Position numbers and translations under genes: made by a program. A model generated the notes under the pieces. The model was given only the letters and a program-made list of their open reading frames with translations. It was not told the DNA's origin and did not search any database. Shown here piece by piece: positions 1 to 64,000 of a stretch of DNA of 64,000 nt; within the stretch, counting starts at the first letter, position 1, and each line of letters opens with the position of its first letter. The stretch is taken from positions 1,178,001 through 1,242,000 of the forward strand of contig JAQSEB010000048.1 of the NCBI GenBank assembly GCA_030063045.1. The letters are read 5' to 3'. This stretch comes from Pratylenchus scribneri. Its lineage: Eukaryota > Nematoda > Chromadorea > Rhabditida > Pratylenchidae.

Positions 1-3000
1 CTGTCATGCATTTTGCAATATCACTAAGTCAAATTTTTTAAATAAAAATTTTAAATGTTTATTAAATATTTAGTAGATTTTCTGGTATTATCACAAATTG
101 AAGTCATGAAAATAAGAATAAGATTATTTGAATTAATATTTTTTACAATCTTTAACTTGAAGGATTTAAAAATTATATTTTTAAAATTTATGGCATTTAA
201 TTGTTCTTCTATATTTTTTTGAACATTTTTTTTAATTTTGATTTTAATATAAATTAAGAAATAAATTAACTTCTCATTACTTTATTCTACTTTCTTATTC
301 CTTCTCTCGAATAAACGCAAATTGTTAGGCTCTTCATATATGCATAAAAATAATATAAAAACCTCAAGTTACAATTTTTTAAATAGTATCTTTTATTTTT
401 TAAGACGATAGAGTTGCAATTTTATGGAACTTTTAATAATTCGATGTAAATTATGAGAAGGACAAATTTTTTGAAAATAAATAGCTTTGCAAACTTTTAT
501 CATATAATTTGCTTTTGTTCAGTTTATATTCAATTATAGAGATTATCATAAATAAAAAATATAATTCAATTAATTTTTCAGATGTTAATTTTTATTAGTT
601 ATTTAATAGTTGAATCCTTTTCTCGATTTTTTCATCGCCGTTTCTTACATGAAACTATATTATAAGCCATATTTTGTCCCTTTTTCTTTTTATTAATATT
701 AATTTTTCTTCAGTGACCGCACAATTCCTTGTTTGTCTAGTTCTTTTACACACGAAATTTTATTATTTTGATTACCAAAAATCACAATAAATATTTCATT
801 TGCTTCTAGTATTTTTTATCATGATAAGCCTTTCTTTAAATCTTTTTCATTAATTTTTATATGAATGCCCATAAAATATCTTATTCATGGCTAAAATTTT
901 TATAATTATTTATTTAACTAAATTTATTTTAGTTTAATTAATTTTTTATTTCTACATACCGATATTTTTATTTATCTTATCACTCCAAAAAATTTATGTC
1001 TTTATAAGCATCTGGAATGATTTAATTTTCTTAAAATTGATTTAAATAATTTTTTTTACAAATAACAAAAAAATTATAAATTTTGAAAATCATCATTTTT
1101 TGATTTTAATAATATAAACTAAATTATTCTCCATCGCTTTGTTTCGATTAATTTATATTTATTTTTTTTTATTATATCTTTTAATATTTCATTTTTATTT
1201 TTCAGAAATTACCGCTTGGATCAACTTTTATTTGTGAGAATTATTCGTCTTTCAAATGACGAATTTCCCATTTTTCTTCATAAGTTCTAGCTGATTTTTT
1301 GATAGTTATATGTGTAATCGTTTTTTCCTCTGCACATTTTATGAAGCTTTTCAACTTCCTGATCGACCGCAAATACTTAAGATTATATTTTTTAAATAAA
1401 TCTTAATAATAAAATTGCTTTTTGATTTTTATAATAAATATTTAATTTATTTTATAAATAAGAGAATTATTAAAGAATTAAAAATATTATTCTTTTGAAA
1501 ATAAAATATTTAAATTTTCCGATAAAAATTATTTCATGCCAAGCAAAGCAATTTTATAATTTATTACTTCACAGAATTATTTATAACCATCTAATTTTTT
1601 ATAATAATTTTTAAATTTTCTTAATCGATAAAAATAATATATTAAAAGAAAATTTATATTCAAAAATTTCTCATAGAATTTGTAGAATGAAATTGATGAT
1701 GATAGTAAAAGTATATCATAAAATGCCAATTATTTGCCCACAATTTAGTCAAATGTTTGGTTTTAATTTTTTTTTTAAAAAATTTATATGAAAAATATTT
1801 TCATTATTAAATTTTAAATGTTTAAAATTTTCAATTTATTAAAACTTAATTATTTTAAAAGAGAATACGATTTTATTTATAATCGATTTAAAAATTTTTA
1901 AATAATTTAAATTGAGAAATATAGAATATTGAAAAACCATAGCATTTTTCCTTTATATTCGATTCTTTTATTTATTACCTTTGCAATTCTGAGAAATCTG
2001 AAATTTAGAAGGAAATTAAGTAATAAAAATAAATTAAAAATTTTCTTATTATTTTATAATTGCTTTCTTTCTCTTTTTATATTTTTTTTAATAAAATTTT
2101 AATTTAATTAATCCCGATCCTCAAAATTGAAAAGATGCGAAGTAGTGAATAAATCCTCGATTCTTTATTTTGTATATTTTTTTATCTTTATGTCTTAATT
2201 TTTCATCAAATTTTTAATCAGTGTTTTCAGTAGATCGCCTAGATCCATTTTCGAAGAATTCAGTATCGCTTTATCATTTAATTATTTATTCCTATTTGCG
2301 CATAAATTTTATTCTATATTTACTTTCTTTTATTATATTTTTAAAATTTATATAATCATGTTTAATTTGCATTTATATCTGAATTTCAATTTATTTGATT
2401 TAAATTTATTAATTTATTCGTCAATATGGCAAAAATTAGCGATTTAGTAAATTATTCTATCAAAAATTCATTATTTTTAAATTAAATTACAATCAATATC
2501 AAAGAATTTTTTTCATTTTCTTCTTCTCTTAAGAGTCAATATTAACTATAAATATTGTAAATTAAATATTATTGGATTTGACAAATTATAATTTTTATTT
2601 TATTATACATTTACAATTTTTTAGATTAATTAATATAATCAAAATATAATAATATTATAATATTTATAATTTTTTATAGGATAAAATAATAATTTATTTC
2701 TAATTTAATTATATATTTTCTATTCTAAATTTTTTTCTTAATAATTCCATTAGGTTAATTAAATTTTGAAGGATTTTTATTATCTTTTATTTTAATTGCT
2801 TTCGTTATTTTTTTTATATTTATAACCCAAAAATTAGAAATAATAAATATTAATTATTTTAAATTAATGAAGCTAAATTACAAATGTCTATCAAATTAGT
2901 AAATTATTTTAATTAATATTGAATCAATGGGCCCATCCAAGGACGCCAATTCTTGAAAAGGGTTAAATTAAATCCTATAAATGATTTTTTTTAATTAAAT

Positions 3001-6000
3001 TACGAATTCCATGATTGATATAGAGATATATAAAATTTTAATAAAATTATTTTCTAGTTGGGTACAAGGTTCATTACTTTCATATCTATGTTTTCTCATC
3101 TTATTTTTGAAAATGTAGATTTAAAAATTTTAAAGAATTTTCTAATTTTATTAAAAAAGGTTTATATTTGTTCTAAAAATTATATGTTTTCTCTTATTAA
3201 TATTGATTTTTTTTTTTATTTAGAAAGGAATTTTTAAATTTTTTAAAAAATAATTATAAAGTTTTTCTTCTTTCATCTTCCTATAAATTAATATTTCTCA
3301 AAATCAAATATTTTGATGTAAAAATGAGCAGTGTAAATATTGCATTAATGGAAATGTCAAATGAATACTTTACAATTATCATTTTTTCATATTTTTTCAA
3401 TTACTTTTATTTTTTAATCCAAAATATAATTTTTATTATTTATATAATATCGTCCAAGATCAGATACCTCGAAAAATTACTTATTTTTATGTTGTTTCAC
3501 CATAAGTTTCCGTTGAGGAAGTAGGGTAATATTTGAAGCAGAGAAATTTTCTAAATATTTTTTCGTCAAAATATTTAGTTGAATTTTAAAATTATTATTA
3601 TTTATTTTAATTTATCTTCCATTTTTTAAATAATTTCTTTGTAAAAATAGAAGTTTTATGAAATTTTAATTAAATATTTATATTTTTTAATTAATTTTTA
3701 TTTCTTTTTTGAAATAAGTTAATTTCCTATTTTATTTTTAAAATAAAAATTTTTACTTTTTATTCTAGCTTTATTTATAGAAAATTTCAATATAAAATAC
3801 CATAAGTAATTAATTTTTTCTGTTATATTATTATATTATATACCTCTACAAAGGATTATTTTTCTTGTAATTTAATAGAAAAGCTTTTTAGAATTTTTTT
3901 TCAAAAGATATTTGTTCTAAAGAACATTAAAATATTAAAATAAAACCATTATTTGAATTAAAGATCAAACGGAAATAATTTTCAATTATGAATAATATAA
4001 TTTAATTAATATAATTTCTAATTAAAAAGAAGGAAGAGAATAAGACAATTCGTTTTCTTCGAATGGCTGTTCTAATTTCACCCTTTATATCACGACGCGA
4101 AATGTATGTACAAACAATAATTTCAATTATTGAATTTATTTAAAAAAATATTTCTTTCCGTAATAAAATAAAATTTATTATATCAATATATTTTATATTT
4201 AATATTAATAAAATTCTTCTTCAAGATATAATTGAATTTATTTCTATTACATTGAAAAATATTTTTAGATAATTCATTTTTTTTAATATTATTATTGGAT
4301 ATTTGGTGCGAATCAAATTTTTTCATCATGAGCATTCCCATGGTATTATATTAATATTTAAAGTAATATTTTACTATATATAAATTTAAAATAATTAGTA
4401 TTCATATTATGTTTATAATTTAAATTTTTTCATTGATTTATTTTATCATCATAAATTCATACATTTATATTGCAATGAAAAAAATTTATTTATTTTTAAT
4501 CTTTAATATAATTATTTGTCTTTTTCATTTTCTCATCTCATCTTTTGCCCAACTATTTTTTAAAATAATTATTGTATTTGATTAATCTGAAATAAAATGT
4601 AAATATGGAGGTTGTTACATTTAAATTTAATATTTAATAATTTTTTTTCAATAATATTCTTCTAACAATTTATTTTTATTCTTCGCAATAATTTTCAAAT
4701 TTTAATATTTTTTTAAATAATTTTATAATTTAATTTTACTTTTTTATTGTTTTAAATTTTTAAGTCGATTAATCAATCTATAATTTCAAGAGAATTAATT
4801 TGGACTTGGTATTATATAATCAGTGAAAAATGGACCCATAATTTTGGTAAAATAAATCATTTCCTTTTCACAATTTTCTCCTATTAGGTATTTAAAAAGT
4901 TTATTATTTTAAAATTATAAAATTTTTCTATAATATATATATATATTAAAATAATAAATACATTTATTAAGAAATAAATAAAATGATATATATCATTGCA
5001 GCTATAACGAATTCATTTCGTTCAATTCATTTTTAAATTATTCTATTTTTTCATTTTTTAAACAGACTTCAAATATTCAATTCTTTATTGCTTCTGTAGT
5101 GAAAAGTTATGAGATAATCATTTTGCAGTCTCTCTGTTACTGAATCAATGATCAAATAATTGGTGCAATTTGCTGATTTTCTAAAAGGCTATCATTCTTT
5201 TTCGTAGATCAATGCTCATGAAAAATTTTTACTATCAAAAAATTTTATGGATATAAGATAAAAATTTTTATGAAGTTTAATCAGTTATTATAATTTTTTT
5301 TTTTATTATTTTTTGAAATACATTCAAAATGTATATGGGCGCAATATCAAGAGAAATTTGAATTTCGATGTATTTTTCTTGTGGCATAGGATGGTGGCCT
5401 GTGTATTAATCATTCTATATGTAGAAATGTCAATAAATTTTCGATGATATTTATAAATATTTAAGTTAATGAAATAATATTAGCTTCTATTATATTGAAA
5501 AAATTTCATTTTTATTTTTTAAATATTATTTTTCTAAGCAATACATAAGAATGTTCACATTTTATTCTTAATTTTATATAAAAAAAATAATTTTTATTGA
5601 AATGTTTTATTTTACATATATTAATTATATATTCTTTAATAAGATGTAATATTATGCTACCACCTTTTAGAAAAAAATTATTTAATTTTATTCTAAAAAT
5701 ATTTTATAACGTATTTTATAATGTTCGTTGTAAGTTAATTTGAAAATCGGCATTTATTTAAATCAGAATGGAATTTTTATCATAATAAACAATAGAATCG
5801 TGTCCCTTTCTTCTTTCTATTTTTTTCCATTTCATTTCCACCTCCTTTATAATTCGGCCAAAATAATCTAAAATATCCGATCCTTCCTCCACTATTGCTC
5901 CATACTTTTTGCAATAAGCGATCAATCTATAAGAGAATATTATATAAATTACGGATTTTCAAAACCAGAATATATTTTCGGCGTGTCAATTTAAAAAGAT

Positions 6001-9000
6001 AAGCATGCTTAAAAGGGAAAAGCCTTCAAATTTGAACAATTTAAATGTAATCATTATTATTTAATTAATATAGATTTATGTTTAGCAATAATTTTTGTAC
6101 ATATTTTATTTTTTACATAAAATATGTTATTTTCATTTAGACGGACGTTTCAATATTACTTTTGTTCCAACTTTTTTTAAATTATATCTATTTAATAATA
6201 AATTAATGTACTCAACAAGATCGGTCTGGAAAATTTAAAAATTCGCTCTAGCTACAACCAAATCCCTTAGTAAATTTTAGTGTATTTTTTCTTCCTATAA
6301 TTTTTATTAGTAATTATAAATTATTTTATGAAAATATTTCAAATCAGAATCTTTTTTTTCGTATAAAAATTTCAATCGAATATTTAATTAATTTTGAAAT
6401 TCAGATTATTACATTTATAATTTCAGTAATTTTTTTCATAGATTTCTGCTTTCATAGAATTTTGTTATTTTATGATAATTAAAAAATATTTTCAAAGAAA
6501 ATCATGTATTTTATATAATATTATACAGTGATATTTAATGATGATTTTGATTCATTTTGAAATAATTCCTAAAATTTTTTAATAAATATATATTAAAATT
6601 TTTTGATTTTAATTAAAACAAATTTTTTAAAAAAAAAGAAATAAAGATAAAAAATATTTACTTATATTTTCGTTAATTTTTTTTATTTTTGTCAAATATA
6701 ACAATATATTGAATTTTTTAATTTAAATATTCATCAATAGGATAAAGAGCAAAGAATGTCCGACTGCATAATAAATTGCAATGGAAATGACATGGTCAGA
6801 GAATGGCTGCTTGCTGACAAAATACAATGAGGTATGAATCTGGAATCTATTTTTAGAAATATCCTAATAGATAGCGAAATATTAGGTAGATTTACGCGAT
6901 AATTATCTTATAAATATTAAGAAATATTAGGGAATATTTTATGTAATAATAATAAATTTTAATTTATTTTATGGGTAACTGAAAATTATGAATATAAAAT
7001 TTTATTTTAGCTATTTTTATTCTAATAATGTTAACTTTTTATGAAATTTTTATCAGCTGGTATTTTGCCTTTTCTAGCTTATCACAGACACGATTCAATG
7101 CCCAAAAGGGATTTTTTGGTGTATTAGCAACTTTAGATTTCTCCCCATTTTCTCAATTATTAATTAATATATTTTATAATATTATCATAAATAGGGATAA
7201 AATTTTTTTAATGTATCATCAAACTTTTGTTTCATTATTTGCAGAGACTGTTCGTGTTTTTGAAACCAACCAATACTATAATAATAGCATTAAATATAAA
7301 AAGAAAATATAATTTTTTTTAAATAAATATCATTTTTTCCTTAAATTTGAGAATTTAGAAATATACATTTAATTTAATAATTTTTTTTAATATCCCAATA
7401 AAAATTAGATATAAAATATTAAATATGTTTGATAAAAATGTGCATTGTCCCCATTTATTCGACAATATCAATTACCAATCGATCGCCAGTGTGGAATTTA
7501 CCCTTAACCTTTTTAATAATTACATTTTTTGAATTATAAAATTATTATATTTATAAATTTTTCAATCTTTGCATTAATTTTTATAATTAATTAATATTTT
7601 TTATTTAAATTATTTCTTCTTGTAGAATTATTTTATTTCTTTTAACATTCTTTCAAACAATTGTCTTTTAATTATGATATAAATTAGTTGATAATTAAAT
7701 AAACTATTTATTTTTATTTACATTTATTGCTTATTTTTAACCTCTTAAAATTATTTAACCTTCGTTCTATCAGCTTGTCCATTCGGTGACATTGTATTCC
7801 ATCAAAAAAATACGATAAAAATGGATTTCTACTTTTGCCATTTCACAAAATTTCTGTATAAGTTCGATATTTCGAGTTAATATCGAACCATTTTAATTAT
7901 TTAATTTTTTTTTTTAAATTATTAATTATTTATGTATCTTTTCTTTAATTTTCTTAAAATTAATTATTAAAAATTATCATAGAATTTAATAAATATCATT
8001 ATTATTAATCTAATTTATTTTAACTCTCTTTGTAAATGTAAAATATATATTTAATGGAATAAATTATATAATAATGATGTAGAGATTATTTTAATTAGCT
8101 TAAATTTAGGTACTTGTATAGCCCAAATTTTTGACATCTCATAAATAAAATTAGCAATAAAACATTAAATCGGGCATTATTCCATATGGAAATTTTGCCC
8201 ATATTAATATTATCTACATGAAAAAATTATAATTAAAATATATCATCGTGTAAAATTATTATTTTTTGCATAATTAAAGTTTTATTAAATAAATTCTTTT
8301 TATTATATTGAATTTCAACTTAACTCATCAGATAATTTTTTTGGTCTTCATTTTATGGCAAACGTTATTGTTTTTCAATTTTTCGATATTTTTTTATAAT
8401 GCTAAAAGCCAATCCAATAACGCATATATGAATTAATGTTATTTTTTAATTTTTAAATTAGTTTATGATAATATTTTAATTTTATTTGAATGCTCGTTCT
8501 AAAAAATAAGATTTTTTTATTTTTTTTGCAAAAATATATTTTAAATAAATTATATTTTTTAAATTAATTTTATGGAAAAAATTTTAATTTATTTTATTTT
8601 AAATTAAATTTATCAACAGTTGTTGTACTTATTTATCTATTATAAAACTGCTTATCAAAATATTATTTTCATCTAATTCCTTTTTATTCAATAATTCATT
8701 TACTGTTTTCAAAGTGTTTATTTATTATTAAATATAATAATTTTTATTGTTGATTCTAATTTTAATTTTTATTATATGTTAAAATACAAATATTCAATAA
8801 TTTTCCACCATTTAGGAAATGGCAAATCATTTAAATCATCTACTCCTCAGCTGATTTTATAATTTGGGCCAATTGGACAATGGCACTATTTATATTTCAA
8901 ATTTTCTAGTTAATTTTGTTTTAAATAATAGTTTTATTTTAATTATTATGATCTTTCATTCGATCACCAATAAATCCTTCGGATTTAATCTTTCACTCAT

Positions 9001-9260
9001 CTGTCGTTTTAAAATTTTGCAGACAATATGAATTCCACGCAAAAAACCAAACCACATATATTGTCACTTTCCACTTAACCTAGTATTTGACCTTGTGCAA
9101 AGGTGGTTGGTTTAACACAATGGAATATTTATTTGACAATAAATAGATTTAATTGTTCAGGGTCAATTTCAATTTTCTCACATTCTTGGGTGACATATTT
9201 GTAGGCTGCTTCTCCTAAAATCTAAAATTTTGCTTTATAATTGTATTTTTTAAAATTTTC

Positions 9261-9344
9261 AAAAATTCATAAATAAAAATTAATTTTTGAAATTCATAAA
9301 TAAAAATTAATTTTTGAAAATTCATAAATAAAAATTAATTTCTG
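9261..9344. repeat. 28-bp tandem repeat, three copies
   Basis: Three head-to-tail copies of a roughly 28-bp AT-only unit built on AATTCATAAATAAAAATTAA. The copies differ by one or two bases. It is a small local minisatellite with no coding content. Confidence 0.8.
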
Positions 9345-10321
9345 TAAAAAATTTTTTTTATATATATACTTTATTAATTCCGCTAATTCCATCGTTGAAA
9401 ATTTCTAAATAATTATTTATAAAAAAAATCTCATTGACTTTCCTCTAATTTTTATTAAGACACTTTATATTTTAATAATTACTTTTTTTCTATTTAATAT
9501 TCATTATTATATTTTAATAAAATATTATTGGATGTGAATCACTTAAAAGTTTTTATTAATCTATCTAATTTATTTGATGATGAAAATATAATTCATATTC
9601 ATCTTCAAAAATCTTCCTCTTTATTTGCTAATTTTTGCTTTGTTATCCTAGATTTAATTTTGCATATTTATTTAATATAAATATTCTATATTTATTGCTT
9701 TTTTCAAATTAATAATATCTTTTACAAAATAGAAATCTATGGAATAAATTATTTTATATTATTATTAAAGCTTTTAAAAATTAATTAAACTTTATTTATT
9801 TTATTAAATTAATTATATATTATTTAAATTTATCCTTAACAATAAATTAATATTACTGAAAAATAATCTTTTCCTATTACACTAATAAGTTTATAGGCTT
9901 GTATTTTTGTTGAAGCAGCCACTACTTCAGCCTTATATAATAGAAAATATATTATTTTTTATTTTATATTTAATTTTTTAAAATTCCATTTAAATCCATA
10001 TATTAAAAATAATTATTTCATTGTACATTTAAAAATTAATTTTATGATATTTTTAAAATATATTATTAAGAGAATTTTTTAAATATTCATTTTTAGCGTT
10101 GATTTGAAAAATCATTTTTTATCAAATAAATTATATATCTCGCTCATTTATCTTATAGAAGATTTTAAAATTTAAATTTTTTTAAATAATATTTTTACTT
10201 TTTTCATTCAATTAAGACCTGATTTAAATTTTTAAATATAAAATTTCATATTCAATTACATCAATTCCGAAATAATTTATATAAAATAACATTATATAAA
10301 AAATATTACTTTCATATTTTT

Positions 10322-10525
10322 TTATTCAACGGTTTCTTTAATATTTTCAAGTTGATTTCCTTCAATAATTGGTTCAATGGGATTGTTAATATTTTCAGGA
10401 TTATTTTCTTCAATAATTTGTTCAATATTTTCAGGGTTTACTTCAATAATTTGGTTATTATTTTCTGGATTATTCTTTATTGGTATTCTTGGAAACATAT
10501 TAGAAAAAAATTTTGACAAAATCAA
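10322..10525 (-). CDS. Hypothetical Asn/Glu-rich repeat peptide (doubtful)
   Basis: A 67-codon frame with an internal repeat: units of the form N-P-E-N-(I/N)-x-x-I-I-E recur four to five times from about residue 19 to the end. This regular, charged composition is unlike the random Phe/Ile-rich frames around it. It could be a small gene, a terminal exon, or a translated minisatellite. No signal peptide is convincing, and I recognise no family. No splice context could be fixed. Confidence 0.25.
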   Translation of the reverse strand: MILSKFFSNMFPRIPIKNNPENNNQIIEVNPENIEQIIEENNPENINNPIEPIIEGNQLENIKETVE

Positions 10526-11519
10526 TTATTAAATTTTTAGACTCAAATTATTATTTAAACCATAATAATATAAAAATATTTTTTATAACAGATTTTGATA
10601 ATAATTCCAATATAAATTAATTTCAGGCAAACCATATAATCTAAGAAAGGCCCATTTGGAATAAGACGATTGAGGAATTCTTCCCTATAAGTCAAATTTA
10701 ATATAAATTAAAAAATAATTATGTTCAATGAGAAAAATAAAAAGAGGGTGAAATATTCTTTCTACATATCCGATTTGGATGGAAATTTGTTCATGGCCCT
10801 GATATCACTATTCTTGCCATACTAATTAAAATTAAAAATATTCATTGTAAATATGGATAAGATAAAACAGATAGAGGCTTCAATTACTAAATTTCCTCAT
10901 AATTTTATATTGTAAGAAAAATTTCATTTATTAAATAAATTAATAAAATAATAGAATTTCTTTTTGGAAAAATATATTTTTAATTTTCATAATAGTTTAA
11001 CAAAATTAACTCATTTTAGCATTTAATATTTTATATTTATATATAAATATATAAATAATTTTTAAGAAATTTCAATAAAAATATTTTTTAACAAATTTTA
11101 TATAAATATAAAATAATCTAAAATTTCACAAAATTTTTAAATAAATTTCTCTATCACTATTTGAAAGATAAAATTTTATTAATTTTTTATTCTAATTAAG
11201 TACTTAATGCAATTTAATTTAATTTTCAAATCAATCAAATTGATGCCTTTTTAAATTTATCATTTTAAATTAAATTATAAAATCAATCTTTTTCTTTTTC
11301 TATTTTTTTTATTTTTATTTATACATCAATTATATTCACTAAATATTCAATTTATTTTATTAATAAATATCATCATAAAATTCACTTTCTTATTTTAATT
11401 CTCAATAATTAAAATATTTAAATATTTGGCTTTCGAAGAATTTTTGTTGTTTCGGCCTTTTAAATTGTATACGACAAAATCACATATCAAAAAAACTATT
11501 ATTTTTGACTTTTATTTTA

Positions 11520-11705
11520 TTTTTAGATATTATTATATATTCTTTATATATTTATATTTTATTTATTATATATTATATATTTAGATATTTATTTTATATT
11601 TAGACATATTTATAATTAGACATTTATTTGATATCTTAATATTTATTTTATATTTAGACATTTATTTTATATTTATTTTATTTTTTTTTATATTTAGACT
11701 TTTTT
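11520..11705. repeat. Degenerate TTTAGACATTTATTTTATA repeats
   Basis: Several imperfect repeats of a 17-20-bp AT-rich unit containing TTTAGACATTTATTT lie close together. No coding potential is visible. This looks like ordinary AT-rich satellite drift. Confidence 0.55.
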
Positions 11706-14700
11706 ATAATGATTTAGTTAAATGCATTCCATTTCATATTTTTTCTTCAATTTTAATTATTACCATATATTCCTTTATATATATTTATAACAATTCTTAA
11801 ACAATTATTATTTATTCAAAGAATAAAATTAATAGGTAAATTTTCATTTTATTAATAAAATTTTAATATCTAATATAATTTATATATTTTTGTATATTTA
11901 GACCTTTTTCCTATATTTATTTTAAATTTATACAATTTTGAATGATTAAATTGTTTAAAAAAGAAGTAATACAGTAATGATTTTGGTGAGGTAGATTTAT
12001 TTTATTATTAATTTCAAATATAATTTTGAAATTAAAATAATATTTAAATTTTGATTAGTTATTATTAACTTTTAGTTTTCTCTCATTTATATATTAAATA
12101 ATTCAAATTTATCACTTTAAGTTTAAAACATGATTTTTAATTTCGAATTGGTAAATTGTTTTTCGAAGTTTTAAATTTTTACATAATTCTTAAAATTTAA
12201 TTTAAATAATTTTAATTACCATCAAAATTTCTAGAAATAAAGAAGGGTGGTTCTTCATTGTGTTCTTTTTTCTGAACTTTTATCACAATTTTTATTTTCT
12301 TTATAATTGTTCATTTTTTATTGAAGAAATTTTGGTATACTTATTATTTAGTTTATTTTTAAATATGATTTTCTAAAATTAAAAATAAGAATGATTTTTA
12401 TTTTTATTCTGAGAAATTTTTACATTATAATATTTATATATATTAAATACTTATTTAAAATATATTTTTTTAATTTAATTTCGGGATATTAATTTTTAAA
12501 ATGAAAAATTGTTAAAACAATATATTGTTAACATTCTTCTTATATATTATTTATCTTTAAATAAAATTAAATAGTTACAACTGATTCGAAGACGAGAATA
12601 TTTTTCTTTAAAAATAAAAATTTTTCTAAAAATGTAATTATTTTTATATAATTTTATAATGAATATTTTTGTATTTACTTCATTTTAAATAAATTTTTAA
12701 ATTTTTTTATTGTTTTTAGCCTCTATTTCCATATAATCGCAAATATCTGTTCCGTTCACGATTTCATTATTTAATAAAAAATTTATTTATTATTATTCAT
12801 TAATATTAATAAATTAACAATTTTAAATTTAATTTAATTTCGGTAGTCGGTCTTTGCGCTAAATTCCGGGTAATTATGTCCAGTTTTGCGCTACTACGAA
12901 GAAAAGGAAGAGTGGGAAAAAGAATAAATTTTGCAAATAATTTTTTACATTAATAAAACATTATTATGTTGATGTATTTAAAAAATTTATTATAATAATA
13001 TTAAATCATTCAATTTATACATAAATCTGAATTGCTTTTCATGAATTTAAATATAATTATGCATTAAATTAACAATTTCAATTCTTTTAGAATTTTTCTT
13101 CTATTTTCAGCAAATAATTTTCTTATTTAAATGTTTTATCGCTAATCTTATTATGACCCGATTTTGTTTTTAATAGAGTTATTTTTTATTTCTTCTTTTG
13201 ATCTTCATTTTTATATAATAAGCTAAAGCATAAATAAAATATTTTATTTTGGGAAAACGATATAACATGTCAGAATATTTATGAAAGAGTATTTTTGATT
13301 AAGTTAATATGAATTAAATTTTTAAATAATTATAAATTTATTTTTTCTTTAAATTCTCTTAAATATATAATTTTATAAATATTTTATATATTTATTTTTC
13401 AAATCAATTTATTTTTAATTTTGCACTTTTATTTCTATAATTAAACATTTTTTTTAATTTATCTTTTTATAAAAATTAAATAATATTAAATTATTTTATT
13501 CAACAAATTATATCCCAATATATGCAATGCAATTGCTTGTTTCGGCCGACACAAGTATTGTTTTAATAAGATCATCGATAAAAAAATAAAATATTTTATA
13601 CTCTGATTTTAAATTGATAAAATGAATTCAAAATAAAAGAATAGAATAAAATTTTATACTTTCTCCCGTATTCATCTCTAAATTTTTTCTATTAATTTAA
13701 ATTTTATTTTGAATTGTTATTTAATTTAAATTTTAATAATATAATTTAATCTTTCTTAATAGAATAATTTTTTATTCTCATAGTAATTATTAAATAATCA
13801 TTTATTTTATTAAAAAAAAATTTTAAATTTTCAATAATAAATTTAAATTAATTATTATTTTATTATATTATTGGCAAAATTTTTGTGATTATCACATATT
13901 AAAACATATAAGTAACAACAATAATTCAAGACAATTTTTTATTATAATAGTCGTATTATTTTTTAAATAAATATCTTTTATATTTTCATTGACATTTTTT
14001 GCATTTTTTAACCTTAATTATTTATATAATAAAATTTTCTTTTATTAATACTGAATATTTTAAAATTTATTGAAAATATAACATTGGAAGGAATGAAAAA
14101 TGAATGGTATATATTAATTTATCAAATATTTTTACAATTTTATTTATTTTTTTTTGCAATTTATATTAGATAGAATATTCATAATTTTAAATATTTTGTT
14201 ATTAAATAAATTTTAAATCACAAAATAAAATTTAAAATTCAGTTGATTTATATGATAAAATTGTTTCATTTTAACAATTTATTAAATTTTTTTACGAAAA
14301 AAATTTCTTTCAAGTATAGATGACATTCTTCCCTTATTGCCTAATAGCATTTAATTAAATTTTCTTCTTCATATAAATGTTCATTAAAATTTTATTTTAT
14401 TCAATATATTTTTTTTGCGCGAATTGTTGAAGCTGATTAATTCTAATTAATTTTTTCCATTTAAATAACGCAATCATACAATTTTATTTTTATGTATTGC
14501 AAATATATAATTTTAAAATTGAATTTTTTAGTGATTAATTTTAATTTAAATCAATTTTAATCAATATTTCTAATTAAAATTTTATTCTTAAAAAGTTTTA
14601 TTAAAAAAAATAAATTTTCAGCAATTTATTTTATATATTTCAAAATTTGACTACCAATTACATAAATATTTTAATAATAGTAATTTAATTATTTAATCAA

Positions 14701-17700
14701 TATTGATTTTCACAATTTAACTTTTTATTTGTCCATTCATTATAATTTTTATATTTTGTAATCAAGACATTATTTCTTTTGTTTAATTGATTGAATATTT
14801 TAATTAATTAATATTCAAGTGTATATCAAGGAATTTTGTTGCAGAATTCGATCTCAATACTTTATTAGTTAGGAAGGAAAAAATTTGATTATTGAGCAGT
14901 TGAACTTCCTCATTGTGAATAAAATTTTTCAATAAATTTATAATCATTTAAGAAATGAAATATTATTTTATTTTCTGAATTTTTAAATATAAATAATAAT
15001 TTAATTAATTTGATTGAATGATGTTTAGTTTTATATATTCTATATTAATTTAATTATTACATAATGCTTTCAATTATATTTTGTTTTATTCAAATATTAA
15101 TTAATATTTTTATTTTATAAAAAATCTATCATAAATGACAGTAAATTTTAATTCTGCACAAAATATTCCTATAAGTATTCCAGATTCCATTAAATAAGTA
15201 TTGTATATAAAATTCTTTTATAACAATATATATAAATATTAGAAAAGAACATTTTTCTTAATTTTTTCCAAATTATGACGTAGAAGATAATTGAATTGAA
15301 CAATAAAATTAAAAAATATTACTTACGATTATTTTAATTTTATAATTTTCTTTTATATATTTCTTTTTATAAATTATTTATAGTAAAAATTAAATTTTTA
15401 TTGATTTTTTATATTTTTATATTTATAAACTCATGAATAAGTAAACTCTTTCTTATTATATTTTAAAATTTATCTAATAATTGCCTTTTTAAATTCCTGG
15501 AAGAGCCTAGGTAAAAGTACATATTTTGCAATTGTGTTTTGCAAAATACACCATTCATCAGATACTTATTTTTTGTTCATGCATAAAGTTTTGTCGGCTG
15601 GTAAAATAAACTGCCAGCGGGCTAGCTCTGCCTTTTCTTTTCTTATATAAATTTTTATATGCAAAATTATTTTTAATGTCATTTTATGAATGAAATTTAA
15701 AAATAATATTAAATTTAAATTCTATACTCTTAAATTTGTATTTGCGTAATTCCACACCCTTCCAAAAAAACCATTTGTGAGAATTTTTGTTTATTGTATT
15801 TATATAAAAAAATTTTGAAAATCTTTCAAAATAAATTTATTATTTTCAATTTAATTTAAAATAAATTTTTCTATTTTATGTTTCGAAACTTTTTTTTTTA
15901 AATATGTTCTATAAATCTTTATCTGGACATCCATGTTTTGTTTGTTTCTTCACCTTTTTTTCTTTCCATTTTTATTATTTGATTGGCTGCTTGTCGGCAA
16001 ATTTTGTTTTCATAATTCTATTGCCAATTGATTAAACTATTTTTTTTGTTTTTATAATTTATTACAGTCGTTTATAAAATATCTTGACTAATTCATTATT
16101 TTTTTTTTTTTCAGAAATTCAAAATTAATAAATTTACATAAAATATTTAATAATTATACTATTTCATATATAAATCTTTGAACAAATTTAAAATTTTTTT
16201 GTAATTAAAATTTTTTTAATTTTTTTTATTATAATATTATTTGATTATTCATTATTTTATTTAATTAAATTTATGAGATCAAACAAAGCTAATGATTTTT
16301 AATCGTCCATTCTTCCAAAATGACAAATAATTTCTTCTATTTTATTCTTAATGAGTTTATTTTATAAATTTTATCATTAAATTTGATTTCAAATAATTAT
16401 TCCTATTGTACTAATGATCAAGTTTTATTTGATAAAGATTAAAAAAAGTTAAAATACATTCCAAAAATTATCTTTGGATAATGTTCTTGGTCAATTAAAA
16501 TTCCTAATTTTTTCATTTTTGCCATTGCCCAGTTTTTATTTTTAATATTCATATATACATTCAAATTTTAGAAAAATTAGGTTTTATAAAAAAAGGATTT
16601 AATGGCCGTAAATCTACTGGTGGGACTAATATTTCTTCAAATTCGGATATCAATTCGAAATCATCATGCTATTCATTCATTATATATTTGATCTGTATAA
16701 TAGAATTCAATATTTAATAAAAGTTTGCTTTATTTTTCTTAGTGAAATTTTATTATTATAAAATTTTATTATTGCTTTTAATGAATGGAAAAAATTTAAA
16801 TTTTTTTACTTTTAAAATTAGAAGAGATATTAACCTCTTGAACTGTTTCGATGTAATCGAGGAGACTAATCATATAATAATTATGTTTCAAAAAAATTGT
16901 AAAAATTACATAATAAATTATTTTATTATCGAAATTTCTAATTGATTCTTTTTCAAATAAAAATGGATACATAAAATCATAATGAATTTGGATTAATTTT
17001 TTAAATTTCATTTTATTTATTAAGAATATTTTTAAATTTAAAATATAATAAGTTTTATTTCATTGGAATATATTTTTAATTTAAAACATATTTATGATTA
17101 AAATGTATTTTTGATTTAAATATTTTTGATTTTGCCCTCACATTCCGGCCATATGGAATTCAAAACTCCCTTGATAGTCGTCTATTGCTCTCATACAAAC
17201 TTGGCAACAATGAACATTTTGTGAAAAAAAGATGCTCATTATTACACACAAAATAACAAAATGCGTATTAATTGTCTGTATGCAACAAAATATATTTTTA
17301 ATTTAATTTTTATAAATTTATTCTTTTCTTGCTTATTAATTTAATTATTTAGGTTATTCTTTTCACAACTAGAGATTTTTTTCATTTATTTTTATATTAT
17401 AAATTTTCTAGACTATTGAAAATTTATAAATTATTACTTTTTCTGTTGGTGTCTTTTGAATAATTTATAAATATTTTTTATTTAAGATGGATTGAAAAAT
17501 AAAAATCTGTGATGTGAGTGATTTTCTTATAGGGTGATTTTATTTTTTATGGCTGGTAATCTAATATTTTATTCATTTTTTAATTTTATTTATTTTATAA
17601 AACATTAATTTATTCAGAGTTATCGAAAGATTTTTAAGTCAAATTTTGAAAAGTTCAATTTAAATTTTATTGTTTTTTAGCATATAATTTAATTTTTATT

Positions 17701-20700
17701 GATTTGAATATTTTAAGTTTTTAAATTATAATTTACTTAAATAGCTATTCAGAGATACCAATAAAATTATATTTCCAAAGGCAAAATGTAAGTTCTTTTT
17801 TAACTATTTATTTTTAATGATTTATATTTATTTTTTAATATTTTTTTATTAAATTATGAATTAATTATTAATTTCTTTTATTTTTTTACAAATATCAGGA
17901 TCATAATATCTAGCCTGTAGAAAGTAGCCGAAAGATATAATTATTGCTTTATGAGAATTCATTCTGACTCTATCAATTAATAATCAGTCAAATACCAATA
18001 AAGAAATGATAAGATTTTTGCTGAAATTGATTAAAATTATTGAAAAGTTATTAATGATAAAAATTTTAACAAAAAATTAAATTTATTATTTGCTAATGTA
18101 TGTTTGTATCTTTATTTTAATAAAATACGAAGTATAAAGTCATTTCTTACTTATTAATCTTCAATTTATTTTCTTTAATTTTGGAATAAGATACAATTAA
18201 ATGATAGTCATTCTCTCCAGTAAATGGTTATCTTTTCAATATCATTGGATCTAAATTCCAATTTAATGGATTCAAAATTAAAATATTATATTTTGTATGA
18301 ATCACGCAATTATTTGTTTTAAATTTAAAATTTTATTAATTTTTACAAAAGGCACCATCCCTCGTTAGCTTTCCCTAATTCACACAGGGGAATCCCAGAA
18401 ATTAAAATATTTTATTAATTAGTATTTTTTAAAAAATCTGATTTTCATTGTTGCCAACGATGGGCGTTACATAAGTGTATATCCCTCCTTCCGTGTTTGA
18501 CGACGATTATCGATTATATTTGGTCTTTTTTTTCGTAATTCTAATTATTTTAAATTTTTAAATATTTTTATATTTATTTTTTTTAATCAATAATGAGATG
18601 ATGCCCTCGTGTTCTATACAAAAATGAATCCGATTTTTTCTTAACGTTGTAGACCCACTGAAGTGTTTCTATTGCTATTATTTCCAAAAATATGTATTTT
18701 AGAATCACTTGTGGATTTCCCAATTGGTTTCTTTCTAGATGATTTCCCACTTTGGCTACGAAGCGGTTTTATTTTTTGTAGAAATTAAAATAATTATTAT
18801 TATTTATTTTATATTTATCCGAAATTAGTTAAATCTCTATTATTTTTAATAAATTAATAGAAATTAATATTATTTTACTAAGTAAATTTTTTCAGGGAGA
18901 TTTTTTTTTGTTAATTTTTTATAATGAAAAAATTAAAATAAAAAAAAAATACATAAAATTTTTCCAAAAAATATTAGCTTTAAATTTTTTTCAAATTCAT
19001 TCAGAAAATTACAAGATAAAACTTAATTTGCAATAATTCAATCTAATTATTCAATTATTTAATTATCTACTTTATTTCTTAATTTTTGATTATTGCTAGT
19101 AAAATTGTTTTTCAAAATTTAAATGTTTCTTTTTGGAAATATTTCTATTATTATTTTCTCTTTGTAATTCATTTAGTAATCATATCATTGAATTATATGA
19201 ATATATAAATTATTAATCCTTTTATTAAAAAAAATTTATATAGATTTCACTAAAATTTTTGACAATTAAATTATATTTTTCTTTATTGAAGATTTTAATA
19301 ATATTTAATTTACTAATTTTATTTTAAATAAAAATATTACTTATAATTAATATTTAACATTGCTAATTCTTATTGATAATATTATATTTATAATATTCAT
19401 CAATTGTATGTTTCCATTTTCTTCACAATCAGCAACACATTTAGTGGCACAATAGGAATCCAAGAAAAAAATTGAATATTTATTCAAATCTTTCATCGGA
19501 AACGAGAAAAACAGAGGCAAAATTCATTTTACGAAATCCGATAGTATTAAAAAAATTACTTTTTTATTTTTTTTTTTTTATTCTTTTACATAATTTTATT
19601 TATAACGTAATTTTTGCAAGTGTTAAGTAAATTTATTTTATTTGTATCCTCCTTTTTCAAATAGCTTAAAATATTTTATTATTCATTTATTTTTTTTCTT
19701 ATAATTTTAAATTTAATTTGATGCAGTGAAGACGCATGGATTAAAATAATTATAAAAACTTCAAATTAAATTATTGGGGTTTTTTTCATTTTAATAAAAT
19801 TTATATTTTTTAAATATTTTTAAAAATTTTTTTATATAGGACATAATTAATTAATAGCCATTCTTCAAATTCACTAAGAAAAAATGGGATTTAGTAAAAG
19901 AGAAAATATCTAGTGTGTTTGAAGAATAATTTAATTTTTGTTTTTTATTTTTATTTTTTTACATTTATCTATTTAGAACATCAAGCATTCTCTTTAATTC
20001 TCCGGAAGCCATTTTTAAATTCAATGAATCAAATTTTTAATAACTTTTTAAATAAATTTTCATTTTTATTTTTGTTAGACATTCTAATGACTAAAGTAAT
20101 TTAATTATGGTTTTTATAATATTTTTTTCCTTTTTTTATTTAATTTTTTTTATTATTTACAAAACAATTCCATATGGCATAAATTTATTTATTAGTATAT
20201 AAAATTAATGTATTTTAAAAATTATTTATTTTAATAATTGTACAATATTATTTCATGAAATATTCCTTTCTATCAAAAAATTCACATTTTATAATTTTTA
20301 AATATTTTCAAAAATTCCAAACCAAATCTTCCCAAAATATAAAATGATATACAATAATTTTCACATTATTCAAAAATTTTACTCTTTCTTTATTTATTTT
20401 TTTTTGCCTTTTATTTAATTAATTCTAATTCACACAAAAAAAATATAATTTTTAATTAGACATATTTCACTTCATTAAAAAATTGTAAATTTTTTCATAT
20501 TATTTTTAAATTTTATTATAAAAATTTAATCAAATTATATTATTTTTATTTAATTAATTAATTTTTTTTTGCTTTTACGATAAATAATTTTTATTGAAAT
20601 ATGTTTATGTTTTAATATTATTAAATAAAAATCTTTAAATATAATAAAATTTTGCATTGATTTTTTTCGGTACAAATTAAAATTTTACCAATGTTAAGTT

Positions 20701-23700
20701 ACTAAAATGATTTTAAAACGTTTTATTTTATTTTATATTTATTCCTTAAACTTTTATATTCATATGAAGAACAACTATTTTACTATATTAATAATTTTTT
20801 AATATAAAAATCTACTTTATCTTTTTGACCGCAATATTACTGTTATTCATTAATCTATTTAATTTTTACTGGAAAATTTAGAAATTAATTCGAATCGAAT
20901 CGTTATAAATGGAAAATATTTTAGAAAAATTTTGTTAGCTTGCATAATCCAAAAGATTTGCATTAGAATTTTGCCAAAAAATAATTGATGTATCTCCCAT
21001 AGGGCAAATTTTCTGCTGAATCCAAAATCCCCCAATTTCAGATAGTTGAAAAAGATCGAGGAGGATATTTTCGAGTTTGATCTTCTATTTAAGATTTTTT
21101 ATTCGAATTTATATTATTTTTATATTATATAATTAAATTGCTTTAAATTTTCTATTTTTATTTATATTAATTTCCATTTTACATTTATTAACATCTACAT
21201 AATTTAAATTTGCAATTTAATAGAATAATAATAATTTAGTTTTAATTAAATTCTATTTTCCTGTTTTACCATAGATTTTTTTTTTAATCATTTACAAATT
21301 TGCAAATTTTTCTTATGGATATGAATTTTTTTGTTTTGTTTATTTTTATCTTTTTTTTTTTTAAATTTTTTTTGCAAATTTCTCTTTGAATTCAAATTTC
21401 ATTAAATTTGTCTCATATCAAAATAAAAATAATTTATAATTTATTAGGTAAAAATGACTCATTCAACATATTCTCACCGGTTGCGATAACCATTTTACCA
21501 AATAAAATAATATATCCGAATTAATAATATTATTCCTCAATGCACGGTGGTTCAAAGCGATGGGCGACGTCTGCTAGATTTGTATTTCATATTAATATAT
21601 AGTCCTTTTTCTTTTATATAATAAATTTAATTTATCTTAAAATAAATGATTACATGGCATAAAATTTGATTATAAAAATAGATGATTAAAAATAGATTAT
21701 TTTATTTGAAATTTTTTGTTAAATGCAAATTTTTTATAATTAATTTTAATATTATTAAATATAATTTTATTTAAATTTAATTTTAAAAATTTCAGAGGGA
21801 TACATGCAAATATGATGATATTTTATTTACCTTAAAATTTTATTGATATTTAATTAATTTTGGATTTAAGCAACTTCAAGATAGAATCGATCATGCATAT
21901 GATCGCTAAAAATCATAATTAATATAATAAATTTCAATATCAAATTTGCATTATAATAAACTAATAATTATTAACTTTGATTTGTATTTGCATTTTATTC
22001 AAGTTTAGCAAAAATTATTAATTTCCCTTGTATTTAGCCGGTTATTCTTTCTTTTAATCTTTTTTATAGGCTATGAACTTGATTTTATTTAATATGAAAT
22101 CAGAAATTTTTTAAATTTAATTTCTCATATAAATAATATGTTTTTTGGTCAATTTTTATTAATGATTTAAAAAGTATTTATAGTCAATCCGACCATAAAA
22201 TCGGGCTGAAATCAAGCTTGCAGGAGTTCAAGTTTGACTAGACTTATATAATAAAAAATGAATTTACAGAATTTAATATGGGGATTCAATTCAAGTTTAC
22301 TCTATAAATTATTTATCTTATATTGCTTCATTATTTATTTTCCTACTTTTTTTTACATTTATCATCTCATCATATATAATATTTATCAATATAATAAATA
22401 TATCTTAATAAATATTTTATGCATACTTTTATTAAAAATATTTTTTAATTTTTAACTAATTTTTGAAATATCATAATTTTATTTCTAAATTCATTGACTT
22501 AGAAAATAATATAAACATAATGGTAAATTTGTTTATTATAGCGAATATTTCTATTTATCTATTCATATAAATTATAATAACTTTAAAATAATTTAATTTT
22601 TTATTTTTTTAAAATTCATTTTTGTTCATGCCCATGTCAATCATAATTCTATAACCCATTAACCACTCGTTTTTCTCTTATATTATTATTCCTATTTTTT
22701 TTTTTGCTTTTGTTATGGTGGCTTAAATAAATAGTTTCTTGTGCCAGCAAATGGAGAAGCAGTGAGCATTTAAAAGAATGTGGACTCCACAATGCCCATT
22801 AATGAATTATTTTTAAATTTATTTATTTATTTTAAAAGCATAATTTTTTATTTGATATAATTTTATTAAATAATAAAATATTACAATATTTTATAGAATT
22901 ATAGTTTGTAAATTATTTAATTTATTATTAAATCTATATTCACATTATCAAATCTTCCTAAAATATAATTAAATGATGTTTTTGATATAGTAATACAAAT
23001 GTCTTTAGCTCCAACTCTTTCTTGTTCCAATGATAAAAAAATTGTGGTGATCCAAATTATTTTTATATTACTCGAATGTGGACCTGAAATTTTTTTTTAT
23101 CAATTCTCTTATTGTATTCAATCCCTTTTATTGTTCTTATGCACATATTTTATAACAAAATTTTTTTATTATATTTTACTTAAAATTCCTTTTTTAAATT
23201 TTTTTTCCGAATAAAAAGTCATCGGCGATATCATCTTCTTAAAAAATAAATATTAATTATTAAAATTATCATCTGAATGAGCCGTGGACAATAATTCTAT
23301 GATACTCTCTTCCATCATCATAGAATAAGCATTTTTAATTTAAAATATTTTTATTTAAAGAAGCTTTACGGCTTGAACGCCTAGTATATTTTTTATATTT
23401 ATTTATCAAGAAAATGTATGTTTATTATTGCTATATATTATTGAATTTAATAAAATTTCATATGTTAGTTTATATTAAAATTTAATCAATTCATTATATT
23501 TTCCATATTTAAAATAACTTAAATCAAAAAATTTATTTTAAAATTTAAAAATTTAAATTTTAAATAAATTTTGATTTATATTTTTTTATTAGAATATGTA
23601 AAAATTACATTTTTAAATTTTTTTTTTATTTATAAGATTTTTTAATAGAATATATTTAAATTTTCTACAAGTAATATACTGTTGTCCAAAAAATTTCACA

Positions 23701-24608
23701 AAATTAATAGTAAATTTCAGCTTAGATTCATTGGTTAATTTTTTTTATTTTAAAATTTCCAGTTATTTATTCCAACCATAAATTATAAAATAAATAATCC
23801 ATTAAAATAAAAATTTTCTTTTCTTTTCTTGGTCAATTTTAAAATGTTTTTTTATATCATGCTGTACATTTTTCGATATATTAGGAATTAATATATTTAA
23901 ATAAAATGATTTATAAAATTTTTAGATTTTTAATAATTTAATAAAATATTGAACCTTCATAATATTGTTTTATATTTTTATTGCTTATCCAATTTTTTTC
24001 TTCTGTTAAATATTTTAATAATATTTGCTCAATTTGAATTGAATCTACTCCTTATTTTATCTTTTTTTGATATTTTATATTCTTTAATTTCTAGAAGAAA
24101 TTTTACATATATTTTAAATTAGAAATAAATTTATCAATTTTGCTTTAATTTTCTGATTTCTTGCTTGGTCCATTTTCACACGGTCTAATACCGTTTTTTT
24201 GTTTCCAATTTTATTATAACAAAGTTTACAATTTATAAAATTCATCTTATAATTCATCATGATAATTTCATGTATAAAAGTCAAATTTGATCATAAATTT
24301 CTACATAAAATAGAATGATAAAAAATCGAGAGAATAGTGAATTTAATCTTAATTCTGTACTTGATACAAGTATATTTTTATTAAAATAGATTATTATTTA
24401 ATTCATTTTTCATAAATTTTAATGATTAATTTTTTATAAAATTAACATATTGAAAAATATTTCTTTTATTTAAATTTCTTTTTAAAATCTAGAAAACTAA
24501 AAATTTCTATATAAGTATAAATAATTAATTCAATAATTTAACCAATAAAAATATGAATAAATTTTTCTATTAATTCTATCAGAATTTTGATCTAATAATT
24601 TTTTAAGG

Positions 24609-24707
24609 CAAAACTGATTATGCCTAGGCAAAATTGATTTCGCCTAGGCAAAATTGATTATGCCTAGGCAAAATTGATTTCGCCTAAGCAAAATTGATTA
24701 TGCCAGT
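24609..24707 (+). repeat. Left terminal 20-bp array of the foldback element
   Basis: About five units of 20 bp containing GCCTAGGCAAAATTGATT. The last bases alternate between ATG and TCG, so the true period is about 40 bp. CCTAGG itself is palindromic. Confidence 0.8.
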
Positions 24708-25545
24708 CTAATTTGGAGGATATTGAATTAAACTATAAAAAAAGGCTTTTCAACATTCTGGGATGTGCGGAAATCAAAAGGGAGTTGCGCAGGATTAAGC
24801 CGGATATAGAGGGATTAAGGTGGATATAGAGGGATTAAGGTGGTTATAAAGGGATGATTAAGGTGGATATAGAGGGATTAAGCCTCGAAATTGATGGGAA
24901 ATGGCCTGAAGGGCCAGTGGAAAGTCGGGAGATGGGCTGAAGGCCCTGAGAGTGGGTGGGATATAGCCGGATATAAGGGGATATACGTGGATTAAGGGGA
25001 TTAAGCCAGATTAAACTTATTTAGGGGATAGGGTTAGAGTTAGGGCCAGGATGACCAATCAAGAGCCGTTAGCGGCTCGGTATAGGGATTTGAGCCTAAT
25101 ACTACATCTATTCCGGGGCTTAATCAGGCTTAATCCCCTCTTATCCACCTTAATCCCCCAATATCTGCAACATCCCGCGCACTCTCAGGCACTTCTCTGA
25201 CCTTCCAGCAGCCGTCCGTGCCATTTCCCATCAATTCTGGGGCTTAATCCTCTTATATCCACCTTAATCCCCCTATATCCGGCTTAATCCCGCGCACTAT
25301 TGAGGCCTTCGACACCTTTTTCCGACCTTCCTGTGGCCTTCCGGACTATTTCCATTCCATTTCGGGCCTTAATCCGGTTTAATCCCCCCATATCCACCTT
25401 AATCCTCCTATATCCAGCTATATCCCGCGCACTATCAGACACTTCCCCTACATCCCACTGGCCCTGCGGGCCATTTCCCTTCAATTTCTGGGCTTAATCC
25501 GGCTTATCCCCCCATATCCAGCTTAATCCCTCTATTTCCATCTTC

Positions 25546-25733
25546 AATCAATTTTGCCTAGGCATAATCAGTTTTGCCTAGGCGAAATCAATTTTGCCTA
25601 GGCATAATCAGTTTTGCCTAGGCGAAATCAATTTTGCCTAGGCATAATCAGTTTTGCCTGATTTTCAGGCATAATCAATTTTGCCTAGGCAAAATCGATT
25701 TTGCCTGATAATCAGTATTGCCTGTAACATATG
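25546..25733 (-). repeat. Right terminal 20-bp array of the foldback element
   Basis: About nine units that are the reverse complement of the left array (TTTTGCCTAGGCATAATCAG alternating with TTTTGCCTAGGCGAAATCAA). The array is longer than the left one and degenerates at its outer end. Confidence 0.8.
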
Positions 25734-26492
25734 GACAAAGTCATAGAAATTTTCAATGAAAGGAGTCAGAATATGTTCTCATAATTCATATATTTTAATA
25801 TTTAAATATTTCTTTGATAATTAAAATGTAATTTTTTATACAAATGTTATAATTTATAAATTTATTATTGAATAATGATTTTTTATTAATGTTGTTAATG
25901 GATCTTGTATTTTTTTAATTTGTTCTGTATCAGGTTCATTATAAATAAATAGTCAAATAAATTTTAGTTGATAGTTGAAATTTAATCGCAATGATTCAAA
26001 TTGTATTTTATTAATTTTATTTCAAATTATAGATCTTAAAATATTAATTTTATTTTATTCCACTATTTTAACAATATCCATGGTTCAGAGAGAACCACGA
26101 TTATGAACACGATGAAATGAACGAATCTAGTCATGACAACCAATTTTAATAATTTTTTTCTGAAAATCAATTTATTTTAGGATTTCTTTGTTATATGAAA
26201 ATATTTTTATATTTTTTTATTAATAAAACTTAATTTATAAATTAAATCTTAAATTTATTTCTTGATTAACAAAATATTTTAATAATTTTTCATTTTTATT
26301 ATTTTTATTAATATTAAAGAATAAATTAATATATTTTCTGATTCGATATAAATTTTTTTATTCATATTTTAACAATATTTAATATTATTTATTTTATAAT
26401 TTTCATGATTAACGACAAGATAGAAAAGGAAGAGTTTCTTTAATTTTATTTTAAACTAATCTTAAAATTAATTATTTAAAAAATTACAATAG
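25734..26492. other. AT-rich spacer, nothing recognised
   Basis: Host-type AT-rich DNA between the foldback element and the Polinton target site. I see no open frame, repeat or RNA gene in it. Confidence 0.6.
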
Positions 26493-26498
26493 ATTGCT
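26493..26498 (+). repeat. Left 6-bp target-site duplication (ATTGCT)
   Basis: ATTGCT lies immediately outside the AG that opens the left terminal repeat. The identical hexamer lies immediately outside the right end. A 6-bp duplication is the hallmark of Polinton integration. Confidence 0.95.
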
Positions 26499-27043
26499 AG
26501 TAGGTACTTAACCCCCAGGGGGGCAAACATGGGTAAGGCATTTTTCCTGGCCAACGCCTGTAGGCTTCCTTTTTTGAGGGTGGCCTATACCTATTCGATT
26601 ACTTTTTTTTATGCCAGATGGCCCCTCTTTCCCTCCTTGGAGGGGAAGAGAGCCTCTGCCTATTCGATGACTTCAAATTTCCCTTTCTTTTCAGTTCGGT
26701 CCCAGACCACCCGCTGTGTTTTGTCGCAGCCGGCCGCCCAACCGACTGCCGTCCGTCCCCTTACCCCCAAATTGAGCGGGATGACCATTGACCATTGCCA
26801 ATTTGGCGGGAAAAAAAAGAGAGCCAATGGATGTGGACCAATTTTGGAATGAGCGTTGGCCAACCAATTTTTTGGCGGGAAAAATTGGTAAGGGAAGGGA
26901 ATGGATTTGAGGGAATGGATAAAATGATGATGATTAATGATCCCCCTTTCCCCTCAATTTCCATTTTTAGGTGCGAAGCAATGGAAGGAATGGAGGGGAA
27001 TTGAGCCAACCCAATGGCGTTGATGATGATGATGATTAATGGT
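26499..27043 (+). repeat. Left terminal inverted repeat of Polinton 1
   Basis: Starts TAGTAGGTACTTAACCCCC (AG at the element edge) and matches the reverse complement of the right end for about 545 bp with few differences: small indels, one in a GAT microsatellite near the inner edge, and some substitutions. It contains repeated TTGGCGGGAAAAA and CCAATTTTG words. Several antiparallel open frames of up to about 107 codons occur here and are mirrored at the right end. I treat them as non-coding. Confidence 0.93.
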
Positions 27044-27393
27044 GAACAAAAAAATGAAAATTAATTTGAATAATAATAAATCAATTTTCCTTCCAATAAA
27101 AAATTTGGTTTTATCAATTTTATTCTTTGGATATTTAAAATAAATGAACTGAACAAATTAAATGAATTAAACAAATTAAAATAATGAATGAAAGATTATA
27201 TTTAAAAAACAAAATTGAGTCAAAAATTAACATGTTGTTGAGGGAGAGATTTCGTTTATTGAAATTAATTAAAAAAATAAATGAGCCAGATCGATTTTAT
27301 GAGGTGAGGAGTAGGAAGATTTTTTGATTGGAAAAGGGGTTGGTCGGAATGGATTTGTCTTCCTTCTTTCATCTTTTTCCCCACGCATTCAAT
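27044..27393. other. Subterminal AT-rich spacer
   Basis: AT-rich DNA with short repeats of AAATGAATTAAACAAATT between the left repeat and the 3' end of the 18-exon gene. Nothing coding is seen. It should hold the 3' untranslated region of that minus-strand gene. Confidence 0.5.
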
Positions 27394-29756
27394 TCAATCA
27401 AAAACCATTCTGATTGTCTTTCCCTGTTTTTTCGCAAGTTCATTTGCCATCTTATTTATTAATTAAAATTATTTTAACAATTTTCCTCAATTTTTTACCT
27501 CAATCAACGATGCTAATGATCCAGCTTCCGCCAATTGAGTTGCCTTCCCGACCACCTCCTTCTTTTCTTCTTTCACCTCCGATGTGCCTGGCATTGCCAT
27601 CTAAAATAGCTCATTTAATATAATGCTCATTTAAAAAAAATCTCATTTACCTTTGGATCCTCCGTTTCAAGAAGCGATGGAGCATATTTTGGATGGGTCA
27701 CTTCGCTGATTGACTGGAAAAAAAATAACTCATTAAATACAAAATTAAAAAAAATAAAAATTTTCTACCCGATCATAATTTGGAGGAGTCCCAAAAAAGA
27801 ATGATGACTAAATTAAATAATACCAATTAACTCATTTAATAAAATATCCATTTTTTACCTCATCATCATCCGGCTTGGTCTCATTTTCCTCCACCTTCTC
27901 TGGGTTCGGGTTGGCCTCAATTGTCTCCACCTTCTTTGGGCTGGTCTAAAATAATAAAATTTACTCATTTAATAAAAAAAAATCTATTTGTACCTCATGC
28001 GGTTTAGCCTCAATTGCCTCCACATTCTTTGGACCGGTCTCGACATTGACGGAATTGTCGTTGGTGGCGTTGTTGTCGATGACGTTCGGAATGAGCCCAA
28101 CGGCGCCATCCATACCATTTGTAATGATGACGGCTCCCTTTAATATTAGTTTTTACTCAATTAAAAATAAATAAATAAATTTCTCACCTGAAGCTCAATT
28201 CCTCCATTGGTGCCATCCTCAATTCCTCCATCGGCAACAGACAATTGATCCGAAATTGAGCGTCCATCGGTCTCCTCATCATCGTCTTTGTTTTCGGGCT
28301 TGATCTTCTAAAAAATTTTTAATCAAAATACTCATTTTTTTAAAAAAAAAATACCTTTGACGGTTGAACCTCTTCAAATTCATTTGCCGACTTCGGCTTT
28401 GCTCTTTTCCCTCTTCTCCCCACGGTCAATCCTCTATTCTTCTCTCTCTCTCCCATTATCTCCAGATCGGACATTGCCTAAAAATTTTTTACTTATTTAA
28501 AAAATCTTTTTTTTGTTCTCTACCTCGCATGTTTTCTTATGTCTGTTGTAATTTGACATTTTAGCCAAATTGACAGCCATGAAACAGCGCAAGCACTATA
28601 TTTTTTTTGTTAATTTTATTAAATAAAGAAAAACAAAACTTACACGCTCAATTCCGCTCGGATCATTTGCCAACCCGCATTTTGGAGGCTGAAAAAACAT
28701 TTTTTTATTTGCTCATTAAAAATATAAAGACTTACAATGGGGATGGTTGGATCAAACCCTTGTCCCGGTGGATCATTCTAAAAAGAAAAAGAACGATTAA
28801 GTCAATTAAAAAAAGAATAATAACCCACCTCATCCAATGAACTTCCAATGCTTCCGCCGCCCTCGGTTGTCGCTGGAATCGGAGACCGTTTTGAGGTGGA
28901 TGAAGACCCTTCGCCATTTTGCCCAATTTTTGACTAGAAAAAAAATACTCAATTTTGTTTTTTTATAAAAAATAATTACCGCAACCAGACGTTGACGTAT
29001 TGGCGGACGTGCGGTCGTCAAAACCTGCTCAGCATGAGGTGGAAGTGCGTTCGCCATAATTTGAGCATGGGCCGGAGGAGTGGATTGAACCTAAATTATT
29101 TAATATTCAATTAATTTTTTTTTGCTCATTTAAAAAATACCTTTTGAATGGCTCCTATTTCTTTTTCCGTCGTTTCCAATTCGGTTTTTTTATGCCGAAT
29201 GTCCGAAAGAAGGTCCTTCTGAAACGAATGAAAAAACATTTTAAGAGAAATAATAAAAAATAGTTACCCATTCAGTATTCCTTCGGCGTTTGAGCCTTTC
29301 TTTCCGAACAATGAGCTCTTCTTTGCGAACATTGAGCGCCTTCATCTCAGTTTCCTCAAATTAAAAAATTTTTTGTATATTTAAAATTAATTAAAAAAAA
29401 ATACCACATCCGCCTCGCCCTTATCTAATTCGGTCTTTAATTGAATCTAAAAAAGAAAATATAAAAACATGGCTATAAAAAATTATAAACCGCTTGAGCT
29501 TCGAGAGCATTGATTTCCGAAGCGAGTCCATCCCTTTTTGCCGCCAAATCGCTCAATTTTCCTCCATTTTCGGCCTCCAATACCGCCGCCTTCTTCTTCT
29601 TTTCAGCCTCCAGCGCCGCATCGGCTTTCGCTTTTGCATCCTTAATTGTTTAAATGTAATAAATTTTTATTAAAAAATGGTTACAATTTCCGTCAATTTC
29701 CGCATTAATTCTTGCCTCTCTGAAGGATTCATATTCTTCAAACTATCAAAGTCCAT
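27394..29756 (-). CDS. 18-exon coiled-coil / C2HC zinc-finger protein
   Basis: Reading the minus strand from the ATG at 29756 gives 512 codons in 18 exons, all joined by GT-AG introns of 44-55 nt. Exons: 29685-29756, 29491-29640, 29405-29446, 29268-29354, 29141-29218, 28980-29090, 28829-28933, 28736-28777, 28644-28688, 28524-28595, 28355-28477, 28188-28307, 27994-28137, 27859-27945, 27769-27807, 27651-27713, 27499-27600, 27394-27450. Every exon is a multiple of three, so all 17 introns are phase 0. Residues about 20-143 are a charged Ala/Glu/Lys-rich coiled coil. Exon 10 encodes a CxxC-x14-H-x3-C zinc finger (C245, C248, H263, C267). The rest is acidic and low in complexity. It lies alone at the left end of the Polinton, facing the left repeat. 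I do not recognise the family. A DNA-binding or structural role is only a guess from the finger and coiled coil. Confidence 0.85.
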
Positions 29757-30315
29757 TGTTTGAAGAAAAAAATTGAATTGAGTTGAATTAGGACTTAACT
29801 AAATAAAAAAATATTTAATTAAATACATTAAAATAATGTTATTTTAACAAAATGTAATAAATCAGCCTAATGCATCCGTATATTACGTTCATTTCATTCG
29901 CTTGGAGAGGAATAAAGAAGGAAAAATGATGACGAACAGCGGGATGTCCAAGGTCAATCGATGAGTCCCCTATAGGAGCATAAGCCGCATCAGCCGAGCA
30001 CTGATGTATATGGGAACACAAAACTCTGACTCTTGTCTCTTCATTTCCTATACTTACTCAATTGTTTCTCTTTACTCTAATTTTCTTTAATAAAAAAATG
30101 ACTGGAATTCCTTTCTCTCTTTTCCCCATACTAATTTTCTCTACTATTTATTTCCAAGAGCCTATACTGTAGCTATAATTGTAAAAAAAATAATTTTTTA
30201 ACCGATTAACCATAGACATAATTCGCTCCAAAAATAAATCCACTAATTAATTAATTATTAATTTTCTCTAGAGCTCATTCATTAAATTCAAATTGAATAT
30301 AACAATTTTCAAACA
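29757..30315. other. Divergent intergenic region
   Basis: Separates the minus-strand 18-exon gene from the plus-strand membrane gene, so it should hold both promoters. It contains one copy of the recurring boundary motif AATGCATCCGTATATTA (from 29869). No clear TATA box or coding frame was identified. Confidence 0.5.
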
Positions 30316-30863
30316 ATGGATAATCAAAATTTGTCGTCTACAAACAGCCCGAAATTGAATGCTGAGGCGCCGACATTTGTTCCGACCAATCAAATTGTGC
30401 CGTCAAACCCGTTTTTGCCGCCAATTCGACCGCGACTTTGGGATGGTCAAGGTAAAAAAAATATTGATATGAATACTAATTTGCTCATTTTAGTCATTCA
30501 ATCGGACCTCATTGAGCGCCTCCATCGTCCACAACTCGCAATGGACCAAATTGAGCATGACCTTGAGTCATTTGTTCGCACCGGTAATAATTTCTCTATA
30601 CCATTTAATAAATTGTTCAATTAAAATCACTTAGAACAGGACCACCAAGACCATCCACCACCACCACCGCAACAAGAGACCAACGGGAGGATGCCCCCAT
30701 TGATGACGGCAATGTGGAACGGTATTATTAATAATAACGATTAAAAAATGATTAATTATTTGATAAAATTTATATAGAACGTCTGTTCGTCACTAGCTTT
30801 TTGGCTCTTTATGTGGCCTTCATCCACCTCATTGTGTTCATTATGGTCGCCCTCAACCGCTGA
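30316..30863 (+). CDS. Small tail-anchored membrane protein, 4 exons
   Basis: Exons 30316-30451, 30494-30583, 30635-30721 and 30778-30863 give 132 residues. All three introns (42-56 nt, GT-AG) are phase 1. The N-terminal half is polar and Pro/Asn-rich, the middle has a His/Pro-rich stretch (DHPPPPPQQ), and exon 4 encodes a hydrophobic segment (about residues 108-129, SFLALYVAFIHLIVFIMVAL) ending two residues before the stop. That is the layout of a tail-anchored membrane protein with a cytosolic N-terminus, and there is no signal peptide. It is followed by a second small membrane protein gene. Such proteins could act in virion membrane or host-membrane remodelling, but I recognise no family. 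Confidence 0.75.
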
Positions 30864-31241
30864 AAAGAACAAACGGAGCAAATACATTTTTTTCGATCAA
30901 TTCAATTTTTCAATGAAAATTCCTCAATAACATTTTTTTCGGATCTCTTCTCCCCTCATTCAATTTGTGATAACCCCCCTCCTCAAAAATATTTACTTTT
31001 TCAATATTATATATGTGATCTCTTCCATCCAATTTAATGCTCAATTCCATTTTTATAAAAACATTCACTTTTTGTGATTCATCTCCTTTTTATTGAATAA
31101 AATTTTGCTCCATATGTTTTATGCAAATGAGCTGTTAGGGGTAGACTGAAAATATCCGCGTATGGGGAAAAATGGATCCTTAAGGATAGATCAATTCATT
31201 TTCACCAAGTCCTAACAAATTTCTTCCTCCCTAAAAAAAAA
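30864..31241. other. Intergenic spacer
   Basis: T-rich 3' region of the first membrane gene, followed by an apparent 5' leader ending in a run of ten A before the next ATG. A copy of the A-tract start layout is present, but no convincing TATA box was seen. Confidence 0.5.
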
Positions 31242-31745
31242 ATGGATAATAATTTGACTATGGCCAATAATGATAGTTGGACTATAGCGGAAAATTGTAC
31301 ATGTCCTACATTCCAATATTGTATTCGTCCTCTTGAATATAAAAAACCGCTGTTATGTATCTCCAAGAATATTCCGCTGAATAATTTCGAGAATTTTCTC
31401 ATTAATCCGCCAACAATCATGGATTTTAATCTGACTTTGCTCATAATTTTATGTGTCATCCTATTTTTTGAGGTAAATTTTCTCCCATTAAAATTGAGCT
31501 CTATTTTTTTTGTAAATAAAGATGGCTCAATTCATCCTTTGCTTTGTTGGAATGACTAGAGGCAAACGTCGACATACTACACATCAAAGAGTTCGCCGCC
31601 GCCGCCATCGAAGGCGTCAAGAAGCGGGTAAGAAAATTGCCTCTCTATTATTATCCCACATTTTTCTCAATTTCAAGGAGATAATGAGATGATTCCCATG
31701 ATGGTCATCCGGGCTCGGCCTCCTCCTACACATACCGAAAAATAG
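31242..31745 (+). CDS. Small single-pass membrane protein with basic tail, 3 exons
   Basis: Exons 31242-31472, 31522-31627 and 31678-31745 encode 134 residues. The introns are 49 and 50 nt, phase 0 and phase 1. The N-terminus has four to five Cys (CTCPTFQYC, then a later C) and several NxS/T-like sites. A transmembrane segment spans about residues 62-87 across the first splice junction. A strongly basic cluster follows (RVRRRRHRRRQ), then a Pro-rich end. The positive cluster after the hydrophobic span suggests the C-terminus is cytosolic. The start codon is directly preceded by an A10 tract. Family unknown. A virion or host-membrane role is an inference from the context. Confidence 0.75.
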
Positions 31746-31895
31746 AAAAGTATGACGAAATGAACATGAAGAATTGAGAGGAGGAATGCATATTTATCTG
31801 GGAACATAAATCATTTATTTTAATTAATTCATTTTTTAAAATTCGGGTTTTAATAAAATTTATCGGAATAATTTTATGGATCCATTAACCTGGAG

Positions 31896-31903
31896 TATAA
31901 ATA
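31896..31903 (+). promoter_or_regulatory. TATA box
   Basis: TATAAATA, 55 bases before the ATG at 31958. An A8 tract directly precedes that ATG. Confidence 0.6.
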
Positions 31904-31957
31904 CCCAAGAAATTCGATTCCTCAAGCCATTTTTTTCATATACCCCTCTCAAAAAAA

Positions 31958-32725
31958 ATGTCCTATTTACTTGAAATTCATTTTGAATTTCTTTCCCCTC
32001 GACTCGTCGGACGTATTGTGTATAAGAAAATCGTTGAACCAACGATGGATGATGATGATGATGATGAGCGAAACGTGGAGATGCCAAAGAGAAAAGTGCC
32101 AAAAGACGAGGAGCCAAAGGTAGATGAACCAAATGGGGAGGCAAAGGAAGAGGAGCCAAAAGGAAAAACCTCGCCCCATCATAATGAGCTTATTGATTTT
32201 ATCAATTATTTGGTAGCCATTCTACCCCATTATCCCGAGAATGTTCCCTCCAATGCGGAAATTGTCCATGAGATAAGTGAAAAGGCGGGCCTGACCCTTC
32301 GCGAATTTTATGATCTCGTCTGCTCATTTATGATCGATCCCTCAAAAATCGCCAGCAATTATAAAGGAAAGATACAAAAAAGGATACAGACAAAAGAGGA
32401 ACATGAACTTTTCAAGAAGAATAGGTCTCATTTGATCAAAAAAGAGGAGGTTACTTCCATAGCGGCATACGATCTTGATGACTTGCTCACAATTATTTCC
32501 GGAGCTGCTGCATTTTTGGGCTATTCCTTGGACCCGAAAGCATCCGTTCCGACTACGGTAGAGCCTCCAGCCTCCTCTCCGCCTCCACCCGAGGCATTAC
32601 CTTCGCCGTCGTCGTCAATCTTCAATGAAAGCGAGGAAAAGAAATCGGAAGTGGATAAGCTATTGGATCAATTGCTTGAAGGGGAACCCCAAGTGGAAAA
32701 TAATAATAATAACAAATCAGTTTAA
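31958..32725 (+). CDS. Acidic protein of unknown function, 255 aa
   Basis: A single uninterrupted frame. The ATG at 31958 is chosen because it follows a TATA box and an A-rich leader. A later in-frame ATG at 32045 (MDDDDDDER) is an alternative. Residues about 30-75 are low-complexity acidic/lysine repeats (EEPK units). Residues about 80-200 look folded and mostly helical. The C-terminus is Pro/Ser-rich and then acidic, ending in an Asn run. No signal peptide, membrane segment or known catalytic motif is seen. It is the last plus-strand gene before the internal inverted repeat. I do not recognise it. Confidence 0.7.
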   Translation: MSYLLEIHFEFLSPRLVGRIVYKKIVEPTMDDDDDDERNVEMPKRKVPKDEEPKVDEPNGEAKEEEPKGKTSPHHNELIDFINYLVAILPHYPENVPSNAEIVHEISEKAGLTLREFYDLVCSFMIDPSKIASNYKGKIQKRIQTKEEHELFKKNRSHLIKKEEVTSIAAYDLDDLLTIISGAAAFLGYSLDPKASVPTTVEPPASSPPPPEALPSPSSSIFNESEEKKSEVDKLLDQLLEGEPQVENNNNNKSV

Positions 32726-32842
32726 TCGGATCTATGCATCCGCTCCATTAAATTCGCCCTATCCATTTATTTTTTATATGTACTCGTAAAATATATATAA
32801 TCCATCCAATTAATTTGAAAATTCTCAATTACATATATGCAT

Positions 32843-33417
32843 GTCCTTAGCAATGACATGTGTTTGCGTAGCTCGTCGTTAGCGATGACTTTTTTTCCGA
32901 AAAAAAGTCATCGTTAAGCCCATTTTATGTCATCGTTAAGGAGCAAAAATAGCGATTTTAAGGAGAAAACAAGTCTCGCTAAGCAAAAAACATGGAATTT
33001 TTACATTTCAAACTAGGGATTTTTATTTTCCATTTTGCACACCTTAGCAATGCTATCATTGCTAAGGAATCTTCCTTAGCACCGATAGCAATGCTAAGGA
33101 GCAAAAATAGCGATTTTAAGGAGAAAAGTGGTCTCGCTAAGGACGAGCATCTAAAATTTGTTGTAATGCTAAGGAAATGTACGAGAATTTTAGTGTAATG
33201 CTAAGGAATTTTCCGCAAAAATGGGCATATACGCGCGAATATTTTTGGGGCACGCGCGCAAATTTTTGGGGTAGGCGTGAATATTTTTTGGGACAGGCGT
33301 ATGCGTAAATCCATGGACATGCATACATATATCGATACATATGCATATATAATTAGGGGTTTAGGTTCTATGGGCCCGCATGTGATTTATGGGTCTATGG
33401 GTAATGAACGGAGTAGC
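32843..33417 (+). repeat. Left arm of internal inverted repeat
   Basis: About 575 bp that recur in reverse orientation at 38381-38981 with high identity. The arm contains smaller palindromes (AGTCATCG pairs around TTTTTTTCGGAAAAAAA), multiple CTTAGCAATG/CGCTAAGGA words, and an inner end with AGGGGTTTAGGTTCTATGGG. Open frames inside are mirrored in the other arm and are not genes. Confidence 0.85.
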
Positions 33418-33575
33418 GAGGCGTAAGCCGACGCAAACTCTGGAATTGATATTTCGCCAATTCCGGAGTGAATCAAAATAATTAGGAATGCATTAATATT
33501 CCGGAATTGATATTTCGCCAATTTCGGAGTGAATTTGATGAATGGAGTGAATCAAATAAATAGGAATGCATTAAC
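33353..33575 (+). repeat. Boundary repeat shared with 41560-41731
   Basis: Contains CCCGCATGTGATTTA, GGCGTAAGCCGACGCAAACT and two copies of GAATTGATATTTCGCCAATT. A reverse-complement copy lies upstream of the penton-like and polymerase genes at 41560-41731, and a shorter one lies at 48847-48936. It overlaps the inner edge of the larger inverted repeat. Confidence 0.75.
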
Positions 33576-33639
33576 ATGTTTTATTTCATATTATTAAAAT
33601 GAGAGAGCAATATAAATTAAATGAGCACATGTAAATTTT

Positions 33640-34167
33640 TTACAATGTGAGTACATGAATTGTGTAAATCCCCATCGTTGATCCGTCGTTGTTCACAAAG
33701 TAGATTGTCCCCACGTTCTTGTTTGTATTGAGCAGAGTCGGCAATTCCACGCGGAAGAATGTGCGTAGAACGCCAAACTCGTTGACCGGCTCAATTCCCT
33801 CGATAAAAACGTAGGCATAGCCTTGGCATAATTGAGCAAATTTCCTGGAAGCCCTATCCCAGAGTTCGGAAGCCTTCTCCGCCGAAAGTGGGGGACCATC
33901 CTTGTAAATTCCCGAATTATTGAATAAATCCAACGCGTCCAAATATTTCCCTCCCGGTGTAAGCTCAAGTGTCTGGCATCCCTTTACTACGGCCCATTTT
34001 TCGGCAAATTCCCTATTCTTACCCGAGTAAAAGACCGCTCGAGTATTCTGTGTTGTAAAATCCAAGACTTCATCGATGAGATAGGACAAGCGCATAAAGA
34101 GCAATTCGGGATCGGTTGAAGAAAGCATTTCCAAAAGAGTAGGCGGGGACAAAATTGCTTGAGCCAT
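33640..34167 (-). CDS. CD38-family ADP-ribosyl cyclase / NADase-like protein
   Basis: Complete 175-residue frame. It carries the signature of the ADP-ribosyl cyclase (CD38/Aplysia cyclase) fold in order: VFYSG at residues 45-49 (family FxSG), TLELTPGG at 66-73 (family TLE with its conserved Glu, here E68), LWDRASRKFAQ at 102-112 (conserved Trp, here W103), an FIEG turn near 121-124, and RVELPTL at 139-145 with the catalytic Glu at E141. Family enzymes turn NAD into cyclic ADP-ribose, ADP-ribose and nicotinamide, or only hydrolyse NAD. Unlike animal CD38 there is no signal or anchor segment and only two Cys, so a cytosolic or virion protein is likely. It is divergent from the PAZ gene, with a GA tract between them. 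The match is by motif memory, not a search. Confidence 0.8.
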   Translation of the reverse strand: MAQAILSPPTLLEMLSSTDPELLFMRLSYLIDEVLDFTTQNTRAVFYSGKNREFAEKWAVVKGCQTLELTPGGKYLDALDLFNNSGIYKDGPPLSAEKASELWDRASRKFAQLCQGYAYVFIEGIEPVNEFGVLRTFFRVELPTLLNTNKNVGTIYFVNNDGSTMGIYTIHVLTL

Positions 34168-34184
34168 TCAATCTAATTTAATTG

Positions 34185-34203
34185 GAGAGAGAGAGAGAGA
34201 GAG
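34185..34203. promoter_or_regulatory. GAGA tract in divergent promoter
   Basis: An uninterrupted GA dinucleotide tract close to the start of the minus-strand NADase-like gene and upstream of the PAZ gene. Similar tracts precede two other genes of this element (36339-36355 and 39771-39778). Confidence 0.4.
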
Positions 34204-34397
34204 CCGATTTTTTTTTGGGGAATTGAGAGGTTTTCCAAAAATTGAGAAAATTTTAAGAATGGTTTCCAAAAATGGTCGGAAATTGTTTTTCCTCATGTAT
34301 TCCCTCCTAAATTCCTTTAGGTGGTATTTGGCTACGAGCCAATTAATTAAGCTCCGCCTAGCTCAAAACTCGTAATGATTTATGACCCCTTCGGCAA

Positions 34398-34405
34398 TAT
34401 AAAAG
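34398..34405 (+). promoter_or_regulatory. TATA box of the PAZ gene
   Basis: TATAAAAG lies 91 bases before the ATG at 34489. Its position rules out the upstream in-frame ATG at 34375, which would lie before the transcript start. Confidence 0.65.
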
Positions 34406-34488
34406 GAAACAATTTCATTCACCGATTTTCATTTCCCTCAAATCATTTTTTTTCATTTTTCCCTTTTGATCATTTCCTCGAGAAAAAA

Positions 34489-35124
34489 ATGAAAACTGTC
34501 CTAGCGGAATGCGCAAAGATATTGGGATGTACAATAAAACAATTGTACGATAAAATGGGTCATCCCCTCTCCCGTGACAAATTACTCATGTTTCTCAAAG
34601 GACGTCGTGTGCGTACGACATATGACGATCTTAGCGGGAACAAAAAATGCTTTACTATCGGCGGAATAACTCGACAGAGGGCCGATAGTTTACCTGCCTA
34701 CGGTAGATTGTCTCGAATCTTCAATGTAACCGTTGCGCAACATTTCTACTCTCGCCATCGAATTCGTCTCCGTCATCCATATCTCCCATGTATTATTGAG
34801 CAACATGGACCCAATTCCGTTGATCGCTACTACCCATTGGAACTTTTGGAATTTGAGGCCGAGGAGAAGGAGAAGGAGAAGGTGACGGATGATGACGTCA
34901 AAAAACCGAACGGTCTTTTTGTGGATGAAAAAGTGGAACGCCTCTTCAAGGAAATCGATAATGAGGATCGGAAGGATATTCTTTGGGAGGAGGAGGATCA
35001 AATTACTCAAACATGGGGAAGAGATGAATGTAGCCAATCGATCAGCTCATCCGATAATAATAGTTCTCTCCGATGCCATCATTATGGCGGTCCCATTGAT
35101 TGTACCAGCTTTTTAATAGATTAA
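34489..35124 (+). CDS. Stand-alone Argonaute-type PAZ-domain protein
   Basis: 211 residues from the ATG at 34489, chosen because it follows the TATA box and an A7 tract. Residues about 34-122 have the layout of an Argonaute PAZ domain, the module that holds the 3' end of guide small RNAs: a KGRRVRTTYD strand, KKCFTIGGITRQRAD, then TVAQHFYSRHRIRLRHPYLP (82-101), and the closing YYPLELLEF (114-122). Aromatic and basic pocket positions seem kept (F55, H85, F86, Y87, H90, R91). No N, MID or PIWI domain is present, so it cannot slice. Residues 123-211 are acidic, then Ser/Cys-rich, and are unknown. It is divergent from the NADase-like gene. A role as a small-RNA-binding silencing suppressor is my inference. 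Capture from a host Argonaute is the likely origin. Confidence 0.78.
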   Translation: MKTVLAECAKILGCTIKQLYDKMGHPLSRDKLLMFLKGRRVRTTYDDLSGNKKCFTIGGITRQRADSLPAYGRLSRIFNVTVAQHFYSRHRIRLRHPYLPCIIEQHGPNSVDRYYPLELLEFEAEEKEKEKVTDDDVKKPNGLFVDEKVERLFKEIDNEDRKDILWEEEDQITQTWGRDECSQSISSSDNNSSLRCHHYGGPIDCTSFLID

Positions 35125-35188
35125 TCTCTGATTTGTACCCTTTTACCTCCACACATTAATCATTTTTTTAATATTTCATTTTATTTAT

Positions 35189-35629
35189 TTATTTATTAAT
35201 TAATTTTTGTACAAATGTTTGAACAAATAAATCGGGATTTGAAATTGAGTCTAACAATTTACAATATTGCTCAAGGGAATAGCCTAGGGAAATGAAATAG
35301 ATAAATACAATACAATGATGAGCACAAGTATCGGCCTCCAGGGATTGATAGGCTTTCACATTTCTCTTTACATTTTTATTATTAAAAATGAGGGGTGGGG
35401 GATTTCCATAGCTGTCGAAATATAGCGTTAAATTATTCCGCAAAAAATAAAATGCAACCCAATGGCTTCCGCTCTCATTTGACGTATCCAAATTGACCAC
35501 ATAGGAGGCGGGGAATGTCGATGGCTCATTTAGATGATCAATTGGTAGGCATTGTTTAAACGTGCGTTTTGTCAGCGGGTTTGAACGAAGAATTTTTGTA
35601 ATTTGTAGAGTGTCCATCGGGTACGTCAA
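35189..35629 (-). CDS. Adenain-like cysteine protease
   Basis: 146 residues with the catalytic order of adenovirus-type/Ulp1-fold maturation proteases: GSHWVAFYF (His56), YFDSYG (Asp72), an upstream-of-Cys Gln (Q95, in AYQSL) and ADTCAHHC (nucleophile probably Cys102, second Cys106). Polinton proteases of this class are believed to process capsid proteins. The start overlaps the 3' end of the membrane protein gene by 74 bases in another frame, so the two are probably on one transcript. Convergent with the PAZ gene. All catalytic positions are present. Confidence 0.88.
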   Translation of the reverse strand: MTYPMDTLQITKILRSNPLTKRTFKQCLPIDHLNEPSTFPASYVVNLDTSNESGSHWVAFYFLRNNLTLYFDSYGNPPPLIFNNKNVKRNVKAYQSLEADTCAHHCIVFIYFISLGYSLEQYCKLLDSISNPDLFVQTFVQKLINK

Positions 35630-36140
35630 TATTTGGAGTTGACAATTTTTTATTGAATTCCTCCAGGCTCATATCCTTTGTGAAAATTGAGGGATAACGA
35701 GCGACGAGCCCCATCAATTGTCGCTCATACGGTAGCTGTACTCGTTGTTCCTCTTGTTGCTGTTGTCGCTCAAATCTCTTTAAGCAGCCAAAGGCACGAC
35801 ACGTAAAGAGTAGAGCTGAGACAATGGCAACCAAATAAAAGAGGAAGGCGATTAGGCAATAGGCGTGACCGTATAGATTGGAATTTTCCGGAGTTTCCTT
35901 ACACAACGGAAGGTCCGGAACAAATTGAGGCGTCAAATGATTTATTAGCGGTTGCTCTTGAGGCGGCTTATGAGTAACCGTCGTCGCCGTCGTTGTCGGT
36001 CTCAATGACTCAATAATTTTCTTGTATTCCGAATATTCCGGAAGATTATATTGATACGTATATCGAGGTCTTTCAGTGGGATGACCAGCGATTAATGGAA
36101 TAATAAAAATAATAATTGGGAATAATAATAATAAATGCAT
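35556..36140 (-). CDS. Type I membrane protein with signal peptide
   Basis: 194 residues from the ATG at 36140. A longer frame exists upstream, but this Met starts a classical signal peptide (MHLLLLFPIIIFIIPLIAGH) and is preceded by AAAA. The ectodomain (about 20-91) is Pro/Thr-rich with one Cys. A transmembrane segment lies at about 93-114 (YCLIAFLFYLVAIVSALLF), followed by Cys and a Gln/Glu-rich tail of about 80 residues. The last codons overlap the protease start. This is the layout of a small virion or cell-surface glycoprotein. I recognise no family and no fusion motif. Confidence 0.75.
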   Translation of the reverse strand: MHLLLLFPIIIFIIPLIAGHPTERPRYTYQYNLPEYSEYKKIIESLRPTTTATTVTHKPPQEQPLINHLTPQFVPDLPLCKETPENSNLYGHAYCLIAFLFYLVAIVSALLFTCRAFGCLKRFERQQQQEEQRVQLPYERQLMGLVARYPSIFTKDMSLEEFNKKLSTPNIDVPDGHSTNYKNSSFKPADKTHV

Positions 36141-36414
36141 TTTTATATATAATGGAGTTGTGAAAATGCTTAAATACTTTTTTTTTATCCTAGTTAGTCT
36201 CAAAAAGGAAATAATAAAATGTCCCTCGCCCCAGAGGACCAATATGAAGGCGTAGCTTCTTCTTCCTCTTAAGGTTTATGTTTTTTAGGGTCTATGGTCC
36301 AGCATGTCTATTAGGGGCTTTAGGGGTTAGGGAACTAGAGATAGAGAGAGAGAGATACTATATAAAGGCATAGAATATATTATTAAGTCAATCAAGATTG
36401 ATTTTTTCTAAAAA
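36141..36414. other. Divergent intergenic region with boundary motif
   Basis: Contains a degenerate copy of the boundary motif (TTTAGGGTCTATGG, then AGCATGTCTATTAGG) at about 36283-36330, a GA tract at 36339-36355, and the TATA box of the next gene. Confidence 0.5.
36361..36368 (+). promoter_or_regulatory. TATA box of the pVI-like/MCP unit
   Basis: TATAAAGG, 54 bases before the ATG at 36415, immediately downstream of a GA tract. It probably drives both the pVI-like and the capsid gene. Confidence 0.65.
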
Positions 36415-36921
36415 ATGGTTCATGAGATATTTGATACGAACGCTATTGTCTTTGACGACTATGTTCAAATTGGCAGAGGCTTGGATGAAGCCTTCCCAAT
36501 CTATAGAGGAGGACCCGTCTTCCAAAGAGGAACGGGCATTGGAGATGTTTTTCGCGGAGTATTGCGCTTCTTCATGCCACTAATCCGTCATGCTGGAGTG
36601 GCTCTTCGAAATGAGGCTCTGAATACGGGACATCGTATAATTGAGCAAGTCAAAGAGGGACAACCGCTGAAACAGGCCCTAATTGAGGAAAGTAAAAAGG
36701 GTTTCGAAAATGTTACCGGCGTCAAACAGTTTGGTGGCGGCCAGAGTAATCTCACCGCCGATTCCTCTGGTATGCATCGGCTATCGCCTCGCTACGGGAG
36801 GAGAACTATAAAAAGACGACGATCTAATCCATTGTCACATCAGACCGTCATTAGTTCGAAAATTACGAAACCTATTGTACATTCCACAAAAAGACTTCGA
36901 TCGGACGTTTTTGGTCTCTAC

Positions 36922-36924
<3 letters not shown>
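36415..36924 (+). CDS. pVI/pX-like minor virion protein
   Basis: 169 residues. The N-terminal third has a Gly-rich stretch (YRGGPVFQRGTGIGDVFRG) followed by an amphipathic helix (FRGVLRFFMPLIRHAGVALR) and a second helix (NEALNTGHRIIEQVKEGQPL). The C-terminal half is basic (GRRTIKRRRS) and nucleic-acid-binding in character. Polintons commonly encode a short protein of this kind between other capsid genes. It is compared with adenovirus pVI/pX, which lyse membranes or bind DNA inside the capsid. It lies directly upstream of the capsid gene, separated only by a TAA repeat. Assignment is by composition and position. Confidence 0.6.

Positions 36925-36950
<26 letters not shown>
36922..36950 (+). 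repeat. TAA microsatellite joining stop and start codons
   Basis: The stop codon of the pVI-like gene is the first unit of a TAA/AAT repeat, and the last unit runs straight into the ATG of the capsid gene at 36951. The 26-base linker is the whole intergenic space. Confidence 0.9.
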
Positions 36951-36953
<3 letters not shown>

Positions 36954-38267
36954 GCATTCTACAAGATTGACAAGGATAGCGTAAATTCCATAACAAATGC
37001 GTTGGATTTCTTTCAAATTCCGCCGACAAATGTTACCGTATCCTCGTCGAAAACTTTTGAGATTTTGACCGATAACCCGATTAATGATCCGCCGTATCAT
37101 TTTAAAATTCATTCCTCCGACAACTATATTGATCCGACAAAAATTTATTTGCTCACCGAATTCCGTATCCGTAAAGAGTCTCATCTCGGCATGGTTATGA
37201 CAAATTTGGCGGCCGGAGAGGATGTGGCGCCTATTCAATTGATCGGTAATACGTTTATGAAAAATTTGAGAGTGCGTGTAAACAATCGAGACGTGTTCAA
37301 CTCAAATTCCCTAATGGCCTACAAGACATATTTTACACATGAGCTCTCATATTCGCCTACAGCAAAAATGTGCCATTTGAATGAGGCCGGCTATTATTCG
37401 GGAATGAACGACGATTCACTGGAGTCCGGAGCCGGACATGAAGCGAGGAAGGCCCTATTTGCGGGGAGTAGAACGGCTCAATTCGTTGCCAAGCTCGATG
37501 CCGATATCTTTTCTCAGCCTCTGTTTCTCCTTAGTCATATAGAGATTGAGATTGAGATTGAGCCAAATGAGTCAAAATTTTTGCTCGTTTCTCCGAACGG
37601 TGCCACAAGATATCATTTGGAAATGCAAGCATGCAAATTGTACGTAAAGAAAATGTCCCTAATGGATGGGCTCAGTCTGGACATTGCGCGAAAATTGGAA
37701 GACAAACCGGCCCGTTATGCTGTGCGAAAATCCGAGATGAAGTCCATGTTCATTAGTCAAGGCCGTTATGAGTTCTCGGCGAATTTATTCCAAGAACAGG
37801 TGCCTCGGCGAATTATCCTTGGCCTCGTGGCCAATGCCGATTACGTCGGTCATTTGGCCAAGAGCCCATTCAATTTCCAGCCGTTCGATGTTCGGGAAAT
37901 CTCCATTGCGGCCAATGGGCGATAATTTCCTCAAACGCATTATGATTTGGCCTATACACAAAATCGCTATATGAGAGCATTTCATGACATGAACGAAGCC
38001 ATCGGCTTTGCAAATATGTCCGATGGGAACGGGATCACGTATGCTCAATATGGGAAAACACATTGTATCTACGTGTTCAATTTGACAAATAGCGGCGAAG
38101 ATCAAGGAGGACTTTTCGATTTGATAAAGACCGGTTCGACAGCTGTACATATTCGGTTTGGTACACCTGTACCCGACGGAGGCATAATGCTCATAGCAAT
38201 GGGTGAGGTCGACTCCTTATTCATGATTGACAGGAACAGAACAATTACAAGTGATACAACTGTTTGA
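36951..38267 (+). CDS. Polinton major capsid protein with an in-frame UAA
   Basis: The frame covers 438 codons, the usual length for a Polinton double-jelly-roll capsid protein, but codon 325 is UAA (37923-37925). The same frame then stays open to 38267 with typical C-terminal features, including FDLIKTGSTAVHIRFGTPVP and FMIDRNRTI. N-terminal family features include DPTKIYLLTEFRI and YKTYFTHELSYS. The stop falls just after AANGR, in a loop-like region. Either it is a single nonsense change in an otherwise intact gene, or the stop is read through or recoded. I describe it as is. It would otherwise form the hexameric capsomers of the capsid. A polyadenylation-like AATAAA follows at 38311. Confidence 0.88.
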
Positions 38268-38310
38268 TTTATTTTTCATATGTTTTTTTTTGTTTTTTAT
38301 ATTGTTGCTC

Positions 38311-38316
38311 AATAAA
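38311..38316 (+). terminator. Polyadenylation signal after the capsid gene
   Basis: AATAAA 44 bases after the stop codon, in a T-rich 3' region. Confidence 0.55.
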
Positions 38317-38380
38317 ATCGGATTAATAAATGTGATTCATATTGATACATCCATATATCAAAAATTCGCTCCGCTCATTT

Positions 38381-38981
38381 TTACTCCGTTCTTTTCCCCA
38401 TAGACCCCTAAATCACATGCGGGCCCATAGAACCTAAACCCCTAATTATATATGCATATGTATCGATATATGTATGCATATCCTTAATCTATATATGTAT
38501 GCATGTCCATGGATTTACGCGTGCGCCTACCACCCCAAAAATATTCATGCCTACCCCAAAAATATTCGCACGTGCCCCAAAAATTCGCGCGTATATGCCC
38601 ATTTTTGCGGAAAATTCCTTAGCGTTACACTAAAATTCTCGTACATTTCCTTAGCATTACAACAAATTTTAGATGCTCGTCCTTAGCGAGACCATTTTTC
38701 TCCTTAAAATCGCTATTTTTGCTCCTTAGCGTTGCTATCGGCGCTAAGGAAGATTCCTTAGCAATGATAGCATTGCTAAGGTGTGCAAAATGGAAAATAA
38801 AAATCCCTAGTTTGAAATGTAAAAATTTCATGTTTTTTGCTTAGCGAGACCTGTTTTCTCCTTAAAATCGCTATTTTTGCTCCTTAACGATGACATAAAA
38901 TGGGCTTAACGATGACTTTTTTTCGGAAAAAAAGTCATCGCTAACGACGAGCTACGCAAAACATATGTCGTTGCTAAGGAC
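38381..38981 (-). repeat. Right arm of internal inverted repeat
   Basis: Reverse complement of 32843-33417, with one extra stretch of about 25 bp near 38477-38502 that duplicates the ATATGTATGCATGTCC region. The two arms enclose six genes (33640-38267). Confidence 0.85.
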
Positions 38982-39275
38982 GAGTATGGATGTGAAGACA
39001 CATTGGTTGGGTCTATGGGCTTAGGATTTTTGGGTCTATAGGATTTTGGGTCTATGGGCCGGCATGTGATTTAGGGGTCTATGGGGCAAAGAACGGAATA
39101 GTGAGGCTAATCGATCGGTGTAATGAGACTAATTCTATATAATAATATGAGTGAGACATTATAGACATACATGCTTTTTATCGATTGATTATAATGAGGT
39201 TTAATAATAATTATACAAATAAGAGGAGTGGGATGAGTATATTTGATTTATCGATTGATTGATTGATCCATGCAT
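38982..39275. other. Spacer with tandem boundary motifs
   Basis: Three copies of a GGGTCTATGGG/GGGTCTATAGG motif occur at 39008-39085, one followed by GGCATGTGATTTAGGGG. No gene was seen. It forms the 3' flank of the minus-strand zinc-ribbon gene. Confidence 0.55.
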
Positions 39276-39746
39276 TTACATATTGGCCTTCTTCGGCACA
39301 TACGGTTTCGTCAATGCAGTCGTACCTCGAATATTCTTGTCCACACATGCGCCGCACATATCGATTTGGATTCGTGCACCGCCATCGATTGGATCCGTGG
39401 CCAACTTGTCCTTCGACTGGTACAATCGATCATGGCATTGCTCGCAGAGATAATAAATGAGCACATATTTGGGTTTGAACAATTTCCACGTTTGGGGCTC
39501 ATATTTCTCATTGTATTTGGTGGCGGACGGATCCATCGATTGACCGCTAACAGCAGCGGCAGGAGCAGCAGCACTCCGAAACGAAGAATAATTGTTTTGG
39601 GGATTCATCGGAGGAGGAGGAGGATATTGAGCTGGAGGAATAGGATAATTTTGAGCCGGAGGATAATTTTGGGGTGGAGTCGACTCTTGGGTCAAATTAA
39701 AATTTTGTGGATAGGTATTTTGAGGCATCGATGGAAAATTTTGCAT
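39276..39746 (-). CDS. Pro/Gln-rich zinc-ribbon protein
   Basis: 156 residues. Residues 1-60 are Pro, Gln, Asn and Tyr-rich (PPQNYPPAQ-type repeats), then an Ala-rich hinge. The C-terminal 70 residues hold two CxxC knuckles: CEQCHDRL (C101, C104, H105) and CGAC (C131, C134), which should bind one zinc. A homologue with the same knuckles and spacing is encoded at 61129-61491 beside the second polymerase gene, so this is a conserved gene of the element type and not a local accident. Function unknown. Regulated by a TATA box at 39846-39853. A short CT/GA tract lies in the leader. Confidence 0.75.
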   Translation of the reverse strand: MQNFPSMPQNTYPQNFNLTQESTPPQNYPPAQNYPIPPAQYPPPPPMNPQNNYSSFRSAAAPAAAVSGQSMDPSATKYNEKYEPQTWKLFKPKYVLIYYLCEQCHDRLYQSKDKLATDPIDGGARIQIDMCGACVDKNIRGTTALTKPYVPKKANM

Positions 39747-39845
39747 ATTTATTTTTGGATAAAAAAAAAAGAGAGAGCGGAATTAATTTGTAAATTGGAA
39801 ATTCGAAAAATGAAGCAAATGAGGAAAATGACCAAAATCTGGCCT

Positions 39846-39853
39846 CTTTTATA
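39846..39853 (-). promoter_or_regulatory. TATA box of the zinc-ribbon gene
   Basis: On the minus strand TATAAAAG, about 100 bases before the ATG at 39746. A boundary motif (GGATGCATTT on the plus strand, 39881-39890) lies just upstream. Confidence 0.6.
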
Positions 39854-39936
39854 CCCATGAACGGAGTGAATGTAATATGCGGATGCATTTACCTCGTTTG
39901 TGTTTTTGACACAGACTATGACACGGACTACAAAAT

Positions 39937-41463
39937 TTAAAAATTTATCACTTTTTTAAAAATGAGAACAACAATGACATTCCCATATTGGAATGGGACA
40001 GGTTTTCCGTCTAATGTATCAATTCTAACTTCAATCTCGCTCACTTCTTTCGGTAATACATTGACATATAGGGGCGAGTCATAAATCTTTTCCACGTATT
40101 CTCCGGGTTCAGCTCCATTGACATTCACAATTCGCAATAATGAGGCCAACGAATTTCCGATAATGACATTTCCGGTTAGCCCCTTGACATAGACGCCAAA
40201 GGACGAGAAGCCTCCACGTAAATCCGTCTTGTATTTGGCCACGTCATTATTTTGTATCATTGCGGGATTGTCGAATCCCAGCACATAGGCCATTTGAGTG
40301 GATAAACTTAAATGTGTTATTTTCGGATGAGCAAAGACGGCCTTGAATCGATCCGTATGCATATCATATCGAAATTCCACCGAACCAAGCATTTCCTTCA
40401 ATTCGTCCACCGGTATTGGAGCATCCTTAGAACTATCCGTCGGAATCGAAGATTCCGAGGGTTCAGGGAGAACAAAAGCCGGAGCCGTATCCGTCTGAGT
40501 CGAAGATTCCGAATATTGTGGAGCCGATGTCGTAGCCTTTGGAGGTTCAACTCGGCTCTTTGGTATAATTATATTGAGCATATCGAGACTAGTATCGAGA
40601 ATGTCGTCAAGTTTCATCTTTTTCCTTGGAGGCTCTTCAACCGTAGTCGGCGTAGCTGTTTGAGTTACCGTAGTCGGAGGGGTTACGGTAGTCGATTGAG
40701 GAGGACGAGAATCGGAACTATCTGCCGAAATCGTAGATTTCGGGGGTTCAGATCTAGGACCAAACATCATCTCCTTCATCTTCGATCCTCTCGATTTGTC
40801 TCGGGGCGGTCCAACCAGTACATCGATAACACCACCGCCAGACTTTTTTTGAGACGTCGGCGGTTCTGGCTGAGTTAACTTTTGAGCTTGAGGTTCAGAT
40901 AATTTTTGAATTGGAGCCGGAGTCGTAGAATTATCCAATGGCTCGGAATTAACCGATGGAATCGTAGATTCGGAACTATCCTCTGGAATCGTAGAATTGA
41001 ACCTCGGCGGAGATGGGACTCTAACGTCGGATGCCGGAGGCGATGTAAGATTAGCGATTGCCCGTCTTCTTCTAGCCAGTGAAATTTCATTAGCGTAGTC
41101 CTCAATTCTTTGATTAATCCAAGTCCTCAAATCTTCAATTTTCCTATGCGATGCTTTACCGACGGGAATTTTGATCATTTTTGAACCCTCTGAACCCTCG
41201 GAATCTGTGATTCCGACGGATAGTTCGGAATCTTTGATTCCGACGGATTGTTCATCTTCATTATAATGTATTCCAATATATTGATCATCCAATGTACCAA
41301 TAGTGGAAGGCCATGAGAAGGGAAAAATGATACTATGTAGACTGCAAACCCAATCGCCAGGGAATTTGAGAGTACGACCCAGATGAACGCGATAATGATT
41401 TGACTTATTCTCCGGATAATCCAACGAATTACTCGGCAAATGAACAATTATTGTATTTGACAT
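39937..41463 (-). CDS. Penton-like minor capsid protein with long insertion
   Basis: 508 residues. The N-terminus (IIVHLPSNSLDYPENKSNHY, LGRTLKFPGDW) and C-terminus (PLYVNVLPKEVSEIEVRIDT, PFQYGNVIVVLIFKK) match the pattern of the Polinton minor capsid (penton) protein that closes capsid vertices. Between them, from about residue 130 to 345, lies a large Ser/Pro/Thr-rich low-complexity insertion with repeated SEPP- and TTVT-like units. It makes the protein much longer than I expect for the family. A vertex-exposed flexible spike or fibre-like extension is possible (inference). A TATA box lies upstream and the start follows AAAATAAA. Confidence 0.75.
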   Translation of the reverse strand: MSNTIIVHLPSNSLDYPENKSNHYRVHLGRTLKFPGDWVCSLHSIIFPFSWPSTIGTLDDQYIGIHYNEDEQSVGIKDSELSVGITDSEGSEGSKMIKIPVGKASHRKIEDLRTWINQRIEDYANEISLARRRRAIANLTSPPASDVRVPSPPRFNSTIPEDSSESTIPSVNSEPLDNSTTPAPIQKLSEPQAQKLTQPEPPTSQKKSGGGVIDVLVGPPRDKSRGSKMKEMMFGPRSEPPKSTISADSSDSRPPQSTTVTPPTTVTQTATPTTVEEPPRKKMKLDDILDTSLDMLNIIIPKSRVEPPKATTSAPQYSESSTQTDTAPAFVLPEPSESSIPTDSSKDAPIPVDELKEMLGSVEFRYDMHTDRFKAVFAHPKITHLSLSTQMAYVLGFDNPAMIQNNDVAKYKTDLRGGFSSFGVYVKGLTGNVIIGNSLASLLRIVNVNGAEPGEYVEKIYDSPLYVNVLPKEVSEIEVRIDTLDGKPVPFQYGNVIVVLIFKKVINF

Positions 41464-41537
41464 TTTATTTTTAGACGAATAAAAATGGGTCTCTAATAAT
41501 CCAGACGGATTTAACTGAAATATGGCTCAATTATGCT

Positions 41538-41547
41538 CTTATATATA
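41538..41547 (-). promoter_or_regulatory. TATA box of the penton-like gene
   Basis: On the minus strand TATATATAAG, about 75 bases before the ATG at 41463. Confidence 0.6.
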
Positions 41548-41559
41548 CACATAGAAATT

Positions 41560-41731
41560 CACTCCGGAATGTTAATGCATTCCTAATTAAATTATTTGAT
41601 TCACTCCGGAATTGGCGAAATATCAATTCCAGAGTTTGTGTCGGCTTACGCCTCGCTACTCCGTTCATTTTTTTCCCATAGACCCCTAAATCACATGCGG
41701 GCCCATAGAACCTAAACCCCTAAAATTATAC
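41560..41731 (-). repeat. Inverted copy of the boundary repeat
   Basis: Reverse complement of 33353-33575 (TTCACTCCGGAAT, GGCGAAATATCAATTCC, CGGCTTACGCCTCGCTACTC, CATAGACCCCTAAATCACAT). It sits between the divergent penton-like and polymerase genes. Confidence 0.75.
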
Positions 41732-41948
41732 GGATCTGTACGTATATGCATATCTATAATAGAGCATAAACCCATAGAGACACATGCTGGCCCCTAAAAA
41801 AGAAATGCATAATCCATAGCTCTTAATTGCTAATTTTTTTCCTTTTCTCTCATTTCCACATAAAAATGGCCATACTCAGTTGCATCCAAATGCGCATCGC
41901 TAATTGGCTGGCTGGAAATGCCAGATTTGGACCAACCCTCAAATGCCA

Positions 41949-41956
41949 TATAAAAA
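41949..41956 (+). promoter_or_regulatory. TATA-like box of the polymerase gene
   Basis: TATAAAAA. The first ATG downstream is at 42168, which supports that start over the longer open frame beginning near 41904. Confidence 0.45.
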
Positions 41957-42167
41957 TTTCAGGATTTGGCCTTTCGGGCATCATTCTGCGAAAAAATCTC
42001 AATTAATTTTGATACAGCCAACCAGCAATCTTCAGCGAACCAAAAAAAATCTCCAGCCTCGAAATTTTCACATTTGGCCTTTTCAAATTTATTGTCTTTT
42101 TATCGCGCGCAATATTATTCATTCACCTCATCCTCTTCATCCGCTACAACCACCAGCATTACCAAAA

Positions 42168-45100
42168 ATGGCTTCCCGTCGTCGTTCCCCTGGCTCTTCT
42201 TCCTCTCCTTCTTCTCCACCGTCTTCCCCACCCGTTGCCAAACGTTCCCGCTTTGAAGAGACGGACCCCTCATTGGATGAATTTATTGAAGTGCTTGATG
42301 TGCCCCGAAATGAGGAGGAATTCCATGGCTATCCCATTCATAAACGTGTTTCTGTATTCAAAATCAAAAAATTTCCCGCCCATCCCGAATCGGCTCTCTT
42401 TGGATTTTTTAATGAGGCTGCTGCGCGTGCTGTCATCGAGGCCAAACGTGAGAAGAACATTGATGCGGACCGAATCAGTTTCATGCTCAATTCCACGAAT
42501 CTCGAAGAGGGCCAGCCAATTTTTTCAAGTTTTCAACCGCTGGAGGAGGCCACATTCCATTCGTTGCGCAATATCTTTATGAAAGTTGAACAAAGTCGTG
42601 AACCGTTAGGCAAATCCCTTTTCAATGCTCCGCTCGAAATCCAAGTCACTGTACTCCAGAAGAATGGCATGGCTCAAAAACATAAGAAGAAAATGGTTGG
42701 CGGCGCTCGTCCTCGAAAAAACAACCTCTCCATTACACATACAATTGCGGACAACATGAAGATTGACATGCCAAATCAAATTGGAAATCGTTGCCTCTTT
42801 TATGCACTTCATTCGGCTTTACAAAAACAAATAAGGGGATTGGAGAGGGATGAATGGAAACGTTATAGAAGAAGCCTACATGGGCAAAGAGGGAAAATAC
42901 ATAATGAAGTTACTCAATTAATGGAAACGCTCAAAATACCTCTATGGGAAAAGGAATATGCCGCACAGGATTGGGTGCCCATTATCGTGGATTATTGGAA
43001 TAATGTTTTGCACAAGGATCGCTATCGGATTAAAGTCTTCTTCTTTGGTGAGCGTGGCCTACTTATTCCGGAATACAAATATGGCGCCAAGGACTACAAC
43101 ATCACGCTCGTTATTCATCACGATGGGAAACATTTTATTGGGCTCATCAAGAGTGGCGCTCTTTTTGGGAAAGGCTACTGTCTGCGCTGTGAACGAAGTT
43201 ACAATAAGGGGACAAATCATGCTACGAGTTGTAAGAAGAAATGCCTCAATTGCGGTCGTGTTGGTCCTACATTCCCGTGTGAACCCGTTCCTCAAGTGGA
43301 AATTCCATGTCAAAATTGCGGTAAAACGTTTGTCTCGGAGGAATGCTATCGTCATCATCTCAAAAACAACTTTTGCCAGTACTCAAAAAAATGCGGCACG
43401 TGTGGGGTCGTCTGGGATAAAAGAGTGCGTGAGCATAAATGTGGCGAAACGTATTGTAGGGGTTGCAAGGCATATCATGCGAAGAACAAACAAAGATGCT
43501 GCTTCATTCAACCGCTGGAACGAAAACCGCAACACTCAGTTCGCTATATTGCCTTTGACCTTGAAACAACAGAAATTGAGCAAGAAGTTCCCGGTAGGAG
43601 ACCATATGAGCCGGCACGTGTTAAGAAAATACTCTATCCAAACTTTGTGGGCGCCCGTGTTGCTTGTCAAGAATGCATCGGTAGCGGTGAATGGAAGTCG
43701 TCAAAAATGAGCACGGAATGCGCTGTATGCGGGCCACATCGAACAGTCACTTTTGGAACACATGCCTATGGGGAAACATATCAGGACAAAGCGGTAACAT
43801 GCATCGACGGCGACCCCAAAGGACCACCCATTACTCAATTCACTCGATGGTTGCTCCATGAATTGCCCCAGGAATACGATTCATATATCTACAGTCATTA
43901 TGGCGGAAAATTCGACATTCATTTCGTCATTGTGGAACTCTATAAAGAGGGATGCAATCCGGATTTGGTGCGACGTGGCAACAAAATCATAACAATGGAT
44001 CTCAAAAAGGACAATGGACATCAACTACATATTCGCGACTCATTTAATTTGTTCCCAATGGCGCTGGATGCGTTGCCCTCAGCATTTGGTTTGGATGTTG
44101 CCGACAAAGGACAGTTCCCGCACAAATTGAACAGGCCAGATAATTTTCACAAGCGAATAATTCCGACCCATGATGATTTTATGGTAAAAGAGATGAAAAT
44201 GGAAAAATATGAGCGTTTTATGGAAAAATATGAGCCGAGGGAATTTTATTTAAATGAGGACCTACCTGCTTATTGTATTAATGATGTCGAGATTTTGATG
44301 GCCGCTCTCGTTGCTTTTCGCCAGGAATTTATGGAGATCTCAAAACGGAACAAAGGGGATTTGGATGGAGATGGCTTGGTTCTCGCGAATGCGCAGCCGG
44401 GGATCGACCCACTAACATCATCGCCAACAATTGCTCGAGCTTGTGTGAACATTTTCAAGGCCAATCATCTACCGACTCATCATTTGGCGCTGGTTCCGGA
44501 AAATGGCTACGACAAGGAGGACAACCAATCGGACACGGCCTATCGCTATATGAGATGGTTAGAGGAGGAGGAGGGCGTCCCAATTCATACGGCATATTCG
44601 CATCCCAGGGAGAAGCGCTTTGGACAATACCGAGTGGACGGCTATTATGAGAAGGCAAACGAGTTTGGCGAAATTGAGCGGATCATTGTAGAGGTGAACG
44701 GATGTCCCTATCACGGTTGTTCAAAGTGCTTCCCCAACGACGATGAGCTCATACCAAAAATACAGAAGACACCGGCTCAATTACGGCAAAAGGATGCTCC
44801 GCGGATTGCGTATTTGCGAAGATGTGTGGACCGGGTGGACATCATATGGACATGCGAAATCGACAAAATGAAGAAGAAAGATCCGGATATGAAGCGACGT
44901 TTTGAGCAATATCTGGACCGTTCACCAATCAATCCCAGGGACGCATTTTTCGGTGGGCGAACGGGGCCATCCACAATATTTTATGAGGCAAAAGAAAATG
45001 AGAAAATTAGCTATTACGATTTTACATCCCTTTATCCCTATGTGAACTACATGCTCGAGGAATGGATGATGGGCTATCCGGTGGGCCATCCCGAGGTGCG

Positions 45101-46415
45101 GATCAAAAATGAGCAAGTGAATTGGACATGCGCAGCAGACAACCACTATAAGACCGCGTTGATCAAATGTTTCGTTGTTCCGCCCAGGCAAATTGACATC
45201 CCGATTCTACCAATGAAATTGAGCACAGATGGCGATGAGCGGTTGCTGTTTCCGCTTTGCTCAAAATGCGCAAATACACACAAGGACGGAGGCCACTATC
45301 GACACTATCAATGCATGCATACGGACGATAAAAGAGGTTGGATGGGCACATTTACTTCGGTTGAGCTGGATGCGGCACTAAATGAGGGCTATCGCGTGAC
45401 GGAGCTGGTCCGAGTCTATGAGTACGAGGGAGCCGACCGAGAGCTGTTCCGAGGTTATATGAAGGAATTTTTGGCATTGAAAATCCATGCGTCCGGCTTC
45501 GATAAGAGTATTGAGGGAAAGACAGAAGTGGAAGAAGAATTCATTAGGGAATGCAAACAACGTTTTGGGATTACAATTGATCGGCTCTTAATGAAAATGG
45601 ACAAAGGCAAGAGGCAGTTGGCCAAATTGATCGTCAATAATCTATGGGGACGTTTTGGTATGCGAAATTGGGGACTCCATAAGACGGCAATAACAGATGA
45701 TCCGGCGAAATTGGGTGAAATGTTCCACGATCACTCAATTGAAATTATGCAACTGGACGAGCTGGTAAAGGGGCATGGGAATAAACCGGCTGTAATCATG
45801 ATCACCTATGTCACCAAGAAGGGATGCGCCGAAGAAAATGACGCCTCCAATTTTATCATCTCATTATTGACTACATCTTGCGCTCGGCTCCTCCTCCTAC
45901 GTTCAATGCAAAAAGTTGTGCGCACACCTGGCTGTCAACTCCACTATGTCGATACGGACTCGCTCATTTTCTCCCATCCCAAAGATGAATGCCCTCTACA
46001 GCTGGGACCGCACATTGGCGATTTTACGGATGAACTACCGGAGCATGACATTTTGGAAGTATGTTTTGGGGGCCCTAAACAATATGGAATCAAATATAGG
46101 AAGAAGAATCAGCCGGATGCGGAATTTGAATACATGCTCAAGATTCGCGGTATTACGCTCACATATGATGTCATGAAAAATCAGGGCTTTCAATATGACA
46201 AATTCAAGGAATTGGTGCTCAAATATGCGGACACAGGTGTCATTGACTCAATTGATCTTTTCTACTCAAATTTCCTCAGAACACAGCTAAAGAAGGGCGG
46301 CATTGAAGGAGCAATCGCATCGACAATTCTACAAAAGCAATACAAGCCGGTTATGAGCAAAGGAATGGTCAAACGAGGTGAATACAAGATTTACAATTTT
46401 GGAGAAAACTTTTGA
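42168..46415 (+). CDS. polB: Protein-primed family B DNA polymerase
   Basis: 1415 residues from the ATG at 42168 (context CCAAAAATGG, first ATG after the TATA-like box). Order of parts: a Ser/Pro-rich N-terminus; a region around NRCLFYALHSAL (about 205) and HHDGKHF (about 317) that recalls an OTU-like Cys/His pair; a Cys-rich zinc region with about ten CxxC-type pairs (about 337-446); the exonuclease with IAFDLETTE (about 460), GGKFDIHFV and YCINDVEIL; and the polymerase with DFTSLYP (motif A, about 950), KLIVNNLWGRFG (motif B, about 1155), YVDTDSL (motif C, about 1261) and KIRG. These are the motifs of phi29/adenovirus-type polymerases that start from a terminal protein. All catalytic aspartates are present. 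No introns, unlike its relative at 61766. It would copy the linear element genome. Confidence 0.95.
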   Translation: MASRRRSPGSSSSPSSPPSSPPVAKRSRFEETDPSLDEFIEVLDVPRNEEEFHGYPIHKRVSVFKIKKFPAHPESALFGFFNEAAARAVIEAKREKNIDADRISFMLNSTNLEEGQPIFSSFQPLEEATFHSLRNIFMKVEQSREPLGKSLFNAPLEIQVTVLQKNGMAQKHKKKMVGGARPRKNNLSITHTIADNMKIDMPNQIGNRCLFYALHSALQKQIRGLERDEWKRYRRSLHGQRGKIHNEVTQLMETLKIPLWEKEYAAQDWVPIIVDYWNNVLHKDRYRIKVFFFGERGLLIPEYKYGAKDYNITLVIHHDGKHFIGLIKSGALFGKGYCLRCERSYNKGTNHATSCKKKCLNCGRVGPTFPCEPVPQVEIPCQNCGKTFVSEECYRHHLKNNFCQYSKKCGTCGVVWDKRVREHKCGETYCRGCKAYHAKNKQRCCFIQPLERKPQHSVRYIAFDLETTEIEQEVPGRRPYEPARVKKILYPNFVGARVACQECIGSGEWKSSKMSTECAVCGPHRTVTFGTHAYGETYQDKAVTCIDGDPKGPPITQFTRWLLHELPQEYDSYIYSHYGGKFDIHFVIVELYKEGCNPDLVRRGNKIITMDLKKDNGHQLHIRDSFNLFPMALDALPSAFGLDVADKGQFPHKLNRPDNFHKRIIPTHDDFMVKEMKMEKYERFMEKYEPREFYLNEDLPAYCINDVEILMAALVAFRQEFMEISKRNKGDLDGDGLVLANAQPGIDPLTSSPTIARACVNIFKANHLPTHHLALVPENGYDKEDNQSDTAYRYMRWLEEEEGVPIHTAYSHPREKRFGQYRVDGYYEKANEFGEIERIIVEVNGCPYHGCSKCFPNDDELIPKIQKTPAQLRQKDAPRIAYLRRCVDRVDIIWTCEIDKMKKKDPDMKRRFEQYLDRSPINPRDAFFGGRTGPSTIFYEAKENEKISYYDFTSLYPYVNYMLEEWMMGYPVGHPEVRIKNEQVNWTCAADNHYKTALIKCFVVPPRQIDIPILPMKLSTDGDERLLFPLCSKCANTHKDGGHYRHYQCMHTDDKRGWMGTFTSVELDAALNEGYRVTELVRVYEYEGADRELFRGYMKEFLALKIHASGFDKSIEGKTEVEEEFIRECKQRFGITIDRLLMKMDKGKRQLAKLIVNNLWGRFGMRNWGLHKTAITDDPAKLGEMFHDHSIEIMQLDELVKGHGNKPAVIMITYVTKKGCAEENDASNFIISLLTTSCARLLLLRSMQKVVRTPGCQLHYVDTDSLIFSHPKDECPLQLGPHIGDFTDELPEHDILEVCFGGPKQYGIKYRKKNQPDAEFEYMLKIRGITLTYDVMKNQGFQYDKFKELVLKYADTGVIDSIDLFYSNFLRTQLKKGGIEGAIASTILQKQYKPVMSKGMVKRGEYKIYNFGENF

Positions 46416-47050
46416 GCAAATCCTTCCCACACAAATTAATCCATCCATTCCGTTCATTTTTTTTCGAACATTTTGTTCGTGGAGCTAACTTTTAAGTCAA
46501 TTATTTCAAAGTAAAAATTAAGAGGCTCATCACCTCTCAATTTTTTTACTTGAAGAAATTTTTGTCTCAAAAGTTTACTCCGAGAATGAAATGTTTCAGT
46601 GATTAATGCATCCTTATATATTAAATTCATTTTGTGCCCGCCTTAATATTCCATTTATTGTATATATTTTAATTTCCATTTTATTTTTTAATTTCCATTT
46701 TATTTTACGATAATGAATAAAAAAGAAAATTTATGACATTGAAATTGGAATATGGGAATGGGAGGGACTGGCTGGGAACGAATTCTCCGAAAGGGCAGAT
46801 GGTCCGTCAAACGGTTTTTTATTGGATCGACGAGGGAAAAATATTTTGAGGGAATGGGGTTCCTTCCTTCCTTCCATTCTTCTCTCCTTTCTTTTGGAAT
46901 CCGGCTGGTGGGACCCAATTGGGTGGTCAATGCGAGGGGAAATTTATTGGAAGATTTTGATGGCAAATTCTGTGGGAATTTTGTGGTGAATTCGTTGATG
47001 CCAAGGTGACAGCTCATGAGAATTTGATGAGAAATTTATCGTTTTTGGAA
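46416..47050. other. Intergenic spacer with boundary motif
   Basis: Holds the 3' region of the polymerase gene, a strong hairpin (46507-46552), one TTAATGCATCC boundary motif at 46603, and a moderately GC-rich stretch at 46745-47015 with an 85-codon frame that resembles nothing and is open on both strands. I do not call it a gene. Confidence 0.5.
46507..46552. terminator. Hairpin downstream of the polymerase gene
   Basis: An inverted repeat with AAGTAAAAATTAAGAGG in the left arm and CCTCTCAATTTTTTTACTT in the right arm, about 17 paired bases with a small bulge and a seven-base loop. It lies about 90 bases after the stop codon. A role in transcript 3'-end formation is inferred. Confidence 0.5.
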
Positions 47051-47052
47051 TG

Positions 47053-47060
47053 TATATAAG
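47053..47060 (+). promoter_or_regulatory. TATA box of the RING gene
   Basis: TATATAAG, 117 bases before the first downstream ATG at 47177. Confidence 0.6.
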
Positions 47061-47176
47061 CCTGTTGTGGAAAATTGGCATCATTGCAGTCTTCTTCTTC
47101 TTCTGTCAACCAGATAATTTTTTTGCCGTCTTCACTTTTACCTCATTTTCCTCATTATCTTTATCATTGTCCGAGT

Positions 47177-48458
47177 ATGCCTAACCAAAATAATGAAGCA
47201 AACGTTCGTCCCCGAATTGACTTGCTCGAAGGAGCCGTGCTCACAATTACGAGCAGATTGGAGGCAATTGAGGCTTGGGCCTATCAGGTAATCTCAATTT
47301 CCCTTTGTACTCAATTTCTCTTTGTACTCATTTTCCGCTTTGATCTCATTTTTTTACGTTTTGTACTCATTTTTTGTTTTTTTTCAGCGCCGTGCGCGCC
47401 CCTTCCGACTTGAATGGCCCGGGCTCGCCGGAGCACGGATCAATAACATTCTCCGTATCCGCCGAAATGAGACAAATTCCGTGGCACAGGCGGTGAACCT
47501 TATTGAGCATGTGAGTTTCGTCTTACTCATTTTTAAAAATATTCATTTAGGCTCATTACTCTTTTTTTTTCAAATTAAGTATCCGATATTTTAAATTCAC
47601 TCTATTCATTTACTCAATTTCAGGTTCGTCGCGAACATCCGCCCATCAATGGACAGGAGAGAGTTGCAGCGGCTGTGGCGGCAGAGAATTCGGAACTTGA
47701 TCTTTACATGCGACAAGTGAGAAAATTTTAAATTGAGTACTCAATTAAATTTTACTCATTTTCATAGTACCGGATTAATCAGGAAATTGATCGGGCCTTG
47801 GCCGAAATCGATGTGGACGATTGGAGTTGGTGTACTCCGGAATCGTGGGTAGAGTGTATTCCGAGAAACGAGTCGCCCGAAGGTAAACATGGGAAATTGA
47901 GTATGCTCATTTTTTTTTTAAAAATTGATTTTAAGATACTCGTGCCGCAATGAATGTGAACATCTCCGTGTACAACAGCCGAGTTGCCGAGCTTTGTATG
48001 CCATTCGGTGGGGTTTTTTTTTATTCATATTGATCTTACTCAATTTTAAATCATTTTTACTCATTTCAGTTCTCCATCCGACAGGCCGAAATCGTCGGGC
48101 ATTGTTCGGAGAAGCTTTGCGAGTCGCCGTTGTGGCCGGATACGGATGGCATCGTAATGGACTTCATCGCGCAATCGCGATGTGTGGCGGTTTGGAGGAT
48201 CGTGCTCGCCGCTGGATTTTCGAGGAACCGGCCGAACTCTTCTATGAGGGCCACGATTGCATTACATGCACAACAACAAAGGCTGTAATGTTTCCTCGGT
48301 GTGGACATCTTTCATTTTGTGTGCCGTGTTGCCGCAAATATACGGACAGGATCTGCCCATTTTGTCGTGCGCCAGCGAGGAAATTTAAGTCCGTCCCAAT
48401 AAGGATTCGCCCACCGATGGGCTCAATGTTCCGCAGTCGGAATTCGTTCTTTTTGTGA
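47177..48458 (+). CDS. RING-finger protein, probable E3 ubiquitin ligase, 6 exons
   Basis: Exons 47177-47287, 47388-47510, 47624-47716, 47768-47882, 47936-47995 and 48070-48458 give 296 residues. All five introns are GT-AG (51-113 nt). The first three are phase 0, the last two phase 1. The C-terminus is a C3HC4 RING: C231, C234 (CITC), C245, H247 (RCGH), C251, C254 (CVPC), C263, C266 (CPFC). The compact spacing is like the RINGs of IAP and MULAN-type ligases, which pass ubiquitin from an E2 to a substrate. The N-terminal 165 residues are helical and Arg-rich without a known substrate domain. No BIR domain is visible. Viral RING proteins often redirect host ubiquitin. That role here is inferred. 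Confidence 0.85.
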
Positions 48459-49129
48459 GTTTTGTTTGGGAAAAAGAGGAGGAGGAGGAGGAGAAAGAAT
48501 TTCGTTCGTTCGTTTTATGAATGTTTTTAACCAATAATAATAATTCATTAATCAATTATGTTCAGCTCAATTAATCCATTTACTCAATTAATTATTTTTC
48601 ATTTATTCTCACCACACCACAAAATTAATAATCACTTTTTGTACATTTTACTCAATAACCAACAATAAATAATAATCGCTTTGTAAACATTTTACTCAGT
48701 AACCAACAATAATAATAATAATAATAATAACCGTATGTACATATCAATCAATTAACTCAATTAATTCAATTCACTTTTTTTTTAAATTGGATAAAAATGA
48801 AAATTATTATAAATGAAAAGAAGAGGGAAAAAATCATATTTCAAGTTAATGCATCCGTATATTAAATTCACTCCTGAATTGGCGAAATATCAATTCCGGA
48901 GTATGCGTCGGCTTACGCCTCGCTACTCCGTTCACGTTTTTTTTTCGTTCCCTCATTCCTTTTCCTTCCCTCCTTCCTTCTTTCTTTCTTCCCGTCCGCC
49001 ATTCCTCCGTCTTCTCCTCCCTTTTCGGTTTGAACGTTTGGAAGTTCATCGATCGTCGTCGTCGTCGTCGTCGGACCCTTCCCCTTCCTCTTCCCTCATA
49101 TCCGCAACCATTTCCCTCCTCAATTCCGG
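48459..49129. other. Right subterminal spacer
   Basis: AT-rich repeats (AATAAT units, repeated TTTTACTCAATAACCAACA) at 48540-48735, then a boundary-repeat copy at 48847-48936, then a CT-rich tract leading into the right terminal repeat. Antiparallel open frames at 48813-49136 are low-complexity and I do not call them genes. Confidence 0.5.
48847..48936 (-). repeat. Partial inverted copy of the boundary repeat
   Basis: TTAATGCATCCGTATATTA followed by GGCGAAATATCAATTCCGGA and GGCTTACGCCTCGCTACTCC. Matches the reverse complement of part of 33353-33575. Confidence 0.7.
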
Positions 49130-49675
49130 TCATTAATCATCATCAACGCCATTGGGTTGGCTCAATTCCCCTCCATTCCTTCCATTGCTTCGCATCTAAA
49201 AAAAAGGGGGGGAATTGAGGGGAAAGGGGGATCATTAATCATCATCATTTTATCCATTCCCTCAAATCCATTCCCTTCCCTTACCAATTTTTCCCGCCAA
49301 AAAAAATTGGTTGGCCAACGCTCATTCCAAAATTGGTCCACATCCATTGGCTCTTTTTTTTCCCGCCAAATTGGCAATGGTCAATGGTCATCCCGCTCAA
49401 TTTGGGGGTAAGGGGACGGACGGCAGTCGGTTGGGCGGCCGGCGGCGACAAAACACAGCGGGTGGTCTGGGACCGAACTGAAAAGAAAGGGAAATTTGAA
49501 GTCATCGAATAGGCAGAGGCTCTCTTCCCCTCCAAGGAGGGAAAGAGGGGCCATCTGGCATAAAAAAAAAGTAATCGAATAGGTATAGGCCTACCCCAAA
49601 AAAAGGAAGCCTACAGGCGTTGGCCAGGAAAAATGCCTTACCCATGTTTGCCCCCCTGGGGGTTAAGTACCTACT
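49130..49675 (-). repeat. Right terminal inverted repeat of Polinton 1
   Basis: Reverse complement of 26499-27043. Ends GGGGGTTAAGTACCTACT. Small indels and substitutions separate it from the left copy, so the pair is near-identical but not perfect. Confidence 0.93.
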
Positions 49676-49681
49676 ATTGCT
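49676..49681 (+). repeat. Right 6-bp target-site duplication (ATTGCT)
   Basis: Identical to 26493-26498 and directly abuts the CT end of the element. Confidence 0.95.
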
Positions 49682-52600
49682 TTATCGGTATAATTTAAAA
49701 ATAATTTTTATTTTATTATTAAAAATGGAAATTTCTATATAATCAAAAATCTCTTAATAAATTTTAAATTTAAAAATTCTAGTTGAATCAGTGTTAATAA
49801 ACATTTGTATGTAATTTATTTTCACATGTATCTGCTAAATGTGACGCATATAAAAAATGCAATATATGAACTATATTAGTTATTATTATTTATTTTTTTA
49901 AAAATTTATTTGGTATATTTAATTATTTCAAATAATACATAATTTATTTAATAAAATCTGTTATAAATTTTAGTAAGTTTGATTTTTTATATAGAATTGA
50001 TAAGTTCCGAAAATTCCCAAATGCTGGTAACTAAATATCAAATAATCAATATACATGTTATACATGTTTGTTAATTTATAATTATACAATAATATTGCAA
50101 AAAAATTTATTTATTTATTCTTTATCAATAATTTATATTAAAATAAAATTATTTTAAAATTTTACATTATTTCACACTCACAACATATTTTATAAATATT
50201 CTATTTAAAATTAAATAAATTTGATATTTTTTTAATTTATTGTTTGATTAATTTAAAATTTTATTATTAACTATTTTAATAAATTTCCATATTTATTGCA
50301 AATATTTTAATTTTTTTTCGAGATCTTTTGCAAAACCATTATTTTTATAACATTTTCTTATTGAAATTTAAATTAGTGTGCTTTTCTATGTTGAATTTTC
50401 ATTGTTGTTATCATTTATTAAAATGATAGAAAAAAATTATTTTCTCATTTAGTATGGTTTCATAAAATAATTTTGATTGTGGAAACTTTATGAGCCAATC
50501 ATATGTTGCTTCAAATATTGAATTCAAGCTTATAATCTGCAGCAATAAATTTTTTCCGGTTTTTACATGTATTAAAATGGATATTTTGTTAAACATTGAA
50601 TTGCAATCATTTCATAACTTTTTATCGCTATCCATTATTTTATGTGTAAAAAATAAATTCGCAAATCTTCAGTGGTTCTGTTAACATTATAATTTTTTAG
50701 TTTTGCTATTTATCTTATTTATCAGAATAAGATTTAAAAAAATACAAATTTGTTATTTTTAAATTTCAGCATTTATTTTATTAGATTTCTTTTCGTTATT
50801 TCTTATTAGAATAGCTTAATAATGGCAATAATTTTCTATAAGAAAATGGGATGTCTTTTGAATGACAATATTTTATTTTTAAGATATATTTTTTTAATAA
50901 AATCTTCTCGTTATAAAGCTATTCATGAATAATAATATTTATTTATTAAATATTTTACATTTTAATGATATAATAAATTTTAATATTTTTATTGCACATT
51001 CTCAAATCATACATTCCTTGGTATTAATAAGCTTCTTCTCTAGAATAGTGGCGAACAACCTTATTACAATCAAAATTCTAAACTACCATCGATTGATTTT
51101 ATTTAATTAATTTTTTATTATACGAACCATTGAAATTTCCTATTTCCTATCAGTTTTATATTTTAATATTATATAAATATTTTTAAGAATCTATTATGTC
51201 AATTTTAAAATTTTTATTTTAAAATGATATTTTATAAATTTTTCATTTTTTTTATTGATTTTGATTTGATTACATCAACAGATTAAAAATTTGTTTATCG
51301 CAATTCTCGCAGGTATGGGTGCAATAATTATCGAAAAATTATATAACTATCCATTATTTTCTACAGAAAAATAAATTTCGTTTATTTTTATTTTATTTTA
51401 AAGTGTGAACATATTAAAGTTAATTATTGACTATTATGGATTTATTAAAAAAATTAAATTTTTTAAATTAAATTTATAGGATTTTTTATAATTGTAATAA
51501 AATTGATATCATTGTATTTAGTCATTTAAAAATATTTTTTTAGATCGAGGAAAATATAACAAAGTTTAAAATAATTATACAACATTTATATTTTATCATC
51601 TTAAATTTAATTATATATTTTAATTGAATAATATTAATATTATTTTATCGAAGAAATTACTTAATTTTCAAAATGGTGGAAATTGTTGGGATCGTTGCCG
51701 ACGAAATAAATCATAGTTGTTTCGTATTAAGAGAAATAATGAACAGATTTATTAATTTTTTATAATATTCAAGTAAAATTTTTTATTTTAATTTTAGATA
51801 ATTTAAAGAAATTTAAATTTAATTTAAAATAATTTGAGGAATATAAATTTAATTTTGAATAGTTTAAGGAATTTTAAAATTTCCATTTATACTATCAATT
51901 TATTTTTTTTATTTTTTCATTCCTCTTAATTGCTCACACAAAAAAAGAAACCAATCGGAAAAGATCATTTAGATTTGCAGCGGCAACAGACAAATATATA
52001 AAGGAGTATTCGTAGGAAATTTTCGAAGAAGCTTGATAAGATTACCAACAAAAGAAGATGAATAATCTTCGACAATGTATTATTAAAATAAATATTTATT
52101 ATATGACTTTCATTTAAATAAAGAATAAGATTGTTTATAGAATTTTTATTTTATCATTCATAAATTTTATACATAAGCGAATATAAGACATATTTTTCGC
52201 CATGGGTGAAAGACAAATTTACATGATTTTTCTCATATTTTCTCATCACCCTTAATTTTTTTTATTAAATTCTTTTATTCATTCTTCAAATTCATTATCC
52301 TCAATTATAATACAGAATATTTCTTTAAAATAATATTAATTGAATATATTTTCTATGCAAGAATATTTATTTTTTTAATATTATTAAATAATTTATTAAA
52401 TTATTTATTAACAATTTTATGGGCCATGATAAATAAAATGCATGTAACCAACTTATTATCAGATATTCTTCGTAAAAATATATATAATCGAAAGATTGTT
52501 TCTAAGTATCATCGATAATTTAATCGCATCTATGCTCCACTTGTATGCCGATTTTTAATTTGAATTCCTTGAATGATATGTCGGAAGAATTTTAATTTAT

Positions 52601-55600
52601 ATTTTAATTATATCAGCTATTTCAAGTTCAATAAAAATATTTAATTGCGTGTTATCATTTTCATTAATTGGATGGATAATCGCTTGGTATTATTTGAATC
52701 ATTGTTTATTGTGGAACGTGTTAATTTTTATATGCTTCAAAATGTCCTAAACTCCAGCACCAATTTTTTTTTCTCTTAATTTATTAAATAAGTGTAAATT
52801 TTTATTCTAAAATCATCATGGATATAAAAATATTATTTTTCAATCCATCGCATTAAATCATACTAATACTTTTTATTAATTGATTTTATTTTTAAATTTT
52901 TTTTGAGATTATTATTTAATTCACTAAATTTTATTATTATACTTCAATTAATAATTGAAAACTATTTCTCTATTAACTCTTCAAATTTTGGATTAAATGG
53001 ATTTTTTTATCTAAAAATAAATATCTAATTTTTTAATAAATAATTTCAGTTTTTTCCAATTATGAAATATAAATGACCAATTATTAAATAAAAAGTTGTT
53101 CATATTCACATTTTCCACTATACAAATTTTAATAATAAAAATTTAATTTTCATAGTAAATTTTTTTTATAATAATAATAATTAAATTTTATTAAATATAA
53201 TAAATTTTTAATTTAATTATTAATCATCTTATAAATTCTTTTTATAACTTCATTACAATTTCCAATCAAATCTTTCCCTTTGCCCCTAGAGGGAAGAAAA
53301 CCATGTCCATTTTATCAATGGGTTCTGTATAAAATGCGTCGAATAACAAACTGAACTTGTTTAATATTTAAATTTTTTTTGTTTTTTATCATAACATTTT
53401 TATTTTTATAATAAAAATTTATATTTATATTTTTTTAATTTATTTATCAGTGTGGTAGTTTTCTTTTCACAATACATTTTCTATAAATAATTTTATTTTG
53501 TAAATATTTCTATATAAAAATTTTATTTTTCAATTAAAATTATTATAATCGAAAATTAATTGAATATTTTGTTTTATTTAATGTATTAAAATTTGAAAAA
53601 TTACTTTCATAATTTAAAGTAAGATTATTTTTAAGTTTATAAAATATTCACTTTATAATTAAAAATTTTATAAAATTAAAAGTATTATAATTCTAAGTAT
53701 TAATTTTTTAATCTACAATTTTTACTGTGCTGAAAACTGATGTTTGCGAAATTGTAGGATTGATGATATACAAAAAAATAAATCTGATATTTTTTTGTTA
53801 TGTTTTTGCTTAATATAATGTATAATTTTAAAATTTTATTTAATTAAATATTTTAAATTTTTCAATTTTATTATAATTATTTTTTTTGTATTATTAATTT
53901 CTCAATAATTGATTAATATTATTGATTATTAAACAATAATTATTTTTTATAATTTTTTAATTTATTACTGATTTAATGAATTATAGTTTAAATTTTTTAT
54001 TTAAAATAAAATTTATTATTTTTACATCTGTATTTGAAATTTTAATAAATTTTTATTATTATGATGATAATTTATTTATTCATTTTATTAATTCAATTTA
54101 TAAATTATTTTAAAAAATTTTTAAAGTATTTTTTAATCACCTTTTGCCATTCTCTTTATTGTTTTCTCGCACATCTCTCAAAATAATTTGAAGAGGATGC
54201 TCTTCATGTAGCGAGTTCATTTGTGTAAATTATTTTTATTAAAATTCTTATTTCTGAATAAGCTTTTTAAACCTATATTAATTTTTAAGTAATAAAATTA
54301 TTCAATTTATTTTACTTTTATCAAATTTATATTTTTCAAATTTTTATAATATCTACGAAAATAACAAGGGCGGCGCGGATGAATTTGACCATAGAGTTAA
54401 GATCAAATTACTTAAATTATGTTCTATGATATTTTTTATGATATCATTTAAATAGAATTTTAAATTGAGTAAATTGAAATAAAAATGTTACGAAAAATTG
54501 ACAATTTATGATTACTAAAAAAATTTACAGAAATATCAATCAAAATATAATTGCAGAATTTTTTAAAATAATTTTATTGAAATGTTTTATAAATATATTA
54601 TTTTAATATCATTTTAAGAAATTTTTTAAAATTTAACTTTTGGGATAGCATAACGGGGGGGGGACAAGCTTTATAAATTTCAATGAATAATGGGGATGTC
54701 TTCTCATCTTCTAGATTGTTTGAATTCTTTATGAAAAAAGTCGAATTTATTATTTTTTTATATATTGCAAAATTTTATTAAATTTATTAATTATTTTTAT
54801 TTTTTATAATTTTTTATATATTATTTTTTAAATATTGATTCTCAAAATTTAAATATTGGTTCTCAAGATTTATTATTATGACAGCTGCTTAAAAGGCTTT
54901 CTCAAAGGTCTTTAAATGGCTTTAACACCAATGTTAGTAATCATTATAATATTGGAAATGTTATTGGTGCTGCAGGCTGTAAGGCTTTGGAGAATGCTTT
55001 AATTTCGCTATTTCTTTTGAAATTTTCTTCAATTCATCGCGTTCTGCCTTCGATTATTGGAAATTCATGACTGCGCAGTTATTTTATCAAATACTATGGA
55101 AATATTTTACTTTTGTTTCAATAATTTTTGAAATTTTATATCTAATTTTATTATATAATAATAACTAAATTATTAAAAGAAAAATAATTTATCGAATATC
55201 ATTAAATATTTTTAAAATTTTCATATGAACTTGGATTATAATTATTTACAACTTTTTATTAATCAAATATCATCATATAATTGAGTAAATAAATTTCTGT
55301 TCCATGCAATTTTTAATGGAGAATAAGATAATTTTATATAATATTAAATTTATTTATGCAATTTTACGGAGTTATTATTATTATTTTTTGTTTCCTTTTT
55401 CTAATTTTTTTGTCCAAAAAATTTTTCTTCCCGGCTACCTCCGAACGATTGCTCTACAATTCCTAATATTCACCTCCGCCATATTTATTCTTCAATTTTT
55501 ATTCAATTATTCTTTTTATTTTTTTTCATTTATTTTTCAATGTAATAAGTTCTAATTTCAGATTCCTCTTTGAATAAGATGAATAAAAAAAAGTTTTGAA

Positions 55601-56310
55601 TAATTCTATTTTTTTTAAATATTTAAATTTATTAAATTATCTTTCTTAACTAATATCAATTTGAATTATTTGACATTATTTTACTAAATAAAATTTTTTT
55701 CCTCTTCGTGTATTTACCTTATAATATAATTTCAAATTTTTATTTTATGTATTCTTTAAATAAATTATAGAAGAAGAATCGTCGAATCTTTTCAGAATTA
55801 TAAATTAAATCGTTGATAAGAATCAGAAAATTTTTTTACTTACCCTTTACCAAATAGAAGCATTCTATTTGAGGCAAACATGTGGTTACACAATTTTCAA
55901 CGGTTGCAGCATCTCTTTGAGCTTGCGGAACATTTTGCCGTTGGTATGTCATTATCTTTTTTTTTAATTTTTTGAATATTTAATATCAATACTTCAAAAT
56001 AAATTAGAATTTATTTTAAATCATAATTTAATTTTAAATATTTTTCAATTTTATTTCGAAATTTTATCTTTATTATTCATTTACAATTCATTCGAGTTAA
56101 TAAAAAAATCTTATAATTTTTTTAATATTAGAATTAATTATTAAATTAAATTTACTTAAAATTTAATTCAAATATTTATTATTTTTGAGCTCTCTTATTT
56201 TTTATATATCAATATTTTGTTGATCTATTTTATTAGATTAACAGTTAAAAAATTAAAAATCTTATTTCTTTTTTCTAGAATTATTGTATATTATTTATGT
56301 TTTCATGAAT
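49682..56310. other. AT-rich host DNA without recognisable genes
   Basis: The same composition as 1-24608. The longest frames are under 90 codons and hydrophobic, with no domain. Slightly less AT-rich patches occur at 51940-52070, 54890-55080 and 55850-55940. None gave a convincing exon. A nine-base G run lies at about 54655. Confidence 0.65.
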
Positions 56311-56804
56311 CAAACAGCCCGATGCCAAATCGAACTGATGAACAATGCTACCACAATTGGCAAACCAATTGACAATTGCAGGCGATCCTTTGATTTGTTC
56401 CCCAAATTGACGACAAACAAATTAGAATAAAAATGTTTTATTGTATTATCTCAAACTTGGGTAATTAAACCCCAAAAATCCCAATAAATTCCCCACAAAT
56501 AAATGATGAATAAAAATGTAAAATCTCCAACAATTGGAGTAAAATGAATGAATGAATGATCGCCTTATTCATCTGCGGCTAAACCATTCTGCTTATCTAG
56601 AAATGAATGTGGGAAATGTGGATGAATAAGAAGGGGAATTGGCCGCCTCCGATTGGTCTTTTATGGTTGTAAAGTCAAGAGTATTGGTTGATGGCGACGG
56701 AGGCGGCCATCATTTTATTGGAAATGGGAAAATGGGAATGGAAAATGGGGAAGAAAATATATTAATTTTAATTCCAATTCGCGGAATGTATCCTTTGTTC
56801 TTCT
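56311..56804. other. Left edge of second virus-like region
   Basis: Base composition changes sharply at about 56310. The stretch contains the SL1 copy, repeated CCAATTG words, and a small plus-strand open frame that I do not consider a gene. Confidence 0.5.
56450..56471 (-). other. Exact SL1 spliced-leader sequence
   Basis: On the minus strand the 22 bases from 56471 down to 56450 (starting GGTTTAATTACCC and ending CAAGTTTGAG) are identical to the nematode SL1 leader. The base after the final G begins ATAAT, not the GT donor an SL RNA gene needs, so this is not an SL RNA gene. A reverse-transcribed copy of a trans-spliced transcript is the simplest explanation. It identifies the host as a nematode. 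Confidence 0.9.
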
Positions 56805-56978
56805 TCAATGTTCTGGCACTGTTCGGCAAGTTTGGCATCGATTTTTGGCCATTCCGCGACACTCCCGACGGGCGGCGCGAATTAAACGTTTCCTGGTCCT
56901 AGGCTCAATCGACTCCTCTGACGATGATGCCTCCAATTGCGGATGCGCCCTCGGGACCTGGGCATCCGTTGCAAACAT
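56805..56978 (-). CDS. Possible small basic ORF after the envelope-like region
   Basis: 57 codons starting 4 bases after the stop of the last envelope-like frame. It has a Ser/Glu cluster, then an Arg-rich stretch (TRKRLIRAARRECRG) and a CQTC pair. It could be a small nuclear or RNA-binding protein, a lost cytoplasmic tail, or chance. No family recognised. Confidence 0.25.
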   Translation of the reverse strand: MFATDAQVPRAHPQLEASSSEESIEPRTRKRLIRAARRECRGMAKNRCQTCRTVPEH

Positions 56979-56981
56979 TTT

Positions 56982-57911
56982 CTACCAAATCCATTGATCA
57001 TGCCGAATCTTGGTGATGAGCAAGGCAAGCAGGAAACAGAGAATCTGTGCCGAAACGAACAAATTGCATAGGATGTTCCACAAATTCCCCACTTTCTCCC
57101 AAAATTCTTTAAATTCTTTCCATTTTTGACCCAATTCAGAAAAACTAAATTGGCCATTTCTATAATTCCCTTCTTTCACTTCAATTTTTTCTCCTTCTTT
57201 AATTAGTGCCTCACGGGCAATATTTTCTCCATTTTCTGCATTCATGAAAATTTCCAATGGAGTATGTAGAACATCATGAAAGATTGTGGGGTCCAATTTG
57301 GGGTGCCATTGATTTTGCCTATTTGGCTGCCATTTTTTCACATTCAAATTTCCAATTTTTGATTTGCCCGTTTTTTGATCGAATGCCCTAAATCCTTTGC
57401 CCATTCTCAAAAAATGAGTTTGGTACAGGCTGCAGGGTCCTGTTGGGCTTTCATTGCTTAAAATCATTGTCATGGGATTAAGAAATCCCTCAAAATTTTT
57501 GCCTAATAGCGTTGTGTTTATTGGAATGTACTGAAAACAGACATCCCCATCCACATTTATTTTCCTTAATTTTATGTGTGCCAAAGGAATATGGGCACAT
57601 TCCCTCACCTCCAATAGGCCATGTCCTCGCCAATTGGCCAACATTGTTCTGTTGAATAAATATTTGGCAGCACCAATAGGGTTTTTTGCAAATATGTATG
57701 GCAATTCGGCAATTTCCTTCCTCTTTTGGATACAGTCATTGTGTTGCAAGGCAGCAATGGTGCGATTGATGGCTCTAATGGCTGAAAAAGATCCCGCAGT
57801 GTCCGCACCTGCAACTTGTGCCGCCGATGCCAATTCACTTTTTTTTTCTTGATTTTTTGTGCATGTTTGCCCATTGTGAATTTGGAATGGCCAAGCCTTG
57901 GTCAGAGACAA
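56982..57911 (-). pseudogene. Envelope-like region, C-terminal (fusion-subunit-like) part
   Basis: A 309-codon frame, of which roughly the first 20 codons overlap the preceding frame. It opens with a Gly/Ala-rich hydrophobic stretch (about residues 27-55, SAAQVAGADTAGSFSAI) right after the basic cluster that ends the upstream frame. A Cys-containing ectodomain with NRT, NTT and NES glycosylation sites follows, then a charged helical region (KWKEFKEFWEKVGNLWNIL) and a C-terminal transmembrane segment (about 280-301). This order fits the membrane-anchored subunit of a class I-like viral glycoprotein. It joins the upstream part only through a +1 frame change at an A9 run near 57837-57845. The virus family is undetermined. 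Confidence 0.6.
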
Positions 57912-59277
57912 TTAATTCCAGTGTGCCGTTGCAATCCCTTTCAAGTTTGGGTTTTGTCCAACTCAAAACAAAGTCCCTTTCGTGTGTGCTGAAAATTTGC
58001 TGCTCTTCGTTGAACTCTCCTTGCCATTGTTGTTTAATTTTGGCATAATTGCAGCTGTTGATGTACATGAATTGTGGCCATTTGATGAGCCCGCCATCCT
58101 CCAATGGGCAACTACTTTTTCCCAGCCAACAATGTTGTTTGCGCACTGCCCCTGGAGTTTTGATTTCCCAAATTTTGCGGTCAGCAAAAATTGTTATATT
58201 GTGTACATAGCAATTGGTTGTATTGCTAGTGACGGAATTCATCCAAATTCGATTCCACAATCCTGGTCCTGGTGTTTCTAACGGGTTTTTTGTTCCCCAT
58301 CCTCCTCCCAATGTCGTAGTCATTTCCCAATTGCCACATTTTTTCTTCCTTCCCATCAATAAACATTCTTCTTCTTCTATTGGCAAACTTTTTTCCTTCT
58401 TTTTCGGGAATTTGTCTCCAAACCAATTCAAGTAATATTCCACAAAATCCATTTGAATATTGCAACGGAGAGCGGAAATTGCCATTGGTGCCTCAATTTT
58501 CTCATAAACATCAATTGTCACATTTTTCCAATTTTCGGATATGGCAATTTTTTGGCAGGGAATTTCCACATTCAAATCCCATAATTGCGAATCGCCATCT
58601 TTGCACCAAAATGCTGTTTCCGACGAAACATTGCCCACCAAAATCATCAAAAATATTGCAATTCCAATGCTCAACTTTTTTGCAATGCCTTTCTTCTTTC
58701 CAATGGCATTTATTCCCAAAATTATCAGCGCTGTAACCAAAAGGAACAGCGTTGAAAACAATGCCCAATTTGATGTAGATTCACTCTCATTCATCTCCTT
58801 TTGGGCGCTTGTGCCTGGAATGGATCCAAGGGTTGCCAATGCAATTCCAGCTGCCTTTTTTGTGTTCCTTGGATCCAAACTTAGTCGGTTGGTGACAGAC
58901 TGCCCCACAATTGACAGCCGCTCCACAATTGATGGCTTTTTGGCACTTTCTTCATTCTTTTCCATTTTTTCCATTTTCTTCTTTTGAGTGGAGGATATTT
59001 TGGCTTCCAATTCCACTCCTTTTATCAAAAGCTCCTCCTCCAATAATTCCATTCCAGCAGAATTGACAATTCCATTTTTGTCCACATATTTTGGGCTTCC
59101 TTTTATTGTCGAGAAGGAAGGCTGTAAAAATACAGCCCCCTTTTTCAAACACAATTCGCCCATTATTTTCATCAATCTTTTCATTTCATTTTCCTTTTTG
59201 CTGCAAATTGCCGGAGTGATGAGAATTACTTTTTTTGCCATAAATTTCCAATATTTGCAGCAATTTTTCAAGGCCAT
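57835..59277 (-). pseudogene. Envelope-like region, middle part with ectodomain
   Basis: A 480-codon frame. Residues 1-90 continue the SGNH-like domain of the upstream frame (KVILITPAI and KYVDKNGIVNSAGMELL). A basic linker follows, then two hydrophobic segments (about 172-193 and 203-219), the second resembling an internal signal peptide. After it comes a Cys-rich domain of about 240 residues with several N-glycosylation sites (NVT, NTT, NIT, NGT), which points to a lumenal or surface-exposed chain. It ends in a Lys/Arg cluster (KKSRKKK) in an A-rich run where the frame changes. No reverse transcriptase, gag motif or LTR was found nearby. Neither end is certain as a start or stop, because the neighbouring frames abut. 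Confidence 0.55.
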
Positions 59278-60091
59278 TAATTAATGTGCCAGTTGAGCCA
59301 TTCTCTTCATTTATGTGTTGTCCGCCAATCCATATAAGTACATTCTGGACTTCATTGCCCAAATAATAATTCGCTGGGATTAAATTGGCCAATTGATTGA
59401 CTTTCAGTGGAACAGTTGAGTAGATTGGCATTCTTGATTTTGCAAATTGGTTGGCAATTTCATCTCCAATGATGAAAGTGGTAGAGTGGGCAATTTTGCA
59501 TCCAACATAAAATTCTTTTGCCCGCAAATCCGTCAATGCCCTAGCCAATCTCATTCCCAAAAATGTTGTTAATTCAAGGCTAGCTTCTGGCATTGTCGTT
59601 GGTGGTTGCACTGCTTTGTGGCAATCCTGATCGAATGCTTCTGCTGCCATTCGACAATGTTTTTTGCGCACTTCCAAAAGCCAAGAAACTTCAGCCAAAG
59701 GCCAATCATTATCCAGTTTTGATTCCGTTTTCAATTCTCGCCGTTTTTCCTCCCAATTTTTCAGTCCTTGAGTGGGATTTTTCCTGGTGAATGCCAAAAT
59801 TTCCTTCAGTTTTTGGTATCTTTGGAATTTATCCTCGGATGAACAATCAATGCTTCGCAAGATCCAATTGGTCATCAAACATTCAATCAAAGTTGTAATT
59901 GGCAAATCCGCCGGCAATTTCAAAAGCACAAATGCCTTCCCCCATTTTCCAAGCATATTCCCAACAGTGAGAATTTGGCATTCTTGATGCTTTCCATAGC
60001 CTGGGGTGCATTTTTCATCCAATTGCCATTCTTTTGGGTAAGTGAGCATTGGTGCCAATTTTTGACTTTTATTGCCCTCTTCATCAGCCAA
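59186..60091 (-). pseudogene. SGNH-hydrolase-like part of the envelope-like region
   Basis: An open frame of 301 codons beginning after an in-frame UGA (60125-60127) that separates it from the upstream frame. The first 200 residues are helical and unrecognised. From about residue 208, TTFIIGDEIANQF and NVLIWIGGQHINEEN follow the block order of SGNH/GDSL hydrolases, but Glu replaces the expected Ser after GD and His replaces the Asn/Asp of the G-N-D block. The remaining blocks lie in the next frame, reached by a +1 change at an A7 run near 59236-59242. The frame has no ATG at its open end, so it was probably once continuous with the part upstream. Confidence 0.5.
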
Positions 60092-60124
60092 TTCTCGAAA
60101 ACGAGAATGGTCCTTGGGGCCATT

Positions 60125-60613
60125 TCATTTCGCCCTCTCCTCCTGCCGAAAATTTTCAGTTTGGTCATTGGTTGGATCAACCTGGCGAATAGGTGAAATG
60201 TCAAAGCGAACATTTCGGTAGGCTCTGTTGTGGTATATCCTTGGTGGTCGAGCAATCGGGCGAAAACGCCGATTGCTTCTCTCCTCTTTGTTTTTGACCA
60301 CAACCACTTTTGATTTGAGCCTTCCCGTTGCATCCCGGTCTTCCGATTGTTTTTGAAATTCTGGGAATTTTCGTATTTTCGGCAGTTTTTGGGCATTCTC
60401 CTCCTTTTCTTTTGTTTCAGGCATTGGCTCCTCTGGGAAATCATCATAGTCGAGCAATTCCTCTTCGTCCATGGTCAATGCAGCTATAAATTGGTTAGAA
60501 TTATCAGTGGAATTTTCGTTTAAGACAAAAGCCTCAACGAATTCCCCCAAATTTTCCCCATTTATGCCCAATTCTTCATATATTATATAGTGTGTTTTGA
60601 TTCTTTTTGACAT
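60125..60613 (-). pseudogene. N-terminal part of the envelope-like region
   Basis: 162 codons from an ATG at 60613 that lies inside the left arm of a strong hairpin. It has an acidic segment (DEEELLDYDDFPEEP), then a Lys/Arg-rich segment (RSNRRFRPIARPPRIYHNRA). It ends in UGA, after which the same frame reopens. No family recognised. The acidic-then-basic order could suit a nucleic-acid or scaffold-binding tail. Whether the UGA is damage or a true stop cannot be told from the sequence. Confidence 0.5.
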
Positions 60614-60652
60614 TTTTTTCTGGACATTTTTTTGTCCAGAAAAAATGTCAAG
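60604..60652. repeat. Hairpin spanning the first start codon of the envelope-like region
   Basis: TTGACATTTTTTTCTGGACA and TGTCCAGAAAAAATGTCAA form a stem of about 19 pairs with a T-rich loop. It overlaps the ATG at 60613 on the minus strand. It could be a terminal palindrome of an inserted unit or an RNA structure at the 5' end of the transcript. Confidence 0.6.
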
Positions 60653-61050
60653 ATTTTCAATTAAATATTTAAATAAATTTTATATTTTCCATTCTTCCCA
60701 TTCCCGCCCCCCCCAATTTCCTCAGGCATTAAAATTCTCAACATATTTTTCAATAATATTTTTACAATTTTTCTTCAGATTTTTGTCATTAATAAATTTA
60801 TTTAATAGTCAAATTTTTACATTAATTTATTCATTAAATAATTTATAGTTAAATTCATATTTAAAATTTTAATTTTCTTAAAATTTTATTTAAAAGTACT
60901 AAGAAATTTATTTTAAAATTAACTTTCGTATATTAGTATTCTATTTTTTAATATCTTTTTTCCGCTCTCAACTTCCCGATAAATTTGTGAAATAATTATT
61001 GTCATTTTGCCAGAATAATAGTATTCTATAATGGAGACCTGGAGGGGGTG
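60653..61050. other. AT-rich spacer before the second Polinton-type genes
   Basis: Mostly host-like AT-rich sequence with one GC island (CATTCCCGCCCCCCCCAATT at about 60700). No gene seen. I could not find a terminal repeat here. Confidence 0.5.
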
Positions 61051-61056
61051 GCATGG

Positions 61057-61064
61057 TATATAAA
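61057..61064 (+). promoter_or_regulatory. TATA box of the second zinc-ribbon gene
   Basis: TATATAAA, 72 bases before the ATG at 61129. The same TATA-to-ATG distance is seen in element 1. Confidence 0.6.
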
Positions 61065-61128
61065 CGAGTTGAAACGTTCATTTGATGTAACAAGCTATAT
61101 TCAAAATATCATTTTTAAATCCTTCATA

Positions 61129-61491
61129 ATGATTGATATTAATAAAATTCCCGACTCTCCTAGAAATAATTCCCCTCCAGAAAATGCCAATACTACCCCA
61201 GATTTTGTTAATACCTCCGATATTTCAACTAATGACACTAAAGAGCCTGAACAAAAAAGAGAAATACAGAATCAAGAAAATAAAGAAAAAGAAATTTGCT
61301 TCCTAACTTTTCCAAGAATATGTTTTCAACTTTATGCTTGTAAAAGTTGTCATGAACGTATGATTAATTGTTCTGATTTTAAAGAAAATATTACAAATTT
61401 AGAAAAGGGTCACAAAAGTATTTCAATTAAGCTGTGTCCCAGCTGTATTAGAGAAAATCTTAGTATTTTTGATATAATTAAAGGAATGTAA
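61129..61491 (+). CDS. Zinc-ribbon protein, homologue of the 39276-39746 product
   Basis: 120 residues. The ATG at 61129 is chosen over the longer open frame because it lies downstream of the TATA box. The N-terminal 55 residues are polar (Pro, Asn, Glu, Lys), less Pro/Gln-rich than in element 1. The C-terminal half has the same two knuckles in the same order: CKSCHERM (C71, C74, H75) and CPSC (C103, C106). Its place beside a polymerase gene matches element 1, though the orientation is reversed. It shows that the two regions belong to the same element class although the proteins have diverged far. Function unknown. Confidence 0.72.
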   Translation: MIDINKIPDSPRNNSPPENANTTPDFVNTSDISTNDTKEPEQKREIQNQENKEKEICFLTFPRICFQLYACKSCHERMINCSDFKENITNLEKGHKSISIKLCPSCIRENLSIFDIIKGM

Positions 61492-61765
61492 TAGAATCAA
61501 TAGTCTCAACTGATAAGGGAACCAAAGCAGCGTGCGTGCGAGTCATTAGATAAGAGGTCAGTACCAGGAACTGGCTAATACCGTTTTGAAAACCGTTTAT
61601 TAAGGAAAAGTTAATGTCTTCTGGAATGAATGGAGCCAATAGATACATCCATTTCGTTGAAATAGAGAAAAAACTGATAAGCCCTTGTATAAAAGGCCCA
61701 GTTATCACATAATTTTATTTCATTTTGAAAATTTTCTGAATTTCTTCAATTTAATTTTTGTTTAG
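61492..61765. other. Intergenic promoter region of the second polymerase
   Basis: Contains a TATA box and a T-rich leader. The ATG at 61766 is preceded by TTTGTTTAG, which could also be a 3' splice site, so a non-coding first exon is possible. Confidence 0.5.
61688..61695 (+). promoter_or_regulatory. TATA box of the second polymerase gene
   Basis: TATAAAAG, 78 bases before the ATG at 61766. Confidence 0.65.
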
Positions 61766-64000
61766 ATGAATTCTAAAACTAAACGATCATTAAAAAGATG
61801 TCATTCGGAGCCCAAAGAATGCCAAGAATCCGTTGAACAAATAAAACGCAAAAGAAGATATTCGGAAAATACTGAGGAAAAATTAAATGAAGAAGGGGAA
61901 CAAAATGCTTTAGTCTACAGAGAAATCGATTCATACATCAGCAAATACAAAAGATACGACACATACAACCATGTTACAAAATTCGTCATTCGCTCATTTT
62001 CTGGAGATCCGGAGGGGGATTTAAAAAAAGTTATAAATTTATTCAATTATTTTTAATTTTAAATTTAGATTTTTGGTAAATTAATCGACACAGCAATTGA
62101 AAAAACGCCAGGAAAAGTTGTGAAATATAGTGTTTTATTGTTTGCCGACGGACTTGATCGCCCTATTGAAATTCCACTGCGTGAGCCTGAACAAAATTCA
62201 CCAGAAGCAATTGTTCATAAAATGGCCAAAGTTGGAGCTTCTTCGGACACCGTTGATTTGATGAGAGCAGCAGTTACTGTCTACATCACGACGGTGGCTC
62301 CTCCAAGGGGTTCTGGAAGAGGAATAATTAGCAAAAATACCGATGTTTTTGCTTATTTTGGCCTTGATGACGATCAAATTATTAATGTTTTACCCCAAGT
62401 AAGTTATATATTAAATATTAAAAGTAAAATTAATTTTAGGATAAATATTGTCTTCCAATTGCTTTAGAATTAGGCCGTTTATTTCATGATGAGAAATTTA
62501 ATCAAAAGCTGAAGAGGGAAAATAAAAAGCCGCCCTGGAAATTGATGCGATACGCTACATTTGAAAAATTAAAAAAAGATGGACAACGTCAAAGAGAATT
62601 AGGAGTTCAAATTTTGAGAGCGGCCAAAATTTCGACAGTAATACAAGATTATGGGATTGAAGAAATGGAAAAAATACAGAAATATTATGACAAAATATAT
62701 CCAAATATGTACAGAATAATTGCATTCAGCGAAGAATCAGCAAAAATGCCAATATGGTAATAAAATTTTGAAATATTTGCACAAATTATTCTCAGGATTG
62801 GACCAGATCATAGAAGACAATACAATGTTGTAGTATATTTGAAAGAAGGACACTGGAATGCTATAAAACATATTGAAAGCTTTTTTCGTTTCAATGAAAA
62901 TAGATCAATGTATTGTGTTGATTGTGCTGATACCTATATTAATCCTGTTAATCATGGAATAGATTGTCCGGCCAGGTAAAATTTAATTTTCGGAGATTTA
63001 TTTAACAAATATAAAGATGCAAAGGATGTGGAAAAATAGGTCCGGAATATCCGTGCGAGCCGGAACAAAATTTCAATAAAAACTGCCCAAAATGCCATCG
63101 TATTTTTTCAAGTCAACAATGTTTTGATAATCATTCTAAAACTGGCTGCTGTTGGAAATATAAATATTGCCCAATTTGCAAAACAACGTATCAAAAAACA
63201 AGTAAAAAGGAACACATATGCGATGAACCATTTTGTTCCAAATGCTTTACACATCACTCAAGGGGAAGAGAATGCCATATTGAGAAATATTGTCCAAAAG
63301 AAAGATTACCTCGTTACAGAATACTTGTATGAAAATTATAATTATCACATTTATTATCAAAAATTTTCAGGCATTCGACTTTGAATCTACTCAAGATACT
63401 CCTACAGAATTGAAAGGAATTTTTGAACATTGCGTTAATTTTGTGTCAGTAAAATGGACTTGCACAGATTGTTTGGAAGAAATAAATGAGGAATGCGAAT
63501 ATTGTAACGAAATAGGAGAAATAAAAGTGAAAAAGAAAAGCAGAAGAAAGCTAATCATTGAAGACGAGGAGAATGATGAAGATATGCATGAGCAATGCAA
63601 TGTGGGAATTAGAAGTAGAAGCTGGAGTGCATTAGAAGGATGTGAAAATCCTTTGCGATCATTTGTCCAATGGTTGGTGACGGCATTTTCAAATAATGCT
63701 CCAACAATTGCGTATGCACATGCAGGAGGCCATTATGTAAATGAAATAGGCTTTATCATTTTCTATGACTTTTTTAGGATCATCATTTTGTCCTTCAAGA
63801 ACTCTGTAAATTATGCAATGTTTTCAATCCTTCAATAACAATCAACGGGTGCAAAATTTATGAAATAAATTTGCGAGGAAATAAACTTTATCATCGGATA
63901 ATTTTTCGTGATTCATATCGGCTTGTCAGCTCACCTCTCGATGGATTGCCGAAAACATTGGGACTGGATTGCACCCCGAAACAATTCTTTCCTCATTTAT
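61766..64000 (+). CDS. polB: Second Polinton-type family B DNA polymerase, intron-containing, partial
   Basis: Exons 61766-62029, 62069-62398, 62440-62756, 62796-62975, 63017-63326, 63371-63736 and 63778 to the window end keep one frame through six GT-AG introns of 39, 41, 39, 41, 44 and 41 nt. The parts follow the element 1 polymerase in order: a basic N-terminus, a KYCLPIALELG segment matching the Cys region there, GHWNAIKHI for the His region, a zinc region of several CxxC pairs in exon 5, exonuclease motif I AFDFEST opening exon 6, motif II split across an intron (HAGGHY then DHHFVLQEL), and RDSYRLV with LDGLPKTLGLD. The catalytic polymerase motifs lie beyond the window. No stops or frame changes occur, so the gene seems intact. 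Sequence identity to element 1 is low. Confidence 0.88.

Follow-up and report, generated by a model that had tools for sequence, protein, structure and literature searches.

The PAZ domain is usually presented as belonging to Argonaute and Dicer, and its occurrence as a separate gene within a Polinton raises the question of what such an element would do with this single component of the silencing machinery. The gene in question, of 211 aa, lies in a 64-kb stretch of Pratylenchus scribneri DNA, the whole of which was analysed and is referred to here as the window. Both the kind of element and the PAZ domain are already known. The open-licence literature searched yielded no Polinton or virus with a stand-alone PAZ and, as far as that literature shows, a selected PAZ-only gene family in Polintons is undescribed.

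Structure and gene content of the Polinton

The Polinton spans positions 26499-49675 of the window and is delimited by terminal inverted repeats (TIRs) of 532 and 540 bp with 96.7% identity, flanked on both sides by the target site duplication (TSD) ATTGCT. The following features were identified:

26493..26498, no strand: left copy of the TSD, 6 bp, ATTGCT
26499..27030, + strand: left TIR of the Polinton, starting AGTAGGTACTTAACC
31958..32725, + strand: 255-aa ORF with many charged residues; nothing in Pfam at E <= 1
32843..33415, + strand: left arm of an inner inverted repeat, flanking the block of ADP-ribosyl-cyclase-like (ADPRC-like), PAZ, protease and capsid genes
33640..34167, - strand: ADP-ribosyl-cyclase/CD38-like ORF, 175 aa, head-to-head with the PAZ gene; PF02267 E 1.5e-4, 21.7 bits (cut-off 25)
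34168..34488, no strand: region of 321 bp between the divergent PAZ and ADPRC-like genes
34489..35124, + strand: stand-alone PAZ gene, 211 aa
35189..35629, - strand: adenovirus-type cysteine protease-like ORF; Peptidase_C5 E 0.0098, below cut-off
35556..36242, - strand: ORF of 228 aa containing hydrophobic stretches; nothing in Pfam at E <= 1
36415..36924, + strand: 169-aa ORF located upstream of the capsid gene; nothing in Pfam at E <= 1
36951..37925, + strand: major capsid gene, N-terminal 324 aa, its frame closed by a stop codon
38382..38981, - strand: right arm of the inner inverted repeat, 91.5% identical to the left arm
39937..41463, - strand: 508-aa ORF, 63% identical to an ORF of a sister Polinton; no Pfam match; perhaps encoding a minor capsid protein, a conjecture based on its location
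41904..46415, + strand: DNA polymerase B (PolB), 1503-aa frame; PF03175 E 1.2e-39
47925..48458, + strand: RING-finger ORF close to the right terminus of the Polinton; PF13920 at cut-off, 27 bits
49136..49675, - strand: right TIR of the Polinton
49676..49681, no strand: right copy of the TSD, ATTGCT

The window copy is not intact, its capsid frame being broken by a stop at 37923-37925 and resuming as a same-frame ORF at 37947-38267. The capsid piece returned no Pfam match; a capsid relative (P0124) that is 100% identical to it over the query has a predicted double jelly-roll (DJR) fold, matching the capsids of an iridovirus (SGIV), PBCV-1, Sputnik and mavirus. Neither an integrase nor an ATPase was found in the window copy by tblastn with two ORFs of a sister element on contig C188 as queries, of which the ATPase query scores 23.9 bits with Pox_A32 (cut-off 22.8) and the integrase query is weak (rve E 0.096 and Chromo E 0.013, both below cut-off). 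The inner inverted repeat around the ADPRC-PAZ-protease-capsid block is also present in the related copies L013-L015. With its TIRs, 6-bp TSD, PolB, adenovirus-type protease-like ORF and DJR capsid, the element resembles the Polintons/Mavericks of nematodes, from which it differs in carrying a stand-alone PAZ gene and a stop in the capsid frame.

A PAZ domain outside Argonaute

The initial annotation had proposed that this Polinton encodes a stand-alone PAZ domain of Argonaute type, and the profile, the fold, the element context and the absence of PIWI all confirm that proposal. The window protein matches PF02170 with 40.2 bits, against a curated cut-off of 28.8, and the same profile matches 15 of 15 A1 members at E <= 0.001; model and profile agree on a predicted PAZ fold of Argonaute type. 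An ATG further upstream, at 34375, lies in the same open frame, but the relatives start at the residue encoded at 34489. Two parts can be distinguished in the protein:

34489..34857, + strand: PAZ domain, residues 1-123, mostly confident in the model
34858..35121, + strand: acidic tail, residues 124-211, of low model confidence, with 24 D/E and 12 K/R among 88 residues

Compared with the PAZ of Argonautes (PF02170; human AGO2, nematode ALG-1, WAGOs), the Polinton protein comes without N, MID or PIWI domains and has a tail of its own. No scored PIWI match lies within 5 kb of any of the 150 scored PAZ-family matches in the genome (two within 10 kb); among the 21 top PF02170 matches in the genome, 16 have PIWI within 5 kb on the same strand. 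At two places, C139:561641-584779 and C203:163243-191841, a Polinton-type PAZ locus is located between consecutive PIWI pieces that keep profile order on one strand, as if Polintons had been inserted into two host Argonaute genes.

To compare the family with AGO2, 163 family rows (156 of them distinct) were aligned, leaving out four short P proteins. A separate selection step discarded matches that covered fewer than 105 positions of the profile, as well as the duplicates L001-L010. The AGO2 positions compared (R277, R315, H316, Y311, Y338 and others) are those that we take to line the RNA 3'-end pocket. The R315 column holds R/K in 146 of the 156 distinct relatives, that of H316 holds H in 151, that of R277 K/H/R in 145 and that of Y338 Y/F in 147; at Y311 the residue is H in 126 and Y in 26, and at Y279 it is F in 124. 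The H271 column differs from AGO in presenting Y in 150 of 156. In the F294 column, 155 of the 156 have Ala, and the following column is occupied by Tyr/Phe in 152, perhaps through an alignment shift. The AGO2 pocket positions thus appear to be mostly conserved in class, in a predicted pocket that is not identical to that of AGO.

Tryptophan-bearing tails

The tails of the family diverge fast and keep common features. In 42 representatives of clusters at 60%, D and E make up 23% of the tail, and W accounts for 2.2% of tail residues versus 0.23% of domain residues, a roughly tenfold difference. The C-terminal residue is exactly W in 17 of the 42; shuffling the tails predicts 0.84, and 17 was reached in 0 of 20,000 shuffles. 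Among 153 distinct tails, a set excluding six cut-ended tails, exact duplicates and matches short of profile position 118, W is the last residue in 74. GW or WG is present in 54 of these 153, and Gly precedes a tail W in 11 of 65 cases, against 2.8 expected. A pattern resembling GRxECSQ...W is common to many tails, with a looser SQ/TQ core in 18 of the 42 representatives. The window tail carries W166 and W176 (TWGRDECSQ), and its C-terminal residue is not W. No tail W occurs in 10 of the 42 representatives, and in the branch P0095-P0118 none of 22 tails ends in W and 12 are devoid of it.

A gene family associated with Polintons

The initial annotation concerned one gene, which proved to belong to a large family found, in this genome, mostly alongside Polinton genes. 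In its own genome (227 Mb, 276 contigs), the PAZ protein has at least 150 matches: of 292 candidates, 150 were scored, and all of these reached E <= 0.001. The corresponding numbers are at least 125 for the capsid (123 of 334 candidates scored), at least 98 for PolB (95 of 504) and at least 150 for the protease at E <= 0.001 (150 of 289); in all these counts the pieces of split genes are counted apart and near-identical and tandem copies are included. A capsid match is found within 5 kb of 74 of the 150 scored PAZ matches and within 12 kb of 102, and a capsid or PolB match within 20 kb of 107. A scored capsid, PolB or protease match lies within 20 kb of 118 of the 150, and of 86 of the best 88; 3.4% of the genome falls within that distance of such matches. 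Conversely, a PAZ match is present within 20 kb of 104 of the 125 capsid matches and 82 of the 98 PolB matches, among the matches scored. The 32 scored PAZ matches without such neighbours comprise short, stop-bearing and contig-end copies, together with some open ones. PAZ copies are evenly spaced on C138 (42312, 80721 and 119130, 38.4 kb apart) and C63 (11712, 31857 and 52001, 20.1 kb apart), which suggests tandem Polinton arrays.

The association is not universal. Among the scored capsid matches, 21 of 125 have no scored PAZ match within 20 kb, including those of a close sister lineage. The members of that lineage (C188, C15:1239991, C97:568488, C253 and C194) have capsid identities of 89-90% and no scored PAZ within 20 kb. 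The C188 copy has genes for PolB, the capsid and an ATPase-like protein, along with an ORF that weakly resembles an integrase; in two stretches of it (7.5 kb), the family profile detected no PAZ (best E 0.3), and no recognisable substitute for the PAZ gene was seen there. Given these copies in which no PAZ was detected, Polintons can probably dispense with the gene. Furthermore, the position and strand of the PAZ gene relative to the capsid gene differ between lineages.

Relatives in other nematodes and purifying selection

A profile search of protein databases identified 133 relatives. The 120 listed range from 109 to 272 aa, a span partly set by the search, which considered proteins of 0.55-1.75 times the query length, and many are already labelled 'PAZ domain-containing'. 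Those named among these 120 belong to three nematode genera: Meloidogyne (M. enterolobii, M. hapla, M. graminicola and M. incognita), Heterodera (H. trifolii and H. schachtii) and Globodera (G. rostochiensis). The viral contigs scanned with PAZ or capsid queries contained no relative, and BFVD gave no match at E <= 0.001. The PAZ protein P0013 and the capsid protein P0178 have the same sources and the same longest contig, of 22,616 bases, and hence probably lie on one contig, a hint of PAZ-capsid linkage outside the genome analysed here. For Heterodera, no same-sized source contig was shared by PAZ and capsid proteins among the 120 of 133 and 120 of 278 listed.

Within the genome, the identity of PAZ copies to the window copy correlates with that of the neighbouring capsids (Spearman 0.82 over 102 pairs; 0.83 over 52 distinct value pairs), as expected if both had travelled together. 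A tree with host PAZ domains had also been envisaged. Built with 70 family representatives and seven host-type PAZ, it separates the two sets by one branch (SH-aLRT 97); with 126 columns and long branches, it was used for this split only and does not place the origin of the family among Argonautes. The Polinton PAZ family may have arisen once. The median dN/dS (NG86) is 0.076 in 39 pairs with dS of 0.03-0.2, 0.069 in 22 pairs (dS 0.2-0.5), 0.169 in 8 pairs (dS 0.5-1.0) and 0.183 in 2 pairs (dS 1.0-1.5), with single pairs reaching 0.378; the 71 pairs are non-independent. These sequence comparisons indicate that the PAZ genes are under purifying selection.

A putative mimic of Argonaute

The reading that we favour, with modest confidence, is that the PAZ protein acts as an Argonaute mimic, suppressing host small-RNA silencing by competing for guide 3' ends, with a tail that possibly docks on Argonaute. 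A free PAZ would grip RNA 3' ends, whether those of guides or those of siRNA duplexes bearing 2-nt 3' overhangs, and would thereby compete with the PAZ domains of host Argonaute, WAGO or Dicer proteins. The tail tryptophans may dock on Argonaute in the manner of GW/WG hooks, and a docked tail would bring the PAZ decoy to loaded complexes. RNA binding, Argonaute docking and suppression are activities that we infer for this protein; guide-end sequestration, or competition for Argonaute partners, is consistent with the class conservation of the predicted pocket, the purifying selection and the tryptophan-bearing tails.

Suppressors that sequester siRNAs, such as p19 and B2, have folds that differ from PAZ. 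The Polinton protein is likewise proposed to take small RNA from Argonaute, with the difference that it would hold the 3' end by means of Argonaute's own domain. A second comparison is offered by viral suppressors of RNA silencing whose GW/WG motifs dock on Argonaute, as reported for SPMMV P1 (PMC2904775) and for TCV P38 and HIV-1 Nef (PMC12454879). The Polinton PAZ resembles them in being encoded by a virus-like element and in its Gly-preceded tail W and its acidic tail of low model confidence. It differs in that its tail docking is putative and in its PAZ domain, none being mentioned for those suppressors in the available portions of the two sources (PMC2904775, PMC12454879). As to the pathway concerned, 36 putative Argonautes are reported for M. 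incognita; they include the WAGO and CSR-1 classes but not the piRNA Argonaute PRG-1, of which Meloidogyne is reported to be devoid (PMC5934874); since PRG-1 is reported absent there, the target in that genus would be another pathway, of siRNA type.

The PAZ stretch also occurs inside two very long open frames, of 3606 and 2338 aa, in which it scores 31.1 bits, above the cut-off, and 25.3 bits, below it, respectively. The 2338-aa frame also matches DUF5641 (E 8.6e-8), which we take to be a BEL/Pao polyprotein domain, and hhalign relates its PAZ to the Polinton family with 96% probability. A genome search located this kind of PAZ in six places; at five of these the frame measures 2338-3606 aa, and the weakest match scores 33 bits; L073 (C46:518368-519075) and L074 (C234:110834-111550) are long-frame loci. 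A broader version of the mimic reading is put forward tentatively and with rather more doubt than belief: free PAZ proteins would form a deep family, spread over numerous Polintons in plant-parasitic nematodes and present in a BEL/Pao-type frame as well, that disarms silencing through 3'-end competition and docks on Argonaute through its tryptophan tail.

Alternative functions of the PAZ gene

Foremost among the alternatives, and unlikely in our assessment, is a role in handling the nucleic acids of the element itself, whereby PAZ would cap the 3' ends of transcripts or of a displaced strand, protecting them or recruiting PolB. The proximity of PAZ to most scored PolB matches and the selection on the gene are in line with such a role, as is the report that DNA can bind the PAZ of AGO2 (PMC6361761), but Polintons without a detected PAZ, such as C188, and the varying position and strand of the gene relative to the capsid argue against it. 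Also unlikely is that PAZ promotes silencing, delivering guide 3' ends to host Argonautes, or taking them over, so that silencing is directed against rival elements (superinfection exclusion) or host genes. An Argonaute-type PAZ with a possible Argonaute-docking tail would suit this task, and many related Polintons coexist in one genome; against it, we know of no guide-loading activity of a single PAZ on its own, and nothing in these data separates such a reading from suppression.

The divergent neighbour raises a further alternative. Gene 33640-34167 looks like an ADP-ribosyl cyclase: a profile of its 12-row family returned 15 PDB matches at E <= 1 (best 5bnf, E 5.3e-4). Eleven are annotated as ADP-ribosyl cyclase, CD38 or BST1, most of them with E above 0.001, and three, with E above 0.5, are chlorophyll-binding proteins. 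The entry 5bnf, left uncharacterised by its depositors, is taken here for a member of the ADP-ribosyl cyclase family, which would bring the number to 12 of 15. The genome holds 56 ADPRC-like matches (60 of 60 candidates scored). Six same-scoring copies (C57:3993, C101:3689, C127:3852, C172:187205, C42:2876040 and C232:49351) have a shortened protease-like match beside them, and at least five of these six are situated some 4 kb from the end of a contig and are perhaps subtelomeric.

Prokaryotic Argonaute-NADase pairs provide a loose analogue for a functional pair in which PAZ would sense RNA ends and the ADPRC-like protein would consume NAD or emit a cADPR signal. In keeping with this, 44 of the 56 ADPRC-like matches have a PAZ match within 3 kb, all 44 head-to-head with gaps of 227-597 bp, and the neighbour's profile matches are those just described. 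Nevertheless, the 56 ADPRC-like matches compare with 150 scored PAZ matches, many without a detected partner; the other 12 have no PAZ within 3 kb (it is farther off in seven, and five lie on contigs without a scored PAZ match); the catalysis is putative; and the region between the genes may simply be a common promoter. Such a pair is regarded as improbable.

Less probable still is a virion or assembly component, with the barrel reused as a structural or RNA-packaging part: almost half of the scored PAZ matches have a capsid match within 5 kb, but a structural part would not obviously call for conservation of pocket class, the gene varies in position and strand, and some Polintons have no detected PAZ. 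That the gene is a host fragment, captured passively and functionless, is barely credible, for although its domain is of host Argonaute type and the genome is rich in Argonaute-type PAZ and PIWI exons, the dN/dS values, the split from host-type PAZ, the co-variation with the capsid and the occurrence in three nematode genera all disfavour it.

Implications for silencing in nematodes

A selected, many-copy, PAZ-only family means that these elements took a core part of the very machinery that silences them. If the Argonaute-mimic reading is true, the family would constitute a class of silencing suppressors built from the silencing machinery itself, and such a suppressor could help to explain the high number of Polintons in the genome of this worm. 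It would also offer a small protein for direct tests of arms races between transposons and nematode Argonautes.
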